The notes below the pieces were generated by a model. That model saw only the letters and a program-made list of their open reading frames with translations, was not told where the DNA came from and did no database searches. From Thioalkalivibrio sp. ALJ7 (GTDB taxonomy: Bacteria > Pseudomonadota > Gammaproteobacteria > Ectothiorhodospirales > Ectothiorhodospiraceae), in NCBI RefSeq assembly GCF_000376865.1, contig NZ_AQXQ01000008.1, forward strand, positions 62,001-126,000: DNA of 64,000 nt, in the 5' to 3' direction. This document shows, piece by piece, positions 1-64,000 of the stretch; the stretch's first letter is position 1, and each line of letters begins with the position of its first letter. A program made the translations under genes and the position numbers.

Positions 1-179
1 ACCGGCGCTTGTCAGCCGTGTAGATCAGCATCCCGACGTTCCCTGCCCCCGCCTAAAACTCTGCCTGCTAGCGCGCACTACAACGCTCCTTGTCTGTTGC
101 AGATGTAACCCGTTCGGAGACAACGGCATAGCCGCCCCACCAGTCCCTGCGCTCTCCCTCGTCACCCGCATCCCTTGGT

Positions 180-866
180 ATGAACGCCTTCACTACCCAG
201 CATCCTAGCGAACTCCGCCCTGCTCCAGTAATCGCGGCTACCCCTGCGTACACGCGCCATTCGCTCAATATTGGTATGGTCTCCCCGAAGGAGCTCACGA
301 ACAACTGGATAAACAACGAGAGAGCTGCACGGATGGGGCTATCAGACCGAGATTACGACCGTGACGGGCCGCCCCGTCGTAAACGGGGACGACAACCGCG
401 TCACTCGGACGAGCCAACGATGGACCGGAGCACCAAGCAACTGCTTATGGTCGTCCTGATCCTCGCGCTCATCCTTGCCCTAGCCTACCTGTTGCACTAC
501 CACATGCAGATCCGGGCCGTGAACAACCTGCTCGAGCGGCTAGGAGTGGTCCAGTCCGAAGCGACCGAGCAGCTCGTGAAACCGGCTCTGGAAGGCCTGC
601 GCGGCCAACAGGAACGCCTCGAGCGACAACAACGGCGGGAAGAAGCAATCCGTCAGCGTGAAGCTGCGGAGGCCCAAAGGGAACGCGCCTTTGAACGCGC
701 GTTCATCGCCCAGTATGACGTCCCGGAAGGCTGCGACAGCTGGGACTCCGAAGCGCAAATGGTCGAGTGCACCAACCACCGTATCCGCGCGCGCCGCGAG
801 TTCCGTGCCGAATTCCTCCGCGAACCCGCGCCCAACCAGCTCCTGCTGGAGGGCACCCGGCAATGA
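180..866 (+). CDS. Membrane-anchored hypothetical protein with coiled coil
   Basis: I do not recognise the family. The protein has a charged, Arg-rich N-terminal part, one strong membrane helix (LLMVVLILALILALAYLL, about residues 88-106), then a long Gln/Arg/Glu-rich helical stretch typical of a coiled coil, and a short C-terminal part with two Cys. Later in-frame starts at 276 and 420 are possible; the 420 start puts the membrane helix near the N-terminus and no start has a convincing ribosome site. The stop overlaps the next start as ATGA (863-866), which suggests coupled translation with the methyltransferase remnant. Function unknown; the small anchored coiled-coil layout would fit a phage or conjugation accessory protein, but that is only a guess. 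Confidence 0.55.
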   Translation: MNAFTTQHPSELRPAPVIAATPAYTRHSLNIGMVSPKELTNNWINNERAARMGLSDRDYDRDGPPRRKRGRQPRHSDEPTMDRSTKQLLMVVLILALILALAYLLHYHMQIRAVNNLLERLGVVQSEATEQLVKPALEGLRGQQERLERQQRREEAIRQREAAEAQRERAFERAFIAQYDVPEGCDSWDSEAQMVECTNHRIRARREFRAEFLREPAPNQLLLEGTRQ

Positions 867-1481
867 CGGCGCAGAAATCCACCCGCCTGATGCCCTCGAA
901 CACTCCGCGTCACCCAAGCGACCGGCACGGCCTGAAATCGGTGTCATCCACCGAACCCGACCTCGTCTCCCTGCTGCGCGAACTGCACGACGACCTCGAC
1001 CGCGCCGTCTTCGACGCCTACGGCTGGAACGACCTCGCCGACCGCCTCGTCGGCCGCCCCGGCGCCACCACCCCGCTGCCGGACAAACCCGCCGACCAGG
1101 CCGAAGCCGAAGAAGAACTCCTCAGCCGCCTCGTCGCGCTCAACGCCGAACGCGCCGCCGAAGAAGCCCAGGGCCACATCCGTTGGCTCCGCCCCGACTA
1201 CCAGGCCCTCGAAGCCACCCAGACCACCGCGACACTGGAAGCCAAGCCCGAGGCCGCCGCCGAGACCCCCAATCGAACCTGCAAAAAAGCCCATCTAGCC
1301 CAAATCCATGCCCGACCGGGTCGAAGTCGATTGCCGCCTCCTCGCGATCGTCCCCCAGACCCCGGAAGCTCTGGCCAGCCACTTCAAGCGGAAACCAACC
1401 AAGTCGATCACCCAGGTCCTCGCCGCCCTACAAATCCTAGGCCAGGCCACAACAGACAACGACCACTGGCGCCTGATATGA
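863..1481 (+). pseudogene. Frameshifted C-terminal remnant of MmeI-like DNA methyltransferase
   Basis: Reading from ATG 863, the frame gives LRELHDDLDRAVFDAYGW, then LNAERAAEEAQGHIRWLRPD (about 970-1200). From memory this is the conserved C-terminal tail of large MmeI/PglX-like restriction-methylation proteins. Near 1265-1280 the similarity moves to another frame: 1308-1481 reads MPDRVEVDCRLLAIVPQTPE and ends in a helical ALQILGQATT segment, which resembles the specificity-domain end of the same proteins. An in-frame TAG at 1296 lies just before the second part. The catalytic methylase and nuclease portions are absent. What remains is thus a truncated, frameshifted and stop-interrupted tail of a former restriction system. 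The family call rests on pattern recognition, not a search. Confidence 0.6.
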
Positions 1482-1715
1482 CAAACCACCCACAGCATCA
1501 AGAGTCCATCGCCCGGCCATGTTCCCAAACCTCATCGACAGCAGCGGGAGATAACACGGTGCTCAAAACCGCCCCCGCGACACATCTGATTGATTCACGG
1601 CCGCTTCCTGATCCCACGCGCCCGACTCAATATCCAATTAAACACGCGCGCACGTTCATCCGATATCCGCGCGCACTATCCAATCACTGTTAGCTGTAAA
1701 AGGAACGGAGAGAAT

Positions 1716-2954
1716 ATGAGGCGCGGCTACGGAAAAATAGCAATTTTCGCTGAAAAAGACTTGGGAGATTACTTGGAGGGGAGAAAATCCTCAGTAATTC
1801 ATTCCATCGAAAATGAACAGGATGACTACCTTCTTAATGTGAATGAATCCGACTATGTAAGGTACAAGGTAGATGAGGCGCTGGTTGACCCTTTAGAGAT
1901 TCATGTAGACCAGATTTATGCTTCGTCATCGGAGCAAATGATTCCAGCTGAGTATTTTCCTCAATCGTTCCATGTTTGCTCAGGAAAAAGCTATAAGAAA
2001 GACGTTATTAAGTTCCACATTCCGTTTAGCGGCAACCCAGACCTGCTTAGATGCGTTCCTAGTACACGAGTCTTATGGTCGATGGATGTGGAGATTTCAG
2101 GTAACGAATTTTCATTTGAAATAATAAATTTTAGTGATAATGCCGAAAGCATAGGCCGAGATAAAGATTCAAACATGCGAAGCATTATGCAGCAACTTGG
2201 GAACGTTTCCTCAGAAGTAGAGCGTTATAACTCAGGCTTGCATTCACAAATTAAGCAAGCGTTTGAAGCGAGAAAGCAGAGAATCCTGGCAAAAAGTAAT
2301 GTGCTGGCTTCTTTAGGTGTGCCTATTAAAAAGGCTGGCAATGTTTCTCCAACATTTTCTGTTCCCACACCGCAAAAGCGGAAGAAAGTCACTTTCAGTC
2401 GCCCTGCTGTAGCTGAGACTGGCTACAAGCCTGAGCCAAGCCTTGACCAATCGGCATATACAGACATACTTCGACTAATTCATGATGTTGGAAAAGAGTT
2501 TGAACGTCTCCCGAGCCTCTACGCGGGAAAAGAAGAAGAGCATTTAAGGGATCACTTTCTTATGATGCTTGAGCCCAATTTTGAGGGGTCTGCTACAGGT
2601 GAAACATTTAATAAAACAGGGAAAACTGACATCCTTCTGCGTTACGAAGGTAAAAACGTGTTTATTGCGGAGTGCAAATTTTGGCGAGGACAAAAGAATT
2701 TCTTAGATACAATCACCCAGCTACTCGGATATTTGACGTGGAGAGACTCTAAAGCTGCAGTGATTATGTTTGTACCAAATAAAGATTTTACGTCCGCCCT
2801 TGAAACCGCAAAGCACGTCATCAGTGAGCACCAAAATTACATCGAGTATAAAGATCAGATTGATGAGACCTGGCTAAACTACTCATTTCACCTAAATGGT
2901 GACAGAAATAGGGCGGTAAGTATCGCTGTCATGTTGTATCACACGCCAAGATAG
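1716..2954 (+). CDS. PD-(D/E)XK nuclease-like protein, probable defence or restriction protein
   Basis: The 412-residue protein is clearly richer in A+T than its surroundings, a sign of transfer. The N-terminal half is unlike anything I know. The C-terminal third has a PD-(D/E)XK signature: Asp305 in KTDILLRY, then Glu319 and Lys321 in FIAECKFW, followed by a Gln-rich helix (ITQLLGYLTW), the layout of restriction-type nucleases of the Mrr or Type IV kind. A Pro/Lys-rich linker (about residues 205-225) joins the halves. ATG 1716 is preferred over 1590 because the composition changes there and a purine-rich stretch (aacggagag) precedes it. It lies between a decayed methyltransferase and a repeat-rich region, so a defence role is plausible but unproven. 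No partner methylase is intact nearby. Confidence 0.6.
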   Translation: MRRGYGKIAIFAEKDLGDYLEGRKSSVIHSIENEQDDYLLNVNESDYVRYKVDEALVDPLEIHVDQIYASSSEQMIPAEYFPQSFHVCSGKSYKKDVIKFHIPFSGNPDLLRCVPSTRVLWSMDVEISGNEFSFEIINFSDNAESIGRDKDSNMRSIMQQLGNVSSEVERYNSGLHSQIKQAFEARKQRILAKSNVLASLGVPIKKAGNVSPTFSVPTPQKRKKVTFSRPAVAETGYKPEPSLDQSAYTDILRLIHDVGKEFERLPSLYAGKEEEHLRDHFLMMLEPNFEGSATGETFNKTGKTDILLRYEGKNVFIAECKFWRGQKNFLDTITQLLGYLTWRDSKAAVIMFVPNKDFTSALETAKHVISEHQNYIEYKDQIDETWLNYSFHLNGDRNRAVSIAVMLYHTPR

Positions 2955-2970
2955 GCAGCTAACTGAAAAA

Positions 2971-3201
2971 CGGGGACAGATTTATTTTTCCCGAAGGCCA
3001 TGACGGGGTCGGACCACGGTAACGCACTGTCGAGACTGCGCGGAAAACGGGGACAGATTTATTTTTCCGCGGCCAGAACGTCATCCCGGCCGGAGCGAAG
3101 CGGAGAATCGAGACTGCATAACGGGGACGGACCACGGTAGCCATCTGTATTGCAGACGATTAACGCCCCCTGAAGGCTGGGGCTTTGGGGTCAGACCTTG
3201 C
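2971..3201 (+). repeat. Composite REP-like repeat block
   Basis: Four repeat families lie back to back. GGGGACAGATTTATTTTTC occurs at 2972-2990 and 3049-3067. GGGGTCGGACCACGG-type copies lie at 3003-3038 and 3121-3180 (the second reads ggggac for ggggtc). A partial GTCATCCCGG element runs from 3079 to 3117. A GGGGTCAGACCTTGC copy is at 3187-3201. The same motifs recur up to 11.8 kb. Confidence 0.8.
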
Positions 3202-3334
3202 TTCTTGCTCCCTAGCTGGCAGGTCTCGCCTGATTGCATTCCGCGAGAAGGCTGGTCTGATCCTCTGGCGCCACGCGTCTGATGTCTGCGCGCACCTTCT
3301 CAACGGACACGAGATCACAGGAGCTGACACCGAT

Positions 3335-4387
3335 ATGGACATCCAACACCTGCCATTCCCCGACCCCGCCGAGTTCGGCGATTACGACACTGACCTGGCT
3401 AGCTGCATGGCCGCCCACTCCGCTCTCGTTTACAAGGGCCACCGGGAGATCGCCACAACCCTCACGGCCGCCGGTTACGACCGGGTCGTCATCTTCCGCG
3501 ACGGCGGCACCAACGCTTATCTGGCGCGCTGCAGTCCAACCCCGGAGGAGCGCGGCCGCCGCTGGGTGTTGGCGTGGCGGGGCACCGAAGCGGATTACCA
3601 GGACATCATCGCCGATGTCACGTTCCTCAAGCGCACCTCCGACTACCGCAATAAGTGGCGGGTCCACGGTGGCTTCCTGACCGCCCTTCAGGGCGTCTGG
3701 GGCTCCTGGTGGGAACCGGACCTGCCAGACGAGGCGGACGGCGCCCTGGTGACGCGCGTCGGCTCGGAGGGGGTCACGGAGATCATCGCCAGCGAGGTCG
3801 ACGCACAGGACCGCCTCGTGGTCACTGGACACAGCCTCGGCGGTGCGCTGGCACAGCTTGCCGCGTTCTACCTCCACCGCGACGTGTTTCCCGACCGTGA
3901 CCAGCTCGCGGCCGTCTACACCTTCGGCTCCCCCAGGGTGTTCGGAGCCGACCAGGCCAAGCACTTGGAGAGCGCGTCGCCCTACCCCCATTTCCGGATC
4001 GTCAACGGCGCGGACTTGGTGCCCCGGGTGCCGCCAATGGCGCTCAATTTCCGACACACCGGGCGCAACGTGTACATCGAGCGCAGCGGCGGCATCCGCA
4101 AGGACCCGTCTTGGTGGTGCGTCTTCAAGGATGTCGGCTGGCGCCAGGCAGTGCTGGTAGTCCTCACACTGCTGCTGGTATGGGGCGGGTTCGCCTGGCT
4201 TGAGTCGGCCGATCTGATGGCGTCGTCATGGCCCCTGCGAGGCGCCGTCATGGCCGTGCTCGCCGGTGGAGCGGTGCTCTTGCTGCCGAAACTGTTGCGA
4301 CTTCTTCCCGGCACGGCCCGCTGGCGCTTGGTCAGCGACCATTTCATGGAGGCGTATGCGACCGGGGTGAAGCAGGGGCGGTCCTGA
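3335..4387 (+). CDS. Class 3 (Lipase_3) family lipase with two membrane helices
   Basis: This is an alpha/beta hydrolase of the fungal-type class 3 lipase family. The nucleophile elbow is GHSLGG with Ser167. The likely acid is Asp227 in NGADLVPRVP. The likely base is His336 in SDHFMEAY. Between acid and base lie two hydrophobic helices (about residues 272-290 and 303-321), so the His-bearing tail would be joined to the core through a membrane hairpin. That is unusual, since soluble family members have no such insert. Start 3335 is chosen because upstream sequence is the repeat block and the family similarity begins soon after. No signal peptide is seen. Substrate is unknown; membrane lipid is a reasonable guess. 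The gene sits alone between repeat blocks. Confidence 0.75.
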   Translation: MDIQHLPFPDPAEFGDYDTDLASCMAAHSALVYKGHREIATTLTAAGYDRVVIFRDGGTNAYLARCSPTPEERGRRWVLAWRGTEADYQDIIADVTFLKRTSDYRNKWRVHGGFLTALQGVWGSWWEPDLPDEADGALVTRVGSEGVTEIIASEVDAQDRLVVTGHSLGGALAQLAAFYLHRDVFPDRDQLAAVYTFGSPRVFGADQAKHLESASPYPHFRIVNGADLVPRVPPMALNFRHTGRNVYIERSGGIRKDPSWWCVFKDVGWRQAVLVVLTLLLVWGGFAWLESADLMASSWPLRGAVMAVLAGGAVLLLPKLLRLLPGTARWRLVSDHFMEAYATGVKQGRS

Positions 4388-4481
4388 ACGTCGCGAGACG
4401 ATGAGGAGTGTCAGGTAAGCCTTATCTCCGGGCAGCTCTGCGTGATCCCGTCTGCGCAGATAGACTGACAAAACGCCGATG

Positions 4482-4544
4482 ACGGGGTCGGACCACGGAA
4501 AAGGAAATGATGGGCTGAGACAACGGGGTCGGACCACGGTAACG
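4482..4544 (+). repeat. Two GGGGTCGGACCACGG repeats
   Basis: Two copies of the motif, at 4482-4498 and 4523-4544, follow the lipase gene. The second continues with taacgca as in the copies at 3003 and 5016. Confidence 0.7.
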
Positions 4545-4667
4545 CAAACCGTACAAGGCCTAACCAGCGCAGGCGCGCCGACGCCCTTTCTATTGCGCCT
4601 TCGGCTCCGATCCAAGGGCGCGCGTGCTGCAAACCTTGAGCAGTAGAAGAAGCCTCTGGGGGCTCAC

Positions 4668-4912
4668 ATGCCTTTGATCGATACCTACCGAAACGCGCTC
4701 CAGCGGAACCGCGAAGAGCTGGCGAAGCTATCTGCTGACAAAGCGAAACTTCAGAAGAAGTTGGCCGACTATACTGGAAAGGCTCAAAAGGCATCCGAAG
4801 CCGCCAGTCGATCAAACAATTCTTCCACGATAGGTAGCAAGTTGCGCGAAGCGGCTAGGCACGAAAAGAATGCAAGCCAAGAAGCTGACAATCTGGCTAA
4901 GCTGAGAAACTC
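4668..4912 (+). pseudogene. Truncated N-terminal coiled-coil fragment, interrupted by repeat
   Basis: ATG 4668 opens about 82 codons of a Lys/Glu/Ala-rich helical protein (MPLIDTYRNALQRNREELAK, then SNNSSTIGSKLREAARHEKN). From memory this resembles the N-terminal coiled coil found ahead of TIR or CHAT domains in some bacterial signalling or defence proteins. Coding character stops exactly where the repeat GGGGTCAGACCTTGC begins (4914); the remaining frame to 5036 is repeat sequence. No effector domain survives downstream. I read it as a gene cut off by repeat insertion or deletion. The TIR/CHAT link is an inference from a short, low-complexity segment. Confidence 0.45.
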
Positions 4913-4913
4913 G

Positions 4914-5053
4914 GGGGTCAGACCTTGCCTTTTGACCCCGCATCAAGGGAGAGGCAAAAGGCAAGGTCGAGGAAAAACAAAAAAAGGGGACAGATTTATT
5001 TTTCCCGAAGGCCATGACGGGGTCGGACCACGGTAACGCACTGTCGAGACTGT
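4914..5053 (+). repeat. REP-like block with hairpin-forming half repeats
   Basis: GGGGTCAGACCTTGCC (4914-4929) is followed by its inverted counterpart ggcaaaaggcaaggtc (about 4953-4969), giving a possible hairpin. GGGGACAGATTTATTTTTC lies at 4986-5004 and ACGGGGTCGGACCACGG at 5017-5033, continuing to 5053 as in the 3003 copy. Next to it, ATG 5076 has a good ribosome site (caggag) but its reading frame runs into the next repeat at 5159, so it may be another cut-off gene start. Confidence 0.75.
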
Positions 5054-5158
5054 ACGACTCAACTCAGGAGATTCGATGATTCTTAAGGAGAAGGACGGCC
5101 CGAGCGGCCAGGATGAACGCTCAAAGGCCGGGCACCAGCAGGAACAGGACGGGGCTTT

Positions 5159-5180
5159 GGGGTCAGACCTTGCCTTTTGC
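5159..5180 (+). repeat. GGGGTCAGACCTTGCC repeat copy
   Basis: Copy of the motif also present at 3187, 4914 and 5593, here followed by ttttgc as in 5593. Confidence 0.7.
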
Positions 5181-5236
5181 CCTTGCGCTCACTGCTGTCC
5201 CACTTACGCGGTCCTCAGTCGCAGCCCCAGCATAAC

Positions 5237-5338
5237 GGGGTCGAACCACGGTAACCATCTGTATTGCAGACGATTAACGTCCCCTGAAGGCTTGTTCAAC
5301 GCCTTAAAGCGCCCATTTCGACGCTGAAATCGGCCGCC
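5237..5338 (+). repeat. 102-bp repeat, first tandem copy
   Basis: It begins GGGGTCGAACCACGG, passes through ccatctgtattgcagacg and ends aaatcggccgcc. It is near-identical to 5352-5453 and the two starts are 115 bp apart. A diverged copy lies at 6359-6460 and a shorter one at 3121-3180. Confidence 0.85.
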
Positions 5339-5351
5339 AGCGCCAATTGAT

Positions 5352-5453
5352 GGGGTCGGACCACGGTAACCATCTGTAGTGCAGACGAGTAACGTCCCCT
5401 GAAGGCTTGTTCAACGCCTTAAAGCGCCCATTTCGACGCTGAAATCGGCCGCC
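5352..5453 (+). repeat. 102-bp repeat, second tandem copy
   Basis: It differs from the copy at 5237-5338 at only a few positions (gtagtgcagacgag instead of gtattgcagacgat). The following cgcctggcgg-agatcg stretch also recurs after the copy at 6359, so the full unit is longer than 102 bp. Confidence 0.85.
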
Positions 5454-5592
5454 GGGGGCGCCTGGCGGAGATCGTGTAAGGCGACGACGGAGAGGCTGCC
5501 ATACTGAACCGGATCAAGATGTTGAACAGGGGGCATGATGGGTGAAGTGAATATGTGGATGGTGCGTGCGGGCCAGGGAGTAAAAGGGGTTC

Positions 5593-5615
5593 AGGGTCAG
5601 ACCTTGCCTTTTGCT
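5593..5615 (+). repeat. AGGGTCAGACCTTGCC repeat copy
   Basis: Fourth copy of the GGGTCAGACC motif, with ttttgctcccg after it and an inverted caaggtc at about 5650, so a hairpin is possible. Confidence 0.65.
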
Positions 5616-5680
5616 CCCGTATCGAGGGGGAGGATAATGGCAAGGTCCGCCCCCCCACGATTCACAGTTGAGGTAAGTCG

Positions 5681-6307
5681 ATGAGTGAGATCATATCTGT
5701 ATGGGTGCCTGTGGGGAGGGATCTGGTGTTGGCTCTGTCAGCGGGGCTTACGACTGTTGCGGCGTGGATCGGGCTTTGGACATGGAAACGTGAACTTGCA
5801 GGAAAGGAGCAATTTCATGCTGCCAGGAGTCTTCTGAAATGTAGTCACCGGCTTTGGAGAGCCTGCGCGGAACTTAGTAAAGAGGTTAGGTCCGCGGAGC
5901 TTCAAAAAGTAGTAATAGAATTTGAAGATGGGCTTTCGGAGCGAGAGAAGACGGTGATAGCGGCAGCGGACGTGTACCTAAGGAGAGCCGCTGAGGCTCG
6001 AAGAGAGTGGGAGGAGTACAAGGAGGCCCGCCTTGAAGCTGGCGTTGTTATGGGGGTCTGGGTATATGAGGTCTTTCTTCCCTTTGACGAGAAGGTAGGG
6101 GAGGCACTCGATCAAGCTGCTGAGCGTCTGGGCGTGGGTTCAGTCGAGGATCGTGTTTCGCTGTTATTGTCGAGAATAGATAAATCGGAAAATTGCATGT
6201 CGCATGACTTAGCGGTAGACGACGAAATTTCGAAAGAGCTCCGCAAGACGTGGGTGGCTGCTGAGAAGCAACTTCGAGAAGCCTTGGGTCGGTCAAAGCA
6301 TTCTTGA
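5681..6307 (+). CDS. N-terminally membrane-anchored hypothetical protein
   Basis: The 208-residue protein starts with one hydrophobic helix (DLVLALSAGLTTVAAWIGLW, about residues 14-33) followed by Lys/Arg, then a long, charged, mostly helical cytoplasmic part (HAARSLLKCSHRLWRAC, EARREWEEYKEARLEAG). No catalytic motif is visible. Base composition is lower in GC than the core genes nearby and it stands alone between repeat blocks, so it is probably accessory DNA. I do not recognise the family. A role as a small membrane-linked helical defence component is possible but nothing in the sequence shows it. Confidence 0.6.
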   Translation: MSEIISVWVPVGRDLVLALSAGLTTVAAWIGLWTWKRELAGKEQFHAARSLLKCSHRLWRACAELSKEVRSAELQKVVIEFEDGLSEREKTVIAAADVYLRRAAEARREWEEYKEARLEAGVVMGVWVYEVFLPFDEKVGEALDQAAERLGVGSVEDRVSLLLSRIDKSENCMSHDLAVDDEISKELRKTWVAAEKQLREALGRSKHS

Positions 6308-6345
6308 TTTGATCGGTTCTCTGGGGGACACCTAGGGCCGGCGGG

Positions 6346-6616
6346 ACAGATTCATGACGGGGTCGAACCACGGCAACCATCTGGATTGCATACGATTAAC
6401 GTTACCTGAAGGCTTCTTCACTGCGTTAAAGTACCCATTTAGTCGTTGAAAATGGCCGCTGAGGGCGCCTGGCGGGAATCGAGTAAGGCGACCGCGGAGC
6501 AATGCATAGAAGGCGAAAACCGGGGACCGAAAACCGGGGACAGATTTATTTTCTCATCGAAACGGGGACAATCGAAACGGGGACGACAATCGAAACGGGG
6601 ACAGATTTATTTTTCC
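6346..6616 (+). repeat. Composite REP-like repeat block
   Basis: A diverged 102-bp repeat copy (6359-6460) is followed by GGGGACAGATTTATTTTC (6536-6553), two short echoes of gaaacggggac and a full GGGGACAGATTTATTTTTCC copy (6597-6616). A degenerate ggacagattcat also precedes the first copy. Confidence 0.75.
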
Positions 6617-6626
6617 GCGGCCAAAA

Positions 6627-6730
6627 CGTCATCTCGGCAGGAGCGAAGCGGAGAATCGAGATTGCTGACGCTAACGCCTACCCCGCCGGCCGAGATCCCG
6701 GATTACCGCTTTGCGGTTTCCGGGATGACC
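6627..6730 (+). repeat. Palindromic GTCATC...GGGATGAC element
   Basis: About 104 bp bounded by cgtcatctcgg and ccgggatgacc, with internal gagcgaagcggagaatcgag. Near-identical elements lie at 7489-7592 and, diverged, at 11724-11829; partial ones at 3079 and 8326. The terminal inverted repeats make a hairpin, so it could also terminate transcription. Confidence 0.8.
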
Positions 6731-6794
6731 ATGGGTTGCATCGGGGGCATGCCCTGCATGGGTACGGCCATTGGGCCAGGGAGAAGAGCGGGAT

Positions 6795-7082
6795 TTATGC
6801 GGCTACGAGCCTCTTTACCTTGAGGTCTTTCCGATGCTGCTCCGCATGCCAGAGCTCATATTGAGACTGCTGGTTCAGCCAGCTTTCCGCCGAGGTGTCG
6901 AACGCGATGGAAAGGCGGATGGCCATTTCAGGGCTGATCCCAGCTTTGCCGTTAAGTACGGCGCTCAGGGTTTTTCGGCTTACGCCCAGGGCTTCTGCCG
7001 CTTCGGTCACGGACAGCCCAAGGGGATCGAGGCAAAGCTCGCGCAATACTTCACCTGGATGGGGGGGGTTGTACATCAACAT
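6795..7082 (-). CDS. higA: HigA-family antitoxin, HTH_XRE
   Basis: A 95-residue Xre-type helix-turn-helix protein. The start of the domain reads [20 protein letters not shown], the recognition region [17 protein letters not shown], and the tail [18 protein letters not shown], all typical of HigA antitoxins. It lies 10 bp downstream of the HigB toxin gene, the toxin-first order known for higBA. ATG 7082 fits the spacing and the family's usual start; ATG 7076 is an alternative and the longer frame to 7133 would overlap the toxin. It should bind HigB and repress the shared promoter upstream of the toxin. Confidence 0.9.
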
Positions 7083-7092
7083 CGGCGCCACC

Positions 7093-7371
7093 TCAGTGGT
7101 AATCCTCGTAATCGACGATTTCGGCATCTCCATCCTTGAAGCGGAACGTCACTCTCCAGTTGTCACTGACAGCGACGGACCAGATTCCGGCACGTGCGCC
7201 CGTGAGTTCGTGTAGCCGCAGGCCGGGCAGGTCCATATCTGCGGGCTGTGACGCTGCATGGAGTCGGCCCAGAATGAGTCGAAGCCTTTTTGCGTGCACC
7301 GCCTGAATCCCCGCAGTACTGCCCGAGTCGAAAAACTTCGCCAATCCCTTGTGCTTGAAGCTTCGAATCAT
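7093..7371 (-). CDS. higB: HigB-family toxin (RelE superfamily mRNA interferase)
   Basis: A 92-residue protein of the RelE/HigB fold. Visible landmarks are [19 protein letters not shown] at the N-terminus, [19 protein letters not shown] in the middle and [20 protein letters not shown] at the C-terminus, all typical of HigB. These toxins cleave mRNA on the ribosome. It is the first gene of the toxin-antitoxin pair; its start lies next to a repeat-rich intergenic stretch, which should hold the operon promoter. Confidence 0.92.
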
Positions 7372-7439
7372 TCAGCGAATGTAACGCGTAACGTAACAGG
7401 TAACAATTACGCCTGAAAGAATACAGGCCATGAATCAGA

Positions 7440-7592
7440 GAAAGAGGACACCCATCTTTTCCCTCCCAGCTTCTCCCTGGCGGCAAACGGTCATCCCGGC
7501 CGGAGCGAGGCGGGGAATCGAGATTGCTGACGCTAACGCCTGCCCCGCCGGCCGAGATCCCGGATAACCGGCGCGCGGTTTCCGGGATGACC
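7440..7592 (+). repeat. Repeat pair: gaggacacccatctt motif plus GTCAT...GATGAC palindrome
   Basis: The motif agaaagaggacacccatctt (7440-7459) recurs at 11669 and, diverged, at 18350. It is followed by a full palindromic element (7489-7592) that is close to the one at 6627-6730. Confidence 0.75.
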
Positions 7593-7744
7593 TTCCAGGC
7601 TGGGCGGAAGGATAATTCCTGGAACGATCCGACCCGTTGCCGCAGTTTCTGCGGTGTCTTGCAGTGATCGGATACCCGTACGGTTTACGGGACGTACGCC
7701 AAAGCGTACTCTTGGTCGAAGCCCACACACTTGCGAGGTGCGCC

Positions 7745-7987
7745 ATGACGGGAATTACGGCTACAGAGGCGCGCAGCAACCTCTACCGGCTGATCGACGA
7801 AACGGCGGAATCCCATGAGCCGATTGTGATCACCGGCAAGCGGAACAACGCGGTCCTGCTATCCGAGTCGGACTGGTCGGCCATTCAGGAAACCCTGTAC
7901 CTGCTATCGGTGCCGGGTATGCGCGAGTCGATCCGCGAGGGCATGGATACTCCGGCGGATGAATGCCACGAGGAGCTGGATTGGTGA
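7745..7987 (+). CDS. yefM: YefM/Phd-family antitoxin
   Basis: An 80-residue Phd/YefM antitoxin. It begins GITATEARSNLYRLIDETAE, continues EPIVITGKRNNAVLLSESDW and has an acidic C-terminal tail that should wrap the toxin. Start ATG 7745 matches the family. Its stop overlaps the toxin start as GTGA (7984-7987), giving translational coupling and a tight antitoxin-first operon. It is expected to act as an autorepressor. Confidence 0.93.
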   Translation: MTGITATEARSNLYRLIDETAESHEPIVITGKRNNAVLLSESDWSAIQETLYLLSVPGMRESIREGMDTPADECHEELDW

Positions 7988-8247
7988 CATGGAAGTTGGT
8001 CTACACCCGACAGGCTCAGAAGGATGCGAAGAAGCTGGCGGCCAGCGGCCTGAAGCCGAAGGCACAGGAGCTGCTGACGTTGATCGCGGAAGATCCGTAT
8101 CGAAAGCCCCCACCGTTCGAGAAGCTGGTGGGTGATCTCTCCGGCGCGTACTCGCGGCGCATCAATATTCAGCACCGGCTTGTGTACCAGGTTCTTGAAG
8201 ACGAGAAAGTGGTCAAAGTGATTCGTTTATGGAGCCACTACGAGTAA
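7984..8247 (+). CDS. yoeB: YoeB-family toxin
   Basis: An 87-residue Txe/YoeB mRNA interferase starting at GTG 7984 inside the antitoxin stop. Features include WKLVYTRQAQKDAKKLAASG, DPYRKPPPFEKLVGDL and the C-terminal RRINIQHRLVYQV then VIRLWSHYE. The Glu and Arg of the YSRRINIQHRLVYQV segment and the final His-Tyr correspond to the catalytic set known for YoeB. It would be made together with YefM and cleave mRNA at the ribosomal A site. Confidence 0.94.
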   Translation: MTWKLVYTRQAQKDAKKLAASGLKPKAQELLTLIAEDPYRKPPPFEKLVGDLSGAYSRRINIQHRLVYQVLEDEKVVKVIRLWSHYE

Positions 8248-8281
8248 CCCCCGGCTACACGATCCCGTGGAGACGCGGAAA

Positions 8282-8391
8282 CGGGGACAGATTGATTTTT
8301 CCGCTTGATTTTTCCGCGGCCAGAACGTCATCTCCGCCGGAGCGAGGCGGAGAACCGAGATCGCTGATACTAACGCCTGCCCCGCCGGACG
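8282..8391 (+). repeat. REP-like motif plus partial GTCATC element
   Basis: GGGGACAGATTGATTTTTCC (8283-8302) is followed by a duplicated gatttttccgc and a left half of the palindromic element (8326-8391), which lacks the closing gggatgac end. Confidence 0.7.
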
Positions 8392-8593
8392 CCTTCTGGA
8401 CGAGGGGTGTGTCAACGTCTGGCTTTGGTGGGAGTGCTTCCACGGGGGTCGGGTTTTTCAGGGAGTAATGGACCTTCACGGCACCCTGGATACTCTCAGT
8501 GAACCAGGGAGACGAATGGCGAGGACTGGCCCGCTGATGCGCGCTGTATTGCATTTGCGATACACTACGTGAAGGTCCTTGCGGAGACGCGGC

Positions 8594-8845
8594 ATGAAAA
8601 ACACAACGTTACCGGCCCTGCGGGTCAGCGGTGGTTTTCGGCATCAGGTGGAGCAGGCCCTTGGCGAGGGAGAAACGCTGTCAGCCTTTATCGAGGATGC
8701 CGTTCGCCACGAGATTGACCGCCGACAAGCCCGGGCCGAGTTCCTGGCGCGTGGTCTGGAATCCGCGCGCAGTGCCCGGGAAGCGGATGAGTACTTCCCG
8801 GCCCAATCGGTGCTTGACGATCTCGACCGCCTGTTAAGTAAGTAG
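8594..8845 (+). CDS. Ribbon-helix-helix-like antitoxin, partner of ParE-like toxin
   Basis: An 83-residue protein with an N-terminal LPALRVSGGFRHQVEQAL then GETLSAFIEDAVRHEIDRRQ, the strand-helix-helix layout of ribbon-helix-helix antitoxins (YlcI/ParD-like). The C-terminal part is acidic (EADEYFPAQSVLDDLDRLLS), as in toxin-binding tails. ATG 8594 is preferred to 8579 for family length. It lies 25 bp before a ParE-like toxin gene on the same strand, so the pair is a likely toxin-antitoxin operon with this protein as repressor. Confidence 0.8.
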   Translation: MKNTTLPALRVSGGFRHQVEQALGEGETLSAFIEDAVRHEIDRRQARAEFLARGLESARSAREADEYFPAQSVLDDLDRLLSK

Positions 8846-8870
8846 TAGCCGCCCCACTGGAGTCTCAAGG

Positions 8871-9179
8871 ATGAGTTACTCGGTACGATTTACAGCGCAG
8901 GCGCGCGGAGATCTCCTGCGGCTCGTCGCGTTCCTCTCGGAGAGGGACCCGGCGGCCGCGGCCCATGCCCGAACCGCCATCGGCGAGGCGGTGTCGCTAC
9001 TGGAGCGCTTCCCGCTGAGCTGCCGCATGCCCGACGCCTCCCGCCCCCGCATCCGCGAACTCCTGATCCCGTTTGGGCGCTCGGGTTATGTTGCCCTGTT
9101 CGAGATCGACGATGCCGAGACGGTCACCCTGCTGGCGTTTCGGCACCAGCGCGAGGACGACTATTTCGGCGCCGAATGA
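8871..9179 (+). CDS. RelE/ParE-family toxin
   Basis: A 102-residue ParE-fold protein with VRFTAQARGDLLRLVAFLSE at the start, the helix AAAHARTAIGEAVSLLERFP, and the strand pattern GYVALFEIDDAETVTLLAFR near the end. The ending FRHQREDDYF corresponds to the usual RHQRED motif of the family. ParE toxins inhibit gyrase, others cleave mRNA; the sequence alone does not say which. It follows its RHH antitoxin directly and ends next to the transposase repeat. Confidence 0.88.
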   Translation: MSYSVRFTAQARGDLLRLVAFLSERDPAAAAHARTAIGEAVSLLERFPLSCRMPDASRPRIRELLIPFGRSGYVALFEIDDAETVTLLAFRHQREDDYFGAE

Positions 9180-9189
9180 CGGGGAAAAA

Positions 9190-9956
9190 CGGGGACAGAT
9201 TTATTTCTCATGCCCGACGTGACGGGGGACGGCCTGGACGGCGCCGCTCAATGCGACAGCCGATGACCTGCTCCACCTCATCCACAAAACGCTGGTTGCC
9301 GGTGAGTTGGCCGCGCTGCAGCGCCTCGCGCATCAGCGACAGCTCCTGCTCCGGAACGCCCTGCTCCACGAACCGCGCATACCGGACACGTCGTTCGGCA
9401 TTGTCATCCGCGAGCTCGCAATACGCCGGGTCGAGATCGATCCAGCACTCCGCCTCACCCATGCGCTGGCGGAAGCTGGACCAGGGGTACTCTCCGGCGG
9501 CCGGCACCATTTGCGCTCGTACGGGGTTCAACTCGATGTAGCGCGTACAAGCCAGAAGATACGTCTCTGTCTGCACCGGGCTGGACTTGTAGCGCCCTTC
9601 CCACAACGTACCGGAGCGGCCTTCCAGTCGATTGCGATACCGCGTGGCACGCGCCGCCAATGCCTTCATCAAGCGGCCCATTGCAGCCACTTCTTCGCCT
9701 GGCCCCAGCAACAGGTGCACGTGGTTGGTCATCAGGCAGTACGCGTACACCCGAATGTCCAGCGCACTACTCAGTTCGCGCAGGTCTTCCAGGTACCGCT
9801 CGTAATCCACGTCCTCCGCAAACACGATCTGCCGATTGTGCCCTCGCTGCACCACATGGTGCGGCATATGCGGCAACACCACTCGCGCCATCCTTGGCAT
9901 ATCTCTCCTCCTGCATCACCGCCGCATCCTCGCGGCCGAAAATAAATCTGTCCCCG
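9190..9956. mobile_element. REP-associated transposase unit flanked by inverted GGGGACAGATTTATTT motifs
   Basis: GGGGACAGATTTATTTCTC lies directly at the 3' side of the transposase gene (9191-9209, touching its stop codon), and the inverted copy aaaataaatctgtcccc (9939-9955) lies upstream of its start. The gene plus these ends forms a unit of about 770 bp. The same motif occurs without a transposase at 2972, 3049, 4986, 6536, 6597 and 8283, as expected if the transposase spreads or acts on short REP-type sequences. Confidence 0.75.
9208..9900 (-). CDS. REP-associated tyrosine transposase (Y1_Tnp, IS200-like)
   Basis: A 230-residue single-strand transposase of the Y1/HUH type. The HUH pair is His60 and His62 in CLMTNHVHLLL. 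The candidate catalytic Tyr lies in ETYLLACTRYIELNPVRA (Tyr114 or Tyr121). GTLWEGRYKSSPV and EYPWSSFRQRMG are typical of the domesticated REP-associated (RAYT) branch. Length is normal for that group and the frame is intact, so it may be active. It probably recognises the GGGG-headed repeats that fill the preceding 7 kb. ATG 9900 follows a purine-rich aggaggagagat ribosome site. Confidence 0.9.
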   Translation of the reverse strand: MPRMARVVLPHMPHHVVQRGHNRQIVFAEDVDYERYLEDLRELSSALDIRVYAYCLMTNHVHLLLGPGEEVAAMGRLMKALAARATRYRNRLEGRSGTLWEGRYKSSPVQTETYLLACTRYIELNPVRAQMVPAAGEYPWSSFRQRMGEAECWIDLDPAYCELADDNAERRVRYARFVEQGVPEQELSLMREALQRGQLTGNQRFVDEVEQVIGCRIERRRPGRPPSRRA

Positions 9957-9995
9957 TTTAACTCCGCCGGACATTGGCCCACCGCTGCGAGTTGG

Positions 9996-10358
9996 TCAGG
10001 CCTTGCTATCGTCCTCCGACTGGGTCCACGGGAGACGGCCCTCGATCTCCAGGTGCAGGGCAAACACTAGCAGTGTGCGTATGAGAATAATCAGGGCCAG
10101 CATGAGTACGTTTTCCATGGAGTACTCGATCGCTACGGTCATGATGATGTCGGCCGCGACCAGGAACTCCAGTCCGAGAATCAGGCCGCGCACGCTGCGA
10201 CGGCGATAATCGACGTAGGCCTCGTGTGTGCTCATGCGGCGCATGTTCACCAGCCAAACCACCGTTGCCAGCACGAATCCACCTATGATCACGGCGATGC
10301 CGACTGCTTCGAGCCCTAGTACCAGTGCATTGGCGATCTGAAGTAAGACATCGGTCAT
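9996..10358 (-). CDS. DUF1622 family membrane protein
   Basis: A 120-residue inner-membrane protein with three hydrophobic helices (IANALVLGLEAVGIAVIIGG, LGLEFLVAADIIMTVAIEYS, VLMLALIILIRTLLVFAL). The pattern RRRSVRGLILGLEFLVAADI matches DUF1622. Function of the family is not established. The next gene in the opposite direction begins 356 bp away, so promoters for both would lie in that gap. Confidence 0.85.
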   Translation of the reverse strand: MTDVLLQIANALVLGLEAVGIAVIIGGFVLATVVWLVNMRRMSTHEAYVDYRRRSVRGLILGLEFLVAADIIMTVAIEYSMENVLMLALIILIRTLLVFALHLEIEGRLPWTQSEDDSKA

Positions 10359-10713
10359 GTCCGCATCCTTTTCTGGTCAGCGATTTGCGGCAAGTCTACT
10401 GCCGGCTGTTGGTCGTCGCCCAATGTTGACCCGCCAGGAGTCTGTCGGGCCTGTGAGGGCTCCGGGGTCTACCTTTGGATTTCGCAGGCCATGCAGCTCA
10501 TATTTGACGGCCTCGAAAAAAGCGGCCTGCTGGGCAGAACACCAGCGTCGTACGCGGCCGGGATCACAAGCGAGACGTCCGACAGCAAGCCCTTCGCTGC
10601 GGTCTACACTCCTCAGGGTGGCCTCGTGGGTTCCTCGAGACTGGTGGGCGAACCCTTTTTCCAGCGCTTTCGCTCGATTCGCAATGGCCCCGAATCTGCC
10701 CCCGGAGGATCTC
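10359..10713. other. Intergenic stretch, no supported gene
   Basis: Several overlapping frames are open here but none has a family signature or consistent start. The stretch lies between the DUF1622 gene and the DUF5996 gene and should carry both promoters. A good ribosome site (ccggagg, about 10701-10707) marks its right end. Confidence 0.5.
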
Positions 10714-11655
10714 ATGCCCGCCCGCTCGCAGAATGGACATACCCACTGGCCCGAACTCCCACCCCTTGATCAGTGGGAGGACACATGCACCACGGTCCAC
10801 ATGTGGACACAGATTGTTGGCAAGATCCGCCTCGAACTGGGGCCCTGGGTGAATCACTCTTGGGGCTCCACGCTGTATGCCACCAGCACCGGGCTGACGA
10901 CATCGCCGATTCCCTACCAGGGGTGGACCTTCACCATTGACTTCGATTTCGTCGCGCACCAGCTGGTGATCGCCACATCGAGCGGCCGCAAGGTGCTCTT
11001 TGGACTGGAACCAATGAGCGTTGCCGATTTCCACGAAAAGCTCTTTGATGCACTTACGTTCCTCGGCATTCACGTACGCATCCTCGCGCGCCCGGTGGAG
11101 GTACCAGAAGCCATCCCCTTTGCCAGGAACACGCGAAACCGCAGCTACGATCGGCATGCCATCCACGCTTTCTGGCAGGCACTGGTACAGGCGCACAGGG
11201 TTTTCTCGGAGTTCCGCGCGGGATTTCTGGGAAAGTGCGGCCCCGTGCACTTTTTTTGGGGTGCGTTCGACCTGGCCGTCACACGCTTTTCCGGCCGCGA
11301 GGCGCCGACGCATCCCGGCGGCGTCCCCAACTGTGCCGACTGGGTAATGGAAGAGGCTTATTCCCATGAGCTGGCCAGCGCCGGCTTCTGGCCCGGCACG
11401 GGCCTGGGTGAAGCGGCCTTCTATGCGTACGCCTACCCGGAACCGGAGGGGTATCGCGAGGCCGTTTTCCAGCCCGCCGCGGCGCGGTTCCACGAAGGCC
11501 TCGGGGAATACATCCTGCCCTTCGATGTGGTTCGAGCGTCGACCGATCCCGATGCTGTGTTGCTGAGTTTTCTGCAGAGCACCTACCAGGCGGCTGCCGA
11601 CAAGGGCGGCTGGGACCGCGGAGCCCTCGAGTTCGTCCAGCCCAACCCAAGGTAG
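10714..11655 (+). CDS. DUF5996 family protein
   Basis: A 313-residue soluble protein recognised as DUF5996 from WPELPPLDQWEDTCTTVHMW, the VNHSWGSTLYATSTGLTTSP segment and the C-terminal GPVHFFWGAFDLAVTRFSGR with HPGG nearby. The family is conserved but has no assigned activity. Start 10714 is set by the ribosome site ccggagg six bases upstream; the open frame continues upstream to 10357 but loses all family character there. It stands alone, followed by a repeat element. Confidence 0.85.
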   Translation: MPARSQNGHTHWPELPPLDQWEDTCTTVHMWTQIVGKIRLELGPWVNHSWGSTLYATSTGLTTSPIPYQGWTFTIDFDFVAHQLVIATSSGRKVLFGLEPMSVADFHEKLFDALTFLGIHVRILARPVEVPEAIPFARNTRNRSYDRHAIHAFWQALVQAHRVFSEFRAGFLGKCGPVHFFWGAFDLAVTRFSGREAPTHPGGVPNCADWVMEEAYSHELASAGFWPGTGLGEAAFYAYAYPEPEGYREAVFQPAAARFHEGLGEYILPFDVVRASTDPDAVLLSFLQSTYQAAADKGGWDRGALEFVQPNPR

Positions 11656-11668
11656 CGACAGAACTCCG

Positions 11669-11829
11669 AGGAAGAGGACGCCCATCTTCCCCCATCTTCC
11701 CCCATCTTCCTTCGGGTGCCACGCCGTCATCCCGACCGCCGCAAAGCGCAGAGCCGGGATCTCTAACGGCCGCGCCTGCCCCTACGCCCGAGATCCCGGA
11801 GCACCGCTGGGCGGTTTCCGGGGATGATC
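11669..11829 (+). repeat. gaggacgcccatctt motif plus diverged GTCATC palindrome
   Basis: A gaggaagaggacgcccatctt copy is followed by three short cccatcttccc repeats (to 11712) and a diverged palindromic element (11724-11829, from cgtcatcccg to ggggatgatcg). The order of motifs is the same as at 7440-7592. Confidence 0.7.
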
Positions 11830-12184
11830 GCGCATTCAGAACACCGAAAGCCCTGTAGGAACTTGCCTTTTGCCCATGGAGTCAGCGCATGTCGTTTGCC
11901 GGTGCCTCGGCCAGAGGGCCGGCCTGAACCTATCGAATACGCGCCGCGTTATGGTCGCTATCTCTGCGAGTAGTCCTATCAATGGACCGAATGTACGGGA
12001 AGGCGACAGGAGAGATTGGCATCGTCACAGCATTCGGATGTCACCCGACCGGCCCATGCGCATGTGTCGGCGACCCGAGTGTTATACCCTGCGCCTGTAA
12101 AGGTAAGCGCTGCGTCCGAGAAGGCTACGCGGGCTCCGGCGGTCTATTGGGTACGAATGCGAGTAAGCGGAGGCCAGTGACGGC
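11830..12184. other. Intergenic stretch upstream of the partner-switching genes
   Basis: No gene is supported in these 355 bases. A short cttgccttttgccc (about 11863-11876) echoes the GGGGTCAGACC repeat tail. The 3' part ends with gcggagg (12167-12173), which serves as the ribosome site of the next gene. Confidence 0.5.
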
Positions 12185-12592
12185 GTGCGGTGCAGTCTCG
12201 ATATTGGGAACGAACTGACGGAGATCCCTCGACTCGCTGATGAAGTCGAGGCGTTCTGCGAGCGCGCCGGCATGGAAGCCAACACGGTGAATCTCGCGCT
12301 CGATGAATGGATTACCAATCTCGTGTCCTACGCCTTCGATGACGGCGGCGAGCACCGGATTGGTGTGGAACTCGAGGCGGACACCGAAGGCCTGACAGTC
12401 GTGGTAACCGATGACGGCCACTCCTTTCATCCGCTAGACGACGCACCGGAGGTCTCCCTGGAGGGAGGCGTCGAGGACCGCGCGGTCGGAGGCCTGGGGC
12501 TGTATTTCATCCGAACGCTGATGGACGATATTCAGTACGACAGTGCCGACGGAGTGAATCGCCTTCGACTGCGACGTCTCAAGCGCAAGTGA
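12185..12592 (+). CDS. Anti-sigma regulatory factor, RsbW-like histidine-kinase-type ATPase
   Basis: A 135-residue HATPase_c_2 protein. The N-box region is NLALDEWITNLVSYAFDDGG, the G1 box VVVTDDGHSFHP and the G2 box VGGLGLYFIRTLMDDI, in the correct order. Such proteins phosphorylate a STAS antagonist and hold a partner in check. Translation starts at GTG 12185 behind ggagg. The STAS gene follows on the same strand 32 bp later, and a SpoIIE phosphatase gene converges on them, so all three steps of a partner-switching cycle are present. The controlled output is not obvious here; no sigma factor lies next to it. Confidence 0.88.
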   Translation: MRCSLDIGNELTEIPRLADEVEAFCERAGMEANTVNLALDEWITNLVSYAFDDGGEHRIGVELEADTEGLTVVVTDDGHSFHPLDDAPEVSLEGGVEDRAVGGLGLYFIRTLMDDIQYDSADGVNRLRLRRLKRK

Positions 12593-12624
12593 CAACGAAC
12601 TGAACAACAAGGCCCGATTACGTA

Positions 12625-12966
12625 ATGGAATTGAATAAAGAGACCGTGGACGGCGTATGCGTGGTGAGCCCCGAGGGACGCCTGGACAGTAATACGTCGC
12701 CGGCTTTCGAGGCGGAACTGCTCGCCCTTCTGGACGATTCGCCCACCCTGGTGATCCGGTTTGCCGACCTGGAATACATCTCCAGTGCCGGGCTGCGGGT
12801 CATGCTTATGGCGGCGAAGAAGGTTCGGCAGCTGAATGGTCAGCTAGTGCTGTGCGAGATTCATGAGCCGATCCGGGAGGTCTTCGAGATCAGCGGCTTC
12901 CTGTCGATCCTGGACGTCTGCGATGATCGGGCGGTGGCCGTGGCACGCGCCCGCGGCGAGGACTGA
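12625..12966 (+). CDS. STAS-domain anti-sigma factor antagonist
   Basis: A 113-residue SpoIIAA/RsbV-like protein: VCVVSPEGRLDSNTSPAFEA at the start and LEYISSAGLRVMLMAAKKVR at the phosphorylation site, with Ser53 or Ser54 as the target. The C-terminal EISGFLSILDV is typical of the family. When dephosphorylated it should bind the RsbW-like kinase encoded just upstream. It ends 29 bp before the stop of the convergent phosphatase gene. Confidence 0.9.
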   Translation: MELNKETVDGVCVVSPEGRLDSNTSPAFEAELLALLDDSPTLVIRFADLEYISSAGLRVMLMAAKKVRQLNGQLVLCEIHEPIREVFEISGFLSILDVCDDRAVAVARARGED

Positions 12967-12995
12967 AGCCCGGTACTGATTCCAGTGTCCGGGCC

Positions 12996-14957
12996 TCAGG
13001 TGCGTCCGCCCGCCGGTCCGACAAAGTGCAGTGCCAGCACGGTGACGTCATCCGCCTGATCGGCCTCGCCGGCAAACTCCTCTACCGCCTTCATGACGGC
13101 CGCAGTCTGCTCCCCAGCCGCTCGGCCCTTGAGCTCGCCGTACAGGCGGATCAGGCGGTCCTCGCCGAACAGGTCCTGCGCTGGATTCGCCGCCTCGGTC
13201 ACGCCGTCGGTGTACAGCAGCAGCTCTTCGCCCGGAGCCAGGCGCAGATGCTGCGTCGCGTACGGCATATCTTCCATCGCCCCGAGCACCAGTCCAGGTG
13301 CCAGCTTCAACCACTCTGCGGTGCCATCCACCCGCCGGATCAACGGCGGGTTGTGGCCCGCATTCGCCATCACCAGCTCCCCGCTGTCCAAGTCGAGAAT
13401 CCCGCAAAGATAGGTCACGAACATACCGCTGTCGTTGTTCAGGCACAGCTCGTTGTTGACCCGTTCGAGGATGCGCCCGGGATCCGGCTCCTGTTCCGCA
13501 ATGCCCTTGACCAGGGTCTTGGTGACGGCCATAAACAGTGCGGCCGGGACGCCCTTATCGGAGACGTCCCCTACGGCAAAGAACAAGCGGCGATCGCCCT
13601 GCATCGTAAAGAAGTCATAGAGATCGCCCCCAACCTGGCGTGCCGGGAGCAGATCCGCATGCAGATCGACATCCGCCTGCATCCGAGAGAGCTCCAGCCG
13701 CCGCGGCAGAAAGCTCATCTGAATGTTGCGGGCGATCTTCAGTTCGGACTCGATCCGCTCCTTGGCCGCTGTGGTTGCGGTCAGGTCGTTGATGTAGTCC
13801 TTCAGGGACAGGCGCATGTCATTGAAGGATCGAGCCAATTCACCGATCTCGTCCTGAGAGCGGATGGGGGGCATCGGCTGATCGAGATTGCCCCGGGCGA
13901 TCTCGCCGGCACTGGTAACCAGCCCCTTCAGGGGGCGCGTGATACCCTGGGAGATCGCGATAATGGCCCCCAGCAGGATCAGGAACCCGACACTTCCGAT
14001 GATCAGCACCAGGTGCATCACCCGCAGCACATCACCGAACAGTTCCCGCTCCGGGATGACCACCCCCACCACCCAGTCAGGATCCGGGAGGCGGACGTGG
14101 TAGAGCCGCGCAGGTTCGTCCAGCAGCGCATTCGGCAACCGGCTGAACCCCTCCTCCTGACGCTGCAGCATGCGCCCGAGTTCGCGCAGTTCCGGTTCAT
14201 CCAGCGTCTCGGCCAGACTGAACAGGCTCTCGCGCATAATCCAGTCGCTGTTCGGCCAGGAAATAAACCGCGTCTGCCCGCTCAACAAAAAGCCGAAGCC
14301 ACTGTCCAGCACCTCAACCGCATCGACGGTCTCGGTCAGACGTCGCAACTCGACGTCGAGGGTCACGATCCCACCGAGTTCCTCCGTGCCGTCCGCCACG
14401 GCATTAGCCATCGCAAAGGGCGTCGAGAAGGTGGTGATCAGGCGATCGGGATCGGCCGCCGATGCAAACGGATCCGCCCAGAATGCTTCGCCGGTGAGCG
14501 CGGGGATCTGATACCAGTCGCGGGTGAAATAGTCGAAGTCGGCCCCGCCGAGGTTCATGTACTCCAATTCCCCATCGGGCCCCTCATAAACGAAGGGCCC
14601 GTGATATCGCTGCCCGGGGATTGCCGCTTCCGGCTCCCAGGTGATGGCGGCACCCTGGGCGGCCGCTGTATGGGTCGTAATCGACTCCAATAGAGGCCGC
14701 ATGGCCTCGGGGTCATGCCCGCCCTGAGTCAACGAGGCGGCCAGGGTGCGCCCCGAGCCCGCGACTTCGTTGAGTGAGGCCTCGATGCGCCCGGCCGTGG
14801 CGCGGGTCAGCTCGCGGGCCTGATGCTCCGCATGGTCCAGCATGATGTCGCGGACCATGTAGTACAGCAGCCCCGACGTGGTGAAGAAGATGGTCGCCAC
14901 CGTGACCACGGTGACCAGCGCCAGACGTACCGCCAGGCTCTTACTCGGGGCGTGCAT
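12996..14957 (-). CDS. Sensor-HAMP-SpoIIE (PP2C) serine phosphatase, RsbU-like
   Basis: A 653-residue membrane phosphatase. Order of parts: first membrane helix (about residues 10-34), a periplasmic Cache-type sensor with the ITWEPEAAIPGQRYH and TRDWYQIPALTGEAFWADPF segments, second helix (about 317-333), HAMP (about 335-390), then the SpoIIE/PP2C domain beginning near LKIARNIQMSFLPR, with GGDLYDFF and FFAVGDVSDKGVPAALFMA giving the metal-binding Asp residues and ELLLYTDGVTEA. It should dephosphorylate the STAS protein encoded next to it in response to a periplasmic ligand. ATG 14957 is used; an adjacent TTG is unlikely. It overlaps the end of the binding-protein gene by 17 bp, so both form one operon. 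Confidence 0.92.
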   Translation of the reverse strand: MHAPSKSLAVRLALVTVVTVATIFFTTSGLLYYMVRDIMLDHAEHQARELTRATAGRIEASLNEVAGSGRTLAASLTQGGHDPEAMRPLLESITTHTAAAQGAAITWEPEAAIPGQRYHGPFVYEGPDGELEYMNLGGADFDYFTRDWYQIPALTGEAFWADPFASAADPDRLITTFSTPFAMANAVADGTEELGGIVTLDVELRRLTETVDAVEVLDSGFGFLLSGQTRFISWPNSDWIMRESLFSLAETLDEPELRELGRMLQRQEEGFSRLPNALLDEPARLYHVRLPDPDWVVGVVIPERELFGDVLRVMHLVLIIGSVGFLILLGAIIAISQGITRPLKGLVTSAGEIARGNLDQPMPPIRSQDEIGELARSFNDMRLSLKDYINDLTATTAAKERIESELKIARNIQMSFLPRRLELSRMQADVDLHADLLPARQVGGDLYDFFTMQGDRRLFFAVGDVSDKGVPAALFMAVTKTLVKGIAEQEPDPGRILERVNNELCLNNDSGMFVTYLCGILDLDSGELVMANAGHNPPLIRRVDGTAEWLKLAPGLVLGAMEDMPYATQHLRLAPGEELLLYTDGVTEAANPAQDLFGEDRLIRLYGELKGRAAGEQTAAVMKAVEEFAGEADQADDVTVLALHFVGPAGGRT

Positions 14958-15963
14958 CAATCACCGGGCGGTGGAAGGTGTCGTAGTCCACAGGTTCACG
15001 CTCGAGGCTGACCAGGTTGTTCATCAAGTTGTGGGCCATTAGATAATCATTGGGGTCGAGCACCGGGGCCGGCAGGCGACCGTCCGAGTCGAAGTAAAGC
15101 GAGCGAAGCACCTTGAGCATTAGGCTCTGGTGGGCGCGGTTCGTGGGCTCACCGTGCTGCTGGACCCGCTCCATCACCGCATCCACCGCCTGCTCCGGAT
15201 GCTCGAACGCGTGCTGCCAACCGCGTAGCGACGCAGCCACGAAGGCCTTTACAGCTTCGGGGCGCTCCTCGAGCGTGGATTCGAGAACGTAAATCCCGTC
15301 CTCGGCCAGGCCAGTGCCGTGTTCCTCCAGCCCGATCGTGGAAAGCTCCTCCGGCTCGAATCCCGAAAGATAGAGCTCCACCATTTCGTTGAACCGAGTG
15401 GCCATGGCCGCATCGACCGCACCCGAGCGCAGGGCATTTACACCCGATCCCTGATCGATAATCTCCGGCTCCACGCCGTAGGCGCGAAACAGCGCTTCGG
15501 GTTGAGTGCGAAAGCTCTGCCAGCGGGCCACACGGCGCCCATCGAGATCCTCGGGCGCGAGAATATCGCGATCGGCAAAGGACACGATCACCAGCGACGA
15601 GTCGTGCAGCAGTTGTGCTACGTTGACGACCTCCACACCGGCGTCGCGAAGCTCCAGCGCCTGCACCAGATACAACAGGGCAATATCGGCCTCGCCGCGA
15701 GCCAGCGCCTCGGATGCCGGATAGTCCGGGCCGTGCGGAAGGATGTCCACGTCCAGGCCGGCATCGCGGTACCAGCCCTGGTCGGCGGCGACATAAAAAC
15801 CGGCAAACTGCGACTGCGGAACCCAGTGCGGCTGAACACGCAAGGGTTCCGCGAATGCCGAACCCGCCGCCAGGACCAGACTCAGGGCCAGCAACCGGCC
15901 GGCCCACCGGGTCGGGTTCCAGGGGAGACCCGGTGATGGAAGTCGCATGGACGAACTCGGCAT
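14941..15963 (-). CDS. NMT1/THI5-like periplasmic substrate-binding protein
   Basis: A 340-residue exported protein with a signal peptide ending near AGSAFAEP and the type 2 periplasmic-binding pattern of NMT1-like proteins: QFAGFYVAADQGWYRDAGLD, GEADIALLYLVQALELRDAG, and a C-terminal PEAVKAFVAASLRGWQHAFE. No ABC permease or ATPase lies nearby. Instead it is the first gene of an operon with the sensor phosphatase, so it may present its ligand to the phosphatase's Cache domain rather than to a transporter. ATG 15963 and 15948 are both possible. It is divergent from the SBP-TRIC fusion gene, 25 bp apart. Confidence 0.85.
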   Translation of the reverse strand: MPSSSMRLPSPGLPWNPTRWAGRLLALSLVLAAGSAFAEPLRVQPHWVPQSQFAGFYVAADQGWYRDAGLDVDILPHGPDYPASEALARGEADIALLYLVQALELRDAGVEVVNVAQLLHDSSLVIVSFADRDILAPEDLDGRRVARWQSFRTQPEALFRAYGVEPEIIDQGSGVNALRSGAVDAAMATRFNEMVELYLSGFEPEELSTIGLEEHGTGLAEDGIYVLESTLEERPEAVKAFVAASLRGWQHAFEHPEQAVDAVMERVQQHGEPTNRAHQSLMLKVLRSLYFDSDGRLPAPVLDPNDYLMAHNLMNNLVSLEREPVDYDTFHRPVIDARPE

Positions 15964-15988
15964 CGGCTGAAGACCACCGGGAGGATGG

Positions 15989-18274
15989 ATGAAAACGACG
16001 GACAGCATACCGGTCAGGACGGCCTCGCGCATCCGGGGGCGGCTGCGGGATCTGTTCGTTGTTTTGGTGTTGATGGTGGCCGGGCTGGTAACGGTTCCCG
16101 TGGCCGCTGCCGACCCGGTCGCATCCCTCGCCGCGCCGCTTCCGGTCGCAACGGAAGGCCCTCCGGAGACGCTGCGTTCCGGCTGGTTCGAGCGCCCGCC
16201 GTACCAATATGCCGATCCGGATGGCGTATCCGGAGCCGCAACGGGGCTGGACCTGCGTGTCGCCCGCGAGGCGGCCGCGGCCACGGGCCACACCGTACGC
16301 TATGGCCCCATGCCTTGGTCCGACCAACTGGCGGGGCTGAAGCAAGGCACCCTCGATCTGGTCGTCGGTACGTACTATGAACCCGCGCGTCTGAGTTACG
16401 TCCACTACTCGCGGCCCTATCGCGAGGAACGCAACGCGCTCTACCTGCGCGATGACGGCGACATCCGCCCGACCAGCCGCGAGGAGTTCCTGGAGGCGGT
16501 CGAAGCCGGCGCGTTTCGCCTGGGCATCACACGGGGTTATGCCTTCGCCCACCCCGAGGTCGCGCGCCTCGTGCGGGACCCAGGCGATGCAGCCCGAATC
16601 CTGGAAACTGACAGCGATGCCGCGAACGTAGCCGCCCTGGTGGAGGGCCGTATCGACGGGTTTATCGCCGACCCGGTGATCCTCGACCTGTTCCTGGCAC
16701 AAAACGCCCAGACCCACGAGGTCCGCCGCGCCCGCCTCGAGCTCGGCTCGGTAGGCGTACGTGTCATGTTCAGCCGCGCGACCGTTCCACGCGAATTCGT
16801 CGACGCCTTCGATGCCGAGCTACAGGCTCTGGGGGACAGCCGCCGAATCGCCAACCTCGAAGTAGAACACCTGCTACCCGCGTTTCTGGCCATGACCACC
16901 AGCGAGGGATGGTTCAACGTACTGACGCTGATGGGCATCCTCGCCTTCTCCGCCTCCGGCGTGATGCTGGCGCGCCGCGAGCGCTACAACCTGTTCGGCG
17001 CCCTGATCCTGGCCACGCTTCCCGCCATCGGCGGCGGTGTGCTGCGTGACCTGCTTCTGGGACGCGATCCGATATTCATCTTCGAAACGCCCGAATTCCT
17101 GTTACTGCCACTGGCGGTGGTGCTGGGCGGCTTCGCGCTCTACAAGCTGCATGACCACTGGCTCGTGCATCTCGCCCCCGCACAGCGACTGTTGGCACGT
17201 CAGCGCGCGGGCCTCGGCGGGCGCATGGTCGGCAATGTGCAGCACGGCCTGGATGCCTGGGCGGTAGCCGCGTTCACCGTGATCGGCGTGGGCGTGGCCG
17301 TCGAAGCCCACGCCAGCCCGCTATGGCTCTGGGGACCGGTGATGGCCGTGGTCACCGCATCCTTCGGCGTGATCATGCGCGACGTGGTTCGCTCGGACTT
17401 CAACATCGACATGCTCAAGCGCGACTCCTTTGCCGAGATCGCGATCATCGGCGGCATTGCTTACTCGCTCCTGCTTCTCTGGCCGCCCGTGGAACTCTCG
17501 ATGTTCTACATCCTGATGGTCACCAACGGCGTCATCGTGAGCCTGTTCGTGGCGCGGCTTCTGGTGTTGTGGTCCGGCTGGGTGAACCCATTACAGATGG
17601 GCGACCCGCATACCCTGCCGGAACGTCGTCTGGATGCCCTGGAAGCGGCGGAACCCGCCCTGTGGCAGCGCCTGTCGACCTACCTGGAAGAAAGCGAGAC
17701 CGGCCGTGCCCGCGGTGTCGACCCGAGACGCCTGGAATCCCTGCACAAGGACTTCGGCTATGCCCTGGAGCCCTGGCAGACAGAGTTCACCGCGCTGGCC
17801 GGAGAACCGCTGTTCGAGTCCACGGTCATGCGCTACCAAAACCTGCGCGCCCGATTCGACACACTGCGCGCGCTGGAGCAGCAACTCTATGACCACCTGC
17901 GTATGCCGATCGCCGACGCGCTACCGGATGCGGAAGAGGCCGGCGAACTGGAGACCCGAGTCTCCGAGGGCCTGCGCAGCCTGCTGGACACCGTCAGCAT
18001 GGCGGTGGAAAGCGGCGAACGGGAAGACTTCGAATGGTTGCAGGAACTCTCGCGCAACCAGCGGACACGTTTCGACGACCTCCGAGCCCGGTATCTCAAG
18101 GCCGATCCAGCGCCCGGCGGCGCCCTGGACCAGGTGCTACAACGCACTCACCGGGTCGAACGGATGATGTGGATGCTCGCCGACTACGTGGACCAGCGTC
18201 TGTCACCAGGCGGCGTGGCCGCCGTCAGCGACCGCCGCCAACGGCAGATGATGATGCAGACCGGGGCCCACTAG
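15989..18274 (+). CDS. Fusion: solute-binding domain + TRIC/UPF0126 channel + helical tail
   Basis: A 761-residue protein. After an export or anchor helix (about residues 22-40) comes a family 3 solute-binding domain (about 55-290; GLDLRVAREAAAATGHTVRY, GTLDLVVGTYYEPARLSYVH). Then comes a two-repeat TRIC/UPF0126 membrane domain (about 300-390 and 420-510) with the family glycines and Arg-Asp pair in AIGGGVLRDLLLGRDP and ASFGVIMRDVVRSDF. The last 225 residues are charged and helical (PhoU-like in character). UPF0126 proteins are implicated in small amino acid or cation movement. A covalently linked sensor domain suggests ligand-gated or ligand-delivered transport. It is divergent from the binding-protein/phosphatase operon and probably shares its promoter region. 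Confidence 0.85.
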   Translation: MKTTDSIPVRTASRIRGRLRDLFVVLVLMVAGLVTVPVAAADPVASLAAPLPVATEGPPETLRSGWFERPPYQYADPDGVSGAATGLDLRVAREAAAATGHTVRYGPMPWSDQLAGLKQGTLDLVVGTYYEPARLSYVHYSRPYREERNALYLRDDGDIRPTSREEFLEAVEAGAFRLGITRGYAFAHPEVARLVRDPGDAARILETDSDAANVAALVEGRIDGFIADPVILDLFLAQNAQTHEVRRARLELGSVGVRVMFSRATVPREFVDAFDAELQALGDSRRIANLEVEHLLPAFLAMTTSEGWFNVLTLMGILAFSASGVMLARRERYNLFGALILATLPAIGGGVLRDLLLGRDPIFIFETPEFLLLPLAVVLGGFALYKLHDHWLVHLAPAQRLLARQRAGLGGRMVGNVQHGLDAWAVAAFTVIGVGVAVEAHASPLWLWGPVMAVVTASFGVIMRDVVRSDFNIDMLKRDSFAEIAIIGGIAYSLLLLWPPVELSMFYILMVTNGVIVSLFVARLLVLWSGWVNPLQMGDPHTLPERRLDALEAAEPALWQRLSTYLEESETGRARGVDPRRLESLHKDFGYALEPWQTEFTALAGEPLFESTVMRYQNLRARFDTLRALEQQLYDHLRMPIADALPDAEEAGELETRVSEGLRSLLDTVSMAVESGEREDFEWLQELSRNQRTRFDDLRARYLKADPAPGGALDQVLQRTHRVERMMWMLADYVDQRLSPGGVAAVSDRRQRQMMMQTGAH

Positions 18275-18349
18275 GTGTGATCTCTCAATAGGCTGTCCAC
18301 GGGACGACTCCGAAGGATGCTGAGTTTGCGGACTTAGCCATTCCTAAGG

Positions 18350-18470
18350 CGAGAAAGAAGACACCCATCGTGGTCACCTGCCGCCACAGCCGCTTTCTCT
18401 CGTGGGAGCCCAGCCCTCTGGGCGATTGGGAGCTGGACACGCCCGATCGGCGAGAGGGCTCGCCTCCTAC
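18350..18470. repeat. REP pair (BIME-like) with gaagacacccatc motif
   Basis: A diverged gagaaagaagacacccatc (18351-18369) precedes two inverted half-elements: gtgggagcccagccctctgg (18402-18421) and its counterpart gagagggctcgcctcctac (18452-18470). Separated by about 30 bp, they can form a large hairpin. Confidence 0.65.
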
Positions 18471-18586
18471 AGCGAGTACCGAAGGGTCGGGTCTTGCCCT
18501 GCGCCCCACGGCAGGAGACGATGGATGTCGAACGGCGTGCGCTACACTGCGCAATATCCCCTGCCCACCCCATCCCACGAACCGTC

Positions 18587-18919
18587 ATGCTGATCACGTT
18601 TCTGCTTATGTTCGCCGCACTGGGCCTTGGCGTTGCGCTGATGCTTTGGCACGCGCGGCTAGTGTTTTCGGTGGAGCTGCGCGATGGCGCCGCACGTGTA
18701 CGTCGTGGCAAGCCGCCGTCGCGGTTCGTGAGCGGCTGCGAGGATGTGGCGCGTCGATATGGCTTGAAGCGTGGCCAGATCAATGCGGTACGAACCGACG
18801 GGGGTGTGCAGCTGCGCTTCTCCCGAGATCTTCCCGAGATGACACACCAGGCCTTCCGCAATGTCTGGACACCACCGCCGGGCGGTGGGGGTGGCGGCGG
18901 GATGCGGGCAACGGGCTAG
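18587..18919 (+). CDS. DUF3634 family small membrane protein
   Basis: A 110-residue protein with one N-terminal membrane helix (LITFLLMFAALGLGVALMLW) then VFSVELRDGAARVRRGKPPS and RGQINAVRTDGGVQLRFSRD, the pattern I associate with DUF3634. It ends in a Pro/Gly-rich tail (PPPGGGGGGG). Function unknown. Start 18587 is the ATG directly before the membrane helix; the longer frame from 18494 crosses non-coding sequence. A strong shared terminator follows. Confidence 0.75.
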   Translation: MLITFLLMFAALGLGVALMLWHARLVFSVELRDGAARVRRGKPPSRFVSGCEDVARRYGLKRGQINAVRTDGGVQLRFSRDLPEMTHQAFRNVWTPPPGGGGGGGMRATG

Positions 18920-18944
18920 CCGCGGGGGGTAAACGGGGGGCAAA

Positions 18945-18973
18945 AAAACGCCCGGGATGATCCCGGGCGTTTT
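18945..18973. terminator. Bidirectional intrinsic terminator
   Basis: A perfect 13-bp stem, aaaacgcccggga (18945-18957) and tcccgggcgtttt (18961-18973), with A and T tracts at both ends. It lies between the convergent DUF3634 and katG genes and can serve both. Confidence 0.92.
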
Positions 18974-19012
18974 GGTCTGCAGGCCGGGCTCACTGCCCGG
19001 CTCGGGTTGACG

Positions 19013-22107
<3,095 letters not shown>

Positions 22108-23073
22108 ATGAGTGAAGCGACCATGACGGCAGTGGCCCGGCAACGCCTGCTGCTCCAGGGGCAACTGTCGACCGCCTTGGCGCGTCTGGTCGGCCCTTGC
22201 GCCGAGCGATGGGGGGATCGCGACGCCCTGGAACAGCGGCTCACCGAGGCCTTGGGCACGCTGCCCTCCTGCAAGTACCTCTATGTGCTCGACCATCGAG
22301 GCCATCAGGTCACCGCCAACCTGTCTCCGGAAGGTCCGTTACCGGATCAGGCCGGACGGGACCGTAGCACCCGGCCCTACATGGCCGAGGCCCTGGCCGG
22401 CGCGGAGTTCTCGATGTCGTCGGCCTACATCAGCCGCAACCGGCGCCGCCCTACCCTGACCGCCGTGCAGCGCCTGATCCGAGGCGACGACACACTGCTC
22501 GGGTTCCTCGGCGCGGACTTCGACTTGCGCGAGCTGCCCCTGACCCGCGAGCTCTATCAACAGCCGGACCAGTGGATGCAGCTCAAGGGCGACCCGGCCA
22601 TCCGCGGGGGACTGTTCAACCAGCACCGGGTCGACAGCCCGTTGGACGGCCGTATCGACGAGGTGCTGGACCTGGTGACCGAGTTGGTGGCCGCCCACGG
22701 CGTGTTCCACGGCAAGCTGCATTTCTCGAGCTCACGAGCGACGCTGTGGCTGCGGGACGATCCCTTCCGCTATCGCTTGTTGGACTACGAGGACCTGACG
22801 GACCCGGGCATCTGCCTCGCCTATCCCCAGCGGGCCTATCCCGAGGAAGCCTTACTCTCTCCGGCTGAGGTGGCTGCGGTGTTTCGTACATTCCGCGAAT
22901 TACGGTTCATGGACGATACGATTTACCTACGCTCCGGCTCGGTCAACATCTTCAACGGCATGGTCGGCCTGAATTTCTCCTGCGACGGCTCCCACTACAT
23001 GAGCGGCCAGGAGTTCCTCGGCAAGCGCCTGGACTTCTGGCTGGGTTCCGGGCCACCAGACGCGCAGCCATAG
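22108..23073 (+). CDS. Soluble PDC (Cache-like) sensor domain protein
   Basis: A 321-residue protein without a signal peptide or membrane helix. The first half has a PDC/Cache sensor pattern (YLYVLDHRGHQVTANLSPEG, DRSTRPYMAEALAGAEFSMS, AYISRNRRRPTLTAVQRLIR), then GFLGADFDLRELP. The second half (FRYRLLDYEDLTDPGICLAY, then SGSVNIFNGMVGLNFSCDGS) is unlike any output domain I know. ATG 22108 is preferred because the long upstream frame lacks family similarity. Cache domains are normally extracellular; a cytoplasmic stand-alone one is uncommon and may act through a partner protein. Confidence 0.75.
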   Translation: MSEATMTAVARQRLLLQGQLSTALARLVGPCAERWGDRDALEQRLTEALGTLPSCKYLYVLDHRGHQVTANLSPEGPLPDQAGRDRSTRPYMAEALAGAEFSMSSAYISRNRRRPTLTAVQRLIRGDDTLLGFLGADFDLRELPLTRELYQQPDQWMQLKGDPAIRGGLFNQHRVDSPLDGRIDEVLDLVTELVAAHGVFHGKLHFSSSRATLWLRDDPFRYRLLDYEDLTDPGICLAYPQRAYPEEALLSPAEVAAVFRTFRELRFMDDTIYLRSGSVNIFNGMVGLNFSCDGSHYMSGQEFLGKRLDFWLGSGPPDAQP

Positions 23074-23168
23074 CTCGCGTTCCACCCGCCAAGATGTCGC
23101 CGCGCACTCCAAATCGTCCTCACCAGGAGTAAAGCCGCGGTCTTCAGACGCCCGCGCCCGGATGTCAC

Positions 23169-23690
23169 GTGAGGAACAACGCTCTCCCCTATTCTCCGTC
23201 GTGGCTACCCGCATGGATGGCGGTCGGGATGCTCTTGGTGGCCTGCACCGGGGCACCCCAGGCAGAGTCATCTACCACAGCGGATGGCGCGCCGCAGGAG
23301 TCCGCTACGATCGAAGCAGCGGAGAAAGGCTTCGCGAGTCCCGATGACAAGATCCACTACTACCTGGAACGCTTGTCGGACCGTAATTACACCGAAACCT
23401 ACGGGGGCGAGGAGCATCCGCGCACCTGGTATACCGCAGCCGAAGAACTCGGCGGCATCGGCGAACCGGCGGTCCCGCACCTGGTTCAATACCTCGACTC
23501 CGACGACCCATGGGAGTTGAAGCTCGCACTCTATGCGCTAATGCTGGCCTCGCAGGATCCGGCAGTGACTGCGCGCACTGATGGGGACTATGTCCGCCTG
23601 GGCACGGTCCTCGACGAGAACGAAAACGCCGCGAACCGAGCCATCGCACGCGACTGGTGGCAACGCTGGAGCCATCTCTGGCAGGAGTGA
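23169..23690 (+). CDS. HEAT-repeat-like lipoprotein
   Basis: A 173-residue exported lipoprotein starting at GTG 23169. The lipobox is LLVAC with Cys26 as the lipidation site. The mature part carries one HEAT-like helical pair (AAEELGGIGEPAVPHLVQYL, then DPWELKLALYALMLASQ), as in PBS-lyase HEAT proteins. It probably sits in a membrane leaflet and binds another protein. It stands alone; no partner is suggested by the neighbours. Confidence 0.75.
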   Translation: MRNNALPYSPSWLPAWMAVGMLLVACTGAPQAESSTTADGAPQESATIEAAEKGFASPDDKIHYYLERLSDRNYTETYGGEEHPRTWYTAAEELGGIGEPAVPHLVQYLDSDDPWELKLALYALMLASQDPAVTARTDGDYVRLGTVLDENENAANRAIARDWWQRWSHLWQE

Positions 23691-23757
23691 GGGTTAAAAC
23701 GAAGCGGCACCCGGAAGTTCTCTTGCCCACGACCCGAGGCCGGGAGGATCCAGACCT

Positions 23758-24126
23758 TTAACGGCCCGCGTCTTCGTGGCCCGCCTCGCATGGGAGCCCT
23801 GCCTTCCACCAGGCCAGCATGCCGCCCCGAAGCTGGCGCGCGTCGTAGCCGAGCGCGCGCAGCTTGCGAACCGCCGGAATACTGCGATGTGCACTAAGGC
23901 AGATCGCCACCACGGGACGCTCGGGATCGAGGCCCAGGGAGTCCAGCCTCTTCTCGGTGAGCTGCGTGATTGGCAGATGGCATGCGTCCGAAATGCGACT
24001 ACGCCGATACTCCAGCCCGGTGCGAACATCCAGCAATTGAACCTCGCCGCGCTCCAACGCCTGGGCCAGGTCATGGGCCTTCATCTCGGGGACGCGCCCA
24101 AAGGGCCGCCACTGACTCAAACCCAT
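23758..24126 (-). CDS. Rhodanese-domain protein
   Basis: A 122-residue single-domain rhodanese. Key features are VQLLDVRTGLEYRRSRI, the active loop AICLSAHRSIPAV with Cys76 as sulfur acceptor, and the closing LRGGMLAWWKAGLP. Such proteins carry persulfide sulfur, which fits a sulfur-oxidising host. The loop CLSAHRS differs from the usual CxxGxRS; His in place of Gly is seen in some family members. Confidence 0.9.
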   Translation of the reverse strand: MGLSQWRPFGRVPEMKAHDLAQALERGEVQLLDVRTGLEYRRSRISDACHLPITQLTEKRLDSLGLDPERPVVAICLSAHRSIPAVRKLRALGYDARQLRGGMLAWWKAGLPCEAGHEDAGR

Positions 24127-24171
24127 CTCGTGGTTCTCCTATGTGCGGTAGGACGACTGGGGAAGCATCGA

Positions 24172-24561
24172 TCAATGTGCTCGCCGAGGCGAGTACCGCA
24201 TGCGGGCACGCAACAGGTCTAGCAAGCCGTCCACCTCCGATGGATCTTCGGCCTCAAACATCGCGCCGGCACCGCGCTCATCCAACCGCATCACGATGCA
24301 GTCCCATACATATGCGCGACCACCGCCATCCCCTTCGGGCCTCACGACTAACCGCAGTCGAGAATGCCTGGTGAGCCCCGAGACCGGAAGTTCCAGGTAC
24401 AAACCGCTGAGACTGACATTACGCACCCGCCCGGTGGCCTGATAAGCCAGGGCACAGGTCAGGTCCTCCACTTCGGCCGCCATACTGACGGGCCTCCGCC
24501 TTCCTTCCCGAAGCTCCATCGCAGCCAACGCCTCCCGGGCCCCATTAGCCCTAGTATCCAT
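24172..24561 (-). CDS. PilZ-domain protein
   Basis: A 129-residue single PilZ domain. The c-di-GMP binding signature is partly visible: GRRRPVSMAAEVED (RxxxR-like start) and NVSLSGLYLELPVSG (the NxSxxG block). It ends with a helix (LLDLLRARMRYSPRR). It probably senses cyclic di-GMP made by diguanylate cyclases such as the two encoded at 30 and 41 kb. Confidence 0.85.
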   Translation of the reverse strand: MDTRANGAREALAAMELREGRRRPVSMAAEVEDLTCALAYQATGRVRNVSLSGLYLELPVSGLTRHSRLRLVVRPEGDGGGRAYVWDCIVMRLDERGAGAMFEAEDPSEVDGLLDLLRARMRYSPRRAH

Positions 24562-24804
24562 GCGGCTATGCTTTGGAGTGTAGTCCAGCCAGGAGCGATT
24601 CGAGGATCATGGCGAGGAACGCACAGGGACGAGGGACCGCACCCCTTCACTCCGCCTGTTCACAACTCCTTGAGGGCTAGGACAACACCTTGAGGGAGCC
24701 ATGGTCGTCGCAATGATGTTCCGGGGTACACCGATCCGGATCACGCCTGGCCCCGAGGGGGTGCTCATGCGTATGCTGTTCGTACGCTGAATCGAGTTTT
24801 CGCC

Positions 24805-25014
24805 ATGTCGATCTACGCTTATATACGCCCGCTACTTCTGCTCGTTGTCATCCTGCCGCTGGCTACCGGCTGTACCGCCGTGAAGGTTGCTGGAACCGCG
24901 GGCAGTGCAGCTGTCAGCGCGACCACCGGCACCGTCAAGGCGACTGGAAAGGCGGCCGGAGCAGTGGGTAGTGCCGTAACGCCGAGCGGCAAGAAGGACC
25001 AAGACGACGACTAA
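24805..25014 (+). CDS. Small lipoprotein (NF038104-type)
   Basis: A 69-residue lipoprotein: signal peptide with lipobox LATGC (Cys23), then a repetitive Ala/Gly/Thr/Lys stretch (AGTAGSAAVSATTGTVKATG) and a charged end (KKDQDDD). I recall the family as a small conserved lipoprotein without known function. A purine-rich region and a long upstream gap of 240 bases suggest its own promoter. Confidence 0.75.
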   Translation: MSIYAYIRPLLLLVVILPLATGCTAVKVAGTAGSAAVSATTGTVKATGKAAGAVGSAVTPSGKKDQDDD

Positions 25015-25150
25015 TTGCCGGCGAGACCCTCTGATCCCAGGTGCCCGCCAACGTTGGGTACAGGCCGATCCACCTACAGCCGGCTCTTGTGCTTCACACG
25101 CCTCAACCGCGGCCGGTACCGACCTGCGCCATGAAACAGGCGAGTGGTTG

Positions 25151-25519
25151 CTACAACTCCGTGTACTTCCGGGCGTGGCCACGGGCCTTCTCGACCGGAT
25201 ATTTGCGCGCATTCGTTTCCAGCTTGTCCGCCGTCGCTTGCAAGAGATCGATCTCCAGCTTGCGCGCCAGCAGGAGCAAGTAGATTTGCACGTCCGCAAG
25301 CTCCTCTCGGACCGCCTCGAGTCTTTCCCCGGACAGTTCGCGGGACTGTTGCTCGGTGAGCCACTGGAAGTGCTCGATCAGCTCACCCACCTCGCCCGAA
25401 AGCGCCATGCTTAGATTCTTGGGCGACTGAAACTGCTGCCACTCGCGTTCCTCGACAAACGCCTCCGCACGCGCGGCCAGCGCTTCCAGTCCTGTCTCCT
25501 TGTCTGAATCGTTGCCCAT
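25151..25519 (-). CDS. MazG-like nucleotide pyrophosphohydrolase
   Basis: A 122-residue all-alpha NTP pyrophosphatase of the small MazG/RS21-C6 (DCTPP-like) type. The metal-binding motif is split as EVGELIEHFQW and REELADVQIYLLLLA, giving the ExxE...ExxD pattern. The usual KLETNARKYPVEKARG follows. It would hydrolyse (modified) dNTPs to monophosphates. ATG 25519 is chosen because gaggag lies at the right distance; the MITE copy at 25535 begins only about 16 bp upstream of this start, so transcription probably originates in or beyond the element. Confidence 0.9.
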   Translation of the reverse strand: MGNDSDKETGLEALAARAEAFVEEREWQQFQSPKNLSMALSGEVGELIEHFQWLTEQQSRELSGERLEAVREELADVQIYLLLLARKLEIDLLQATADKLETNARKYPVEKARGHARKYTEL

Positions 25520-25534
25520 CCTCATCTCTCCTCG

Positions 25535-25827
25535 GGAAACACTGATGAAAGTGCGCACTCGCGCTCGAATCGCTCTTACGTGCGAACAAGGCACGGTGAC
25601 TGCCGCGCAGCATTCTGCACAAGGGAGCCTCAACGCCGCGTACGCACCCGTTTCTGACAAGCGCGGACGGCCGTGCCCCTGCGTTGAATGGTCTGTGGGG
25701 CTGGTGCCCCAGGTTGCCGGATTCTGCGTTGCACCGGGTGCGGGTAAACCGCCCCCCGCCGCACGACACGCCTCGTCTCGAAGAACCTGGGGTACCAACG
25801 CGAGTGGGTGCATCGATCCGTGCCTCC
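25535..25827 (+). repeat. MITE-like palindromic element, copy 1 (diverged)
   Basis: Left end GGAAACACTGATGAA and the inner tacgtgcgaacaaggcacgg, ctgcacaagggagcctcaacgc and ggttgccggattctgcgttgc stretches match copies 3 and 4. The right end (catcgatccgtgcctcc) is degraded. Flanks are CTCG and CTGG, only an approximate direct repeat. It abuts the MazG-like gene's leader. Confidence 0.75.
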
Positions 25828-25830
25828 CTG

Positions 25831-26141
25831 GGCCTTGATGCCTCGATAGCGGCCATCGTAGCCGACCGTGCATTCTCGCAAGAACGGGTACTGGCCCGTG
25901 GCGAGCTCAAGTCGTGTATCGAGCACTTCGGCTGGAGTTCCCTAGCATCAACTCTCGATGGCTACGATTCTCGACAGATCACAACTCAATACAGACGCGT
26001 TTGAAGCATTTCACATCGCACCGGAGATGCGGTTGCTTGGACCGGGGTCGGCTTGAAAACATCAATCCCGCACCGCCAGCAAGCACTATTCATCCACTCG
26101 CTGGCAGTGCGAAAAACTTCAAGTAAGTGAGGAGTCTCATT
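25831..26141. other. Intergenic, no gene seen
   Basis: No supported coding region. The stretch precedes the Gly/Ala-rich secreted protein, and ends in gtgaggag (26127-26134), its ribosome site. Confidence 0.5.
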
Positions 26142-26459
26142 ATGTGGACTATGCGCAAAACCGCCCTGGCATTCGCCCTAAGCTCGCTGTTTACCATTGG
26201 CTCGATTGGGGCCGCCCAAGCCGGAGGCATGGGTGCCGAAGGCGAAGCCGCTCCGCCGAGTGCTGAAGGCGGCGCCCAAGGTGGTGCCGAAGCGGGTGGA
26301 GCCCCGCCTGAAGCAGGTGGTGGTGCCGGTGCCGGTGCCGGTGGTGGTGCTGGTGCTGAAGCGGGTGGCGCAGGCGCCGAAGGCGGTGCCGAGGCCGGTG
26401 GCGGCTTCCCTGACCCCGACGATGATGACGACGATGACGATGATGAGATGGGCCGCTAA
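26142..26459 (+). CDS. Secreted Gly/Ala/Glu-rich low-complexity protein with poly-Asp tail
   Basis: A 105-residue protein with a clear signal peptide (cleavage after AAQA, about residue 26). The mature part is built only from Gly, Ala, Glu, Pro and a few Ser/Gln in short repeats (AEAGG, AGAGAGGG), then PDPDDDDDDDDDE and MGR. The tail of about nine Asp residues could bind divalent metal ions. ATG 26142 is selected by the GAGGAG seven bases upstream; earlier in-frame GTG 26127 is part of that site. No homology known to me. The repeat structure could make it prone to length change. Confidence 0.65.
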   Translation: MWTMRKTALAFALSSLFTIGSIGAAQAGGMGAEGEAAPPSAEGGAQGGAEAGGAPPEAGGGAGAGAGGGAGAEAGGAGAEGGAEAGGGFPDPDDDDDDDDDEMGR

Positions 26460-26534
26460 CGACGGGCCCATTCAGCACTCTCTCCACAAACGGCACATGG
26501 ACGTGCCTTTTCTTTTATCAAAAGTCGGTAACAA

Positions 26535-26563
26535 CGCGGACGTGCGATTCAATCAGCGTCTCC
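26535..26563 (-). repeat. Solo terminal end of the MITE-like element
   Basis: cgcggacgtgcgattcaatc followed by agcgtctcc matches one terminal inverted repeat of the element, and is followed by TTAA as at copy 3. No second end is present upstream, so this is a remnant. A weaker remnant may lie at 36349-36379. Confidence 0.7.
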
Positions 26564-26656
26564 TTAACTGACTCCTGCACGCTCACCTACCTTACCCGCC
26601 TTTGGACTTACCCTATCTCGGCCAAGTCATTGGTAGATCCCTCTACCGATTGGTGT

Positions 26657-27100
26657 CTAAATTTCCGTATCGACGTGCGATCCCCGATTGGCGGGATCAC
26701 TGGCGTCTATTGTCCCATCCGCCTGTAACGTATCCGCGAAGAACCCAGGCTCGGCATCGTTGGAGGTCTGAACCGTGGTTGCGGCAGATGTCTGCACCAT
26801 CGTGCCCCCCATGGCGGTGACAGCGTTCGACGTCCCCATTTGCGCCGCTTCGAGCGCGCTTGGCGCCGTCAAGCCTTGTACCCCCATGGCAGTAAACTGC
26901 GGTTGCTGGGCGGCGTGTGCCGCATGGACGGGCTGGTTGAACTGGGGCTGATGGGGCTGGGGCTGCTGGGCCGCAGTGTTTTGCGCAGCAGCAGTGTTCT
27001 GGTTCTGGGCGTTGTTATTGGCTTGATTGCCTGCCTGTTGAGGGTTGTTGGCAGGCGTGGTTCGGGTATAGGCGGGTTGGCTCGTAATCCCATCGAACAT
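26657..27100 (-). CDS. Gln/Asn/Ala-rich low-complexity protein
   Basis: A 147-residue protein with no signal peptide or membrane helix. Its middle is very rich in Gln, Asn, Ala and His (NNPQQAGNQANNNAQNQNTA, then QQPQPHQPQFNQPVHAAHAA), and the last third has GFFADTLQADGTID. AAGGAG sits eight bases before ATG 27100, so translation is well supported. The composition resembles prion-like or adhesion-type disordered proteins, but I do not recognise a family. Confidence 0.65.
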   Translation of the reverse strand: MFDGITSQPAYTRTTPANNPQQAGNQANNNAQNQNTAAAQNTAAQQPQPHQPQFNQPVHAAHAAQQPQFTAMGVQGLTAPSALEAAQMGTSNAVTAMGGTMVQTSAATTVQTSNDAEPGFFADTLQADGTIDASDPANRGSHVDTEI

Positions 27101-27641
27101 AAAGCGACTCCTTGGGCTAGGACCGGACCAGCAACTACTGGCTCTTGCGGTCGAACGCCCGTTCCCAAGCAGCCACTATGCCAACTGCCTTCGCGATCTC
27201 ATCTCATCCGTCGCCCTGCGCAGCATGACGCGATTTTGCTGCCTGCACCTTAACTCGGCGCCCCCCGGAGTACGGCGCAGAACCGGCAAATCCGTTCTGC
27301 CCCCTCCGGAACTGGATTGCCAACCGGCAACGCACTATCGATGGCTCGCGACACGCTTGGCGACCATCATCCCGGGCGCTCCGGGACGTTTTCGTGGGGC
27401 ATTGCTGGCTTTGCCGGGGCCTTTGTGGCGCCCCGCGATGACGGCCCCTAAGTGGGTGGTAACCAAAGGCCATCAGTCGGTCGCGTGAGTCGATACGCTG
27501 ATCGCACTCACGGCACCCACAAGGGTCTTTGGCATGGCGGACCAAGCTTGCCGAGAATACTGCAGGCAAGAGCCAAATCGTCCATCGCGCCGTTTGAGCC
27601 CATCACTCGTTGGCTTGACCAAGAACACAAAGGAGAAAGGA
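27101..27641. other. Intergenic stretch with a possible isolated REP-like palindrome
   Basis: No supported gene in about 540 bases. Around 27364-27444 the segment begins catcatcccgggcgctccgg and ends gcgccccgcgatgacgg; the outer parts are loosely inverted, so a hairpin is possible. The right end carries the aaaggagaaagg ribosome site of the rhodanese gene. Confidence 0.5.
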
Positions 27642-28013
27642 ATGGATCATCACGACGAAGAGTTTCTGCGCCGCGCAGCAGCCGCGCGCGCCCGTATCAA
27701 GGAGATCGCGCCACAGCAGGTGGACACACATCTGCAGTCCGGCGCGGTGGCCATCGATGTCCGCGAACCCGACGAATACGAGAAAGGCAGCCTGCCGGAA
27801 GCACGGAATGTCGCCCTGGACTCGATCAGCCAACAGATTGAAGGCGTGGTGCCCGACAAGGACGCGCCGATGGTGTGCTTCTGCAATGGCGGGAATCGCG
27901 GGGCATTGGCCGCAGCCCAGTTACTGGAGCTTGGGTATACCAATGTCCAGTCCATCGCGGGCGGACTGCGAGGCTACGAGGCGTCCCACAACACGTCCGA
28001 GCAATCGGACTGA
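27642..28013 (+). CDS. Rhodanese-domain protein
   Basis: A 123-residue single rhodanese domain preceded by a short helical N-terminus. GAVAIDVREPDEYEKGSLPE is the typical first half, and the active loop VCFCNGGNRGALA has catalytic Cys81 with Cys79 two residues before it, which could make an intramolecular disulfide. It ends GGLRGYEASH. Expected to carry sulfane sulfur in the cytoplasm. Ribosome site aaggag precedes ATG 27642. A MITE copy begins 53 bp after its stop. Confidence 0.9.
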   Translation: MDHHDEEFLRRAAAARARIKEIAPQQVDTHLQSGAVAIDVREPDEYEKGSLPEARNVALDSISQQIEGVVPDKDAPMVCFCNGGNRGALAAAQLLELGYTNVQSIAGGLRGYEASHNTSEQSD

Positions 28014-28066
28014 ACACACGCCTTTCGCAAGACGCTGGACGAAGGAAGCCCTCCGGGCCTTTCTAG

Positions 28067-28407
28067 GGAGACGCTGATTGAATCGCACGTCCGCGTTGGT
28101 GCCCCCCAGTTTTTCGAGACAAAGCGTTCCGAGACAAGGCGCGTCGTGTAGCGGGTAGTGGTTCTACCCGCCCGTTTCTGATGGATTGGGGGCGCAACGC
28201 AGGATCGGGCCATATTCATTCAGAATCGGGGGGGCACCAACCCCACAAACCATGGAAAGCAGGGGCTCGGCCGCCCGTTGTTATCAAAAACGGGCGTGGG
28301 AACGGCGTTGCGGCTCCCTTGTGCAGAATGACTGCACGGCAGTCACCGCGCCTTGTTCCCACGCAAAAGCGACTCGAGCGCGGACGCGCGATTAAATCAG
28401 CGCCTCC
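28067..28407 (-). repeat. MITE-like palindromic element, copy 2 (341 bp, inverted)
   Basis: It starts GGAGACGCTGATTGAATC and ends gattaaatcagcgcctcc, giving terminal inverted repeats of about 29 bp. The element is inverted relative to copies 1, 3 and 4. It is bounded by the direct repeat CTAG (28063-28066 and 28408-28411). No protein of any length is encoded. Confidence 0.92.
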
Positions 28408-28433
28408 CTAGCGCGCCGTTTGGGCCGCGTGGC

Positions 28434-28982
28434 TCAGAGGATGCTCTCGATGGCGCGACGAAGGTCGGCTGTCTCGGGGCCGGCCTGACTGGGAAAGTTC
28501 GCCACTACGCGACCATCACGGTCGACCACATACTTGTAGAAGTTCCAGCGCGGTTCGGCCGACTGGCGCGCCAGCTCCTGGAAGATCGGATGGGCGTTTT
28601 CGCCACGCACGCCGATCGGCTTGAACATGTCGAAGCTCACACCGAAGTTCTCGAAGCAGACGCGAGCGGTTTCGGCCTCGTCGTCGGCTTCCTGATTGAA
28701 GTCATGCGAGGGGAATCCAACGACCTTGAGCCCCTGATCCCGATACTGCTGGTACAGCACCTCCAGGCCCCCGAACTGGTCGGTATAGCCGCAATGACTG
28801 GCGGTGTTGATCACCAGCAGCGGATGCCCCTGATAGCGCTCCTGCAGGTTCACCACTTCGGAGGAATGCAGGCGCCCCAACTCGTGCTCGAACAGCGCTG
28901 CGGTATCCGGCTCGGCAGCGGCCGTGCCGCCAAAGGGCACGGCCAGCAGGAGGACGGCGAAAAGGCGGGCAGAAAAGGACAT
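28434..28982 (-). CDS. Glutathione peroxidase-like thiol peroxidase, exported
   Basis: A 182-residue protein with signal peptide (cleavage near GTAAAEP). The GPx signature is NTASHCGYTDQFGGLEVLYQ with peroxidatic Cys64 (no selenocysteine), then FPSHDFNQEA with Gln97, and RWNFYKYVVDRDG with Trp146 and Asn147. The FPSHDFNQ segment replaces the usual FPCNQFG, so the resolving Cys arrangement is changed. It should reduce peroxides in the periplasm, with thioredoxin- or glutathione-type electron donors. It is divergent from ubiG. Confidence 0.9.
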   Translation of the reverse strand: MSFSARLFAVLLLAVPFGGTAAAEPDTAALFEHELGRLHSSEVVNLQERYQGHPLLVINTASHCGYTDQFGGLEVLYQQYRDQGLKVVGFPSHDFNQEADDEAETARVCFENFGVSFDMFKPIGVRGENAHPIFQELARQSAEPRWNFYKYVVDRDGRVVANFPSQAGPETADLRRAIESIL

Positions 28983-29125
28983 GGCAGATCTCCGCAGTGG
29001 CACGATGCTGAGACCGTCGCGAGAGAAAACGGTTCTCCGATCGGCATCGTCGACGCGCCCGGATCGATCTTTTCCCGCCCCCACTGGTCGCAAAGACACC
29101 GCCCCTTGCCAGGAGCATAAGCCCG

Positions 29126-29884
29126 ATGGCGTCTCCAAACGTTGCGCAGGACTCTACCGTCGACCCCGAGGAGGTCGCCCGCTACCGGGCCCTGGCCGAG
29201 ATGTGGTGGCAGCCGGACGGCAGACTATGGCCGCTGCATGTCCTGAATCGATTGAGGACCGAGTACATCCGCGAGGCGCTTTGCCACTCCCTGGGGCGCG
29301 ACCGCCACGCAGACAAGCCCCTTGCGGGTCTACGACTGCTGGATATCGGCTGTGGAGGGGGCCTGTTGAGCGAGGCCATGGCCCGCGAGGGGGCCGACGT
29401 TCTGGGGGTAGATGTGGTGGACCGCAATATCGCTGTCGCGCGACAGCACGCGGCAGATCAAGGCCTCGCCGTTACCTATGAGCTGCACACGGCCGAGGAA
29501 CTGGCCGAGCGTGGTGAGACCTTCGACGTGATCCTCAACATGGAGGTGGTCGAACATGTGGCCAATCTCTCGTCATTCATGCGCAGCGTGCATCGCATGC
29601 TCCGTCCCGGCGGCCACACCTTTGTGGCGACCATCAACCGCAACCCGATCTCCTGGCTCGTCGCGATTGTGGGAGCGGAATACCTTTTCCGAATTCTGCC
29701 CCGCGGCACCCACCAGTGGAGACGCTTCGTAAGCCCCGCAGAGACGCGCGCACTGTTTGCCCGCGACGGCCTGGAAGAAGTGGCCCGCACCGGCGTCAAG
29801 GTCAATCCGCTCAACCGCAAGATGTGGTTATCGCCATCGATGAGCGTGAACTACATGCTTCAGGCCAGACGCCCTTCCGCGTAA
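29126..29884 (+). CDS. ubiG: 3-demethylubiquinone-9 3-O-methyltransferase
   Basis: A 252-residue SAM methyltransferase of the UbiG family. Recognised from FARYRALAEMWW-like ARYRALAEMWWQPDGRLWPL, motif I LLDIGCGGGLLSEAMAREGA, FDVILNMEVVEHVANLSSFM, and the C-terminal KVNPLNRKMWLSPSMSVNYM. It methylates both O-hydroxyl groups in ubiquinone synthesis. It stands as a single gene and its promoter is shared with the divergent peroxidase gene. Confidence 0.97.
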   Translation: MASPNVAQDSTVDPEEVARYRALAEMWWQPDGRLWPLHVLNRLRTEYIREALCHSLGRDRHADKPLAGLRLLDIGCGGGLLSEAMAREGADVLGVDVVDRNIAVARQHAADQGLAVTYELHTAEELAERGETFDVILNMEVVEHVANLSSFMRSVHRMLRPGGHTFVATINRNPISWLVAIVGAEYLFRILPRGTHQWRRFVSPAETRALFARDGLEEVARTGVKVNPLNRKMWLSPSMSVNYMLQARRPSA

Positions 29885-30061
29885 CGCCAAACCCCTCGCC
29901 CCCATGCCATGCCCCACGGCCGCAGCGTCGAATGACGGATATCTCGGCGTTCGCTCAGCGTGAGCCGCGAACTCACTCCAATGCCGGCAGCACTGTACCT
30001 ATATCGCATTCTCCTTATATAGTTCAGCCCCACTCGGGCCGCGCAGAGCGATGAAAACGGT

Positions 30062-31030
30062 ATGGAAAACGAGAATGCCCAGGTTTCACGGGCCGAATAT
30101 GAGGCCCTTCGGGCAGAACGCGACCAGCTGCTCGCACTCCTTCGCGCGCTTCCGGATATCTCCTTCGTCATCGATACCGATGGCCTGTATGTGCGTGTCA
30201 TCGGGGGCGCCAACGAGACCATGTACATCGATGGCAAGACGCTGGAAGGCCACACCCTTCACGAAGCGCTGCCCGCTGAAATCGCGGACCGCTGCCTAAA
30301 CCTCGTACACGAGGCCATCCGCACGGGCGATCTGCAAACGGTGGAGTACCCCTTGCGCGTGTCCGAAGTCGCGCTACTTCCCGATGCCTCACGGAAAGGT
30401 TCAAAAGGTGAGGTCGAACAATGGTTCGAGGGACGTGTCATCCCTCTATCGCCTTTCGATCACCCGAAACCCGTGGCCCTCTGGGTGGCCGTCAATATCA
30501 CCCCCCGCAAGCAGCTGGAGCAGTACTGGCGCGAGGCGGCTCATACCGACTCGTTGACTGGGGTGGCCAATCGGTTACGACTGTTTGATCGCGCCCACCG
30601 CGAGGTCGAGCGGGCGCACCGCCATGGACGTCCGTTCTGCGTGCTGATGATCGACTTCGATCATTTCAAGCGGATCAATGACCACTACGGGCACGCCACT
30701 GGCGACGACGCGTTGCGTGCGGTCACCCGCGCCTGCGGCGAGATGCTGCGAGACAACGACTTTATGGGCCGCACCGGCGGAGAAGAATTTGCCGTGATCC
30801 TGCCAGAGACCGACCTGGAGGGCGCTCGGCACACCGCAAACCGGCTGTTGGAGACGGTCCGCACCATTCAGTTACCGAACGCCGCACCCGACCTTCACCT
30901 CACGATCTCGATTGGGTGTGCCCGCCTGCAAGCGGGAGAAGGCCTGGACCGCTTGATGCGCCGCGCGGATGAGCACCTCTACGCCGCGAAGGCCGCCGGG
31001 CGCGACCGCTGCTGCGGCGACTGCAATTAA
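30062..31030 (+). CDS. PAS-GGDEF diguanylate cyclase
   Basis: A 322-residue cytoplasmic protein. A short N-terminal coiled coil and PAS domain (about 25-150, ending NITPRKQLEQY) lead to a GGDEF domain (about 160-320). The active site GGEEF is at 239-243 and the inhibitory RxxD (Arg230, Asp233) is intact, so the enzyme should be feedback-inhibited by c-di-GMP. No membrane helix, so the PAS senses a cytoplasmic signal. It is a single gene. Confidence 0.95.
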   Translation: MENENAQVSRAEYEALRAERDQLLALLRALPDISFVIDTDGLYVRVIGGANETMYIDGKTLEGHTLHEALPAEIADRCLNLVHEAIRTGDLQTVEYPLRVSEVALLPDASRKGSKGEVEQWFEGRVIPLSPFDHPKPVALWVAVNITPRKQLEQYWREAAHTDSLTGVANRLRLFDRAHREVERAHRHGRPFCVLMIDFDHFKRINDHYGHATGDDALRAVTRACGEMLRDNDFMGRTGGEEFAVILPETDLEGARHTANRLLETVRTIQLPNAAPDLHLTISIGCARLQAGEGLDRLMRRADEHLYAAKAAGRDRCCGDCN

Positions 31031-31102
31031 GACGCAGGTGTCTTCTACCCCCGACCGTCGTCCAACCATCTTTCTGCGCGCCCTGAACCGGTGGATTCGG
31101 AT

Positions 31103-31648
31103 TCAGATCGCCGATCCGGGACGCGTCTGCAGGTAGAGTTGTTGATCGGGGCTCTCGATGGCACCTGGGCGCGCCTGGCGCACGGTGGCGATCGCCTGGT
31201 CGGGTGACTCGCCGCGCTCAATCAGGGTCAGCGCTGCGATGGTCCCTGCCCGGCCCAAACCGCCGCCGCAATGGAACACCACGGACTCGCCGTCTTTCAG
31301 CTTTTGATGAATGGTCGGCCCTACCGCCAGCCATTGCTCCTCCCAGGGGCGATCAGGGGCGGCCATGTCACCGATTGGCAAGTACAGCCACTCCATCCCC
31401 GCTGCCTGGACAGTCTCCCCGAGCTGCGGCACACCCAGGGCCTCCAGCTCCTGTGGCGGATTCAACGTGACCACAGTGGTCGCGCCCCAGTCACGGATCG
31501 CGGCCAGGTCAGACGAGAGATCGCCGCCCTCGCGCGCGGATGCGGGCAGATCGAGCTCTGTACCCGGACAACGGGTGATGCCAATTGCCCCGCCCTCGGG
31601 TAAGCGCAGGGTTCCAATTTCAAGCGCACGTGGCAGATCTGTCGTCAT
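31103..31648 (-). CDS. Dual-specificity/cyclin-dependent kinase inhibitor 3-like phosphatase
   Basis: A 181-residue protein tyrosine phosphatase-like protein with the CX5R loop VFHCGGGLGRAGT (Cys127, Arg133) and likely general acid Asp94 (LPIGDMAAPD). Its start overlaps the stop of the phospholipase D gene as ATGA (31645-31648), so the two genes are translationally coupled. Substrate is unknown; with a membrane-lipid enzyme upstream, a phosphatidyl-type substrate such as phosphatidylglycerol phosphate is conceivable but not shown. Confidence 0.88.
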   Translation of the reverse strand: MTTDLPRALEIGTLRLPEGGAIGITRCPGTELDLPASAREGGDLSSDLAAIRDWGATTVVTLNPPQELEALGVPQLGETVQAAGMEWLYLPIGDMAAPDRPWEEQWLAVGPTIHQKLKDGESVVFHCGGGLGRAGTIAALTLIERGESPDQAIATVRQARPGAIESPDQQLYLQTRPGSAI

Positions 31649-32913
31649 AGATAAGGTCCAATCACCCAGGTAATCCAACCCGCAAGGCGGAAGCGCCACG
31701 GCCGGTTTTCCCATGCTTCTATCGTCAAGCGTTCCGCCTCAGCCTTGTCGGACTGGATCAGTTCGCGGATCTCCCGGGCGAAGTCCTCGTCCCATATGTT
31801 CAGGTTGGCCTCGTCGTTGAGACGAAACGACCGATTGTGCAGATTGGCCGAACCCACGCTAGCCCAGCGGTCGTCGACCGCCATCAGCTTGGAGTGGTAC
31901 ATGCGGGGGTGATATTCGTAGAGCTCCACACCGGCTTCGAGCATCGGACGCCAGCGATTGACCGAGGCATGGCGGAAGAAACCCAGATTCATGCCATCCC
32001 CCGGCACCAGGACGCGAATCGTTACGCCCCGGTCGGCTGCCTCCACCAATGCATCGAGAAAATCCGGATCGGGGTAGAAGTACGCCGTGCCAATGGTGAT
32101 GTGTTCCTCGGCGGCCGCAATCGCATGCAGGAACATGGCGCGCACACGGTGCCGCCCCTCGCGCGGGGCGCTGTTTACCACCTGGGCATCGCGGTTGCCG
32201 GCTTCCACTAAGGCCGGAAAATACGCCTCGCCGGTAGGCATCCGGCCCGTGGCATCAAGCCAGGTCTCCATGAACGCAGCCTGCATATTGCCCACCACCG
32301 GCCCCGTGATGCGGAAATGGTTGTCACGATAGGCCTCCCGATCCTCACCGGGGAGCCAGGCATCCGCCATATTGGCGCCCCCGATAAAGCCGGTCTGACC
32401 ATCGACCACCAGTAACTTGCGATGGGTGCGGTGGTTGAAGCGTGATAACTGGTACCAGGACGGCTCCCGCCAGCGAACCAGCTCCACCCCAGCCTCCTCC
32501 ATGCGGTCGAACTGGTCGGGATCGGCATTGCGCGAACCAATGAAATCCAGCACGGCATGCACCTTAACGCCGCGCTCCGCCGCGTTCGTCAAGGCTTCGG
32601 AGAAGACCTTCGCCTGATCGCCCCAGTATTCGTACACCTCGAAAGTAACCGAGTGCTCGGCGTTCTCGATCGCTTCGATCTTCGCCGCGTAGATGGCCTC
32701 GCCATCCTTTAGCATCTCGATCTCGTTACCGCTGACAATGGGCTGCTGCAGGAGCAGGCCCATATCGCGCCGGAACTGGTCTGACGAAGTGCCATAGTCC
32801 AGCGCCAGCGGTTCCTTGAGACGGTCCGGCTTGGGCAGGGCATTGAACAGCATCACGTTGCCCAGCACAAAGACCAGGACAAGAAGCATGACCGGCAAGA
32901 AGACGTAGCGCAT
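31645..32913 (-). CDS. Phospholipase D-like cardiolipin synthase family protein
   Basis: A 422-residue membrane-anchored protein with an N-terminal helix (YVFLPVMLLVLVFVLGNVML) and two HKD motifs: HRKLLVVDGQTGFIGGAN (His164, Lys166, Asp171) and YHSKLMAVDDRWASVGSAN (His340, Lys342, Asp347). This is the layout of ClsB/ClsC-type cardiolipin synthases, which make cardiolipin from phosphatidylglycerol. It is followed in the operon by a phosphatase gene. Confidence 0.9.
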   Translation of the reverse strand: MRYVFLPVMLLVLVFVLGNVMLFNALPKPDRLKEPLALDYGTSSDQFRRDMGLLLQQPIVSGNEIEMLKDGEAIYAAKIEAIENAEHSVTFEVYEYWGDQAKVFSEALTNAAERGVKVHAVLDFIGSRNADPDQFDRMEEAGVELVRWREPSWYQLSRFNHRTHRKLLVVDGQTGFIGGANMADAWLPGEDREAYRDNHFRITGPVVGNMQAAFMETWLDATGRMPTGEAYFPALVEAGNRDAQVVNSAPREGRHRVRAMFLHAIAAAEEHITIGTAYFYPDPDFLDALVEAADRGVTIRVLVPGDGMNLGFFRHASVNRWRPMLEAGVELYEYHPRMYHSKLMAVDDRWASVGSANLHNRSFRLNDEANLNIWDEDFAREIRELIQSDKAEAERLTIEAWENRPWRFRLAGWITWVIGPYL

Positions 32914-33061
32914 GAGGGACTCCGCGTAATCGGCGGGGGATCAGGGTATTGGGCGCAGTGTACACACGCGGGTCGCGGGACTCCGGAATCAGGCCACAAA
33001 GCATCAGGACGGGCGTTCCTGCGCCGCGATGACGGGCATACCTGTCGACTTCCGCATAGTA

Positions 33062-33077
33062 CTGTATATTTTTACAG
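33062..33077. promoter_or_regulatory. LexA-type SOS box in the dnaE2 promoter
   Basis: CTGTATATTTTTACAG is a perfect CTGT-N8-ACAG palindrome. TATATT inside it (33065-33070) would serve as -10 element, with tgtcga (33043-33048) as a weak -35 at 16-17 bp. The operator overlaps the promoter and ends only 3 bp before the ATG, so LexA would block transcription and the mRNA would have almost no leader. Confidence 0.85.
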
Positions 33078-33080
33078 TCT

Positions 33081-36000
33081 ATGTGCAGCGCGTCCCACAC
33101 CTTTCCTGCCCCCTCAGCGGAACCTGCCTATGCCGAGCTGACTGCGCTCAGCAATTTCTCGTTCCTGCGCGGGGCCTCGCACCCGGAGGAGCTGGTCGAA
33201 CGGGCACAGACACTGGGGTATCGAGCACTGGCGCTGACCGATATCGCCTCGCTAGCCGGGGTGGTGCGCGCCCACGCCGCCGCGAAGGACTGCGGCCTGC
33301 ACCTGATCCTGGGGGCGACCTTCCAACTCGCGGATGGCCCCACCCTGACCCTGCTGGTGCGCAATGCCACGGGCTATGCCGCGCTGTGCCGTCTGATCAC
33401 CCGGGCGCGCGGGGCAGCAAATAAGGGGCATTACCACCTGACGCAGTCGGACCTCGATGCCCTGCCCGCCGAGGCGCGGGCCGGCTGGCACGTCCTGCTG
33501 CGTATCGAACCCGAGATCCCGGAGCCGACGCTCGCCGAGGCGGCCCGCTGGCTGGCCGGGTGGGCCGCGCCGGGGCAGGTCCATCTGGCGGTCAGTCAGC
33601 TGCGCACGCCGGAGGATGTCCCACTCGCGACCCGCGCACGGCAGCTCGCCGACACGACGGGACTCCCGATCGTCGCTTGCGGCGATGTGCACATGCATTC
33701 TCGCGGCCGGCGTGCCCTGCAGGACGTGCTGACCGCGCTGCGCCTGCGCACCACGGTTGCCGAGGCGGCCCCGGCGCGCTTCCCCAACGGCGAACGCTGC
33801 CTGCGCCCGCGCGACGACCTGGCCACGCTGTATCCCGCCACCTGGCTCGCGGCCAGCGTGCGGATCGCACAGGACTGCGACTTCTCGCTGGACGCGGTCA
33901 CCTACCGCTACCCGACCGATCCCCTGCCCCGGGACACGAGCCCGGCCGCCTATCTGCGCGAGGAGACCCTGAAGGGCGCACGCGGGCGCTGGCCCGATGG
34001 CATCCCGCCGAAGGTGTCCGAGCAGATCGCGCGCGAGCTCGGGATCATCGCGCAACTCGGCTACGAGCCCTACTTTCTGACGGTCTACGACATCGTGCGC
34101 TTTGCCCGTGGCCGCGGGATCCTGTGCCAGGGGCGCGGCTCGGCGGCGAATTCCGCCGTTTGTTATGCCCTCGGCATCACGGCGGTGGACCCCTCGCGCT
34201 CCAGCATGCTGTTCGAGCGCTTCATCTCCGCCGAGCGTGGCGAGCCGCCGGATATCGATGTCGACTTCGAACACGAGCGCCGCGAGGAGGTGATCCAGTA
34301 CATCTACCAGCGCTATGGCCGTGAGCGCGCGGCCCTGGCCTGCACCGTAATCCGCTACCGCCGGCGCAGCGCCCTGCGCGACGTCGGTCGCGCCCTGGGC
34401 ATCTCGCGCGCGCGGCTGGATGCGCTGACCGCCAACCTCGCCTGGTGGGACGACGGCATCCCCGCCGAGCGCCTGCGCGAGGTCGGGCTGGACCCGAACG
34501 GCGCGCTGGCTCGGCAGTGGCAGGCGTTGACCGCCGAGCTACTCGGCTTCCCGCGCCACCTGTCGCAGCACACCGGGGGCTTCGTAATCGCCGAGGGACG
34601 ACTGGACGAACTGGTCCCAATCGAGAACGCCGCCATGCCGGAGCGCTCGGTAATCCAGTGGGACAAGGACGACCTGGACGCCGTGGGCCTGCTGAAGATC
34701 GATGTGCTGGCGCTGGGCATGCTCTCCTGCGTACGCCGCGCGCTGGAGCTGATGGCCCTCCACCGTGGCCGCGACTGGGGCCTGGCCGACATCCCTACCG
34801 AAGACCCGGCCGTCTACCGCATGCTGCAAAAGGCCGACACCCTGGGCGTATTCCAGATCGAGTCGCGCGCCCAAATGAGCATGCTGCCGCGGCTGAAGCC
34901 CAGCAACTTCTACGACCTGGTGATCCAGATCGCCATCGTGCGCCCTGGCCCGATCCAGGGGGACATGGTCCACCCGTATCTGAAGCGCCGCGCCCACCCG
35001 GACAAGGTGCGCTATCCCAACCCCGAGGTTCGGCGGGTCCTGGAGCGCACCATGGGCGTACCGATCTTTCAGGAGCAGGTGATTGAACTGGCGATGGTCG
35101 CAGCCGGTTTCACCGCCGGCGAGGCCGACGGCCTGCGCCGCGCCATCGGCGCCTGGCGGCGTACCGGACGCCTGGCGACCTACCGCGAACGCTTAATGCA
35201 AGGCATGCAGAAACGTGGCTATCCATCGGAATTTGCAGAGAAGCTCTACCAGCAGATCCTCGGCTTCGGGGAATACGGCTTTCCCGAATCGCACTCCGCC
35301 AGCTTTGCCCTGATTACCTACGTCTCGTCCTGGTTCAAGCGCCATGAACCCGCGATCTTTGCCTGCGCCCTGCTGAACAGCCAGCCAATGGGGTTCTACG
35401 CCCCGGCGCAGATCGTGGCCGACGCCCGCCGCCACGGTGTCGAGGTGCGCCCAGTGGACGTGCGCTTCAGCGACTGGGACTGCACGGTGGAACCCATCGC
35501 GGGCAGTGACGCCTTGGCCCTGCGCCTGGGCCTGAACCGGATTGGCGGACTGGCGCAGACCGTCGCGGAGCGGATCGTGGCCGCGCGTCAGACGCGCCCA
35601 TTTCAGGATGTGCCGGACCTGGTGGCGCGGGCCGCCCTCACCCGCGCCCAGGCCAATCGCCTGGCTCGCGCCGACGCCCTGAAAGGCCTTGCCGGCAACC
35701 GCCACCAGGCGCGCTGGACGACCGAGGCGGTGGAAGAACCTCTGCCACTGTTCGCCAATCTCCCAGCCGAGGCCACCCGCGAAGCCGACGTAACCCCGCT
35801 GCTCCCCCGCCCGGATGGGATCGACGACCTGGTACAGGACTACGCCACCCAAGGCCTGAGCCTGGGCCCACACCCGCTGGCACTGATGCGCCCGTTTCTG
35901 GAACAGCAGCGCCTGGCCACCGCCGCCCGGCTACTGGAACAGCCCGGTCATAGCGGCGCCCGCTACGCCGGAATCGTCATTACCCGCCAACGGCCTGGTT

Positions 36001-36233
36001 CCGCCAAAGGCACGGTATTCCTGACGCTAGAGGACGAGAGCGGCACGCTGAACCTGATCGTCTGGCCGGACCGGGTGGAGCGCTTTCGCGCCGAGGTCCT
36101 GCACGGCCGCCTGCTGGAGGCCCACGGGGAATGGCAGTACAGCGAGGGGGTCGGCCACCTGATCGTGCAGCGCCTGATCGACCGCAGCGCCTGGCTGGGC
36201 GAGCTCGTTACCCACTCCCGCGACTTCGGCTAA
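33081..36233 (+). CDS. dnaE2: Error-prone DNA polymerase DnaE2 (ImuC)
   Basis: A 1050-residue C-family polymerase alpha subunit. It opens with the PHP-domain YAELTALSNFSFLRGASHPE, has catalytic aspartates in PPDIDVDFEHERR and DAVGLLKIDVLALGML, and a C-terminal OB fold ending LVTHSRDFG, as in DnaE2. It performs error-prone synthesis after DNA damage. Control by LexA is shown by the operator just upstream. The usual imuA and imuB partners are absent from the neighbourhood. ATG 33081 is the only sensible in-frame start, four bases after the operator and without a ribosome site, so a leaderless or near-leaderless mRNA is likely. Confidence 0.96.
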   Translation: MCSASHTFPAPSAEPAYAELTALSNFSFLRGASHPEELVERAQTLGYRALALTDIASLAGVVRAHAAAKDCGLHLILGATFQLADGPTLTLLVRNATGYAALCRLITRARGAANKGHYHLTQSDLDALPAEARAGWHVLLRIEPEIPEPTLAEAARWLAGWAAPGQVHLAVSQLRTPEDVPLATRARQLADTTGLPIVACGDVHMHSRGRRALQDVLTALRLRTTVAEAAPARFPNGERCLRPRDDLATLYPATWLAASVRIAQDCDFSLDAVTYRYPTDPLPRDTSPAAYLREETLKGARGRWPDGIPPKVSEQIARELGIIAQLGYEPYFLTVYDIVRFARGRGILCQGRGSAANSAVCYALGITAVDPSRSSMLFERFISAERGEPPDIDVDFEHERREEVIQYIYQRYGRERAALACTVIRYRRRSALRDVGRALGISRARLDALTANLAWWDDGIPAERLREVGLDPNGALARQWQALTAELLGFPRHLSQHTGGFVIAEGRLDELVPIENAAMPERSVIQWDKDDLDAVGLLKIDVLALGMLSCVRRALELMALHRGRDWGLADIPTEDPAVYRMLQKADTLGVFQIESRAQMSMLPRLKPSNFYDLVIQIAIVRPGPIQGDMVHPYLKRRAHPDKVRYPNPEVRRVLERTMGVPIFQEQVIELAMVAAGFTAGEADGLRRAIGAWRRTGRLATYRERLMQGMQKRGYPSEFAEKLYQQILGFGEYGFPESHSASFALITYVSSWFKRHEPAIFACALLNSQPMGFYAPAQIVADARRHGVEVRPVDVRFSDWDCTVEPIAGSDALALRLGLNRIGGLAQTVAERIVAARQTRPFQDVPDLVARAALTRAQANRLARADALKGLAGNRHQARWTTEAVEEPLPLFANLPAEATREADVTPLLPRPDGIDDLVQDYATQGLSLGPHPLALMRPFLEQQRLATAARLLEQPGHSGARYAGIVITRQRPGSAKGTVFLTLEDESGTLNLIVWPDRVERFRAEVLHGRLLEAHGEWQYSEGVGHLIVQRLIDRSAWLGELVTHSRDFG

Positions 36234-36415
36234 TCCGCGTCTCCCTGGTGGGATGCGGATTAAGGACCAATGGCTTTTGCACCACGAAGCCCACGAAGGC
36301 ACGAAGAACAGACAAGGGACAGCAGCAACAAGGCAAAGTCGAGTTATGCGCGAACAGGCGGCTTGATCAGCGTCTGCCGGGGAATCGGCTCCATTGACCG
36401 CACCCGCTACCGTTT

Positions 36416-37846
36416 TCAGGTGCGGCCGTAGACGTCTTCCAAGCGGACGATATCATCCTCACCCAGATAGCTGCCCGACTGCACCTCGATCAACTCCAGG
36501 GGCAGTGTTCCCGGATTCTCCAGGCAATGAACCTGCCCGATGGGGATAAATGTCGACTCGTTCTCGGTGACCAGATAGTTCTGCTCGCCATTGGTCACCC
36601 GCGCCGTCCCGCGGACCACCACCCAATGCTCGGCCCGATGATGGTGCATTTGCAGGGACAGTCGGGCGCCGGGCTTCACCGTGATCCGCTTCACCTGGTA
36701 CCGAGCTCCGGTGTCGATCGATTCGTAGCATCCCCAGGGGCGATAGACCGCAGGGTGATTCATATGCTCGGTTCGATTGGCGACCCGCAACCGATCCACG
36801 ATGCGTTTAACGTCCTGTACGCGGTCACGATCGGCCACCAGCACCGCATCTCGGGTCGCAATCACGGCCAGATTGCGCAGACCGATGCCCGCCACCAGCA
36901 GGCCGTCGGCGTCGACCACGCAGCCCTCGCTGTCTTCCAGCAGGCAGTCACCGCGAAGGGTGTTGCCCTCCCCGTCCATGCCGCGAACGTTGGCCAGGGC
37001 TGACCACGAGCCGATGTCGCTCCAACCAGCAGACAGCGGCGTTACGGCGGCACGCTCAGTGCGTTCCATCACGGCGTAGTCCACCGAGATGTTCGGGGCG
37101 GCCGCGAAGGCCTCCGGATCAACCCGCAGGAAGTCCAGGTCCTCACACGCACTTTCCAGCGCCCCGCGACAGGCGGCCACGATAGCGGGCTCGAAGTGCT
37201 CCAGTTCCTTCAGATACTGCGAGGCACGGAACACGAACATGCCGCTGTTCCAGAGATAGTCCCCGCCGTCCACATACGCCTGCGCGGTCGCTACATCCGG
37301 CTTTTCTACAAAGCGGGCGACCCGCGCCCCGGAACTGCCCAGGGGCTCGCCCTGCTGGATATACCCATAGCCGGTCTCGGCGGCAGTCGGCACGATACCG
37401 AACGTCACTAGGTAACCCGCTTCGGCAAGCGCCACCGCGCGAGCGACTGCCTCCCGGAAGGCATCGGGATCACCGATGTGGTGATCTGCCGCCAGCACCA
37501 GGAGCAGCGGATCGCGGCCCTCCGCCTGCGCCTGCAGAGCCGCCAGCGCGATAGCAGGCGCCGTGTTTCGGCCTTCCGGCTCCAACAGGATTCGGGCGTG
37601 TTCCACCCCAATAGCCCGCAACTGCTCGGCCGCCAGGAAGCGGTGTTCCACATTTGCCAGCACCAGGGGCGCAAAGCAGCCAAGGCCCTCCAGGCGGTGG
37701 GCGGTTTGCTGTAACAGAGTCTGTTCACCCGTCAGGGGGAGAAACTGCTTGGGGTAATGGCTGCGCGATACCGGCCATAATCGAGTGCCCGAGCCTCCGG
37801 CGAGGATGACGGGCTGAAGTTCGCTCTGGCGATCCATGCGTTCCAT
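36416..37846 (-). CDS. manC: Mannose-1-phosphate guanylyltransferase / mannose-6-phosphate isomerase
   Basis: A 476-residue bifunctional type II enzyme. The nucleotidyltransferase part starts VILAGGSGTRLWPVSRSHYP and FVEKPDVATA; the C-terminal cupin isomerase carries RPWGCYESI, QMHHHRAEHWVVV and SGSYLGEDDIVRLED. It forms GDP-mannose from fructose-6-phosphate-derived mannose phosphates. The preceding manB gene's stop is 37852. Starts at GTG 37855, ATG 37846 or ATG 37837 are possible; ATG 37846 is best placed behind aagggg. Confidence 0.95.
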   Translation of the reverse strand: MERMDRQSELQPVILAGGSGTRLWPVSRSHYPKQFLPLTGEQTLLQQTAHRLEGLGCFAPLVLANVEHRFLAAEQLRAIGVEHARILLEPEGRNTAPAIALAALQAQAEGRDPLLLVLAADHHIGDPDAFREAVARAVALAEAGYLVTFGIVPTAAETGYGYIQQGEPLGSSGARVARFVEKPDVATAQAYVDGGDYLWNSGMFVFRASQYLKELEHFEPAIVAACRGALESACEDLDFLRVDPEAFAAAPNISVDYAVMERTERAAVTPLSAGWSDIGSWSALANVRGMDGEGNTLRGDCLLEDSEGCVVDADGLLVAGIGLRNLAVIATRDAVLVADRDRVQDVKRIVDRLRVANRTEHMNHPAVYRPWGCYESIDTGARYQVKRITVKPGARLSLQMHHHRAEHWVVVRGTARVTNGEQNYLVTENESTFIPIGQVHCLENPGTLPLELIEVQSGSYLGEDDIVRLEDVYGRT

Positions 37847-37851
37847 CGGGC

Positions 37852-39195
37852 TCACCCCTTGATCAAGCTCGAAATCTCGTCCACACGCTGATTCAGAAGG
37901 GCTGCATTAGCGCGGGTCTCCACATTCAGCCTCAACAGCGGTTCGGTATTCGAGCTGCGCAGGTTGAAGCGCCAGTCGGCGAATTCCAGGCAGATACCAT
38001 CGGTATCGTCCCGGATGCCACCCTGCCCTGCATAGGCCTCGAGGACACGATCCGTAGCCGCGGCGGCGTCCTCCACTTCGAAATTCAGTTCGCCACTGCA
38101 CGGGAAGCGCGCCATCCGCTCCGCGACCATGGAGCCCAGCGACTGCTTACGGCGCCCCATCAGTTCGGCCACCCGCAGCCAGGGCAACATACCGGTATCG
38201 CAGTAGTAGAAATCCCGAAAATAGTGGTGCGCGCTCATTTCGCCGCCATAGATGGCGTCTTCGTAACGCAATCGCTCCTTCATAAAGGCGTGCCCCGTCT
38301 TCGACTGGATAGGCTCGCCTCCGGCGGCGCGGACCATCTCAATGGTGTTCCAGGTAAGGCGCGGGTCATGGACGATGCGCTCTCCGGCATGCCCTTCCAG
38401 GCAGGCCTCGGCCAACAATCCAACGATGTAGTAGCCCTCGATGAAGTGGCCTTCGGCGTCGAACAGGAAACAGCGATCGAAGTCGCCATCCCACGCAACC
38501 CCCAGATCCGCGCCATGCGCGCGAACCGCTTCGGCCGTGGCGGCGCGGTTCTCGGGAAGCAACGGATTGGGAATGCCATTGGGAAACCGACCATCCGGCT
38601 CGAAGTTCACCCGTATGAACTCGAACGGCAGATACGGCTCCAGTGCTTCCAGCACCGGGCCCGCGCCCCCGTTGCCGGGATTCACGACCACTTTGAGTTT
38701 GGGCAGCGAAGGAGAATCGACCGAGGCCAGCAAGCGGGCAATGTAATCCGCACGATGATCCAGGCGCCGGACCTGACCATTCGGCAGCGGCCGGAAATCG
38801 CCGCGTTCGGCTCGCGCCCGGATGGCCTGCAGCCCGGAATCGCCGCTGATTGGGCGGGCATCGCTACGCACCAGCTTCAGCCCGTTGTAGTCCAGGGGGT
38901 TGTGGCTGGCGGTAACCATAATCCCTCCCCCAGCCCCGTGATGGGCGGTCGCGAAGTACACCTCCTCGGTGCCACACATGCCGATATCGGCCACATCGCT
39001 TCCACCGGCGGTCAGACCTCCGATGAGGGCCTGGGCCAGCTCCGGACTGGACAGACGGATATCGTGCCCGACCACGGTCCGTCCCGGCCGAATCTCCTCG
39101 GCAAAGGCGCGACCGATCGCATGCACAACCTCCGGATTGAGTTGATCCGGCACTCGGCCCCGCACGTCATAGGCCTTGAAACAGTCGATCTTCAT
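37852..39195 (-). CDS. manB: Phosphomannomutase/phosphoglucomutase
   Basis: A 447-residue hexose phosphomutase. The phosphoserine loop is GGIMVTASHNPLDYNGLK, the metal loop VAWDGDFDRCFLFD and the sugar-binding loop GGEMSAHHYF, ending with the phosphate-binding RSSNTEPLLRLNVE. It interconverts mannose-6- and mannose-1-phosphate ahead of ManC in the same operon. ATG 39195 fits the ggaaggg ribosome site better than ATG 39201. GDP-mannose would feed exopolysaccharide or O-antigen. Confidence 0.95.
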   Translation of the reverse strand: MKIDCFKAYDVRGRVPDQLNPEVVHAIGRAFAEEIRPGRTVVGHDIRLSSPELAQALIGGLTAGGSDVADIGMCGTEEVYFATAHHGAGGGIMVTASHNPLDYNGLKLVRSDARPISGDSGLQAIRARAERGDFRPLPNGQVRRLDHRADYIARLLASVDSPSLPKLKVVVNPGNGGAGPVLEALEPYLPFEFIRVNFEPDGRFPNGIPNPLLPENRAATAEAVRAHGADLGVAWDGDFDRCFLFDAEGHFIEGYYIVGLLAEACLEGHAGERIVHDPRLTWNTIEMVRAAGGEPIQSKTGHAFMKERLRYEDAIYGGEMSAHHYFRDFYYCDTGMLPWLRVAELMGRRKQSLGSMVAERMARFPCSGELNFEVEDAAAATDRVLEAYAGQGGIRDDTDGICLEFADWRFNLRSSNTEPLLRLNVETRANAALLNQRVDEISSLIKG

Positions 39196-39377
39196 GCACA
39201 TCCCTTCCGGCGTTCACCACCCCCGAGCCTATCGAGGGAATCACAACTCCTCACCGCATGATACATAGCCAAAACGGCCCATGGCGCCCGATCAGTGCCA
39301 TTGGCGTGAACAACGTTACTTGACGTTACTGACGCATGCCCCCGAACATGGTGTGTTTATCCAACGAGGAGAAGCCG

Positions 39378-40139
39378 ATGAGTGAGCCGCAAGTGAAGAC
39401 CGAGGAGAAGAAGCAGCATTTTGACGATATCTACGTCGCCGAGACCCCGGTGCCGTTCAAGGAGCGCATTATCGACGCGCTCGATTACATCTCCGACGAC
39501 TTCAACCGGCAAACCTTCGACCGGCTGATCCTCCCCTGGGCCGAACAACAGGCCGCAGCCGGCAAGACCCTCAATTACGTGGATCTTTGCTGCTGCTTCG
39601 GCAACACCACCATGGCGGCCATCCACAATATGGATGTCGAGGCGATCCGCGCCAACTGGGCGGACGAACAAGCCTGCAAGACCGTCGCGGCCCCGCGCCG
39701 ACTGCCGATGAAGACCACCGGCATCGACATCTCCGGCAATGCGCTGGCCTATGGCAAGAGCGCCGGGCTGTTCGACGAGACCTTCGAGGCTGACCTCAAC
39801 CAGCCCGCCCCGGAGACCCAGGACGCGATCGAGAAGGCCATGGCCGATGCGGACATCGTGATCTCCACGGCCTCCCTGGTCTATCTGGATCCACCGGCGA
39901 TCGAGAAGTTGGTGCGCTCCTTCGCGGAAGCCCCGCGCGAAGGCTACATGCTGGTCAACTTCCTGAACCCCTTCGCCCTGGAAAAGGCCGATGCGACCAA
40001 GCGCCTGCTGCTGGAACATCTGGAGTTCGTGGGCAGCACCGCCAGCCGCCATCGTCGGCTTTCTCCGCTGGAACAGGAGAACTATCCAGGCGAAGACTGG
40101 GCCCTGCTGGAAATCTGGGTCCTGCGCCGCCGCGCCTAG
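39378..40139 (+). CDS. Class I SAM-dependent methyltransferase
   Basis: A 253-residue cytoplasmic protein of the Rossmann methyltransferase type. Motif I is atypical, LNYVDLCCCFGNTTMAAIHN, with three consecutive Cys; later TTGIDISGNALAYGKSAG and ADIVISTASLVYLDPPAIEK match motifs II and III. The substrate is unknown. Ribosome site cgaggagaag precedes ATG 39378. It is a single gene ending at a strong terminator. Confidence 0.75.
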   Translation: MSEPQVKTEEKKQHFDDIYVAETPVPFKERIIDALDYISDDFNRQTFDRLILPWAEQQAAAGKTLNYVDLCCCFGNTTMAAIHNMDVEAIRANWADEQACKTVAAPRRLPMKTTGIDISGNALAYGKSAGLFDETFEADLNQPAPETQDAIEKAMADADIVISTASLVYLDPPAIEKLVRSFAEAPREGYMLVNFLNPFALEKADATKRLLLEHLEFVGSTASRHRRLSPLEQENYPGEDWALLEIWVLRRRA

Positions 40140-40188
40140 TCCTCAGCAAGTTGCCAGCGAAACGGACACTACCGTCTCGCCACGCACC

Positions 40189-40223
40189 AACGGGCCGGCC
40201 TTTGCGCCGGCCCGTTGCATTTT
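40189..40223 (+). terminator. Intrinsic terminator after the methyltransferase gene
   Basis: Stem aacgggccggc (40189-40199) with gccggcccgtt (40206-40216), six-base loop, then gcatttt. Eleven-bp GC-rich stem and short T run. Confidence 0.85.
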
Positions 40224-40233
40224 GAAGCATTAA

Positions 40234-40528
40234 GGAAACGCTAATTAATGTGCACGCTCGCGCTCGAGTCGCTTTTGCGTGCGAACAAGGCGCGGTGACT
40301 GCCGTGCAGTCACTCTGCACAAGGGAGCCGCAACGCCGTGCGCGCTCAAAAGCGGCCGAGCCCCTGCACTCAATAGCTTGTGGGGTTGGCGCCCCAGGTT
40401 CCCCGATCCTGCGTTGCGGCCCGAATCAGTCAACAACGGGCCGGTAGAACCACTACCGGCTGCGCACCGCGCCTGGTCTCGGAAAACCTGGGGCGCCAAC
40501 GCGAGCGTGCACATTAATCAGCGTTTCC
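40234..40528 (+). repeat. MITE-like palindromic element, copy 3 (295 bp)
   Basis: Starts GGAAACGCTAATTAATG and ends cattaatcagcgtttcc, with direct repeat TTAA at 40230-40233 and 40529-40532. The interior matches copy 4 over most of its length (ttttgcgtgcgaacaaggcg, ctgcacaagggagccgcaac). Confidence 0.9.
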
Positions 40529-40764
40529 TTAATGGACCACGAAGCGCACGAAGAGACGAAGAAGGGCCCATTCAAGGGATATTTGCAGGAAGACCGGAAG
40601 CTATGAAGGTATTGGGGTGTCAGACCTGATCCCATCGCGTATCAACTGCCAATCGTCCCACCAACAATCTCCTTGCCTTCCCAACTTCCTGTGAACCGCC
40701 CTTAGCCCTTCGCAGCGCTCTCTATGCGCTCTGTGGTGAAATCGAAATCGAGCTTACGTGGTCA

Positions 40765-42036
40765 TCAGAGCGAGACGACGCGGTTACGGCCGGCTTCCTT
40801 GGCCTGGTACATCGCTTCGTCGACGCGGCGGGCGAAGGTCTTGGGGGTATCTCCGGGCCGCATATCCGTGACGCCAAAGCTGGCGGTAACCGAAATCGGA
40901 CACGACGTCTTCATCGCAGCGACGGTCTGACGGAGCTTTTCGGCCATCGCCTCCGCGCCCTTGCAGGGGGTCTCCGGCACCACGACCATGAACTCCTCAC
41001 CACCCCAGCGCCCCAGGGCATCGGCTTCGCGTAGTGCCTTGCGCACGGTGTCGGCAAGCTTTTTGAGCACCTCATCGCCGGTTTCATGACCGTAGTCGTC
41101 GTTGAAGTCCTTGAAGTGGTCGATGTCGAACATGATCAGTGACAGCGGTCGCCCGTAGCGCCGGCTGCGCTCCATCTCCGTCTCCAGCGTATCGCCCAGA
41201 CTCAGACGATTCGCCAGGCCCGTCAGCCAGTCCGTATGGGCGAGACGGCGGACTTCGTCCTCCATACGCACCCGGTCGGTGATGTCCTTCCCGATCGCCA
41301 CGTAGTGCGTAATCTGGCCCCTTTCGTTAATCACCGGATTGATGGTCTGTTCAAGATGAATCAACGAGCCGTCGTGGCGGCGGTTCACAAATTCGCCCCG
41401 GAAGGTATCGCCACGTTTCAGGGTCTCCCACATCTCTTGATAAAAGGCATCCTCCTGCTGACCCGATTTGAACAGACGCGGATTCTGCCCCAGCACTTGG
41501 TTGCGGCTATATCCAGTCTGTTCTTCAAAGGCCACATTCACGTATACGATGTTGCCCTGGGGGTCGGTGATCAGCACCGGGTCTCCCGCCACTTCCAGGG
41601 CCGTGGAGAGCAGGCGTAACTGATCGTCTCGTTCCCGGTCCTCGGTTTCATCACGCTGGACGGAAACAAAGTGGGTTACCGCACCCGTGTCGTCGGCGTA
41701 GATGGGGGAGATGTGCAAACTGACAACGTAGCGACGACCCTCGCGGGTATAGTTCACCGTCTCGCCGTCATAGGAATGGCCTTGCTCCAACGCCGCACGT
41801 AATTCGTGCCGGAATTCTTCGCTGGTCTCCGGCCCTTGCAACATCCGCGGCGTCTTGCCCAACACGTCATCCCGGGAATATCCCGTGATCCGTTCGAATC
41901 CGCGATTCACGTAAAGAATCCGCGGCCCTTCATCAAGATCGGCATCGGTGACCAGAACCGCGTTGAGAGAGTGCTCAATTGCCGTCTCCAGCAAACGCAG
42001 CTTCTCGTAGCCCTCGATGGATGGAACGGTCGTCAT
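40765..42036 (-). CDS. PAS-PAS-GGDEF diguanylate cyclase
   Basis: A 423-residue cytoplasmic protein. Two PAS domains with PAC motifs (about 15-135 and 140-255; GFERITGYSRDDVLGKTPRM, AFEEQTGYSRNQVLGQNPRL) precede a GGDEF domain (about 262-423). GGEEF is at 345-349 and the inhibitory RxxD at 336-339 (Arg336, Asp339). It should make c-di-GMP under cytoplasmic control, perhaps redox or small-ligand sensing by PAS. Confidence 0.95.
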   Translation of the reverse strand: MTTVPSIEGYEKLRLLETAIEHSLNAVLVTDADLDEGPRILYVNRGFERITGYSRDDVLGKTPRMLQGPETSEEFRHELRAALEQGHSYDGETVNYTREGRRYVVSLHISPIYADDTGAVTHFVSVQRDETEDRERDDQLRLLSTALEVAGDPVLITDPQGNIVYVNVAFEEQTGYSRNQVLGQNPRLFKSGQQEDAFYQEMWETLKRGDTFRGEFVNRRHDGSLIHLEQTINPVINERGQITHYVAIGKDITDRVRMEDEVRRLAHTDWLTGLANRLSLGDTLETEMERSRRYGRPLSLIMFDIDHFKDFNDDYGHETGDEVLKKLADTVRKALREADALGRWGGEEFMVVVPETPCKGAEAMAEKLRQTVAAMKTSCPISVTASFGVTDMRPGDTPKTFARRVDEAMYQAKEAGRNRVVSL

Positions 42037-42159
42037 GTGTGGGGCAGCTCCGGTTTAACAGCGAACGCAGGCGCGCCGCAGGACGGGTTTCCAAATGTAG
42101 TGCGAGTTCACTCGTCTACGGAGGTTCCCCAGGACGATGAAACCGGTGCTGCGTCGCGG

Positions 42160-42552
42160 TCAGTCCATGTCGGCCATTTCCAGGATCGAGCCGACAATGT
42201 CACTGGTGGTAACGATGCCTTCGAGCTCATTGCCTTTCAGCACCACCAGGCGGCGGATCCCCTGGCTGACCATGAGTCGTGCAACGTACTTTACGTCCAT
42301 CTCGGCGGGCACGGTAATCACCGGCTTGGTACAGACATCATAGACATTGGAGAGGTCAATATCGCCCTCTTCCGCCACGATGGTCTTGAGGATCGTGGTG
42401 TAGGTAATGATCCCATAGGCATCGTGGGCGTGCTGCTTGTCCACCACCAGGGACTTCACTTTGTGCTTGCGCATCAGTTGCATCGCCTCGCGCAGGGGTG
42501 CCAGCGGCGATACGGTGATGACGTCGGACTTGAGGATTTCGCGTACCAGCAT
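42160..42552 (-). CDS. CBS-domain pair protein
   Basis: A 130-residue protein made of two CBS domains (LVREILKSDVITVSPLAPLR and DVCTKPVITVPAEMDVKYVA), with GIITYTTILKTIVAEEGD and GIVTTSDIVGSILEM. CBS pairs bind adenine nucleotides. It is the third gene after DUF1538 and P-II-like genes, with starts 12 bp and 3 bp after the preceding stops, so the three form one operon. Confidence 0.92.
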   Translation of the reverse strand: MLVREILKSDVITVSPLAPLREAMQLMRKHKVKSLVVDKQHAHDAYGIITYTTILKTIVAEEGDIDLSNVYDVCTKPVITVPAEMDVKYVARLMVSQGIRRLVVLKGNELEGIVTTSDIVGSILEMADMD

Positions 42553-42563
42553 GATGTTCTCCC

Positions 42564-42911
42564 TCAAAGTTCTTCCTTGACCTGTTCCTGGAACTGTTCG
42601 ATCTGGTTGCGCCCAATACCGGCCAGATGGGCGACATCGACCGTGAAGGCGATCCCCCGGGGATCATTGGCCAGATCAAGCTCTTTCGAAATGGCCTTGA
42701 GCACACCCAGGGCCACCTTTTTTTCCAGCACCCACAACAGTACGGACTGGCTACCCTCGTAGGTCATACCGAGAAAGGTCTTGCGCGCCTCGGCGCCAAT
42801 CCCACGGCCATCCATGATGGTGACACCACCCGCGCCCGCCTCCTTGGCCGTTGCGATCGCACGCTCCTCCAGGTCATCGGACAAAACCGCCACCAGTGCG
42901 GAAAATCTCAT
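42564..42911 (-). CDS. P-II family (GlnB-like) regulator
   Basis: A 115-residue ferredoxin-like protein of the P-II superfamily (FSALVAVLSDDLEERAIATA, then GVTIMDGRGIGAEARKTFLG as the T-loop region). The T-loop lacks the uridylylated Tyr found in GlnB/GlnK. It sits between DUF1538 and CBS genes in one operon and probably controls the transporter by nucleotide binding. Confidence 0.88.
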   Translation of the reverse strand: MRFSALVAVLSDDLEERAIATAKEAGAGGVTIMDGRGIGAEARKTFLGMTYEGSQSVLLWVLEKKVALGVLKAISKELDLANDPRGIAFTVDVAHLAGIGRNQIEQFQEQVKEEL

Positions 42912-42913
42912 TG

Positions 42914-44425
42914 CTATTCCTCCTGCTGCTCGTTGCGAGCCAGCCAGCGTTCGTAAAGGTCCACGGCAATGGCGTAGAGCATGACCGTGACGATCGGGAA
43001 GATCGAGGCAAAGGCGATCAGGCCAAAGCCATCGATCAGCACATTGCGGTCTTCCAGGTGGGTCGCCAGGCCGATCCCCAGCGCGGTTACTAGCGGCACC
43101 GTCACCTCCGACGTGGTAACCCCACCGAGATCAAAAGCCAGCGCCACAATCTGCTTCGGTGCCAGGATCGTCAGCACGATCACCAGCAGATAGCCGCCCA
43201 TGATGTAGTGATGGATAGAATCGCCCGCCAGGATGCGATGAACCCCAATGGTGATCCCGATCGCCACCCCAAGCGCGACCAGGATTCGGATCACATTGCC
43301 CCGCAGGGAGCCATGCGCCGCCTCCTCCGCCTTCTGGCCGATCGCAATCAACGCCGGTTCCGCCATCGTTGTGGCAAAGCCAATGGAAAACGCGAACAGA
43401 TAGACCCACAGGAACAGCTCGTTGGTGATCAGCTGCTCCGCCATGCTCTCGCCGATCGGGAACAGCCCCAGCTTCAGCCCGACCACAAAGGCATACAGGC
43501 CCAGCACGACCAGCGCAAACCCAAAGATCACGCGCGGTAGATAGGGGATACGCTTGCGCAGCACGAAGTACTGGAAGACCACGATCACCGCGATAATGGG
43601 CGCCACGTCACGCAGCATCAGCAACAAGTCCATGCCCATCGCCGACAGCCAGTGGCGCTCGCCCTCACCCGGCAGGGCCGTATCCGGGTCCATTGCCTCC
43701 GCCTCCCCGCCTGCAGGGGCCGCGATATCCGCTCCGGCAAATACGATGATCCCGTAGATCTGCACCGTGATCATCGGGACCATCACCGCGAGAGCGACCA
43801 AGCCAAAGCCATCCCTTAGCGGGTTGCGCCCACTGATCGACGCCGCCAGGCCCAGCCCCAGGGCCGCAATGAGCGGCACCGTGACGATATTCGTGGTGAC
43901 CCCGCCCGAGTCATAAGCCAGGCCGACAATCTCCTCCGGGGCAAAGAAGGTCACCAGGACCACCAGCACGTAGCCGCTCAGGATGTACCAGTGCAGCGGG
44001 TGTCCGAGCACCGTGCGCAGGATACCCAGCGCGACCACCGCGCCCACCGACAGGGCGACGATCATGCGTAGCACGAAGCCCTCGATCCGACCCTCGCTAA
44101 TCAGCTCTGCCTGCTCGGCCACCGCAATCAGCGCCGGCTCCGCGATCACCGTGGAGAAGCCCAGCGTGAATCCGAAGGCCATCAGCAATAGCAGCGAGCC
44201 GCGCCGCGCCAGCGCGTTCGACAGGTTCTTGCCAATGGGGAAGATCCCCATCTCCAGACCCTGCAGAAACAACGCCACGCCGAAGACCACGATGGCCAGG
44301 CCCACCACCATGGAGAGCAAGCCATCCGGCACGGTTTGCAGCACAAGTGCCTGAAACACCGCGACCACGATCACAATCGGGGCCAGATTGCGCGCGGCAT
44401 GGCCTAAGGTGTGAAGGAAGTTCAT
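42914..44425 (-). CDS. DUF1538 family membrane transporter
   Basis: A 503-residue inner-membrane protein with two homologous halves, each containing GFTLGFSTVIAEPALIAVAE or FSIGFATTMAEPALIAIGQK and a later DSGGVTTNIVTVPLIAALGL or DLGGVTTSEVTVPLVTALGI. This is DUF1538, a duplicated transporter-like fold. The acidic EP and GGVTT motifs are likely ion-binding. Its tight operon with P-II-like and CBS genes suggests nucleotide-regulated ion or solute flux. ATG 44425 is chosen over 44464 since MNFLHTL starts the first hydrophobic part. Confidence 0.9.
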   Translation of the reverse strand: MNFLHTLGHAARNLAPIVIVVAVFQALVLQTVPDGLLSMVVGLAIVVFGVALFLQGLEMGIFPIGKNLSNALARRGSLLLLMAFGFTLGFSTVIAEPALIAVAEQAELISEGRIEGFVLRMIVALSVGAVVALGILRTVLGHPLHWYILSGYVLVVLVTFFAPEEIVGLAYDSGGVTTNIVTVPLIAALGLGLAASISGRNPLRDGFGLVALAVMVPMITVQIYGIIVFAGADIAAPAGGEAEAMDPDTALPGEGERHWLSAMGMDLLLMLRDVAPIIAVIVVFQYFVLRKRIPYLPRVIFGFALVVLGLYAFVVGLKLGLFPIGESMAEQLITNELFLWVYLFAFSIGFATTMAEPALIAIGQKAEEAAHGSLRGNVIRILVALGVAIGITIGVHRILAGDSIHHYIMGGYLLVIVLTILAPKQIVALAFDLGGVTTSEVTVPLVTALGIGLATHLEDRNVLIDGFGLIAFASIFPIVTVMLYAIAVDLYERWLARNEQQEE

Positions 44426-44502
44426 GCGCTCCTTTTCCGATCCCGGCTTGCTCCGGGTACGCACGCCCGGAATCTATTTCCAGACCCGCGGTCGCAGTAT
44501 CC

Positions 44503-45207
44503 ATGGAATCCCTGAATACACCCTATCGCGCCGTCGTCATCGGTGCCACGGGCGGCCTTGGCGCCGCGTTTGTCGAGCACCTGGAGCAGGACCCGAATTG
44601 CGAACGCGTGGTCGGGCTGGGCCGTCAAAGTACTCCCCCGGTGGACCTGCTCGACGAGGCCAGTATTGAACAGGCCGCGATCTGGCTGCGCGAACAGGCC
44701 AAGGAATGGGACCTGATCCTGGACGCGACCGGCATCCTGACCATCGATGGAAACGGGCCGGAAAAGCGGCTGCGCGAGATCGATCCTGCGATCATGGCCC
44801 AGTCCTTCGCCATCAACGCAATTGGCCCGGCCCTGCTGTTCAAACACCTCGCTCCCCTGCTCCCTCGCAATCACAAGGGCGTGCTCGCCACCCTGTCCGC
44901 GCGAGTAGGCTCCATCGAGGACAACCACCTGGGCGGCTGGATCAGTTATCGCGCCTCCAAGGCCGCGCTCAACCAGATCGTGCGCACCACGGCCCTGGAG
45001 CTGCGCTTCAGCCATCGCCAGGCCGTGGTCATCGCCCTTCAGCCCGGCACCGTTGCCACATCGCTTTCCGAACCCTACCGGGCGCGGGCACCGGAAGTGC
45101 TTACGCCTGCGTACTCGACCGGAGAACTGCTCAAGGTCCTGGATAAACGGGACGCCGAGGACTCCGGACGTCTCTATGACTTCGAGGGCCAGCGCCTGCC
45201 GTTCTGA
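44503..45207 (+). CDS. SDR family oxidoreductase
   Basis: A 234-residue short-chain dehydrogenase. Dinucleotide-binding AVVIGATGGLGAAFVEHLEQ, catalytic region ATLSARVGSIEDNHLGGWIS with YRASKAALNQ giving the Tyr-x-x-x-Lys pair, and PGTVATSLS after it. Substrate unknown; this subgroup is near bacterial YciK/CsgA-like SDRs. ATG 44503 starts right at the family N-terminus. It is divergent from the DUF1538 operon. Confidence 0.9.
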   Translation: MESLNTPYRAVVIGATGGLGAAFVEHLEQDPNCERVVGLGRQSTPPVDLLDEASIEQAAIWLREQAKEWDLILDATGILTIDGNGPEKRLREIDPAIMAQSFAINAIGPALLFKHLAPLLPRNHKGVLATLSARVGSIEDNHLGGWISYRASKAALNQIVRTTALELRFSHRQAVVIALQPGTVATSLSEPYRARAPEVLTPAYSTGELLKVLDKRDAEDSGRLYDFEGQRLPF

Positions 45208-45297
45208 ACAATCGCCGCCCCAGATGATCTGCATCAACGTTTCCTGATGCAGCTGGCGCATTATGCCTCCAAACGATAACCCCTTGGAGGCATTGAA

Positions 45298-45948
45298 ATG
45301 CGAAGCACCCTGACCTTCCGCTCCCTGGCCCTGGCGGGCCTGCTGGCCCCAGCCGCACTGCTTCCGGCCCACGCCACCGCCGCCAATGCCGACGTCTCCG
45401 CTGGTGATTGGCTGCTGCGTGGCGGTCTGACCTATATCTCTCCGAAGTCGGACAATGGGGAGCTAACAGACAGCGACCTGGGCGTGGATGTCGGTTCCAG
45501 CACCCGCCCAACCGGCACGGTCACCTACATGATGACCGACAACCTCGGTCTGGAGCTGTTGGTTGGTATCCCGTTCAAGCATGACATCGCACTCGATGGC
45601 TTGGGCAATGTGGGTTACACCCGGCACCTGCCGCCAACGCTGAGCCTGCAGTACCACTTCAACACCGGGACCGCATACCGCCCGTACCTAGGCGCTGGCG
45701 TGAATTACACCCATTTCTTCGATGAGACCACCCGGGGGGCACTGTCCGATCACAAATTGCGCCTGGACGACTCCTGGGGCGTCGCGCTTCAGGCCGGTAT
45801 CGACCTGGCAGTTACCGACAATTGGTTTGTGAACGCTGAAGTCCGCTGGATCGACATCGAGAGCACCGCGCGACTCAACGGCGAACGGATAGGAACGGTC
45901 GAGATCGATCCTTGGGCCTTTGGGATGAACGTCGGCTACCGCTTCTGA
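45298..45948 (+). CDS. OmpW family outer-membrane protein
   Basis: A 216-residue protein with signal peptide (cleavage near ATAANADVS) and an eight-stranded beta-barrel pattern. OmpW landmarks are GDWLLRGGLTYISPKSDN, TVTYMMTDNLGLELLVGIPF, SLQYHFNTG and PYLGAGVNYTHFFDE, with the C-terminal aromatic GYRF. It forms a small hydrophobic-solute channel. Inverted repeat ctgcatcaacg/cgtttcctgatgcag lies upstream of it (about 45230-45253). Confidence 0.94.
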   Translation: MRSTLTFRSLALAGLLAPAALLPAHATAANADVSAGDWLLRGGLTYISPKSDNGELTDSDLGVDVGSSTRPTGTVTYMMTDNLGLELLVGIPFKHDIALDGLGNVGYTRHLPPTLSLQYHFNTGTAYRPYLGAGVNYTHFFDETTRGALSDHKLRLDDSWGVALQAGIDLAVTDNWFVNAEVRWIDIESTARLNGERIGTVEIDPWAFGMNVGYRF

Positions 45949-45977
45949 GCCGTAGCCCAAGCGAGGGCGACGTCGGG

Positions 45978-46400
45978 CTAAGCCCCCACGTCGGCAACGA
46001 GGCCGAGGACCCGCGCAATGCGGTCCTCGGCCTCTTGCGTTTCCAGACCTCGCGATCTCGCCACGCCCCAGACCGGGCCGGGCCAAGCTGGATCGCCCTC
46101 GAAACGCGCAACATGGTGCAGGTGCAGCTGCTCGACGATATTGCCCAGTTTTGCCACGTTCAATGCCTTGGGGGTAAAGACCTGCTCCATCGCCTGCGCC
46201 AGGGCGCAGGACTCTCGAGCCAGCTGGGCCGCATCTTCCCGACCCAGCGTGTGCAGTTCACGCACACCTGGCCGACGAGGGACCAGGATGAACCACGGAT
46301 AGTCCCAGTGATCCATCAGGCGCACGCGAGACAGCGGCCAGTCCGCCACGGCCCAGGTGTCGGCTTCCAGGCGCGCATCCAGGACAAAGTCATTCGTCAT
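45978..46400 (-). CDS. HIT-family nucleotide-binding protein
   Basis: A 140-residue HIT domain with MDHWDYPWFILVPRRPGVRE and the His triad region QLHLHHVARFEGDPAWPGPV (His93, His95 and His96). These proteins hydrolyse or bind nucleotide phosphoramidates. Its start overlaps the stop of the upstream M1-like peptidase gene by 11 bp. Confidence 0.92.
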   Translation of the reverse strand: MTNDFVLDARLEADTWAVADWPLSRVRLMDHWDYPWFILVPRRPGVRELHTLGREDAAQLARESCALAQAMEQVFTPKALNVAKLGNIVEQLHLHHVARFEGDPAWPGPVWGVARSRGLETQEAEDRIARVLGLVADVGA

Positions 46401-48357
46401 ACGTCAGATCCTGCCACACCCCACCCTTGGGCCAGAGCCCGGTCACGCGCTCACCATTCCCATCGGGGAGCAGATAACTGTAATGGGAACGATGGCGCAG
46501 CTCCGCAGCCACACCACGCCGCTCCGATGCATCCGCCCCGCTAATCACCACCAGGTCGGCATCGGGAACCGCCCAGGCACGCGCGCCTGAACCCGCTTCC
46601 AGTTCTGACTCCACCATCGATGGGGTTGCGGGCAGGTCACGATCCGCCAGCCACTGGGCGACCGGTTCATGTTCACCCAGAAGGATGCGCATGCCCTCCA
46701 TCTCATCGGCCTCCTTGGGGGCACGACCCAGCCAGGGGGCGACTTCCTCGACACCGGCATCCCCCAGCGCGATGACGCGCACATCCGGGTCCAGGGCCGC
46801 CTGGCGCAGGATCGCCGGCGACTCACTCGGAGGGAGGTGGCGAAATACCCGCCAATCCGGATCCACTGCGATGGCGAGTGGACGCTGGTCATGCTCGAGG
46901 GTGAACGACCGTTCAGCGGTCTCGAGTTCGACCCAATGCGTCCTGGTTCCCTCCTCGGTTTTGATCTCCAAGGGTACGCGCACGGACCACGGGTCCTGCT
47001 CGAAACGTTGCCGCAGCTGTCCCTCGACACGCCAGCCTTCGCCTTGCTCGGCCAGGCGCAAATCGGTCAGTTCCAATGCGGGTGCGCCCGCACGGCGAAC
47101 CCATTGCTCGAAAAACGCCCTCAGGTCCTCGTCCGTAACCCCATCGAAGGCATCGACGAGGGCGTCCCAGTGCGCCTCACGGAAGCGCCATTCGCCAAAA
47201 AGCGCCCGGGATCCCTCCACCACGGACTCGCGCCCTACCCAGTCCTCCAGCATGGCCCACAACATGGCCCCCCGGTGATATCCCGCAATCCGTGCAGCCC
47301 CCGAGTTGCCGCCCCGGAAATCGCCATGGGGCCGGTCCTCGCTTTGGGGCAATGCAGCATAGTCACGCAGCCACTGACCGCGCTCCTCGCGACCCTCGCC
47401 ACGTTCGCGTTTGAAGGCGTAGTCCGCCTGGTAGGTTGTAAGCCCCTCGGACCAGTTGCCACCCGTATCATCGACGTAAACACCGGTACCCCACCAGTTG
47501 TGCAGGACCTCATGCCCCAGTGAGGTATGCGGGATGAACGGCAGGGGAATGACCCGTTCCCCCAACAATGTGAAGCCGGAGAAGGCCTGTCCTACTGGTT
47601 GCGGACTGGCGGCGATCGTGAAGGTGTCGAACGGGTAGGCGCCAATTTGCTCACCAAACCGTTCGAGATACTCCGCCGCCTGCTCGCGGTAAATCTCGCC
47701 GAAGCGTCCTTCCAGCGCGGCCGGAAACAAGGTGCGTACTGAGAGCCCTTCGATCTCGTGATCGGCGGCTTCCCACGGGCCCGTCGCAACCGCCAGGGCA
47801 CGCCCAGCCGGATGCTCGAAGGTCGCCCGGTAACGCCCCCCATCCTCCTCTTCGTGGACACGGGATCCCGAGGCTACGCCCAGGTGGCCATCCGCGACAT
47901 CCAGGCGAATACGGACCGGGTGCGGCTCTGAATCCGGACGCCGTGGGTACCAATCCGCACCGGGCGGCAGGAAGCCACCCTGGTCGCCCAGAAAGCCACC
48001 ACCCGGGCGGGCCTGGCTGGGCGCAGACAGACGCGCGCCGTAGACAATCGCCAGCACACCGCCACCGGCTTCAGGTGGCCGTTCGAGTTCGATCCAGCCC
48101 GCATCACTCCGGGAATATTCGATTGGATCGCCACCTTGGGTCACGGCGTCCACCGCAATAGCCGGATCCAACCGAAAACAAGCCAGCGAGGCCGGGTCCA
48201 CTCGTGCCGGATCCACCTCGAATCGCCCTTCCATCCGTGCCTGGCTCGGGATCAGCTCGATCTGCAGCGTGACCCCCTCAAAATCCGTGTCCGCCACCGC
48301 CTTGCTGCCGACCAGCACGAGCACGACCACGCAGGTGATCGCCACACTCAATCGCAT
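46390..48357 (-). CDS. M1-family metallopeptidase-like protein, exported
   Basis: A 655-residue exported protein (signal peptide cleaved near SKAVAD). Zinc site HEVLHNWWG (His282, Glu283, His286) and Glu304 in NWSEGLTTYQ are intact, with preceding GQAFSGFTLLG in place of the GAMEN exopeptidase motif. So zinc hydrolysis is likely but free-amino-terminus recognition may be lost. The C-terminal domain (about 480-655) is a Rossmann-like addition not recognised. It shares an operon with a ChaN/PDZ gene before it and an HIT gene after it. Confidence 0.85.
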   Translation of the reverse strand: MRLSVAITCVVVLVLVGSKAVADTDFEGVTLQIELIPSQARMEGRFEVDPARVDPASLACFRLDPAIAVDAVTQGGDPIEYSRSDAGWIELERPPEAGGGVLAIVYGARLSAPSQARPGGGFLGDQGGFLPPGADWYPRRPDSEPHPVRIRLDVADGHLGVASGSRVHEEEDGGRYRATFEHPAGRALAVATGPWEAADHEIEGLSVRTLFPAALEGRFGEIYREQAAEYLERFGEQIGAYPFDTFTIAASPQPVGQAFSGFTLLGERVIPLPFIPHTSLGHEVLHNWWGTGVYVDDTGGNWSEGLTTYQADYAFKRERGEGREERGQWLRDYAALPQSEDRPHGDFRGGNSGAARIAGYHRGAMLWAMLEDWVGRESVVEGSRALFGEWRFREAHWDALVDAFDGVTDEDLRAFFEQWVRRAGAPALELTDLRLAEQGEGWRVEGQLRQRFEQDPWSVRVPLEIKTEEGTRTHWVELETAERSFTLEHDQRPLAIAVDPDWRVFRHLPPSESPAILRQAALDPDVRVIALGDAGVEEVAPWLGRAPKEADEMEGMRILLGEHEPVAQWLADRDLPATPSMVESELEAGSGARAWAVPDADLVVISGADASERRGVAAELRHRSHYSYLLPDGNGERVTGLWPKGGVWQDLTYDE

Positions 48358-48360
48358 CCG

Positions 48361-49515
48361 CTAGTCCTCCAGCGGGAAGCGGGCGACCCGCTCCATCCGC
48401 TCGCCGTCGCGTTCGATCTCCAGTGGCAACCAGGTCCCTGGCTGCACGCTTTGGACCACGCGCTGAAGGTCCGCCACCGCCTGCAATGACCGCTCACCAG
48501 CCTTCAACACGTGATCACCGGCTCGCAGACCAGCCGCCTCGCCAATGGAGCCCTCTTGCACGGCCTGAATGCGAATGCCCGGCTCGCCCGGCTCGATCTG
48601 TACTCCCAGCATCCGCGACGAACGTTCGAAGCGTTCATCGGCTGGGACGCCAAAGACCGCACGCGCCAGATCCGGATCGGCGTTGCCACACGCTCCCGGC
48701 TCGCGCGGGAGCAGTACCGGTGACTCGGTCACACCCAAGTCGGCAAGCTGGTGCGGCACCCCGTACCCAAACTCCAGGTGGCCCGAGCCAATAATGGCCA
48801 CGACCAACGGCGGCGAATCCCCACCGGCCTCAATCCGATCGGCGATGGCGCCGGCCATCATCCGGTCCCAAGCAAGCTGCGTGGCAATAAACCGATCCCC
48901 ATTGGGCCCCATACCGGAGGGATGGCGCTCCAGCACGGCCTGCAAATAATCGCGATACCCCGCACTGGCCTCCGCCGGGGCGGACACACCATCGCGCGCC
49001 TGCGAATCAAGGGCGTCCCAACCTTCGTGACCCAGTTGCCGAATCTTCTCACGCTCCAGATTCAACGCCAGCAAAGGCACGTCGTGCACCCGCGCGAAAT
49101 GCAGGATCGGCCAATACAATTCGGGATCGAATCCCCAGTGCGTATACCACTCGCTCGCCTCCAGAAAGGTATCCGGGTCAAGTTCGCCCGCGACCCAGGC
49201 ATCCAATACCGCCTGCTTGGAGCGCGGCAACATCTCCAGGCCAATCACCATGTCGGGCCGCTTCCCGTGCAGCGCGGCCAGCGTGCCCAGCTGCCAGCGA
49301 TGGTGATCCATACGATCATGCCGCTCGCCCAGCAGCACGGCGTCGGCAGTCGCCAGTTCCTTGTACAGCTCGGCGCTGTCCAGCACCTCGCCTGCGGGCG
49401 TGGCCCAACCGCCCGCAGGCGGGCACTCGCTCTCTGCCTGCACGTTGCTGACCATCAGGGCGCTCAGTAACGTGCCCACGGCCAAGCCGTGTCGAATCCG
49501 CAAACCTGCGTGCAT
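48361..49515 (-). CDS. ChaN-family protein with C-terminal PDZ domain
   Basis: A 384-residue exported protein. The signal peptide ends near SNVQAES, and the ChaN/TIKI-like domain follows (ADAVLLGERHDRMDHHRWQL, GLEMLPRSKQAVLDAWVAGE, VVAIIGSGHLEFGYGVPHQL). A PDZ domain forms the end (about 310-384, GIRIQAVQEGSIGEAAGLRA). ChaN proteins are thought to bind haem or iron, while related TIKI proteins are metalloproteases. ATG 49515 follows aggag at six bases; the upstream TTG is unlikely. It is the first gene of the operon with the M1-like peptidase. Confidence 0.88.
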   Translation of the reverse strand: MHAGLRIRHGLAVGTLLSALMVSNVQAESECPPAGGWATPAGEVLDSAELYKELATADAVLLGERHDRMDHHRWQLGTLAALHGKRPDMVIGLEMLPRSKQAVLDAWVAGELDPDTFLEASEWYTHWGFDPELYWPILHFARVHDVPLLALNLEREKIRQLGHEGWDALDSQARDGVSAPAEASAGYRDYLQAVLERHPSGMGPNGDRFIATQLAWDRMMAGAIADRIEAGGDSPPLVVAIIGSGHLEFGYGVPHQLADLGVTESPVLLPREPGACGNADPDLARAVFGVPADERFERSSRMLGVQIEPGEPGIRIQAVQEGSIGEAAGLRAGDHVLKAGERSLQAVADLQRVVQSVQPGTWLPLEIERDGERMERVARFPLED

Positions 49516-49640
49516 GTCCAACTCCTATGTTTCGAAGGCAACCGGCCGCAGCACCCACGGCCGAAGCCAACAAACTTTCCAGAAGACCCCAGAGGGCATC
49601 GGACGTTCCCACGATGCCGACTGTGGGTTAGCCTGCCGCA

Positions 49641-50420
49641 ATGACCAACCCCTCGAAATTCTTCGTTCGACCTGCGTGGTTCGATCGCACCATCGGTATC
49701 TTGAGATCCCTGATCATTTACCGTCGTCCGGGCCGACAGAAAGGGCTGCAACGCATGTATGCCCCATTCATCCAGCCCGGCGACCTGGCCTTCGATATTG
49801 GCGCACACGTCGGCGACCGGACCCGCGCCTTCGCGGATCTCGGGGCTCGCGTGGTGGCCCTGGAGCCGCAACCACAGCTCCTGCCCTGGCTTCGCCGCGC
49901 CGTGCGGGGTCGTACGGGCATCGCCATCCGGCGCGAGGTTGCGGGGCCGCACCCCGGTTCCGCGCAGCTCCAGGTCAGCCGCCGGCATCCGACGGTCTCC
50001 TCGGCCTCACGTCCCTGGGTGCAGTCCCTGCGAACCCGCAATCGTAGCTTCCAGCATGTGACCTGGGACGACGAGATCGCGGTCCCCATGGTCACGTTGG
50101 ATCAACTGATCGCAGAGTACGGCACACCGAGCTTTTGCAAGATCGATGTGGAGGGTCTGGAGGCCGAAGTCCTGCGTGGATTGAGTCAGCCGGTGCGGGC
50201 CCTTTCATTCGAATTCGTGGCCGGAGCGCTGGACATCACCCAGGACTGCCTGGATCAGCTCGCCGCGCTGGGTGAATACGAATACAACCTGATCCCCGGT
50301 GAACATCGGCAATACCACTTCGAGGCATGGCAGTCAGGGCCGGAAATCCTTGCCTGGCTGGAGGTAAACGGCGAGCGCCTGGGCTCGGGCGATCTCTACG
50401 CCCGCCAGATCAACGCTTGA
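49641..50420 (+). CDS. FkbM family methyltransferase
   Basis: A 259-residue SAM methyltransferase of the FkbM type: DLAFDIGAHVGDRTRAFADL (motif I), RVVALEPQPQLLPWLRRAV and PSFCKIDVEGLEAEVLRGLS with PVRALSFEF. These enzymes O-methylate sugars or lipids. The acceptor is unknown. The creatininase gene follows 31 bp later on the same strand, so the two may be co-transcribed. Confidence 0.93.
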   Translation: MTNPSKFFVRPAWFDRTIGILRSLIIYRRPGRQKGLQRMYAPFIQPGDLAFDIGAHVGDRTRAFADLGARVVALEPQPQLLPWLRRAVRGRTGIAIRREVAGPHPGSAQLQVSRRHPTVSSASRPWVQSLRTRNRSFQHVTWDDEIAVPMVTLDQLIAEYGTPSFCKIDVEGLEAEVLRGLSQPVRALSFEFVAGALDITQDCLDQLAALGEYEYNLIPGEHRQYHFEAWQSGPEILAWLEVNGERLGSGDLYARQINA

Positions 50421-50451
50421 CGCGGCATCCACGAGCGGCAAGGCTGACCGC

Positions 50452-51258
50452 ATGAACGTCGACGCCCTTCCCTGGTGGCAGCACCACACCAGCGCCACGA
50501 TTGCCGAGCTCGCCGCCCACGATGGCGTCGCGATCCTGCCACTGTCGGCGATCGAACAGCATGGACCGCACCTGCCACTGGACACCGACTACCGGATCGG
50601 CCTGGGGCTCCTGCAGGCGGCCTACGGACAACTGGACGACGCCCCGTCCCTGGCCATCCTTCCGCCCATGGCGATCGCCACCAGCAATGAGCATTTGGGC
50701 TTCCCGGGTACGCTGACACTGCAGCCCGAGACCGCCATTGCCGCCCTGCGCGACATCGGAATCAGCGTGGCTCGAAGCGGCATCCGCCGCCTGTTGATTG
50801 CCAACAGCCATGGCGGCAACACCGCGATCTGCGATCTGGTCGGCCTCGACCTGCGCCGGCAACAGGACATGCTGGTGGTCAAGCATCACTACTTTCAGCA
50901 ACCGCTGCCGGCCGCGTTGGGCATCCCCGCGGAGGAACAGCGCCACGGCCTGCACGGGGGCTTGCTCGAGACCGCGATGATGCAGGTTCTGGCGCCGCAG
51001 CAGGTACGCATGGCGGCGGCCGCCGATGCCGGCTCGCTAGGAACAACACTGGAGAGTGAACTCGAGATGCTCCAGCCCGAAGGACGCGCGGCCTTTTCCT
51101 GGATGGCGGGCGATCTCAACCCGACCGGGGTCGTCGGTAATGCCCGAGCGGCCACCCCCGAATTGGGCGCGACGCTAATCGCGCACTATGCCTCCAGCCT
51201 GGCGGCCGCCATTCGCGACACGGCCCGCTTTGACCTGACACACCTCGGAACGCTCTAA
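50452..51258 (+). CDS. Creatininase family amidohydrolase
   Basis: A 268-residue zinc amidohydrolase with the family signatures ILPLSAIEQHGPHLPLDTDY, LLIANSHGGNTAICDLVG and LHGGLLETAMM. The metal ligands are the Glu/His/Asp of the first motif and the Glu of the third. The substrate could be creatinine-like or a cofactor precursor. A hairpin attgcgcg/cgcgcggcaat follows the stop, then MITE copy 4. Confidence 0.92.
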   Translation: MNVDALPWWQHHTSATIAELAAHDGVAILPLSAIEQHGPHLPLDTDYRIGLGLLQAAYGQLDDAPSLAILPPMAIATSNEHLGFPGTLTLQPETAIAALRDIGISVARSGIRRLLIANSHGGNTAICDLVGLDLRRQQDMLVVKHHYFQQPLPAALGIPAEEQRHGLHGGLLETAMMQVLAPQQVRMAAAADAGSLGTTLESELEMLQPEGRAAFSWMAGDLNPTGVVGNARAATPELGATLIAHYASSLAAAIRDTARFDLTHLGTL

Positions 51259-51295
51259 GCCCGAGTCATTGCGCGCATCGCGCGGCAATCCTTAG

Positions 51296-51620
51296 GGAGA
51301 CGCTGATTTAATCGCGCGTCCGCGCTCGAGCCGCTTTTGCGTGCGAACAAGGCGCGGTGACTGCCGTGCAGTCATTCTGCACAAAGGAGCCGCAACGCCG
51401 TTCCCGCGCCCGTTTTTTGATAACAACGGGCGGCCGAGCCCCAGCTTTCAATAGCTTGTGGGGTTGGTGCCCCCCGATTCTGAATGAATATGGCCCGATC
51501 CTGCGTTGCGCCCCGAATCCATCAGAAACGGGCGGGTAGAACCACTACCCGCTACACGACGCGCCTTGTCTCGGAAACCAGGGGGCACCAACGCGGACGT
51601 GCGATTAAATCAGCGTCTCC
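51296..51620 (+). repeat. MITE-like palindromic element, copy 4 (325 bp)
   Basis: Starts GGAGACGCTGATTTAATCGC and ends gattaaatcagcgtctcc, with direct repeat TTAG at 51292-51295 and 51621-51624. The two ends match over about 29 bp. Interior contains inverted segments (ttggtgcccccc with gggggcaccaa), so the whole element can fold as a long hairpin. No coding region. Confidence 0.93.
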
Positions 51621-51697
51621 TTAGGGTGTTCAGCTGGCGCCCCTGGAGATCGCCACGGCGCTTCGCGCGTCGCGATGACGGTTGGAACACGGCCGAT

Positions 51698-52843
51698 TTA
51701 GCCGCGCTCTGCCTCCGATGCCAGGAGTTCCTGCAGCCAGTGTCCACTGCGATCGGCCTTGGTGCTGAGATAGCGCAGATTGTGCGGATTCAGCTTGCCA
51801 TGCACCGGCTCGCGCGCCACAACGTCGATGCCACCGGCGCGCATGGCCTCGATCTTGCCCGGGTTGTTGGTCAGCAACCGCACGGAGTCAATCCCGAGAA
51901 ACTCGAGCATCTCCACAGCCGCGTCATAGCGACGGCCATCGGCCTCGAACCCCAGTTGGCAATCCGAGTCGATGGTGTCCAAGCCCGCGGTCTGCATGGT
52001 GTAAGCCCGCAGCTTGTTGGCCAGGCCAATGCCACGGCCTTCCTGGGCGAGATACAACAACACCCCCCCGCCCGATTCGTTGATGGTCTTCACGCCCAGT
52101 CTTAACTGGTCACCACAATCGCAGCGCAGACTCCCAAAAAGGTCGCCTGTCAGACAGGCCGAGTGCAAACGCACCGGCACCGCATCCGGCCACTCGCGAG
52201 GCTCCCCGATCAGCACGGCGACGTGTTCCAGGATGCCGTTGCCTTCGCGAAACAGCATGAAGCGCGTGACCGGGGCATCCGCCAAAGGTACCGGGGCCTC
52301 GCTGACATAGGCCAGTTCCAGGCGCGGATGCTTCGCAACGGCGCGCGCCTCGTCTTCTTCCACGTCGAGGAACATTCCATCCGCAAGTGCGGAACGAATG
52401 GCCTCGGGAATGGGTTCGGGCACGGGGGCCGCGATCACCGCAGGCAGCAAGCGACCCGCGCGCACCAATTCGAGCGCGGCGACCTCGGCTGGCAGCGCCC
52501 GCATCACCTTCGGCTCACCGAGCGCGGCATCGATGTGTGCCGTCTCATTCGAGGCCTCAGGGGCGCTCGCGAGGGTAAACAGGGCCTCCGGATCGGTATC
52601 CGGAGCAAATTCCAGGGCTACGCCTTCCCAATCTTCCTGCAACGGCTGCGACCAGCCCATTGCAGAGGCCCGGTGCGCGGTTAGAATCAGTCGAGGCGCC
52701 GACCCGGTCATGTGGGTCAGGCGATCCAGCAAAACGGGGGTCAGACCCTCGACGGCCGCGACGAGTACACTCGATTGCGAACCACTCACCAGGACCGGAT
52801 GGCCCCGGCGAAGATCAAAGATCCCGCGATCGGCGTTGTGCAT
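51698..52843 (-). CDS. ribA: GTP cyclohydrolase II (RibA) with RibB-like N-terminal domain
   Basis: A 381-residue protein. The C-terminal half is a complete GTP cyclohydrolase II: zinc ligands Cys230, Cys241 and Cys243 in SACLTGDLFGSLRCDCGD, then YLAQEGRGIGLANKLRAYTM and SVRLLTNNPGKIEAM. The N-terminal half (about 1-190) resembles 3,4-dihydroxybutanone phosphate synthase in outline but lacks its conserved acidic motifs, so it is probably non-catalytic. It starts riboflavin synthesis. It is divergent from a RibD-reductase gene. Confidence 0.92.
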   Translation of the reverse strand: MHNADRGIFDLRRGHPVLVSGSQSSVLVAAVEGLTPVLLDRLTHMTGSAPRLILTAHRASAMGWSQPLQEDWEGVALEFAPDTDPEALFTLASAPEASNETAHIDAALGEPKVMRALPAEVAALELVRAGRLLPAVIAAPVPEPIPEAIRSALADGMFLDVEEDEARAVAKHPRLELAYVSEAPVPLADAPVTRFMLFREGNGILEHVAVLIGEPREWPDAVPVRLHSACLTGDLFGSLRCDCGDQLRLGVKTINESGGGVLLYLAQEGRGIGLANKLRAYTMQTAGLDTIDSDCQLGFEADGRRYDAAVEMLEFLGIDSVRLLTNNPGKIEAMRAGGIDVVAREPVHGKLNPHNLRYLSTKADRSGHWLQELLASEAERG

Positions 52844-52870
52844 CGGGTGCTTCCATACGGAGTTTTATTT

Positions 52871-52996
52871 ATGACCAGCCCGCAATCCGCGAATTCCCCG
52901 ACCGGGGTCCCCGGCTTGGCCGAGCAGGTGACGGACGTCGCTAGCCTACCCCAACTGACCGGTCGCGGTCCCGTAACCACGGAAATTGCGGCATGA
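52871..52996 (+). CDS. Small ORF coupled to the RibD-like reductase gene
   Basis: A 41-codon frame with ribosome site cggag eight bases before ATG 52871. The product (TSPQSANSPTGVPGLAEQVT) is Pro/Thr/Gly/Ala-rich, without a known motif. Its stop overlaps the start of the RibD-like gene as ATGA (52993-52996), and that gene has only a weak site of its own. It may simply be a leader for coupled translation. Confidence 0.4.
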   Translation: MTSPQSANSPTGVPGLAEQVTDVASLPQLTGRGPVTTEIAA

Positions 52997-53778
52997 CAGC
53001 CTATCCCGTGACCGAAGAGCAGGCGTGGCGCTGGCTACTGGCGCAGCGCGACGATCCCGGCTGTTGTCCCCTGCCAGGGCCCCTTGCCCCCGGGGCACAC
53101 GAGTTGCTGGATCTCTATGGCCCCATTGTGGAAGCCCCCAGTATTACCGTGGCCCAGCTCGGGCAAAGCCTGGACGGGCGCATTGCGACCACCAGCGGTG
53201 ACTCGCATTACGTAACGGGGCCAGAAGACATCGAACGCCTGCACCGGCTACGAGCGCTGGTGGATGCCGTGATCGTCGGCGCCGGTACCGTGGTCGCCGA
53301 TGATCCACGACTCACCGTGCGCAAGACCGAAGGCCCGAACCCGGTGCGCGTGATCCTGGACCCTGACGGCCGCATCCCGGCGGATGCCCATGTGTTCCAG
53401 TCGGCTGATGTACGCACGATCGTGTTGCACGCGGCCGGGTACGGGCCCTGCGGCCTGCCGGAGCATGTCGAGTGCCTGGAGATGCCGACCGAGTCCGATG
53501 GGCGTTTCGGTCCCGCGCGCATCCGCGGTCGGCTCGCGGAGATGGGCCTGCATCGCCTGCTGGTCGAAGGCGGCGGACAAACCGTCTCGCGTTTCCTGGA
53601 AGCCGACACCCTGGACCGCCTGCACCTGACCATCGCGCCGATGCTCATTGGCTCCGGGCGCTCGGGTGTCACCCTGCCCGAGATCGACTCGCTGGAGCAG
53701 GCCCTGCGCCCGCCCTGCCGGATCTTCCGCCTGGGGGGCGACACCCTTTTCGACCTGGACCTGCGCAGCAAACCCTGA
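52993..53778 (+). CDS. RibD C-terminal domain reductase (stand-alone)
   Basis: A 261-residue pyrimidine reductase-type protein. ITVAQLGQSLDGRIATTSGD, DAVIVGAGTVVADDPRLTVR and LLVEGGGQTVSRFLEADTLD are the family motifs. There is no deaminase domain, so it is either the reductase half of a split RibD or a dihydrofolate-reductase-like paralogue. Position divergent from ribA favours riboflavin synthesis. Confidence 0.88.
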   Translation: MTAYPVTEEQAWRWLLAQRDDPGCCPLPGPLAPGAHELLDLYGPIVEAPSITVAQLGQSLDGRIATTSGDSHYVTGPEDIERLHRLRALVDAVIVGAGTVVADDPRLTVRKTEGPNPVRVILDPDGRIPADAHVFQSADVRTIVLHAAGYGPCGLPEHVECLEMPTESDGRFGPARIRGRLAEMGLHRLLVEGGGQTVSRFLEADTLDRLHLTIAPMLIGSGRSGVTLPEIDSLEQALRPPCRIFRLGGDTLFDLDLRSKP

Positions 53779-53829
53779 CGGGCACGGAGCTGGGTTATAC
53801 CCCGCTCCGAGGTCGATCGTGCGTGAGCG

Positions 53830-54972
53830 TCAGCTCAGGTTGTCACGGATCGCGCGGGAGACCGCTTCCAGCTCCGCCGGGACCTTGGTCGGCTGCACCA
53901 GGCTCTGAGCAATGGCGGTATCCGGGTCTTTCAGGCCGTTGCCGGTCAGGGTGCACACCACCGTCGAGCCTTCCGGAATCTTGCCCTCACGGATGTCGCG
54001 CAGCGCACCGGCGAGCGATGCGGCGGACGCCGGCTCACAGAACACGCCTTCCTTTTCTGCCAGAAGCTTCTGTGCAGCCAGGATCTCGTCGTCCTGACAC
54101 TCGTCAAACCAACCGTTGGATTCCTCGCGGACCTTCCAGGCCATATCCCAGGACTGTGGGTGGCCGATGCGGATCGCGGTGGCCACGGTGTCCGGATCGT
54201 CCACCATCGCACCGCGCATGAACGGCGCGGAACCCGCGGCCTGGTAACCCACCATGTGCGGGCGGTTACCCACCATGCCACCGCCGGCGTACTTACAGTG
54301 GCCCTTGCAGTAGGAACACGCCTCGGTCACGTCATCGCTACTCTTCGCGGCCATTTCGCTATAGCCGATCCAGTGCGCGGTGATATTGCCTGCATTGCCC
54401 ACTGGCAAGCAGTGGTAGTCCGGGGCACGGCCCAGCTCCTCGACAATTTCGAAGGCCGCGGTCTTCTGACCTTGCAGACGATACGGGTTCACCGAATTGA
54501 CCAGCGTCACCGGCGTATTGGACGCGACCTCCTTCACCAGGCGCATGCCGTCGTCGAAGTTCCCCTCGATCTGGATTACGGTGGCGCCGTGCATCATCGC
54601 CTGGGCCAGCTTGCCCATCGCGATCTTCCCGTCCGGGATGACGACAAACGCGGTAATCCCGGCACGTGCCGCATAGGCGGCCGCAGCCGCGGAGGTGTTG
54701 CCAGTCGAGGCGCAGACGATCGCCCGCGAGCCCTCTTCCACTGCCTTGGTCACGGCCATCGTCATGCCACGATCCTTGAACGAGCCCGTCGGGTTCAAAC
54801 CCTCGAACTTCACGTAGATCTCGACCTCGCGGGAGAGCTCGCGCGGGATGTTGTTCAGGCGGATCAGCGGCGTGTTGCCCTCGCCCAGCGAGATGATGCG
54901 CGTATCGTCATGCACCGGCAGGCGGTCACGGTAACGCTCGATCAGTCCGGTATAGCGGTGTCCAAAGGCCAT
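53830..54972 (-). CDS. thrC: Threonine synthase with Cys-rich insertion
   Basis: A 380-residue fold type II PLP enzyme. PLP lysine is Lys66 in GSFKDRGM; the phosphate cup is CLPVGNAGN. It converts O-phosphohomoserine to threonine. It differs from usual enzymes by an insertion around residues 215-232 that contains three cysteines (Cys219, Cys222 and Cys226 in ACSYCKGHC), which could bind a metal. It lies just downstream of hom in the same direction, 38 bp apart, with alaC upstream of both. Confidence 0.94.
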
Positions 54973-55010
54973 GGTGTTCTCTTCGTCGTTGCGGAAGGAA
55001 AGACGCTCGT

Positions 55011-56324
55011 CTAGCGCGCCAGACCCTCCATGCGGATACGGGTAATCGGGGTCAGCAGGTGGTCCAGCGCTTCGAGGGCAGAGATCGCCTCGTTCATTGC
55101 GCCCTCGCGGACCTTATGCGTGAGCATGATGATCGTCGCCTCGCCACGTTCCGGATCCGGCTCGCGCTGCAGGATCGCCTCGATGCTGATGCCATGTTCG
55201 CCCAGGATGCGCGTGATATCGGCCAGCACGCCCGGACGATCCTGAGTCCGCAGGCGCAGATAGAACGAGGTCTCGACATCCGCCAGCTGCAACACCGGCT
55301 TGTCCGACAGGGCATCCGGCTGGAAGGCCAGGTGCGGCACCCGGTTCTCCGGATCGGTGGTCAAAGCGCGCACAACATCGACCAGGTCTGCCACCACCGC
55401 CGAGGCAGTCGCCTCGGCCCCGGCGCCGGCACCGTAGTACAGCGTCGGGCCCACTGCATCGGCATTCACCAGCACTGCGTTCATGACGCCGTCCACGTTG
55501 GCGATCAGGCGGCGTTCCGGGATCAACGTCGGGTGCACCCGCAGCTCGTAGCCCTTCGGCGTACGGCGGGCGATGCCCAGATGCTTGATCCGATAACCCA
55601 GCTCAGCGGCAAAACCGACGTCCTCGCGAGTGATGTTGCTGATGCCCTCGACCGCGACCCGATCGAACTGCAGCGGGATGCCGAAGGCAATGGAGGCCAG
55701 GATCGCCAGCTTGTGCGCAGCATCGATACCCTCGACGTCGAAGGTCGGGTCGGCCTCGGCGTAACCCAACGCCTGCGCCTCGGCCAGTACGTCTTCGAAG
55801 TCGCGACCCTTGTCGCGCATCTCGGTCAGGATGAAGTTGCCGGTGCCGTTGATAATTCCGGCCAGCCACTCAATCTGGTTGCCCGCCAGGCCCTCGCGGA
55901 TCGCCTTGATGATCGGGATACCACCCGCAACGGCGGCCTCGAACGCCACCATCACACCCTTTTGCTGCGCCCGCTCGAAGATCGTGTTGCCGTGCAATGC
56001 GATCAGCGCCTTGTTTGCGGTCACCACGTGCTTGCCGGCATCGATCGCGGCCAGCACCAGGCTCAGGGCGGGATCGGTGCCACCCATGAGCTCGACAATG
56101 ACCTCGACCTCGGGGTCGTTCACGACCTCGGCGGGATCGCTGGTCAGCCGAATGTCCGAGCAGTTGCAATCACGCTCGCGGTTGACGTCCCGTGCGGCCG
56201 CGGCCACCACCTGGATGTCGCGCCCGGCACGGCGTGCAATCTCGAGCCCGTTGCGCTCCAGCACGTTGACCGTGCCGCAGCCGACGGTGCCCAGTCCCAG
56301 AATTCCGATCTTTACCGGCGTCAT
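55011..56324 (-). CDS. hom: Homoserine dehydrogenase
   Basis: A 437-residue NAD(P)-dependent enzyme: [40 protein letters not shown] and [14 protein letters not shown]. The catalytic core has [18 protein letters not shown], and a C-terminal ACT domain (about 350-437, [20 protein letters not shown]) confers threonine feedback. It supplies homoserine for threonine and methionine and precedes thrC in the operon. Confidence 0.96.
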
Positions 56325-56396
56325 AGCCTTGCTGTCCTTGACGTCAGGCGCCGCGGGACGCCCGGTGTTGATTGCATTCGTGTGTAGAAGGCCGAG

Positions 56397-57620
56397 TCAG
56401 TTGCCCGAAGCTGGGCTGTCCTCGGTCGCCTCCGACAGGATGGAGTCGGCGCGGAACATCGCCTTGATGCCACGCAGCGCCTGGCGTGTGCGCTGTTCGT
56501 TCTCGATCAGGCTGAACCGCACATAATCATCGCCATAGTTGCCGAATCCGACACCCGGCGATACCGCCACCTTGGCGTCGCGCAGCATCTTCTTGGCAAA
56601 TTCGAGCGAACCCATCTCGCGGTAAGGCTCCGGGATCGGCGCCCAGACAAACATGGTCGCCTTCGGCTTTTCCACCTGCCAGCCGAGCTTTGTCAGGCCC
56701 TCGCAGAGCACATCGCGGCGCACGCGGTACAGCTCGCGGATATCGTCCACGCAGTCCTGCGGGCCTTCCAGGGCCGCGATGGCAGCGACCTGGATCGGCG
56801 TGAACGTGCCGTAGTCGAGATACGACTTGATGCGGGCCAACGCGGCCACCAGCGTCGGGTTGCCGCACATGAAGCCCACGCGCCAGCCCGGCATGTTGTA
56901 GGTCTTGGACAGGGTGTAGAACTCCACCGCGATGTCCTTGGCCCCCGGCACCTCGAAGATGGACGGCGCCTTGTAGCCGTCGAAGGTGATCTCCGCATAG
57001 GCCAGGTCGTGCACGATCCAGATGCCGTGCTCCTTGCAGATCGCGACCACCCGCTCGAAGAATTCCAGGTCCACGCACTGGGTGGTCGGATTCGCCGGGA
57101 AGTTCAGGATCAGCATCTTCGGCTTCGGCCAGGAGTCCTGGATCGCCCGCTCCAGCTCGGCGAAGAAGTCGACATCCGGCGTCAGCGGCACATGACGCAC
57201 ATCGGCGCCGGCGATCACGCAGCCGTAGGGATGGATCGGGTACGCCGGGTTGGGCACCAGGACCGCGTCGCCCGGACCCAGTGTGGCCAGTGCCAGGTGC
57301 GCCAGCCCTTCCTTGGAGCCGATGGTCACGATCGCCTCGGTCTCCGGGTCCAGGTCCACATCGAACTGGGTCTTGTACCAGCGCGTGATCGCGCGGCGCA
57401 GTCGCGGAATCCCCTTGGAGACCGAGTAGCGGTGGGTGTCACCGCGCTGCGAGGCCTCGCAGAGCTTGTCCACAATGTGCTTCGGCGTGGGCTGATCCGG
57501 GTTGCCCATCCCAAAATCGATGATGTCTTCGCCACGGGCGCGCGCCTCGGCCTTCAACTGATTCACAATGTTGAAGACGTAGGGCGGGAGGCGCTCGATA
57601 CGGGGAAAGACGTCGGTCAC
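56397..57620 (-). CDS. alaC: Alanine transaminase AlaC
   Basis: A 407-residue class I/II PLP aminotransferase. [60 protein letters not shown] and [20 protein letters not shown] (PLP Lys) are typical of AlaC. It uses pyruvate and glutamate. GTG 57620 ([13 protein letters not shown]) is preferred to ATG 57677 by family length and a purine-rich agga about 10 bases upstream. It is upstream of hom-thrC on the same strand. Confidence 0.93.
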
Positions 57621-57831
57621 GGGTCTGGGTCCTGTTTGGCCTGGGCAGTCGCTTCGCGGGGCCGTCCCGGTAAACACCGAAAGCGTTTCGCTGGCCCCTC
57701 CGGCTGCCGCACCGGAAAGCGCGCCAAAGTATAACCCGGACCCTTCGCTGTCAACGAATCGCGCCGGAGCTCACGCCCGTGTGGGCAACGGAATCTTGAG
57801 CCAATCCAGGTCCCGGAGTAGCGTAGTCGAC

Positions 57832-58215
57832 ATGCTGTTTTCCGAAGTCACCAGCGAAGAGTCCTACATCGTCACCGGCTACGAAGCCGGACGGGTGGGC
57901 ATCAATCAGGTCGCTCATTTGCAAAGTCTGATCGTGCGCCCGCACGATCTGCGCACCGCGTGGCCCGTCCAAACCGTCGCTGAACTCGAGGTGGAGCATC
58001 TCCAGACGATCCTGGACAGCCCCCCGGAGGTTTTGCTGATCGGGACCGGCGAGGTGCAGGAATTTCCGGACCGGGCGGTCTGGCGCCACCTGCGTTCGCA
58101 GGGACTGGGGGTCGAAATCATGGATACCGCGGCAGCCTGTCGCACCTACAACCTGATCATGGCGGAAGGCCGTGACGTTGCGGCCGCACTGATCATCAAC
58201 GGGTCATCGGATTAG
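57832..58215 (+). CDS. Mth938-like (DUF498) protein
   Basis: A 127-residue MTH938-like protein (YIVTGYEAGRVGINQVAHLQ, PEVLLIGTGEVQEFPD, ACRTYNLIMAEGRDVAAALI). The family is small and widely conserved, with suggested but unproven roles linked to complex I or lipid metabolism. ATG 57832 is the family start. It is divergent from alaC and ends next to rpoS. Confidence 0.88.
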   Translation: MLFSEVTSEESYIVTGYEAGRVGINQVAHLQSLIVRPHDLRTAWPVQTVAELEVEHLQTILDSPPEVLLIGTGEVQEFPDRAVWRHLRSQGLGVEIMDTAAACRTYNLIMAEGRDVAAALIINGSSD

Positions 58216-58242
58216 CGCCAGGCGGCCCTGCCGCGCGGCGCT

Positions 58243-59316
58243 TCAGGAATTTGGCAGGACCTCGTCGCCCTTCATTCCCCGCGCTTCCAACAGCTTGCGC
58301 AATCGTTTCAGGGCGTCCATCTGGATTTGGCGTACGCGCTCGCGGGTCACGCCGATCTCCGCCCCCACCTGCTCCAGGGTCGAACGCTCGAAGCCGTGCA
58401 ACCCGAATCGGCGCACCAGCACCTCGCGCTGCTTGTGTTCCAGCTCGCCCAGCCAAGCATCCACCAGATGATGCAAATCCTCGTCCTCCAGCAACGTGGA
58501 AGGCTCGGGGGCATTGATGTCGGCGACGATATCCGTGAGCGAGCGATCCCCTTCCGGCCCCGAGGGGAGATCCATGGAGGTTGAGGGCTCGGACATCGCG
58601 CGTAGCTTCTGGATCTCGGCCACGGGCTTGCCCAGGCGCTGCGCCAATTCTTCCTCGGAGGGATCACGACCCAGCTCCTGAGTCAGGTTGCGCGCGATTC
58701 GAGCATGCATGCGCAGTTCCTTGCTCACATGCACCGGGATCCGAATCGTGCGCCCCTGGTTCATCAAGGCCCGCTCGATAGTCTGGCGAATCCACCAGGT
58801 CGCGTAGGTCGAAAAGCGAAAGCCCCGCTCCGGGTCAAACTTTTCCACGGCGTGCATCAACCCGAGGTTGCCTTCCTCGATCAGGTCAAGCAGTGGCAGG
58901 CCACGGTTCATATAGCGCCGCGCGATCTTGACCACCAGCCGCAGGTTGCATTCGATCATGCGCCGACGGCCATCGGCATCCCCGTCGCGAGCCAGACGCG
59001 CGTACTTGCGCTCTTCTTCCGGCGTCAACAGAGGGCGGTACTCGATGTCACGGAGATAGATCTGGATGGCATCCAGCTCGGATGCACGGGCATCACGCAG
59101 GGTCTTGGGCCGAACCGGAACAACCTCCTCGGCTTCCAGCGCCGCCTCGGGCGCCACGGCCTTCGGTTCGCCGTCCGCATCTTCCGGCTCGTTGGTCGCT
59201 TCGCCTGGAATGGCTAGATCCTCGGGAGCGCGGCCCACATCCTCTTCCGCTACTGGATCAGGCGTCAGGCGGTCTTCGTCCAATTCTGGATCCACCGGCT
59301 GCGGGGTCTTGGCCAT
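58243..59316 (-). CDS. rpoS: RNA polymerase sigma factor RpoS
   Basis: A 357-residue sigma-70 family protein with regions 1.2-4.2: [60 protein letters not shown] and the C-terminal [23 protein letters not shown]. The N-terminus is about 25-30 residues longer and more acidic than the E. coli protein. It directs stationary-phase and stress transcription. It lies after nlpD, as in other Gammaproteobacteria. Confidence 0.97.
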
Positions 59317-59339
59317 GTAGTGGCGCGCTCCTTATCGAG

Positions 59340-60098
59340 TCAGCGATCCGGGAGGTATCGCGCGGGGTCCACAGGGGTCCCATCCACCCGGATTTCGAAA
59401 TGCAGCATCGGACGCTCGGCACCCGATGAGCCCAGCCGTGCGATCGTGTCGCCCGCCTGCACCTGATCACCCTCCGAAACCAGCAGCTCGTCGTTGTGCC
59501 CGTAGGCGCTGAGAAAGCGGTCATCGTGTTTCAGGATGATCAATCGACCATACCCCACCAGCCCGCCACCTGCATAGACCACCTCGCCGGCCCGCGTAGC
59601 CCGGACGTTATCGCCGCGTTCGCCGCCGATGGACAGGCCACGACGAGTGCCGCTGTTGGAGTATCCACGCAGTACGTCACCATCCGCCGGCCAGCGCCAA
59701 CCACCGGGATCCGAAGGCGGTGAACTGGGCGCCGACGACGAGGAGGAAGACGAGGATGATCGGGTATCTCCTCCGTCGCCGCTGGAGGAACTCCCCTGGC
59801 TCGCCGTTTGCGTGGGCGAACGCTGCGGCGCGCTGGGCGGCGTGGAACGGGCCGATCCCCGTAGCCGTAGCTCCTGACCGGGATGGATCACATAGGGGGC
59901 GCCAATGACGTTGCGGCTCGCGAGGTCCCGCCACTCCAGGCCATAGCGCTGGGCGATCCGATAAAGGGTCTCGTTGCGCTGAACCACATGGGTGTCCGGC
60001 ATCGACGCGCCACTGGGCGCCCTGGCTGCACAACCGGTCATCAGGCCCACCACCAGGACCAGCGCTGCCAGCAGCCCCAGTGCCGTGCCCAACCGCAT
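59340..60098 (-). CDS. nlpD: Lipoprotein NlpD, LysM plus degenerate M23 domain
   Basis: A 252-residue lipoprotein with lipobox LMTGC (Cys23), LysM domain (about 37-80, HVVQRNETLYRIAQRYGLEW), Ser/Pro-rich linker with a run of Ser, and an M23 domain (GDNVRATRAGEVVYAGGGLV, HFEIRVDGTPVDPARYL). The first M23 His-x-x-x-Asp pair is missing, as usual for NlpD, which activates amidases rather than cutting peptidoglycan. Its ATG overlaps the yqaA stop by one base (TGATG). Confidence 0.95.
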   Translation of the reverse strand: MRLGTALGLLAALVLVVGLMTGCAARAPSGASMPDTHVVQRNETLYRIAQRYGLEWRDLASRNVIGAPYVIHPGQELRLRGSARSTPPSAPQRSPTQTASQGSSSSGDGGDTRSSSSSSSSSAPSSPPSDPGGWRWPADGDVLRGYSNSGTRRGLSIGGERGDNVRATRAGEVVYAGGGLVGYGRLIILKHDDRFLSAYGHNDELLVSEGDQVQAGDTIARLGSSGAERPMLHFEIRVDGTPVDPARYLPDR

Positions 60099-60682
60099 CA
60101 GTCGATTACCAGATAAATCGTCATCGCCACGACTAACAGGATAACGCCGGCCCACCCCAGCCGTTCCATATAGGGTCGCAAATGCTGTTCCGCGCGTGGC
60201 CCCGCCCAGGCCATGAACAACGCAACCAGGAAAAACCGTAACCCACGTCCCACGAGCGAGGCGATCACAAAGGGCAACAACGCCATGGAAAGCGCCCCCG
60301 CCGTCACCGTAAACAACTTGTACGGAATGGGGGAAAACCCGGCCACCAGGACCACCCATACCCCCCAGATGGCAAACCAGGCCTCGGCCTGCTGCAGTTC
60401 ATCGGCATACCCGATCTGTTCCAGCCAGGGCCCGATCCACTCGAAGGCCAGCCAACCGATCAAATACCCCAGCACGCCCCCGAGTGCCGAGAACACCGTG
60501 GTCAGGGCCGCCAGGCGCCAGGCCGACTTCGGGCGAGCCGCCGCCATGGGCGCCAACATCACATCGGGTGGAATCGGAAAGAACGAAGACTCCGCAAACG
60601 ACAGCCCGGCGAGATAGCGCGGCGCGTGGCGATGGCGAGACCAGCCCATCACCCGGTCGTATAACGGTTCAAACAGCTTCAT
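60098..60682 (-). CDS. yqaA: YqaA-family (VTT/DedA-like) membrane protein
   Basis: A 194-residue membrane protein with SFFPIPPDVMLAPMAAARPK and GFSPIPYKLFTVTAGALSMA, the family's proline-rich re-entrant motifs, plus about four helices. VTT proteins are thought to move lipids. In Gammaproteobacteria yqaA precedes nlpD, as here. Confidence 0.92.
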   Translation of the reverse strand: MKLFEPLYDRVMGWSRHRHAPRYLAGLSFAESSFFPIPPDVMLAPMAAARPKSAWRLAALTTVFSALGGVLGYLIGWLAFEWIGPWLEQIGYADELQQAEAWFAIWGVWVVLVAGFSPIPYKLFTVTAGALSMALLPFVIASLVGRGLRFFLVALFMAWAGPRAEQHLRPYMERLGWAGVILLVVAMTIYLVID

Positions 60683-60756
60683 CGCCGCGACATCATCCTA
60701 GCCGAGTCAAGCACAAGCCGGCCGCGAAGCCGCGTGGGCTGACATTCGGCACCGGT

Positions 60757-61422
60757 TCACTGTTCGGCCCCTGGCAACATCGGCACAAACATCACAGCAT
60801 CCAGAATATCGCGTACATAGGCCTCATCCGTACGGGTGAAGCGCACCAGCTGCTGGCGTCCAGCCCCACTCTCCACCGGCGCGACCAGGCGTCCGCCGGG
60901 TGCCAGCTGGGTCAGCAACGCCTCCGGTACCTCTTTCGGCGCTGCCGTCAGAATGATTCCATCGAACGGCGCCTTCTCTGGCCAGCCGTCGGCGCCGTCA
61001 CTGTGGCGAAGATTGACGTTGTTGATACCTAGACGGCTCAGCAACTCGCGCGCACCCCGGCTAAGCGCCTGGATGCGCTCAACGGAGTACACCCGGTCCA
61101 CGATCTGCGCGAGCACCGCCGCCTGATAGCCCGAACCTGTGCCCACCTCCAGAACCGTACGGACCGGGCCACCCTCCAGCAGCGCCTCGGTCATGCGCGC
61201 CACGATGAACGGTTGCGAGATGGTCTGGCGATGCCCAATCGGAAGCGCCGTATTCTCGTAGGCGCGATGACTCAAGGCCTCTTCCACAAACAGGTGGCGC
61301 GGGATGCTACGTATCGCATCCAGCACCCGGGGGTCGCGGATCCCCTGCCCCTCGAGCACTCGAATAAGACGGTCCCGCGCACGCTGCGAGGTCAGACCGG
61401 CGCCCGCCGCGTCAGGAACCAT
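60757..61422 (-). CDS. pcm: Protein-L-isoaspartate O-methyltransferase
   Basis: A 221-residue repair methyltransferase: [40 protein letters not shown] and [18 protein letters not shown] (motif I), then GAPFDGI-type [23 protein letters not shown] 61422 is preceded by ggaggtg and overlaps surE's end by 11 bp, giving coupled translation. It repairs isoaspartyl damage. Confidence 0.96.
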
Positions 61423-62182
61423 GCCCCACCTCCGGGAGAGAGTCATCCAGCCAACGCCCAACCGTGTCGATCGCATCGAAGCGGGTCAGATCTACCTGGA
61501 TTGGCGTGACCGAGACGTAACCCTCGCGCACCGCATAGAAATCGGTCCCGGGGCCGGCATCCTGTTCCGAACCGGCCGGCCCTACCCAATAGATCGGGCG
61601 TCCGCGCGGGTCTTCGTCCGCGATCATCGGCTCGGCCCGATGACGATGCCCCAGACGCGTGGCCTGCACCCCGCGGATGGCCTCGCGCGGCAGGTCGGGC
61701 ACATTGACGTTCAGGATCGTCGACGCCGGGAGCGGCACACGATTGATCCGGTCCAGCAACTCCACGACGACGCTGGCCGCGGCGTCGTAATGTCGCAGCT
61801 CGGGGCCAACCAGCGATACCGCAATGGAGGGAAGCCCGAGAAACCGCCCTTCCATCGCGGCCGCCACCGTGCCGGAATACAGCACGTCATCGCCCATATT
61901 CGCGCCGGCATTGATGCCCGAAATCACGACATCGGGTTCCTTCTGTAACAGCCCGGTAATCGCCAGGTGTACGCAGTCGGTTGGCGTGCCATCAACCTGC
62001 ACATCGCCACCTTCCAGATGCCGTGCGCGCAGAGGCCGCACCAGAGTCAGACTGTTGCTGGCCCCACTGCGATCTCGGTCTGGCGCGACCACATGCACCT
62101 CGGCAATTCGGCGCAGGTGGGTCGCCAGGCACTGGATGCCCGGGGCGTGGATTCCATCATCGTTGCTTACCAGAATGCGCAT
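61412..62182 (-). CDS. surE: 5'/3'-nucleotidase SurE
   Basis: A 256-residue survival protein. Metal ligands Asp8 and Asp9 lie in [15 protein letters not shown], with [16 protein letters not shown] and [19 protein letters not shown]. It dephosphorylates nucleoside monophosphates. ATG 62182 is the family start. It is the first gene of the surE-pcm-yqaA-nlpD-rpoS cluster. Confidence 0.97.
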
Positions 62183-62293
62183 GCAGGAACAGGGCCGTTG
62201 AGAGGGCACTTAATATACTGGAAACGATTGCGGCCGGACGCTCGCGTATCCATCCGATCGCGTCCGCCCCGCGAAAAGTGCGAGTATCCTGCC

Positions 62294-62851
62294 ATGAACT
62301 CCGGGGACGATCCCAACGATTTCGACGAATTCCTGCAGGCGGTTGGCAACGTTCGCCGACTGCACAGCGACCAGGCCGACGTGCGCCCACCGCGTCCGGC
62401 CCCGCGGGCACGTCAGCGCGATGCGGACGAGGCCCAGGCCCATGCCGACTGGCTCAGCGATCCTCTTAACGCCGCCGACCTGCAACCGGGCGATGAGCTT
62501 CGGTTTGCCCGCCCCGGTATTAGCCAGCGTGTCTTCCGCAAACTCCGCGGTGGACACTATCGCATCCAGGACGAAATCGACCTGCACGGACTTTTCGCCG
62601 ACGAGGCGCGCCGCGCCATCGGGCTATTCCTCGATGATGCCCGCCGCGAAGGCGCACTTTGCGTACGGATCGTTCACGGCAAGGGCCTGCGTTCGCGCCA
62701 GCAAGGCCCCGTTCTAAAGGGACTGACAGACCACTGGCTGCGCCAGCGAGACGACGTCCTTGCTTTTTGCTCCGCGCGCCCTGCGGATGGCGGAACCGGG
62801 GCCGTTTACGTACTCCTTAAGCGCCCCCGTAATCCCGCCGCGACACGCTGA
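62294..62851 (+). CDS. Smr-domain protein (SmrA/YdaL-like)
   Basis: A 185-residue protein with the Smr domain at its end: EIDLHGLFADEARRAIGLFL, VRIVHGKGLRSRQQGPVLKG and LAFCSARPADGGTGAVYVLL. Smr proteins are nucleases acting on branched DNA or RNA. ATG 62294 follows a purine-poor region; it is divergent from surE. Confidence 0.92.
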   Translation: MNSGDDPNDFDEFLQAVGNVRRLHSDQADVRPPRPAPRARQRDADEAQAHADWLSDPLNAADLQPGDELRFARPGISQRVFRKLRGGHYRIQDEIDLHGLFADEARRAIGLFLDDARREGALCVRIVHGKGLRSRQQGPVLKGLTDHWLRQRDDVLAFCSARPADGGTGAVYVLLKRPRNPAATR

Positions 62852-63106
62852 AAGGGGCATGCCGAACCCCTCTTCGGGCCAACAAACGACGGCATCACAT
62901 GCGCCGTTCGATATATTCGCGTTTTCCGATTTAAGTGCCTAAACTGATCCGTGAACTGTGACCCATGCGGTCGTACCCGGCCACCCGGATTGATTCATGG
63001 TTTCCTTACGAACATCCTTGCATTTGCGTCATGACCGGTCCATGCTTTGTACAGGTCTTGTACACATACCAGGCTGCAACGGATACTGCTCTGCGAGGTA
63101 ATTGTC

Positions 63107-63715
63107 ATGAAGAAGTGGAAGCTCGCCCCCCTGGCCTTGGGCCTGATTGCGTTCGGCGCCGGCAGCGGCTCCGCAAGCGCCGACAGCATGCCGCAGCTGA
63201 GCCAGGACGATCTGCAAGAAAGGATTGCCGCCAATCGTGAAGCGATCCAGAAGTTCGCCAGCACATTACAGGGCGAACTCATGTCGGCGATGCAGTCCGG
63301 TGGTCCGACCGAGGCCATCCAGGTCTGTAACGAGCGGGCCCCCGAGATTGCGCGGGATATCTCCGCCGAGACCGGTATCGAGATCGGGCGCACCAGTCTG
63401 AAGCTGCGTAATCAGGACAACGCCCCGGATCGTTGGGAGCGTCTGACCCTGCAGGGTTTCGAGGCCCAGCACGCTGCCGGCACGGCCGCCCCCGACCTGC
63501 CCCCGCGCTTCGGCGTCGTCGAATCCGATGACGGCGACCCCAAGTTCCGCTTCATGGCCGCCATCCCGACCGGCGGTGCCTGTCTGGCATGTCACGGTTC
63601 CGATATTAGCGGAGACGTGAAGCACGCCCTGGAACGTCTGTACCCGGACGACCAGGCCACGGGCTTCAGCGAAGGCGACGTACGGGGTGCCTTCACCGTC
63701 ACGCAGGAGATGTAG
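63107..63715 (+). CDS. Periplasmic c-type haem protein (DUF3365 / Tll0287-like)
   Basis: A 202-residue exported protein (signal cleaved after SASAD). One haem site is CLACH (Cys159, Cys162, His163). AIQVCNERAPEIARDISAET and RGAFTVTQEM are the DUF3365 landmarks. Such domains are redox or NO-type sensors or electron carriers. It ends at a strong terminator and stands alone. Confidence 0.9.
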   Translation: MKKWKLAPLALGLIAFGAGSGSASADSMPQLSQDDLQERIAANREAIQKFASTLQGELMSAMQSGGPTEAIQVCNERAPEIARDISAETGIEIGRTSLKLRNQDNAPDRWERLTLQGFEAQHAAGTAAPDLPPRFGVVESDDGDPKFRFMAAIPTGGACLACHGSDISGDVKHALERLYPDDQATGFSEGDVRGAFTVTQEM

Positions 63716-63740
63716 CGCCCTGTTTCCAGGGTGTTCGCCA

Positions 63741-63765
63741 AGGCCGCCTCCGGGCGGCCTTTTTT
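63741..63765 (+). terminator. Intrinsic terminator after the haem protein gene
   Basis: Stem aggccgcc (63741-63748) with ggcggcct (63753-63760), four-base loop tccg, then five T. Confidence 0.9.
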
Positions 63766-63903
63766 GTGTGCAACCGATCTCACCCGACCGTTCCGATCAA
63801 CGGAGCTTGAACACGAAGCGCCCGGAACGTGCTATTTTTGTGCCTAAAGCACGAAAATGATGCACCTCCCGCATTTCCAGGCCCGAAACCCGTACCGACC
63901 TCT

Positions 63904-64000
63904 ATGACCCGAACGATTGACTCCGAACTCCTTGCCCTCGCCGTCGATGCCTCCAACGACGGCATCGTCATCGCCGAACGCGAAGGCGACGACAACATCC
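63904..64000 (+). CDS. PAS-domain protein, cut by the window edge
   Basis: ATG 63904 opens 32 codons: TRTIDSELLALAVDASNDGI then VIAEREGDDN. The LLALAVDASNDGIVIAE run is a typical PAS domain start in signalling proteins (histidine kinases or diguanylate cyclases). The output domain lies beyond the window. Confidence 0.75.
   Translation, partial: MTRTIDSELLALAVDASNDGIVIAEREGDDNI

Follow-up and report, generated by a model that had tools for sequence, protein, structure and literature searches.

The operon that we analysed joins an antiporter of the DUF1538 family to a PII-like protein that is its almost invariant genomic partner, being usually encoded directly downstream and, in some lineages, fused to the antiporter within one open reading frame. 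It lies on the minus strand (42160-44425) of a 64,000-nucleotide stretch of Thioalkalivibrio sp. ALJ7 DNA, hereafter the window, and consists of three same-strand genes in the order antiporter, PII-like protein, CBS protein (Table 1). We think it probable that the operon encodes a one-chain antiporter of the UmpAB type, a dedicated PII-like gate that would act in the style of GlnK on AmtB or SbtB on SbtA, and a CBS accessory protein. All of these parts are of known kinds. What appears to be new is the link between this group of PII-like proteins and DUF1538 antiporters, together with their fusion; the literature covered by our search, some of it in partial text, holds neither a link of PII-like or CBS proteins with these antiporters nor a description of the fusion, and novelty in print is not certain.

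Table 1. Genes of the antiporter operon, in window coordinates.
Feature	Coordinates	Strand	Properties
One-chain antiporter with two DUF1538 units, the N half like UmpA and the C half like UmpB	42914..44425	-	503 aa, ATG start; PF07556 444.8 bits, two stretches
PII-like protein, proposed antiporter gate	42564..42911	-	115 aa; PF00543 26.5 bits (cut-off 25); PII fold by AlphaFold2 and structure comparison; residue mapping to GlnB
Tandem-CBS protein	42160..42552 (from ATG)	-	PF00571 88.7 bits, two stretches; closest PDB sequence CBS-CP12 5nmu; G-h-h-T-x-x-D motif mostly conserved in second repeat

The antiporter and PII-like genes are 2 bp apart, and 11 bp separate the PII-like and CBS genes. The initial annotation had described just such a group of a duplicated transporter, a P-II-like protein and a CBS pair, and the Pfam domains and coordinates bear this out. 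A purine-rich Shine-Dalgarno-like sequence precedes all three starts (AAGGAGCGC at the antiporter ATG); the open reading frame listed for the CBS gene begins at an in-frame TTG at 42567, and our coordinates count from the ATG. A sigma-70 promoter scan found no site, against 0.6 expected, and two terminator-like sites (1.8 expected) both lie on the plus strand, opposite to the operon. The nearest named loci are four Thioalkalivibrio sp. ALJ records, in which the antiporter is 94-95 % identical. Two papers describe Thioalkalivibrio as haloalkaliphilic sulfur oxidisers of soda lakes (PMC6620896, PMC8092127), and the genus is also described as chemolithoautotrophic.

Judged by its domain matches, the transporter is a one-chain version of the UmpA/UmpB antiporter pair. 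PF07556 finds two units in the chain, and the best stretch for NCBIfam UmpA falls in the N-terminal half (residues 3-227) and that for UmpB in the C-terminal half (residues 270-489). Both scores lie below the curated equivalog cut-offs of NF041627/NF041628 (444.5 bits against 490 for UmpA, 410.3 against 500 for UmpB), as do those of a split umpAB pair from the genus to which Halomonas sp. Y3 belongs (414.3 and 466.3 bits). UmpA and UmpB of Halomonas zhaodongensis, both DUF1538 proteins, were assayed in 2017; together they make up a heterodimer that exchanges Na+(Li+,K+) for H+ in a pH-dependent manner, with an optimum of pH 9.0 (PMC5484666). The description of the transporter as uncharacterised, carried by the initial annotation, is out of date because of that assay. 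Antiport by the window protein would follow from family membership, its single chain standing in place of the two separate subunits of the UmpAB heterodimer; DUF1538 also appears in a table of pH-adaptation features (PMC13255231). A 4.2-kb insert was enough for activity of the H. zhaodongensis pair in E. coli, and none of the four open reading frames listed for it is a PII-like or CBS gene (PMC5484666); a regulator is therefore unnecessary for basic activity. The words PII, P-II and CBS are absent as whole words from the main text of that paper, and the literature searched, partly in incomplete text, names no regulator of DUF1538 antiporters. For the predicted fold of the DUF1538 chain (8-row alignment, pLDDT 71.5) no PDB structure reached E 0.001; the best, VcINDY, gave E 2.5e-3 and TM 0.20, and we base no conclusion on this model.

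The association between antiporter and PII-like protein was followed in 299 genomes of the window's phylum with completeness of 90 or more, counting PII-like matches of at least 58.7 bits as strong and leaving out those at 42.3 bits or less. DUF1538 was found in 82 of these genomes and a strong PII-like match in 85, namely all 82 and three more (G078, G160 and G164); many sampled genomes share a genus, so that Fisher values for this co-occurrence overstate independence. A second sample, of 150 genomes from the phylum of a Sulfurovum locus, gave DUF1538 in 21 genomes and PII-like matches of at least 48 bits in the same 21, one further genome having only a weak PII-like match of 21.9 bits. DUF1538 is also present in 13 of 41 genomes from the genus of Halomonas sp. 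Y3, and all 13 have PII-like and CBS genes beside a DUF1538 locus; in two of them (G515 and G537) the DUF1538 match is spread across more than one frame. We reject chance adjacency as an explanation, since 82 of 82 and 21 of 21 DUF1538 genomes carry the PII-like gene. The opposite pattern raised by the initial annotation, in which the regulators would mostly occur without the transporter, was looked for and not found: DUF1538 is present in 82 of the 85 and in all 21 genomes with strong PII-like matches.

The two genes are usually adjacent. For the 74 of the 82 DUF1538 genomes that have listed coordinates, the PII-like gene lies directly downstream on the same strand in 71; together with the fusion to the transporter in some lineages, this is the conservation of the operon that had been proposed as a check. 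The best 80 of 537 loci by homology, a choice that therefore biases towards close relatives, include 76 informative loci and four that end within 61 bp of the antiporter; a separate PII-like gene follows directly downstream in 62 of the 76, and in the other 14 it is fused. Three of the 62 (L117, L162 and L169) failed our strict CBS rule although a CBS match is listed there. In most of 30 DUF1538-centred loci, a split umpA-umpB pair is followed by the PII-like gene as well, and usually by the CBS gene too; no CBS match follows the PII-like gene in six of the 30 (L062, L068, L072, L075, L083 and L084), within flanks of 129 to 352 bp, or 1.1 kb in L083. CBS is likewise absent from L112 among 30 PII-centred loci. 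Several relatives have a second PII-like gene upstream of the antiporter, and the low-scoring PII-like matches that adjoin DUF1538 in G061, G095 and G183 look like second, divergent copies. Marinobacter and Halomonas are among the bacteria that possess the operon.

Fusion of the two proteins is found in 14 loci, 13 of them in records named as Campylobacterota and one in a Kangiella metagenome-assembled genome (L194), each a single open frame with the PII-like domain at the antiporter C-terminus. Poseidonibacter offers an example of such a natural fusion. Three of these proteins (L182, L185 and L194) and a further campylobacterial one (L208) score above the Pfam cut-offs for both PF07556 and PF00543, the latter by 0.5 to 7.5 bits. 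In the Campylobacterota sample the PII-like match lies inside a frame of at least 641 codons in seven of 21, one of which (G366) has an internal stop. No CBS match was found in the available stretch of any of the 14 fused loci.

The pairing has exceptions. Split umpAB pairs without an adjoining PII-like gene are present in four genomes (G139, G170, G144 and G536), each with a PII-like gene elsewhere. No PII-like or CBS match lies within the 9 to 14 kb examined around the pairs of G139, G170 and G144, and G536, from the genus of Halomonas sp. Y3, has an extra split pair whose nearest PII-like gene is 3.9 kb away. The PII-like and CBS genes of G139, G170 and G192 remain neighbours, but on a contig other than that of DUF1538; in G170 they overlap the end of a gene of the malic-enzyme/phosphotransacetylase type. 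Contig breaks do not account for the separation in G139 and G170: the contig continues past the PII-like gene on the side where the antiporter would lie, with no DUF1538 in that sequence, and both genomes have umpAB pairs without an adjoining PII-like gene.

The PII-like protein also occurs in other contexts, as 37 of the 112 strong matches do not adjoin a DUF1538 match among those listed. The genome of the window itself has, at another site, two further PII-like genes in tandem, both below the PF00543 cut-off; 27 bp before them ends a gene whose product combines SBP_bac_3 and ion-channel domains with a TVGYGD filter. Such a channel gene directly precedes two PII-like genes in eight of 14 examined loci (the window's genome and seven of 13 others). 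The same genome has its own canonical GlnB/GlnK (L249).

The PF00543 match of the window protein is marginal, and other members of the PII-like group gave 25.5 to 45.9 bits, with one upstream copy, at 21.8, below the cut-off. The AlphaFold2 model (pLDDT 83.2, falling to about 50 in the T-loop region of this single chain) nevertheless clearly predicts a PII fold including the T-loop. In structure comparisons the best rows, at Z 11-12, are SbtB, CPII and GlnK/GlnZ structures: SbtB 6mm2 (Z 12.1, rmsd 2.4, 91 aligned), GlnK from the AmtB complex 2ns1_B (Z 11.4, rmsd 4.4, 98 aligned) and CPII 5drk (Z 11.1, rmsd 2.2, 85 aligned), with PotN 7o4x at a similar level (Z 11.4, rmsd 5.0, 92 aligned); these values leave the PII subfamilies unseparated, and structure-guided statements rest on single-chain models. 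Some SbtB homologs have a C-terminal CGPxGC redox motif (PMC8352866). The 115-residue window protein contains no cysteine, and hence no such motif.

The residue comparison set PII-like domains (152 distinct downstream ones, 11 from upstream copies and 15 from fusions) against 19 canonical GlnB/GlnK sequences, of which 17 are distinct; identical domains were merged and orphan copies left out of the residue counts. The canonical set came from 16 loci among the low-scoring matches (L270-L285), the copy in the window's own genome and two copies in L286. All 19 retain the phosphate-binding residues K90, R101 and R103 and the T-loop residues R38 and Q39. None of the 152 downstream PII-like domains has R38, K90 or R101, one has R103 and four have Q39; the fused domains keep R103 in two of 15 and the other four residues in none. 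In the window protein, K90 is replaced by I87, R101 by G98, R103 by G100 and R38/Q39 by A40/E41, and it does not belong to the canonical GlnB/GlnK class. Other GlnB residues are mostly retained downstream (T29 and G48 in 152 of 152, G89 in 141, G35 in 132 and G37 in 128). Because most of the required residues are lost in the family, the PII-like protein probably reads neither ATP/ADP nor 2-oxoglutarate in the manner of GlnB.

Two features of the T-loop were considered and set aside. The window protein had been described as lacking the uridylylated tyrosine; this is wrong, since its Tyr51 aligns with Tyr51 of GlnB in both the MAFFT alignment and an hhalign profile alignment. A tyrosine at this position is found in only 74 of the 152 distinct downstream relatives and is no family trait, for which reason we reject uridylylation as a general switch. 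An FFGL-type motif in the T-loop is present in 145 of 152 downstream and eight of 11 upstream domains; it is also carried by 20 of 27 orphan copies and by none of the 15 fused domains. It is therefore no evidence for docking, and we reject it as an antiporter-specific docking code.

The third gene encodes a tandem-CBS protein whose closest PDB sequence is CBS-CP12 (5nmu, E 1.6e-21). The ribose-site motif of CBS domains is G-h-h-T/S-x-x-D, and it is complete in only one of the two repeats. In the second, 123 of 154 distinct sequences have the aspartate, as does the window protein, and 17 have a gap there; at the same position of the first repeat, the 154 sequences have N in 63, D in 52 and T in 30, and the window protein has T. 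From these residues the CBS pair is plausibly a better candidate than the PII-like protein for an adenine-nucleotide input. The initial annotation had proposed two independent nucleotide sensors; the proposal is plausible for the CBS protein from its motif and is weak for the PII-like protein, given the loss of K90, R101 and R103.

A PII fold encoded beside a transporter, and sometimes fused to it, points to direct control of transport. In the SbtA-SbtB structure the T-loop inserts into the inter-domain cleft of the transporter, and GlnK-AmtB is compared in the same paper (PMC8352866). Members of the PII superfamily are homotrimers whose ligand sites lie between the subunits. By analogy, we propose that the PII-like protein, probably a trimer, would dock with its T-loop on the cytoplasmic face of the antiporter and open or block the path of the ions, in the way that GlnK acts on AmtB and SbtB on SbtA, and that the CBS protein would add an adenine-nucleotide input. 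Docking, gating, stoichiometry and ligands are all inferred here. The separated umpAB pairs slightly lower our confidence in the gate, and we keep the claim moderate because UmpAB is active without regulators, some umpAB pairs are unlinked and the T-loop motif is unspecific.

Alternatively, both small proteins might sense adenine nucleotides, so that transport is gated by energy charge, the PII-like protein binding AMP, ADP, ATP or cAMP, as SbtB and CPII do, at a site of altered shape. Nucleotide-bound SbtB and CPII are among the close solved folds, T29 and the glycines at 35, 37 and 89 are mostly kept, and the CBS motif is retained in the second repeat; we nevertheless consider this rather unlikely, given the near-complete loss of R38, Q39, K90, R101 and R103 and the lack of a CBS match in all 14 fused loci. 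The same loss of canonical ligand residues, taken with the near-obligate pairing and the fusions, would suit a constitutive structural subunit, needed for assembly or stability of the antiporter and free of ligand control. To our knowledge, however, the characterised proteins with a PII fold act in signalling. UmpAB is moreover active without a PII-like protein (PMC5484666), and some umpAB pairs have none adjoining; a purely structural role seems to us distinctly improbable.

Least probable of all, and by a good way, is that a DUF1538 protein with this partner carries another substrate, for example with ammonium or bicarbonate coupling, the PII-like protein reporting nitrogen or carbon status. 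PII-fold relatives do regulate AmtB and SbtA, and the chemolithoautotrophy of Thioalkalivibrio in soda lakes would fit. Against this, the assay of a family member showed Na+(Li+,K+)/H+ antiport (PMC5484666), DUF1538 is placed among pH-adaptation features (PMC13255231), and the genome has its own canonical GlnB/GlnK.

Returning to the gated antiporter that we prefer, a partner so nearly invariant, and in some lineages fused, allows control of the antiporter to be tested directly with few genes in an established assay strain, and the pairing and fusion suggest direct control of salt and pH balance in a soda-lake bacterium. If gating is confirmed, Na+/H+ exchange would join ammonium and bicarbonate uptake among the transport processes under PII control, and a PII protein could retain a gating role after losing the residues for reading ATP and 2-oxoglutarate. 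Much more tentatively, a distinct PII branch may have become a control subunit of monovalent-cation transport that is nearly always present and in some cases covalently attached. This branch would have given up the ATP/2-oxoglutarate site, would sense pH, Na+, bicarbonate or some other ligand nearer to ion balance and, in Thioalkalivibrio, would also serve a ligand-gated K+ channel of the TVGYGD type.

The operon can be compared with several known systems. With UmpAB of H. zhaodongensis it shares two DUF1538 units, UmpA-like then UmpB-like, and a halophilic or haloalkaliphilic host; it differs in having one fused chain, in scoring below the NCBIfam cut-offs and in its downstream PII-like and CBS genes. 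The third gene product, for which CBS-CP12 is the best PDB sequence match, differs from it and other stand-alone CBS pairs in having no CP12 part, the alignment covering the CBS pair only, and in being encoded in an antiporter operon. CPII and PotN are PII-like proteins whose genes are linked to those for carbon fixation or transport; they have the PII fold in common with the window protein, whereas the gene context is different. The gene for GlnK shares an operon with that for its membrane target, AmtB, and the window protein resembles GlnK both in this arrangement and in fold, but it lacks R38, Q39, K90, R101 and R103 and its proposed target is an antiporter. SbtB, the regulator of the Na+/bicarbonate symporter SbtA, likewise combines a PII fold with an operon containing the gene of a Na+-coupled transporter; here, in contrast, the transporter is of another family, the PII-like protein has no CGPxGC loop, and in some lineages its relatives are fused to the transporter itself.

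A protein that combines an SBP_bac_3 domain with an ion channel may be a second partner in cation transport for the PII-like group found in the antiporter operon. In the strain's own genome its gene lies 27 bp upstream of a tandem PII-like pair (see table), and among the loci examined in Thioalkalivibrio the channel gene immediately preceded such a pair in 8 of 14.

Features at and around the loci discussed (L numbers, loci fetched around matches in genomes; G numbers, sampled genomes)
Location	Strand	Feature
L004:4580-6461 (own genome, contig C12, 374579-376460)		Gene for the SBP_bac_3/ion-channel protein (TVGYGD filter); two PII-like genes follow in tandem
Window 40765-42036	(-)	PAS-PAS-GGDEF protein; its gene lies downstream of, and is co-oriented with, the CBS gene
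L053:6036-8540		Divergent one-chain DUF1538 protein, then two PII-like genes, the second being the weaker
L264:6370-8828		As L053
L054:7297-8385		Single open frame, 362 aa, two PII-like domains
L261:141-3182 (G170)		PII-like and CBS genes together, apart from DUF1538
L260:161-1001 (G139)		As L261
L262:1840-2600 (G192)		As L261

The DUF1538 protein of L053 is 29% identical to the window's. The PII-like/CBS pairing is kept at a distance from DUF1538 in all three genomes listed, which come from one family; in G170 the two genes follow a malic-enzyme/phosphotransacetylase-type gene. Close matches to the window's PAS-PAS-GGDEF protein occupy the equivalent place in four Thioalkalivibrio ALJ loci (L115-L118), and in other named loci they lie upstream of the antiporter instead (n = 5, E 1e-30 or better).

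Orphan PII-like genes, members of the same group with no DUF1538 antiporter adjacent, have varied neighbours. In L263:5349-7693 (Halomonas sp. Y3), a KefC/CPA2-like antiporter gene is convergent with the orphan, with a 4 bp overlap. In L251:9429-13538 and L252 the orphan precedes a dihydrouridine synthase (Dus) gene (Dus tested in L251 only) and genes that, judging from their sequence, are presumably ntrB/ntrC. A divergent amino-acid-kinase gene (PF00696) lies near the orphan in L253, L255, L259 and L266, found with the same PII-like profile, and in at least L253 an SH3-domain gene stands between the two. We take the start of this kinase gene to resemble N-acetylglutamate kinase, ArgB, the classical PII target of cyanobacteria and plants.
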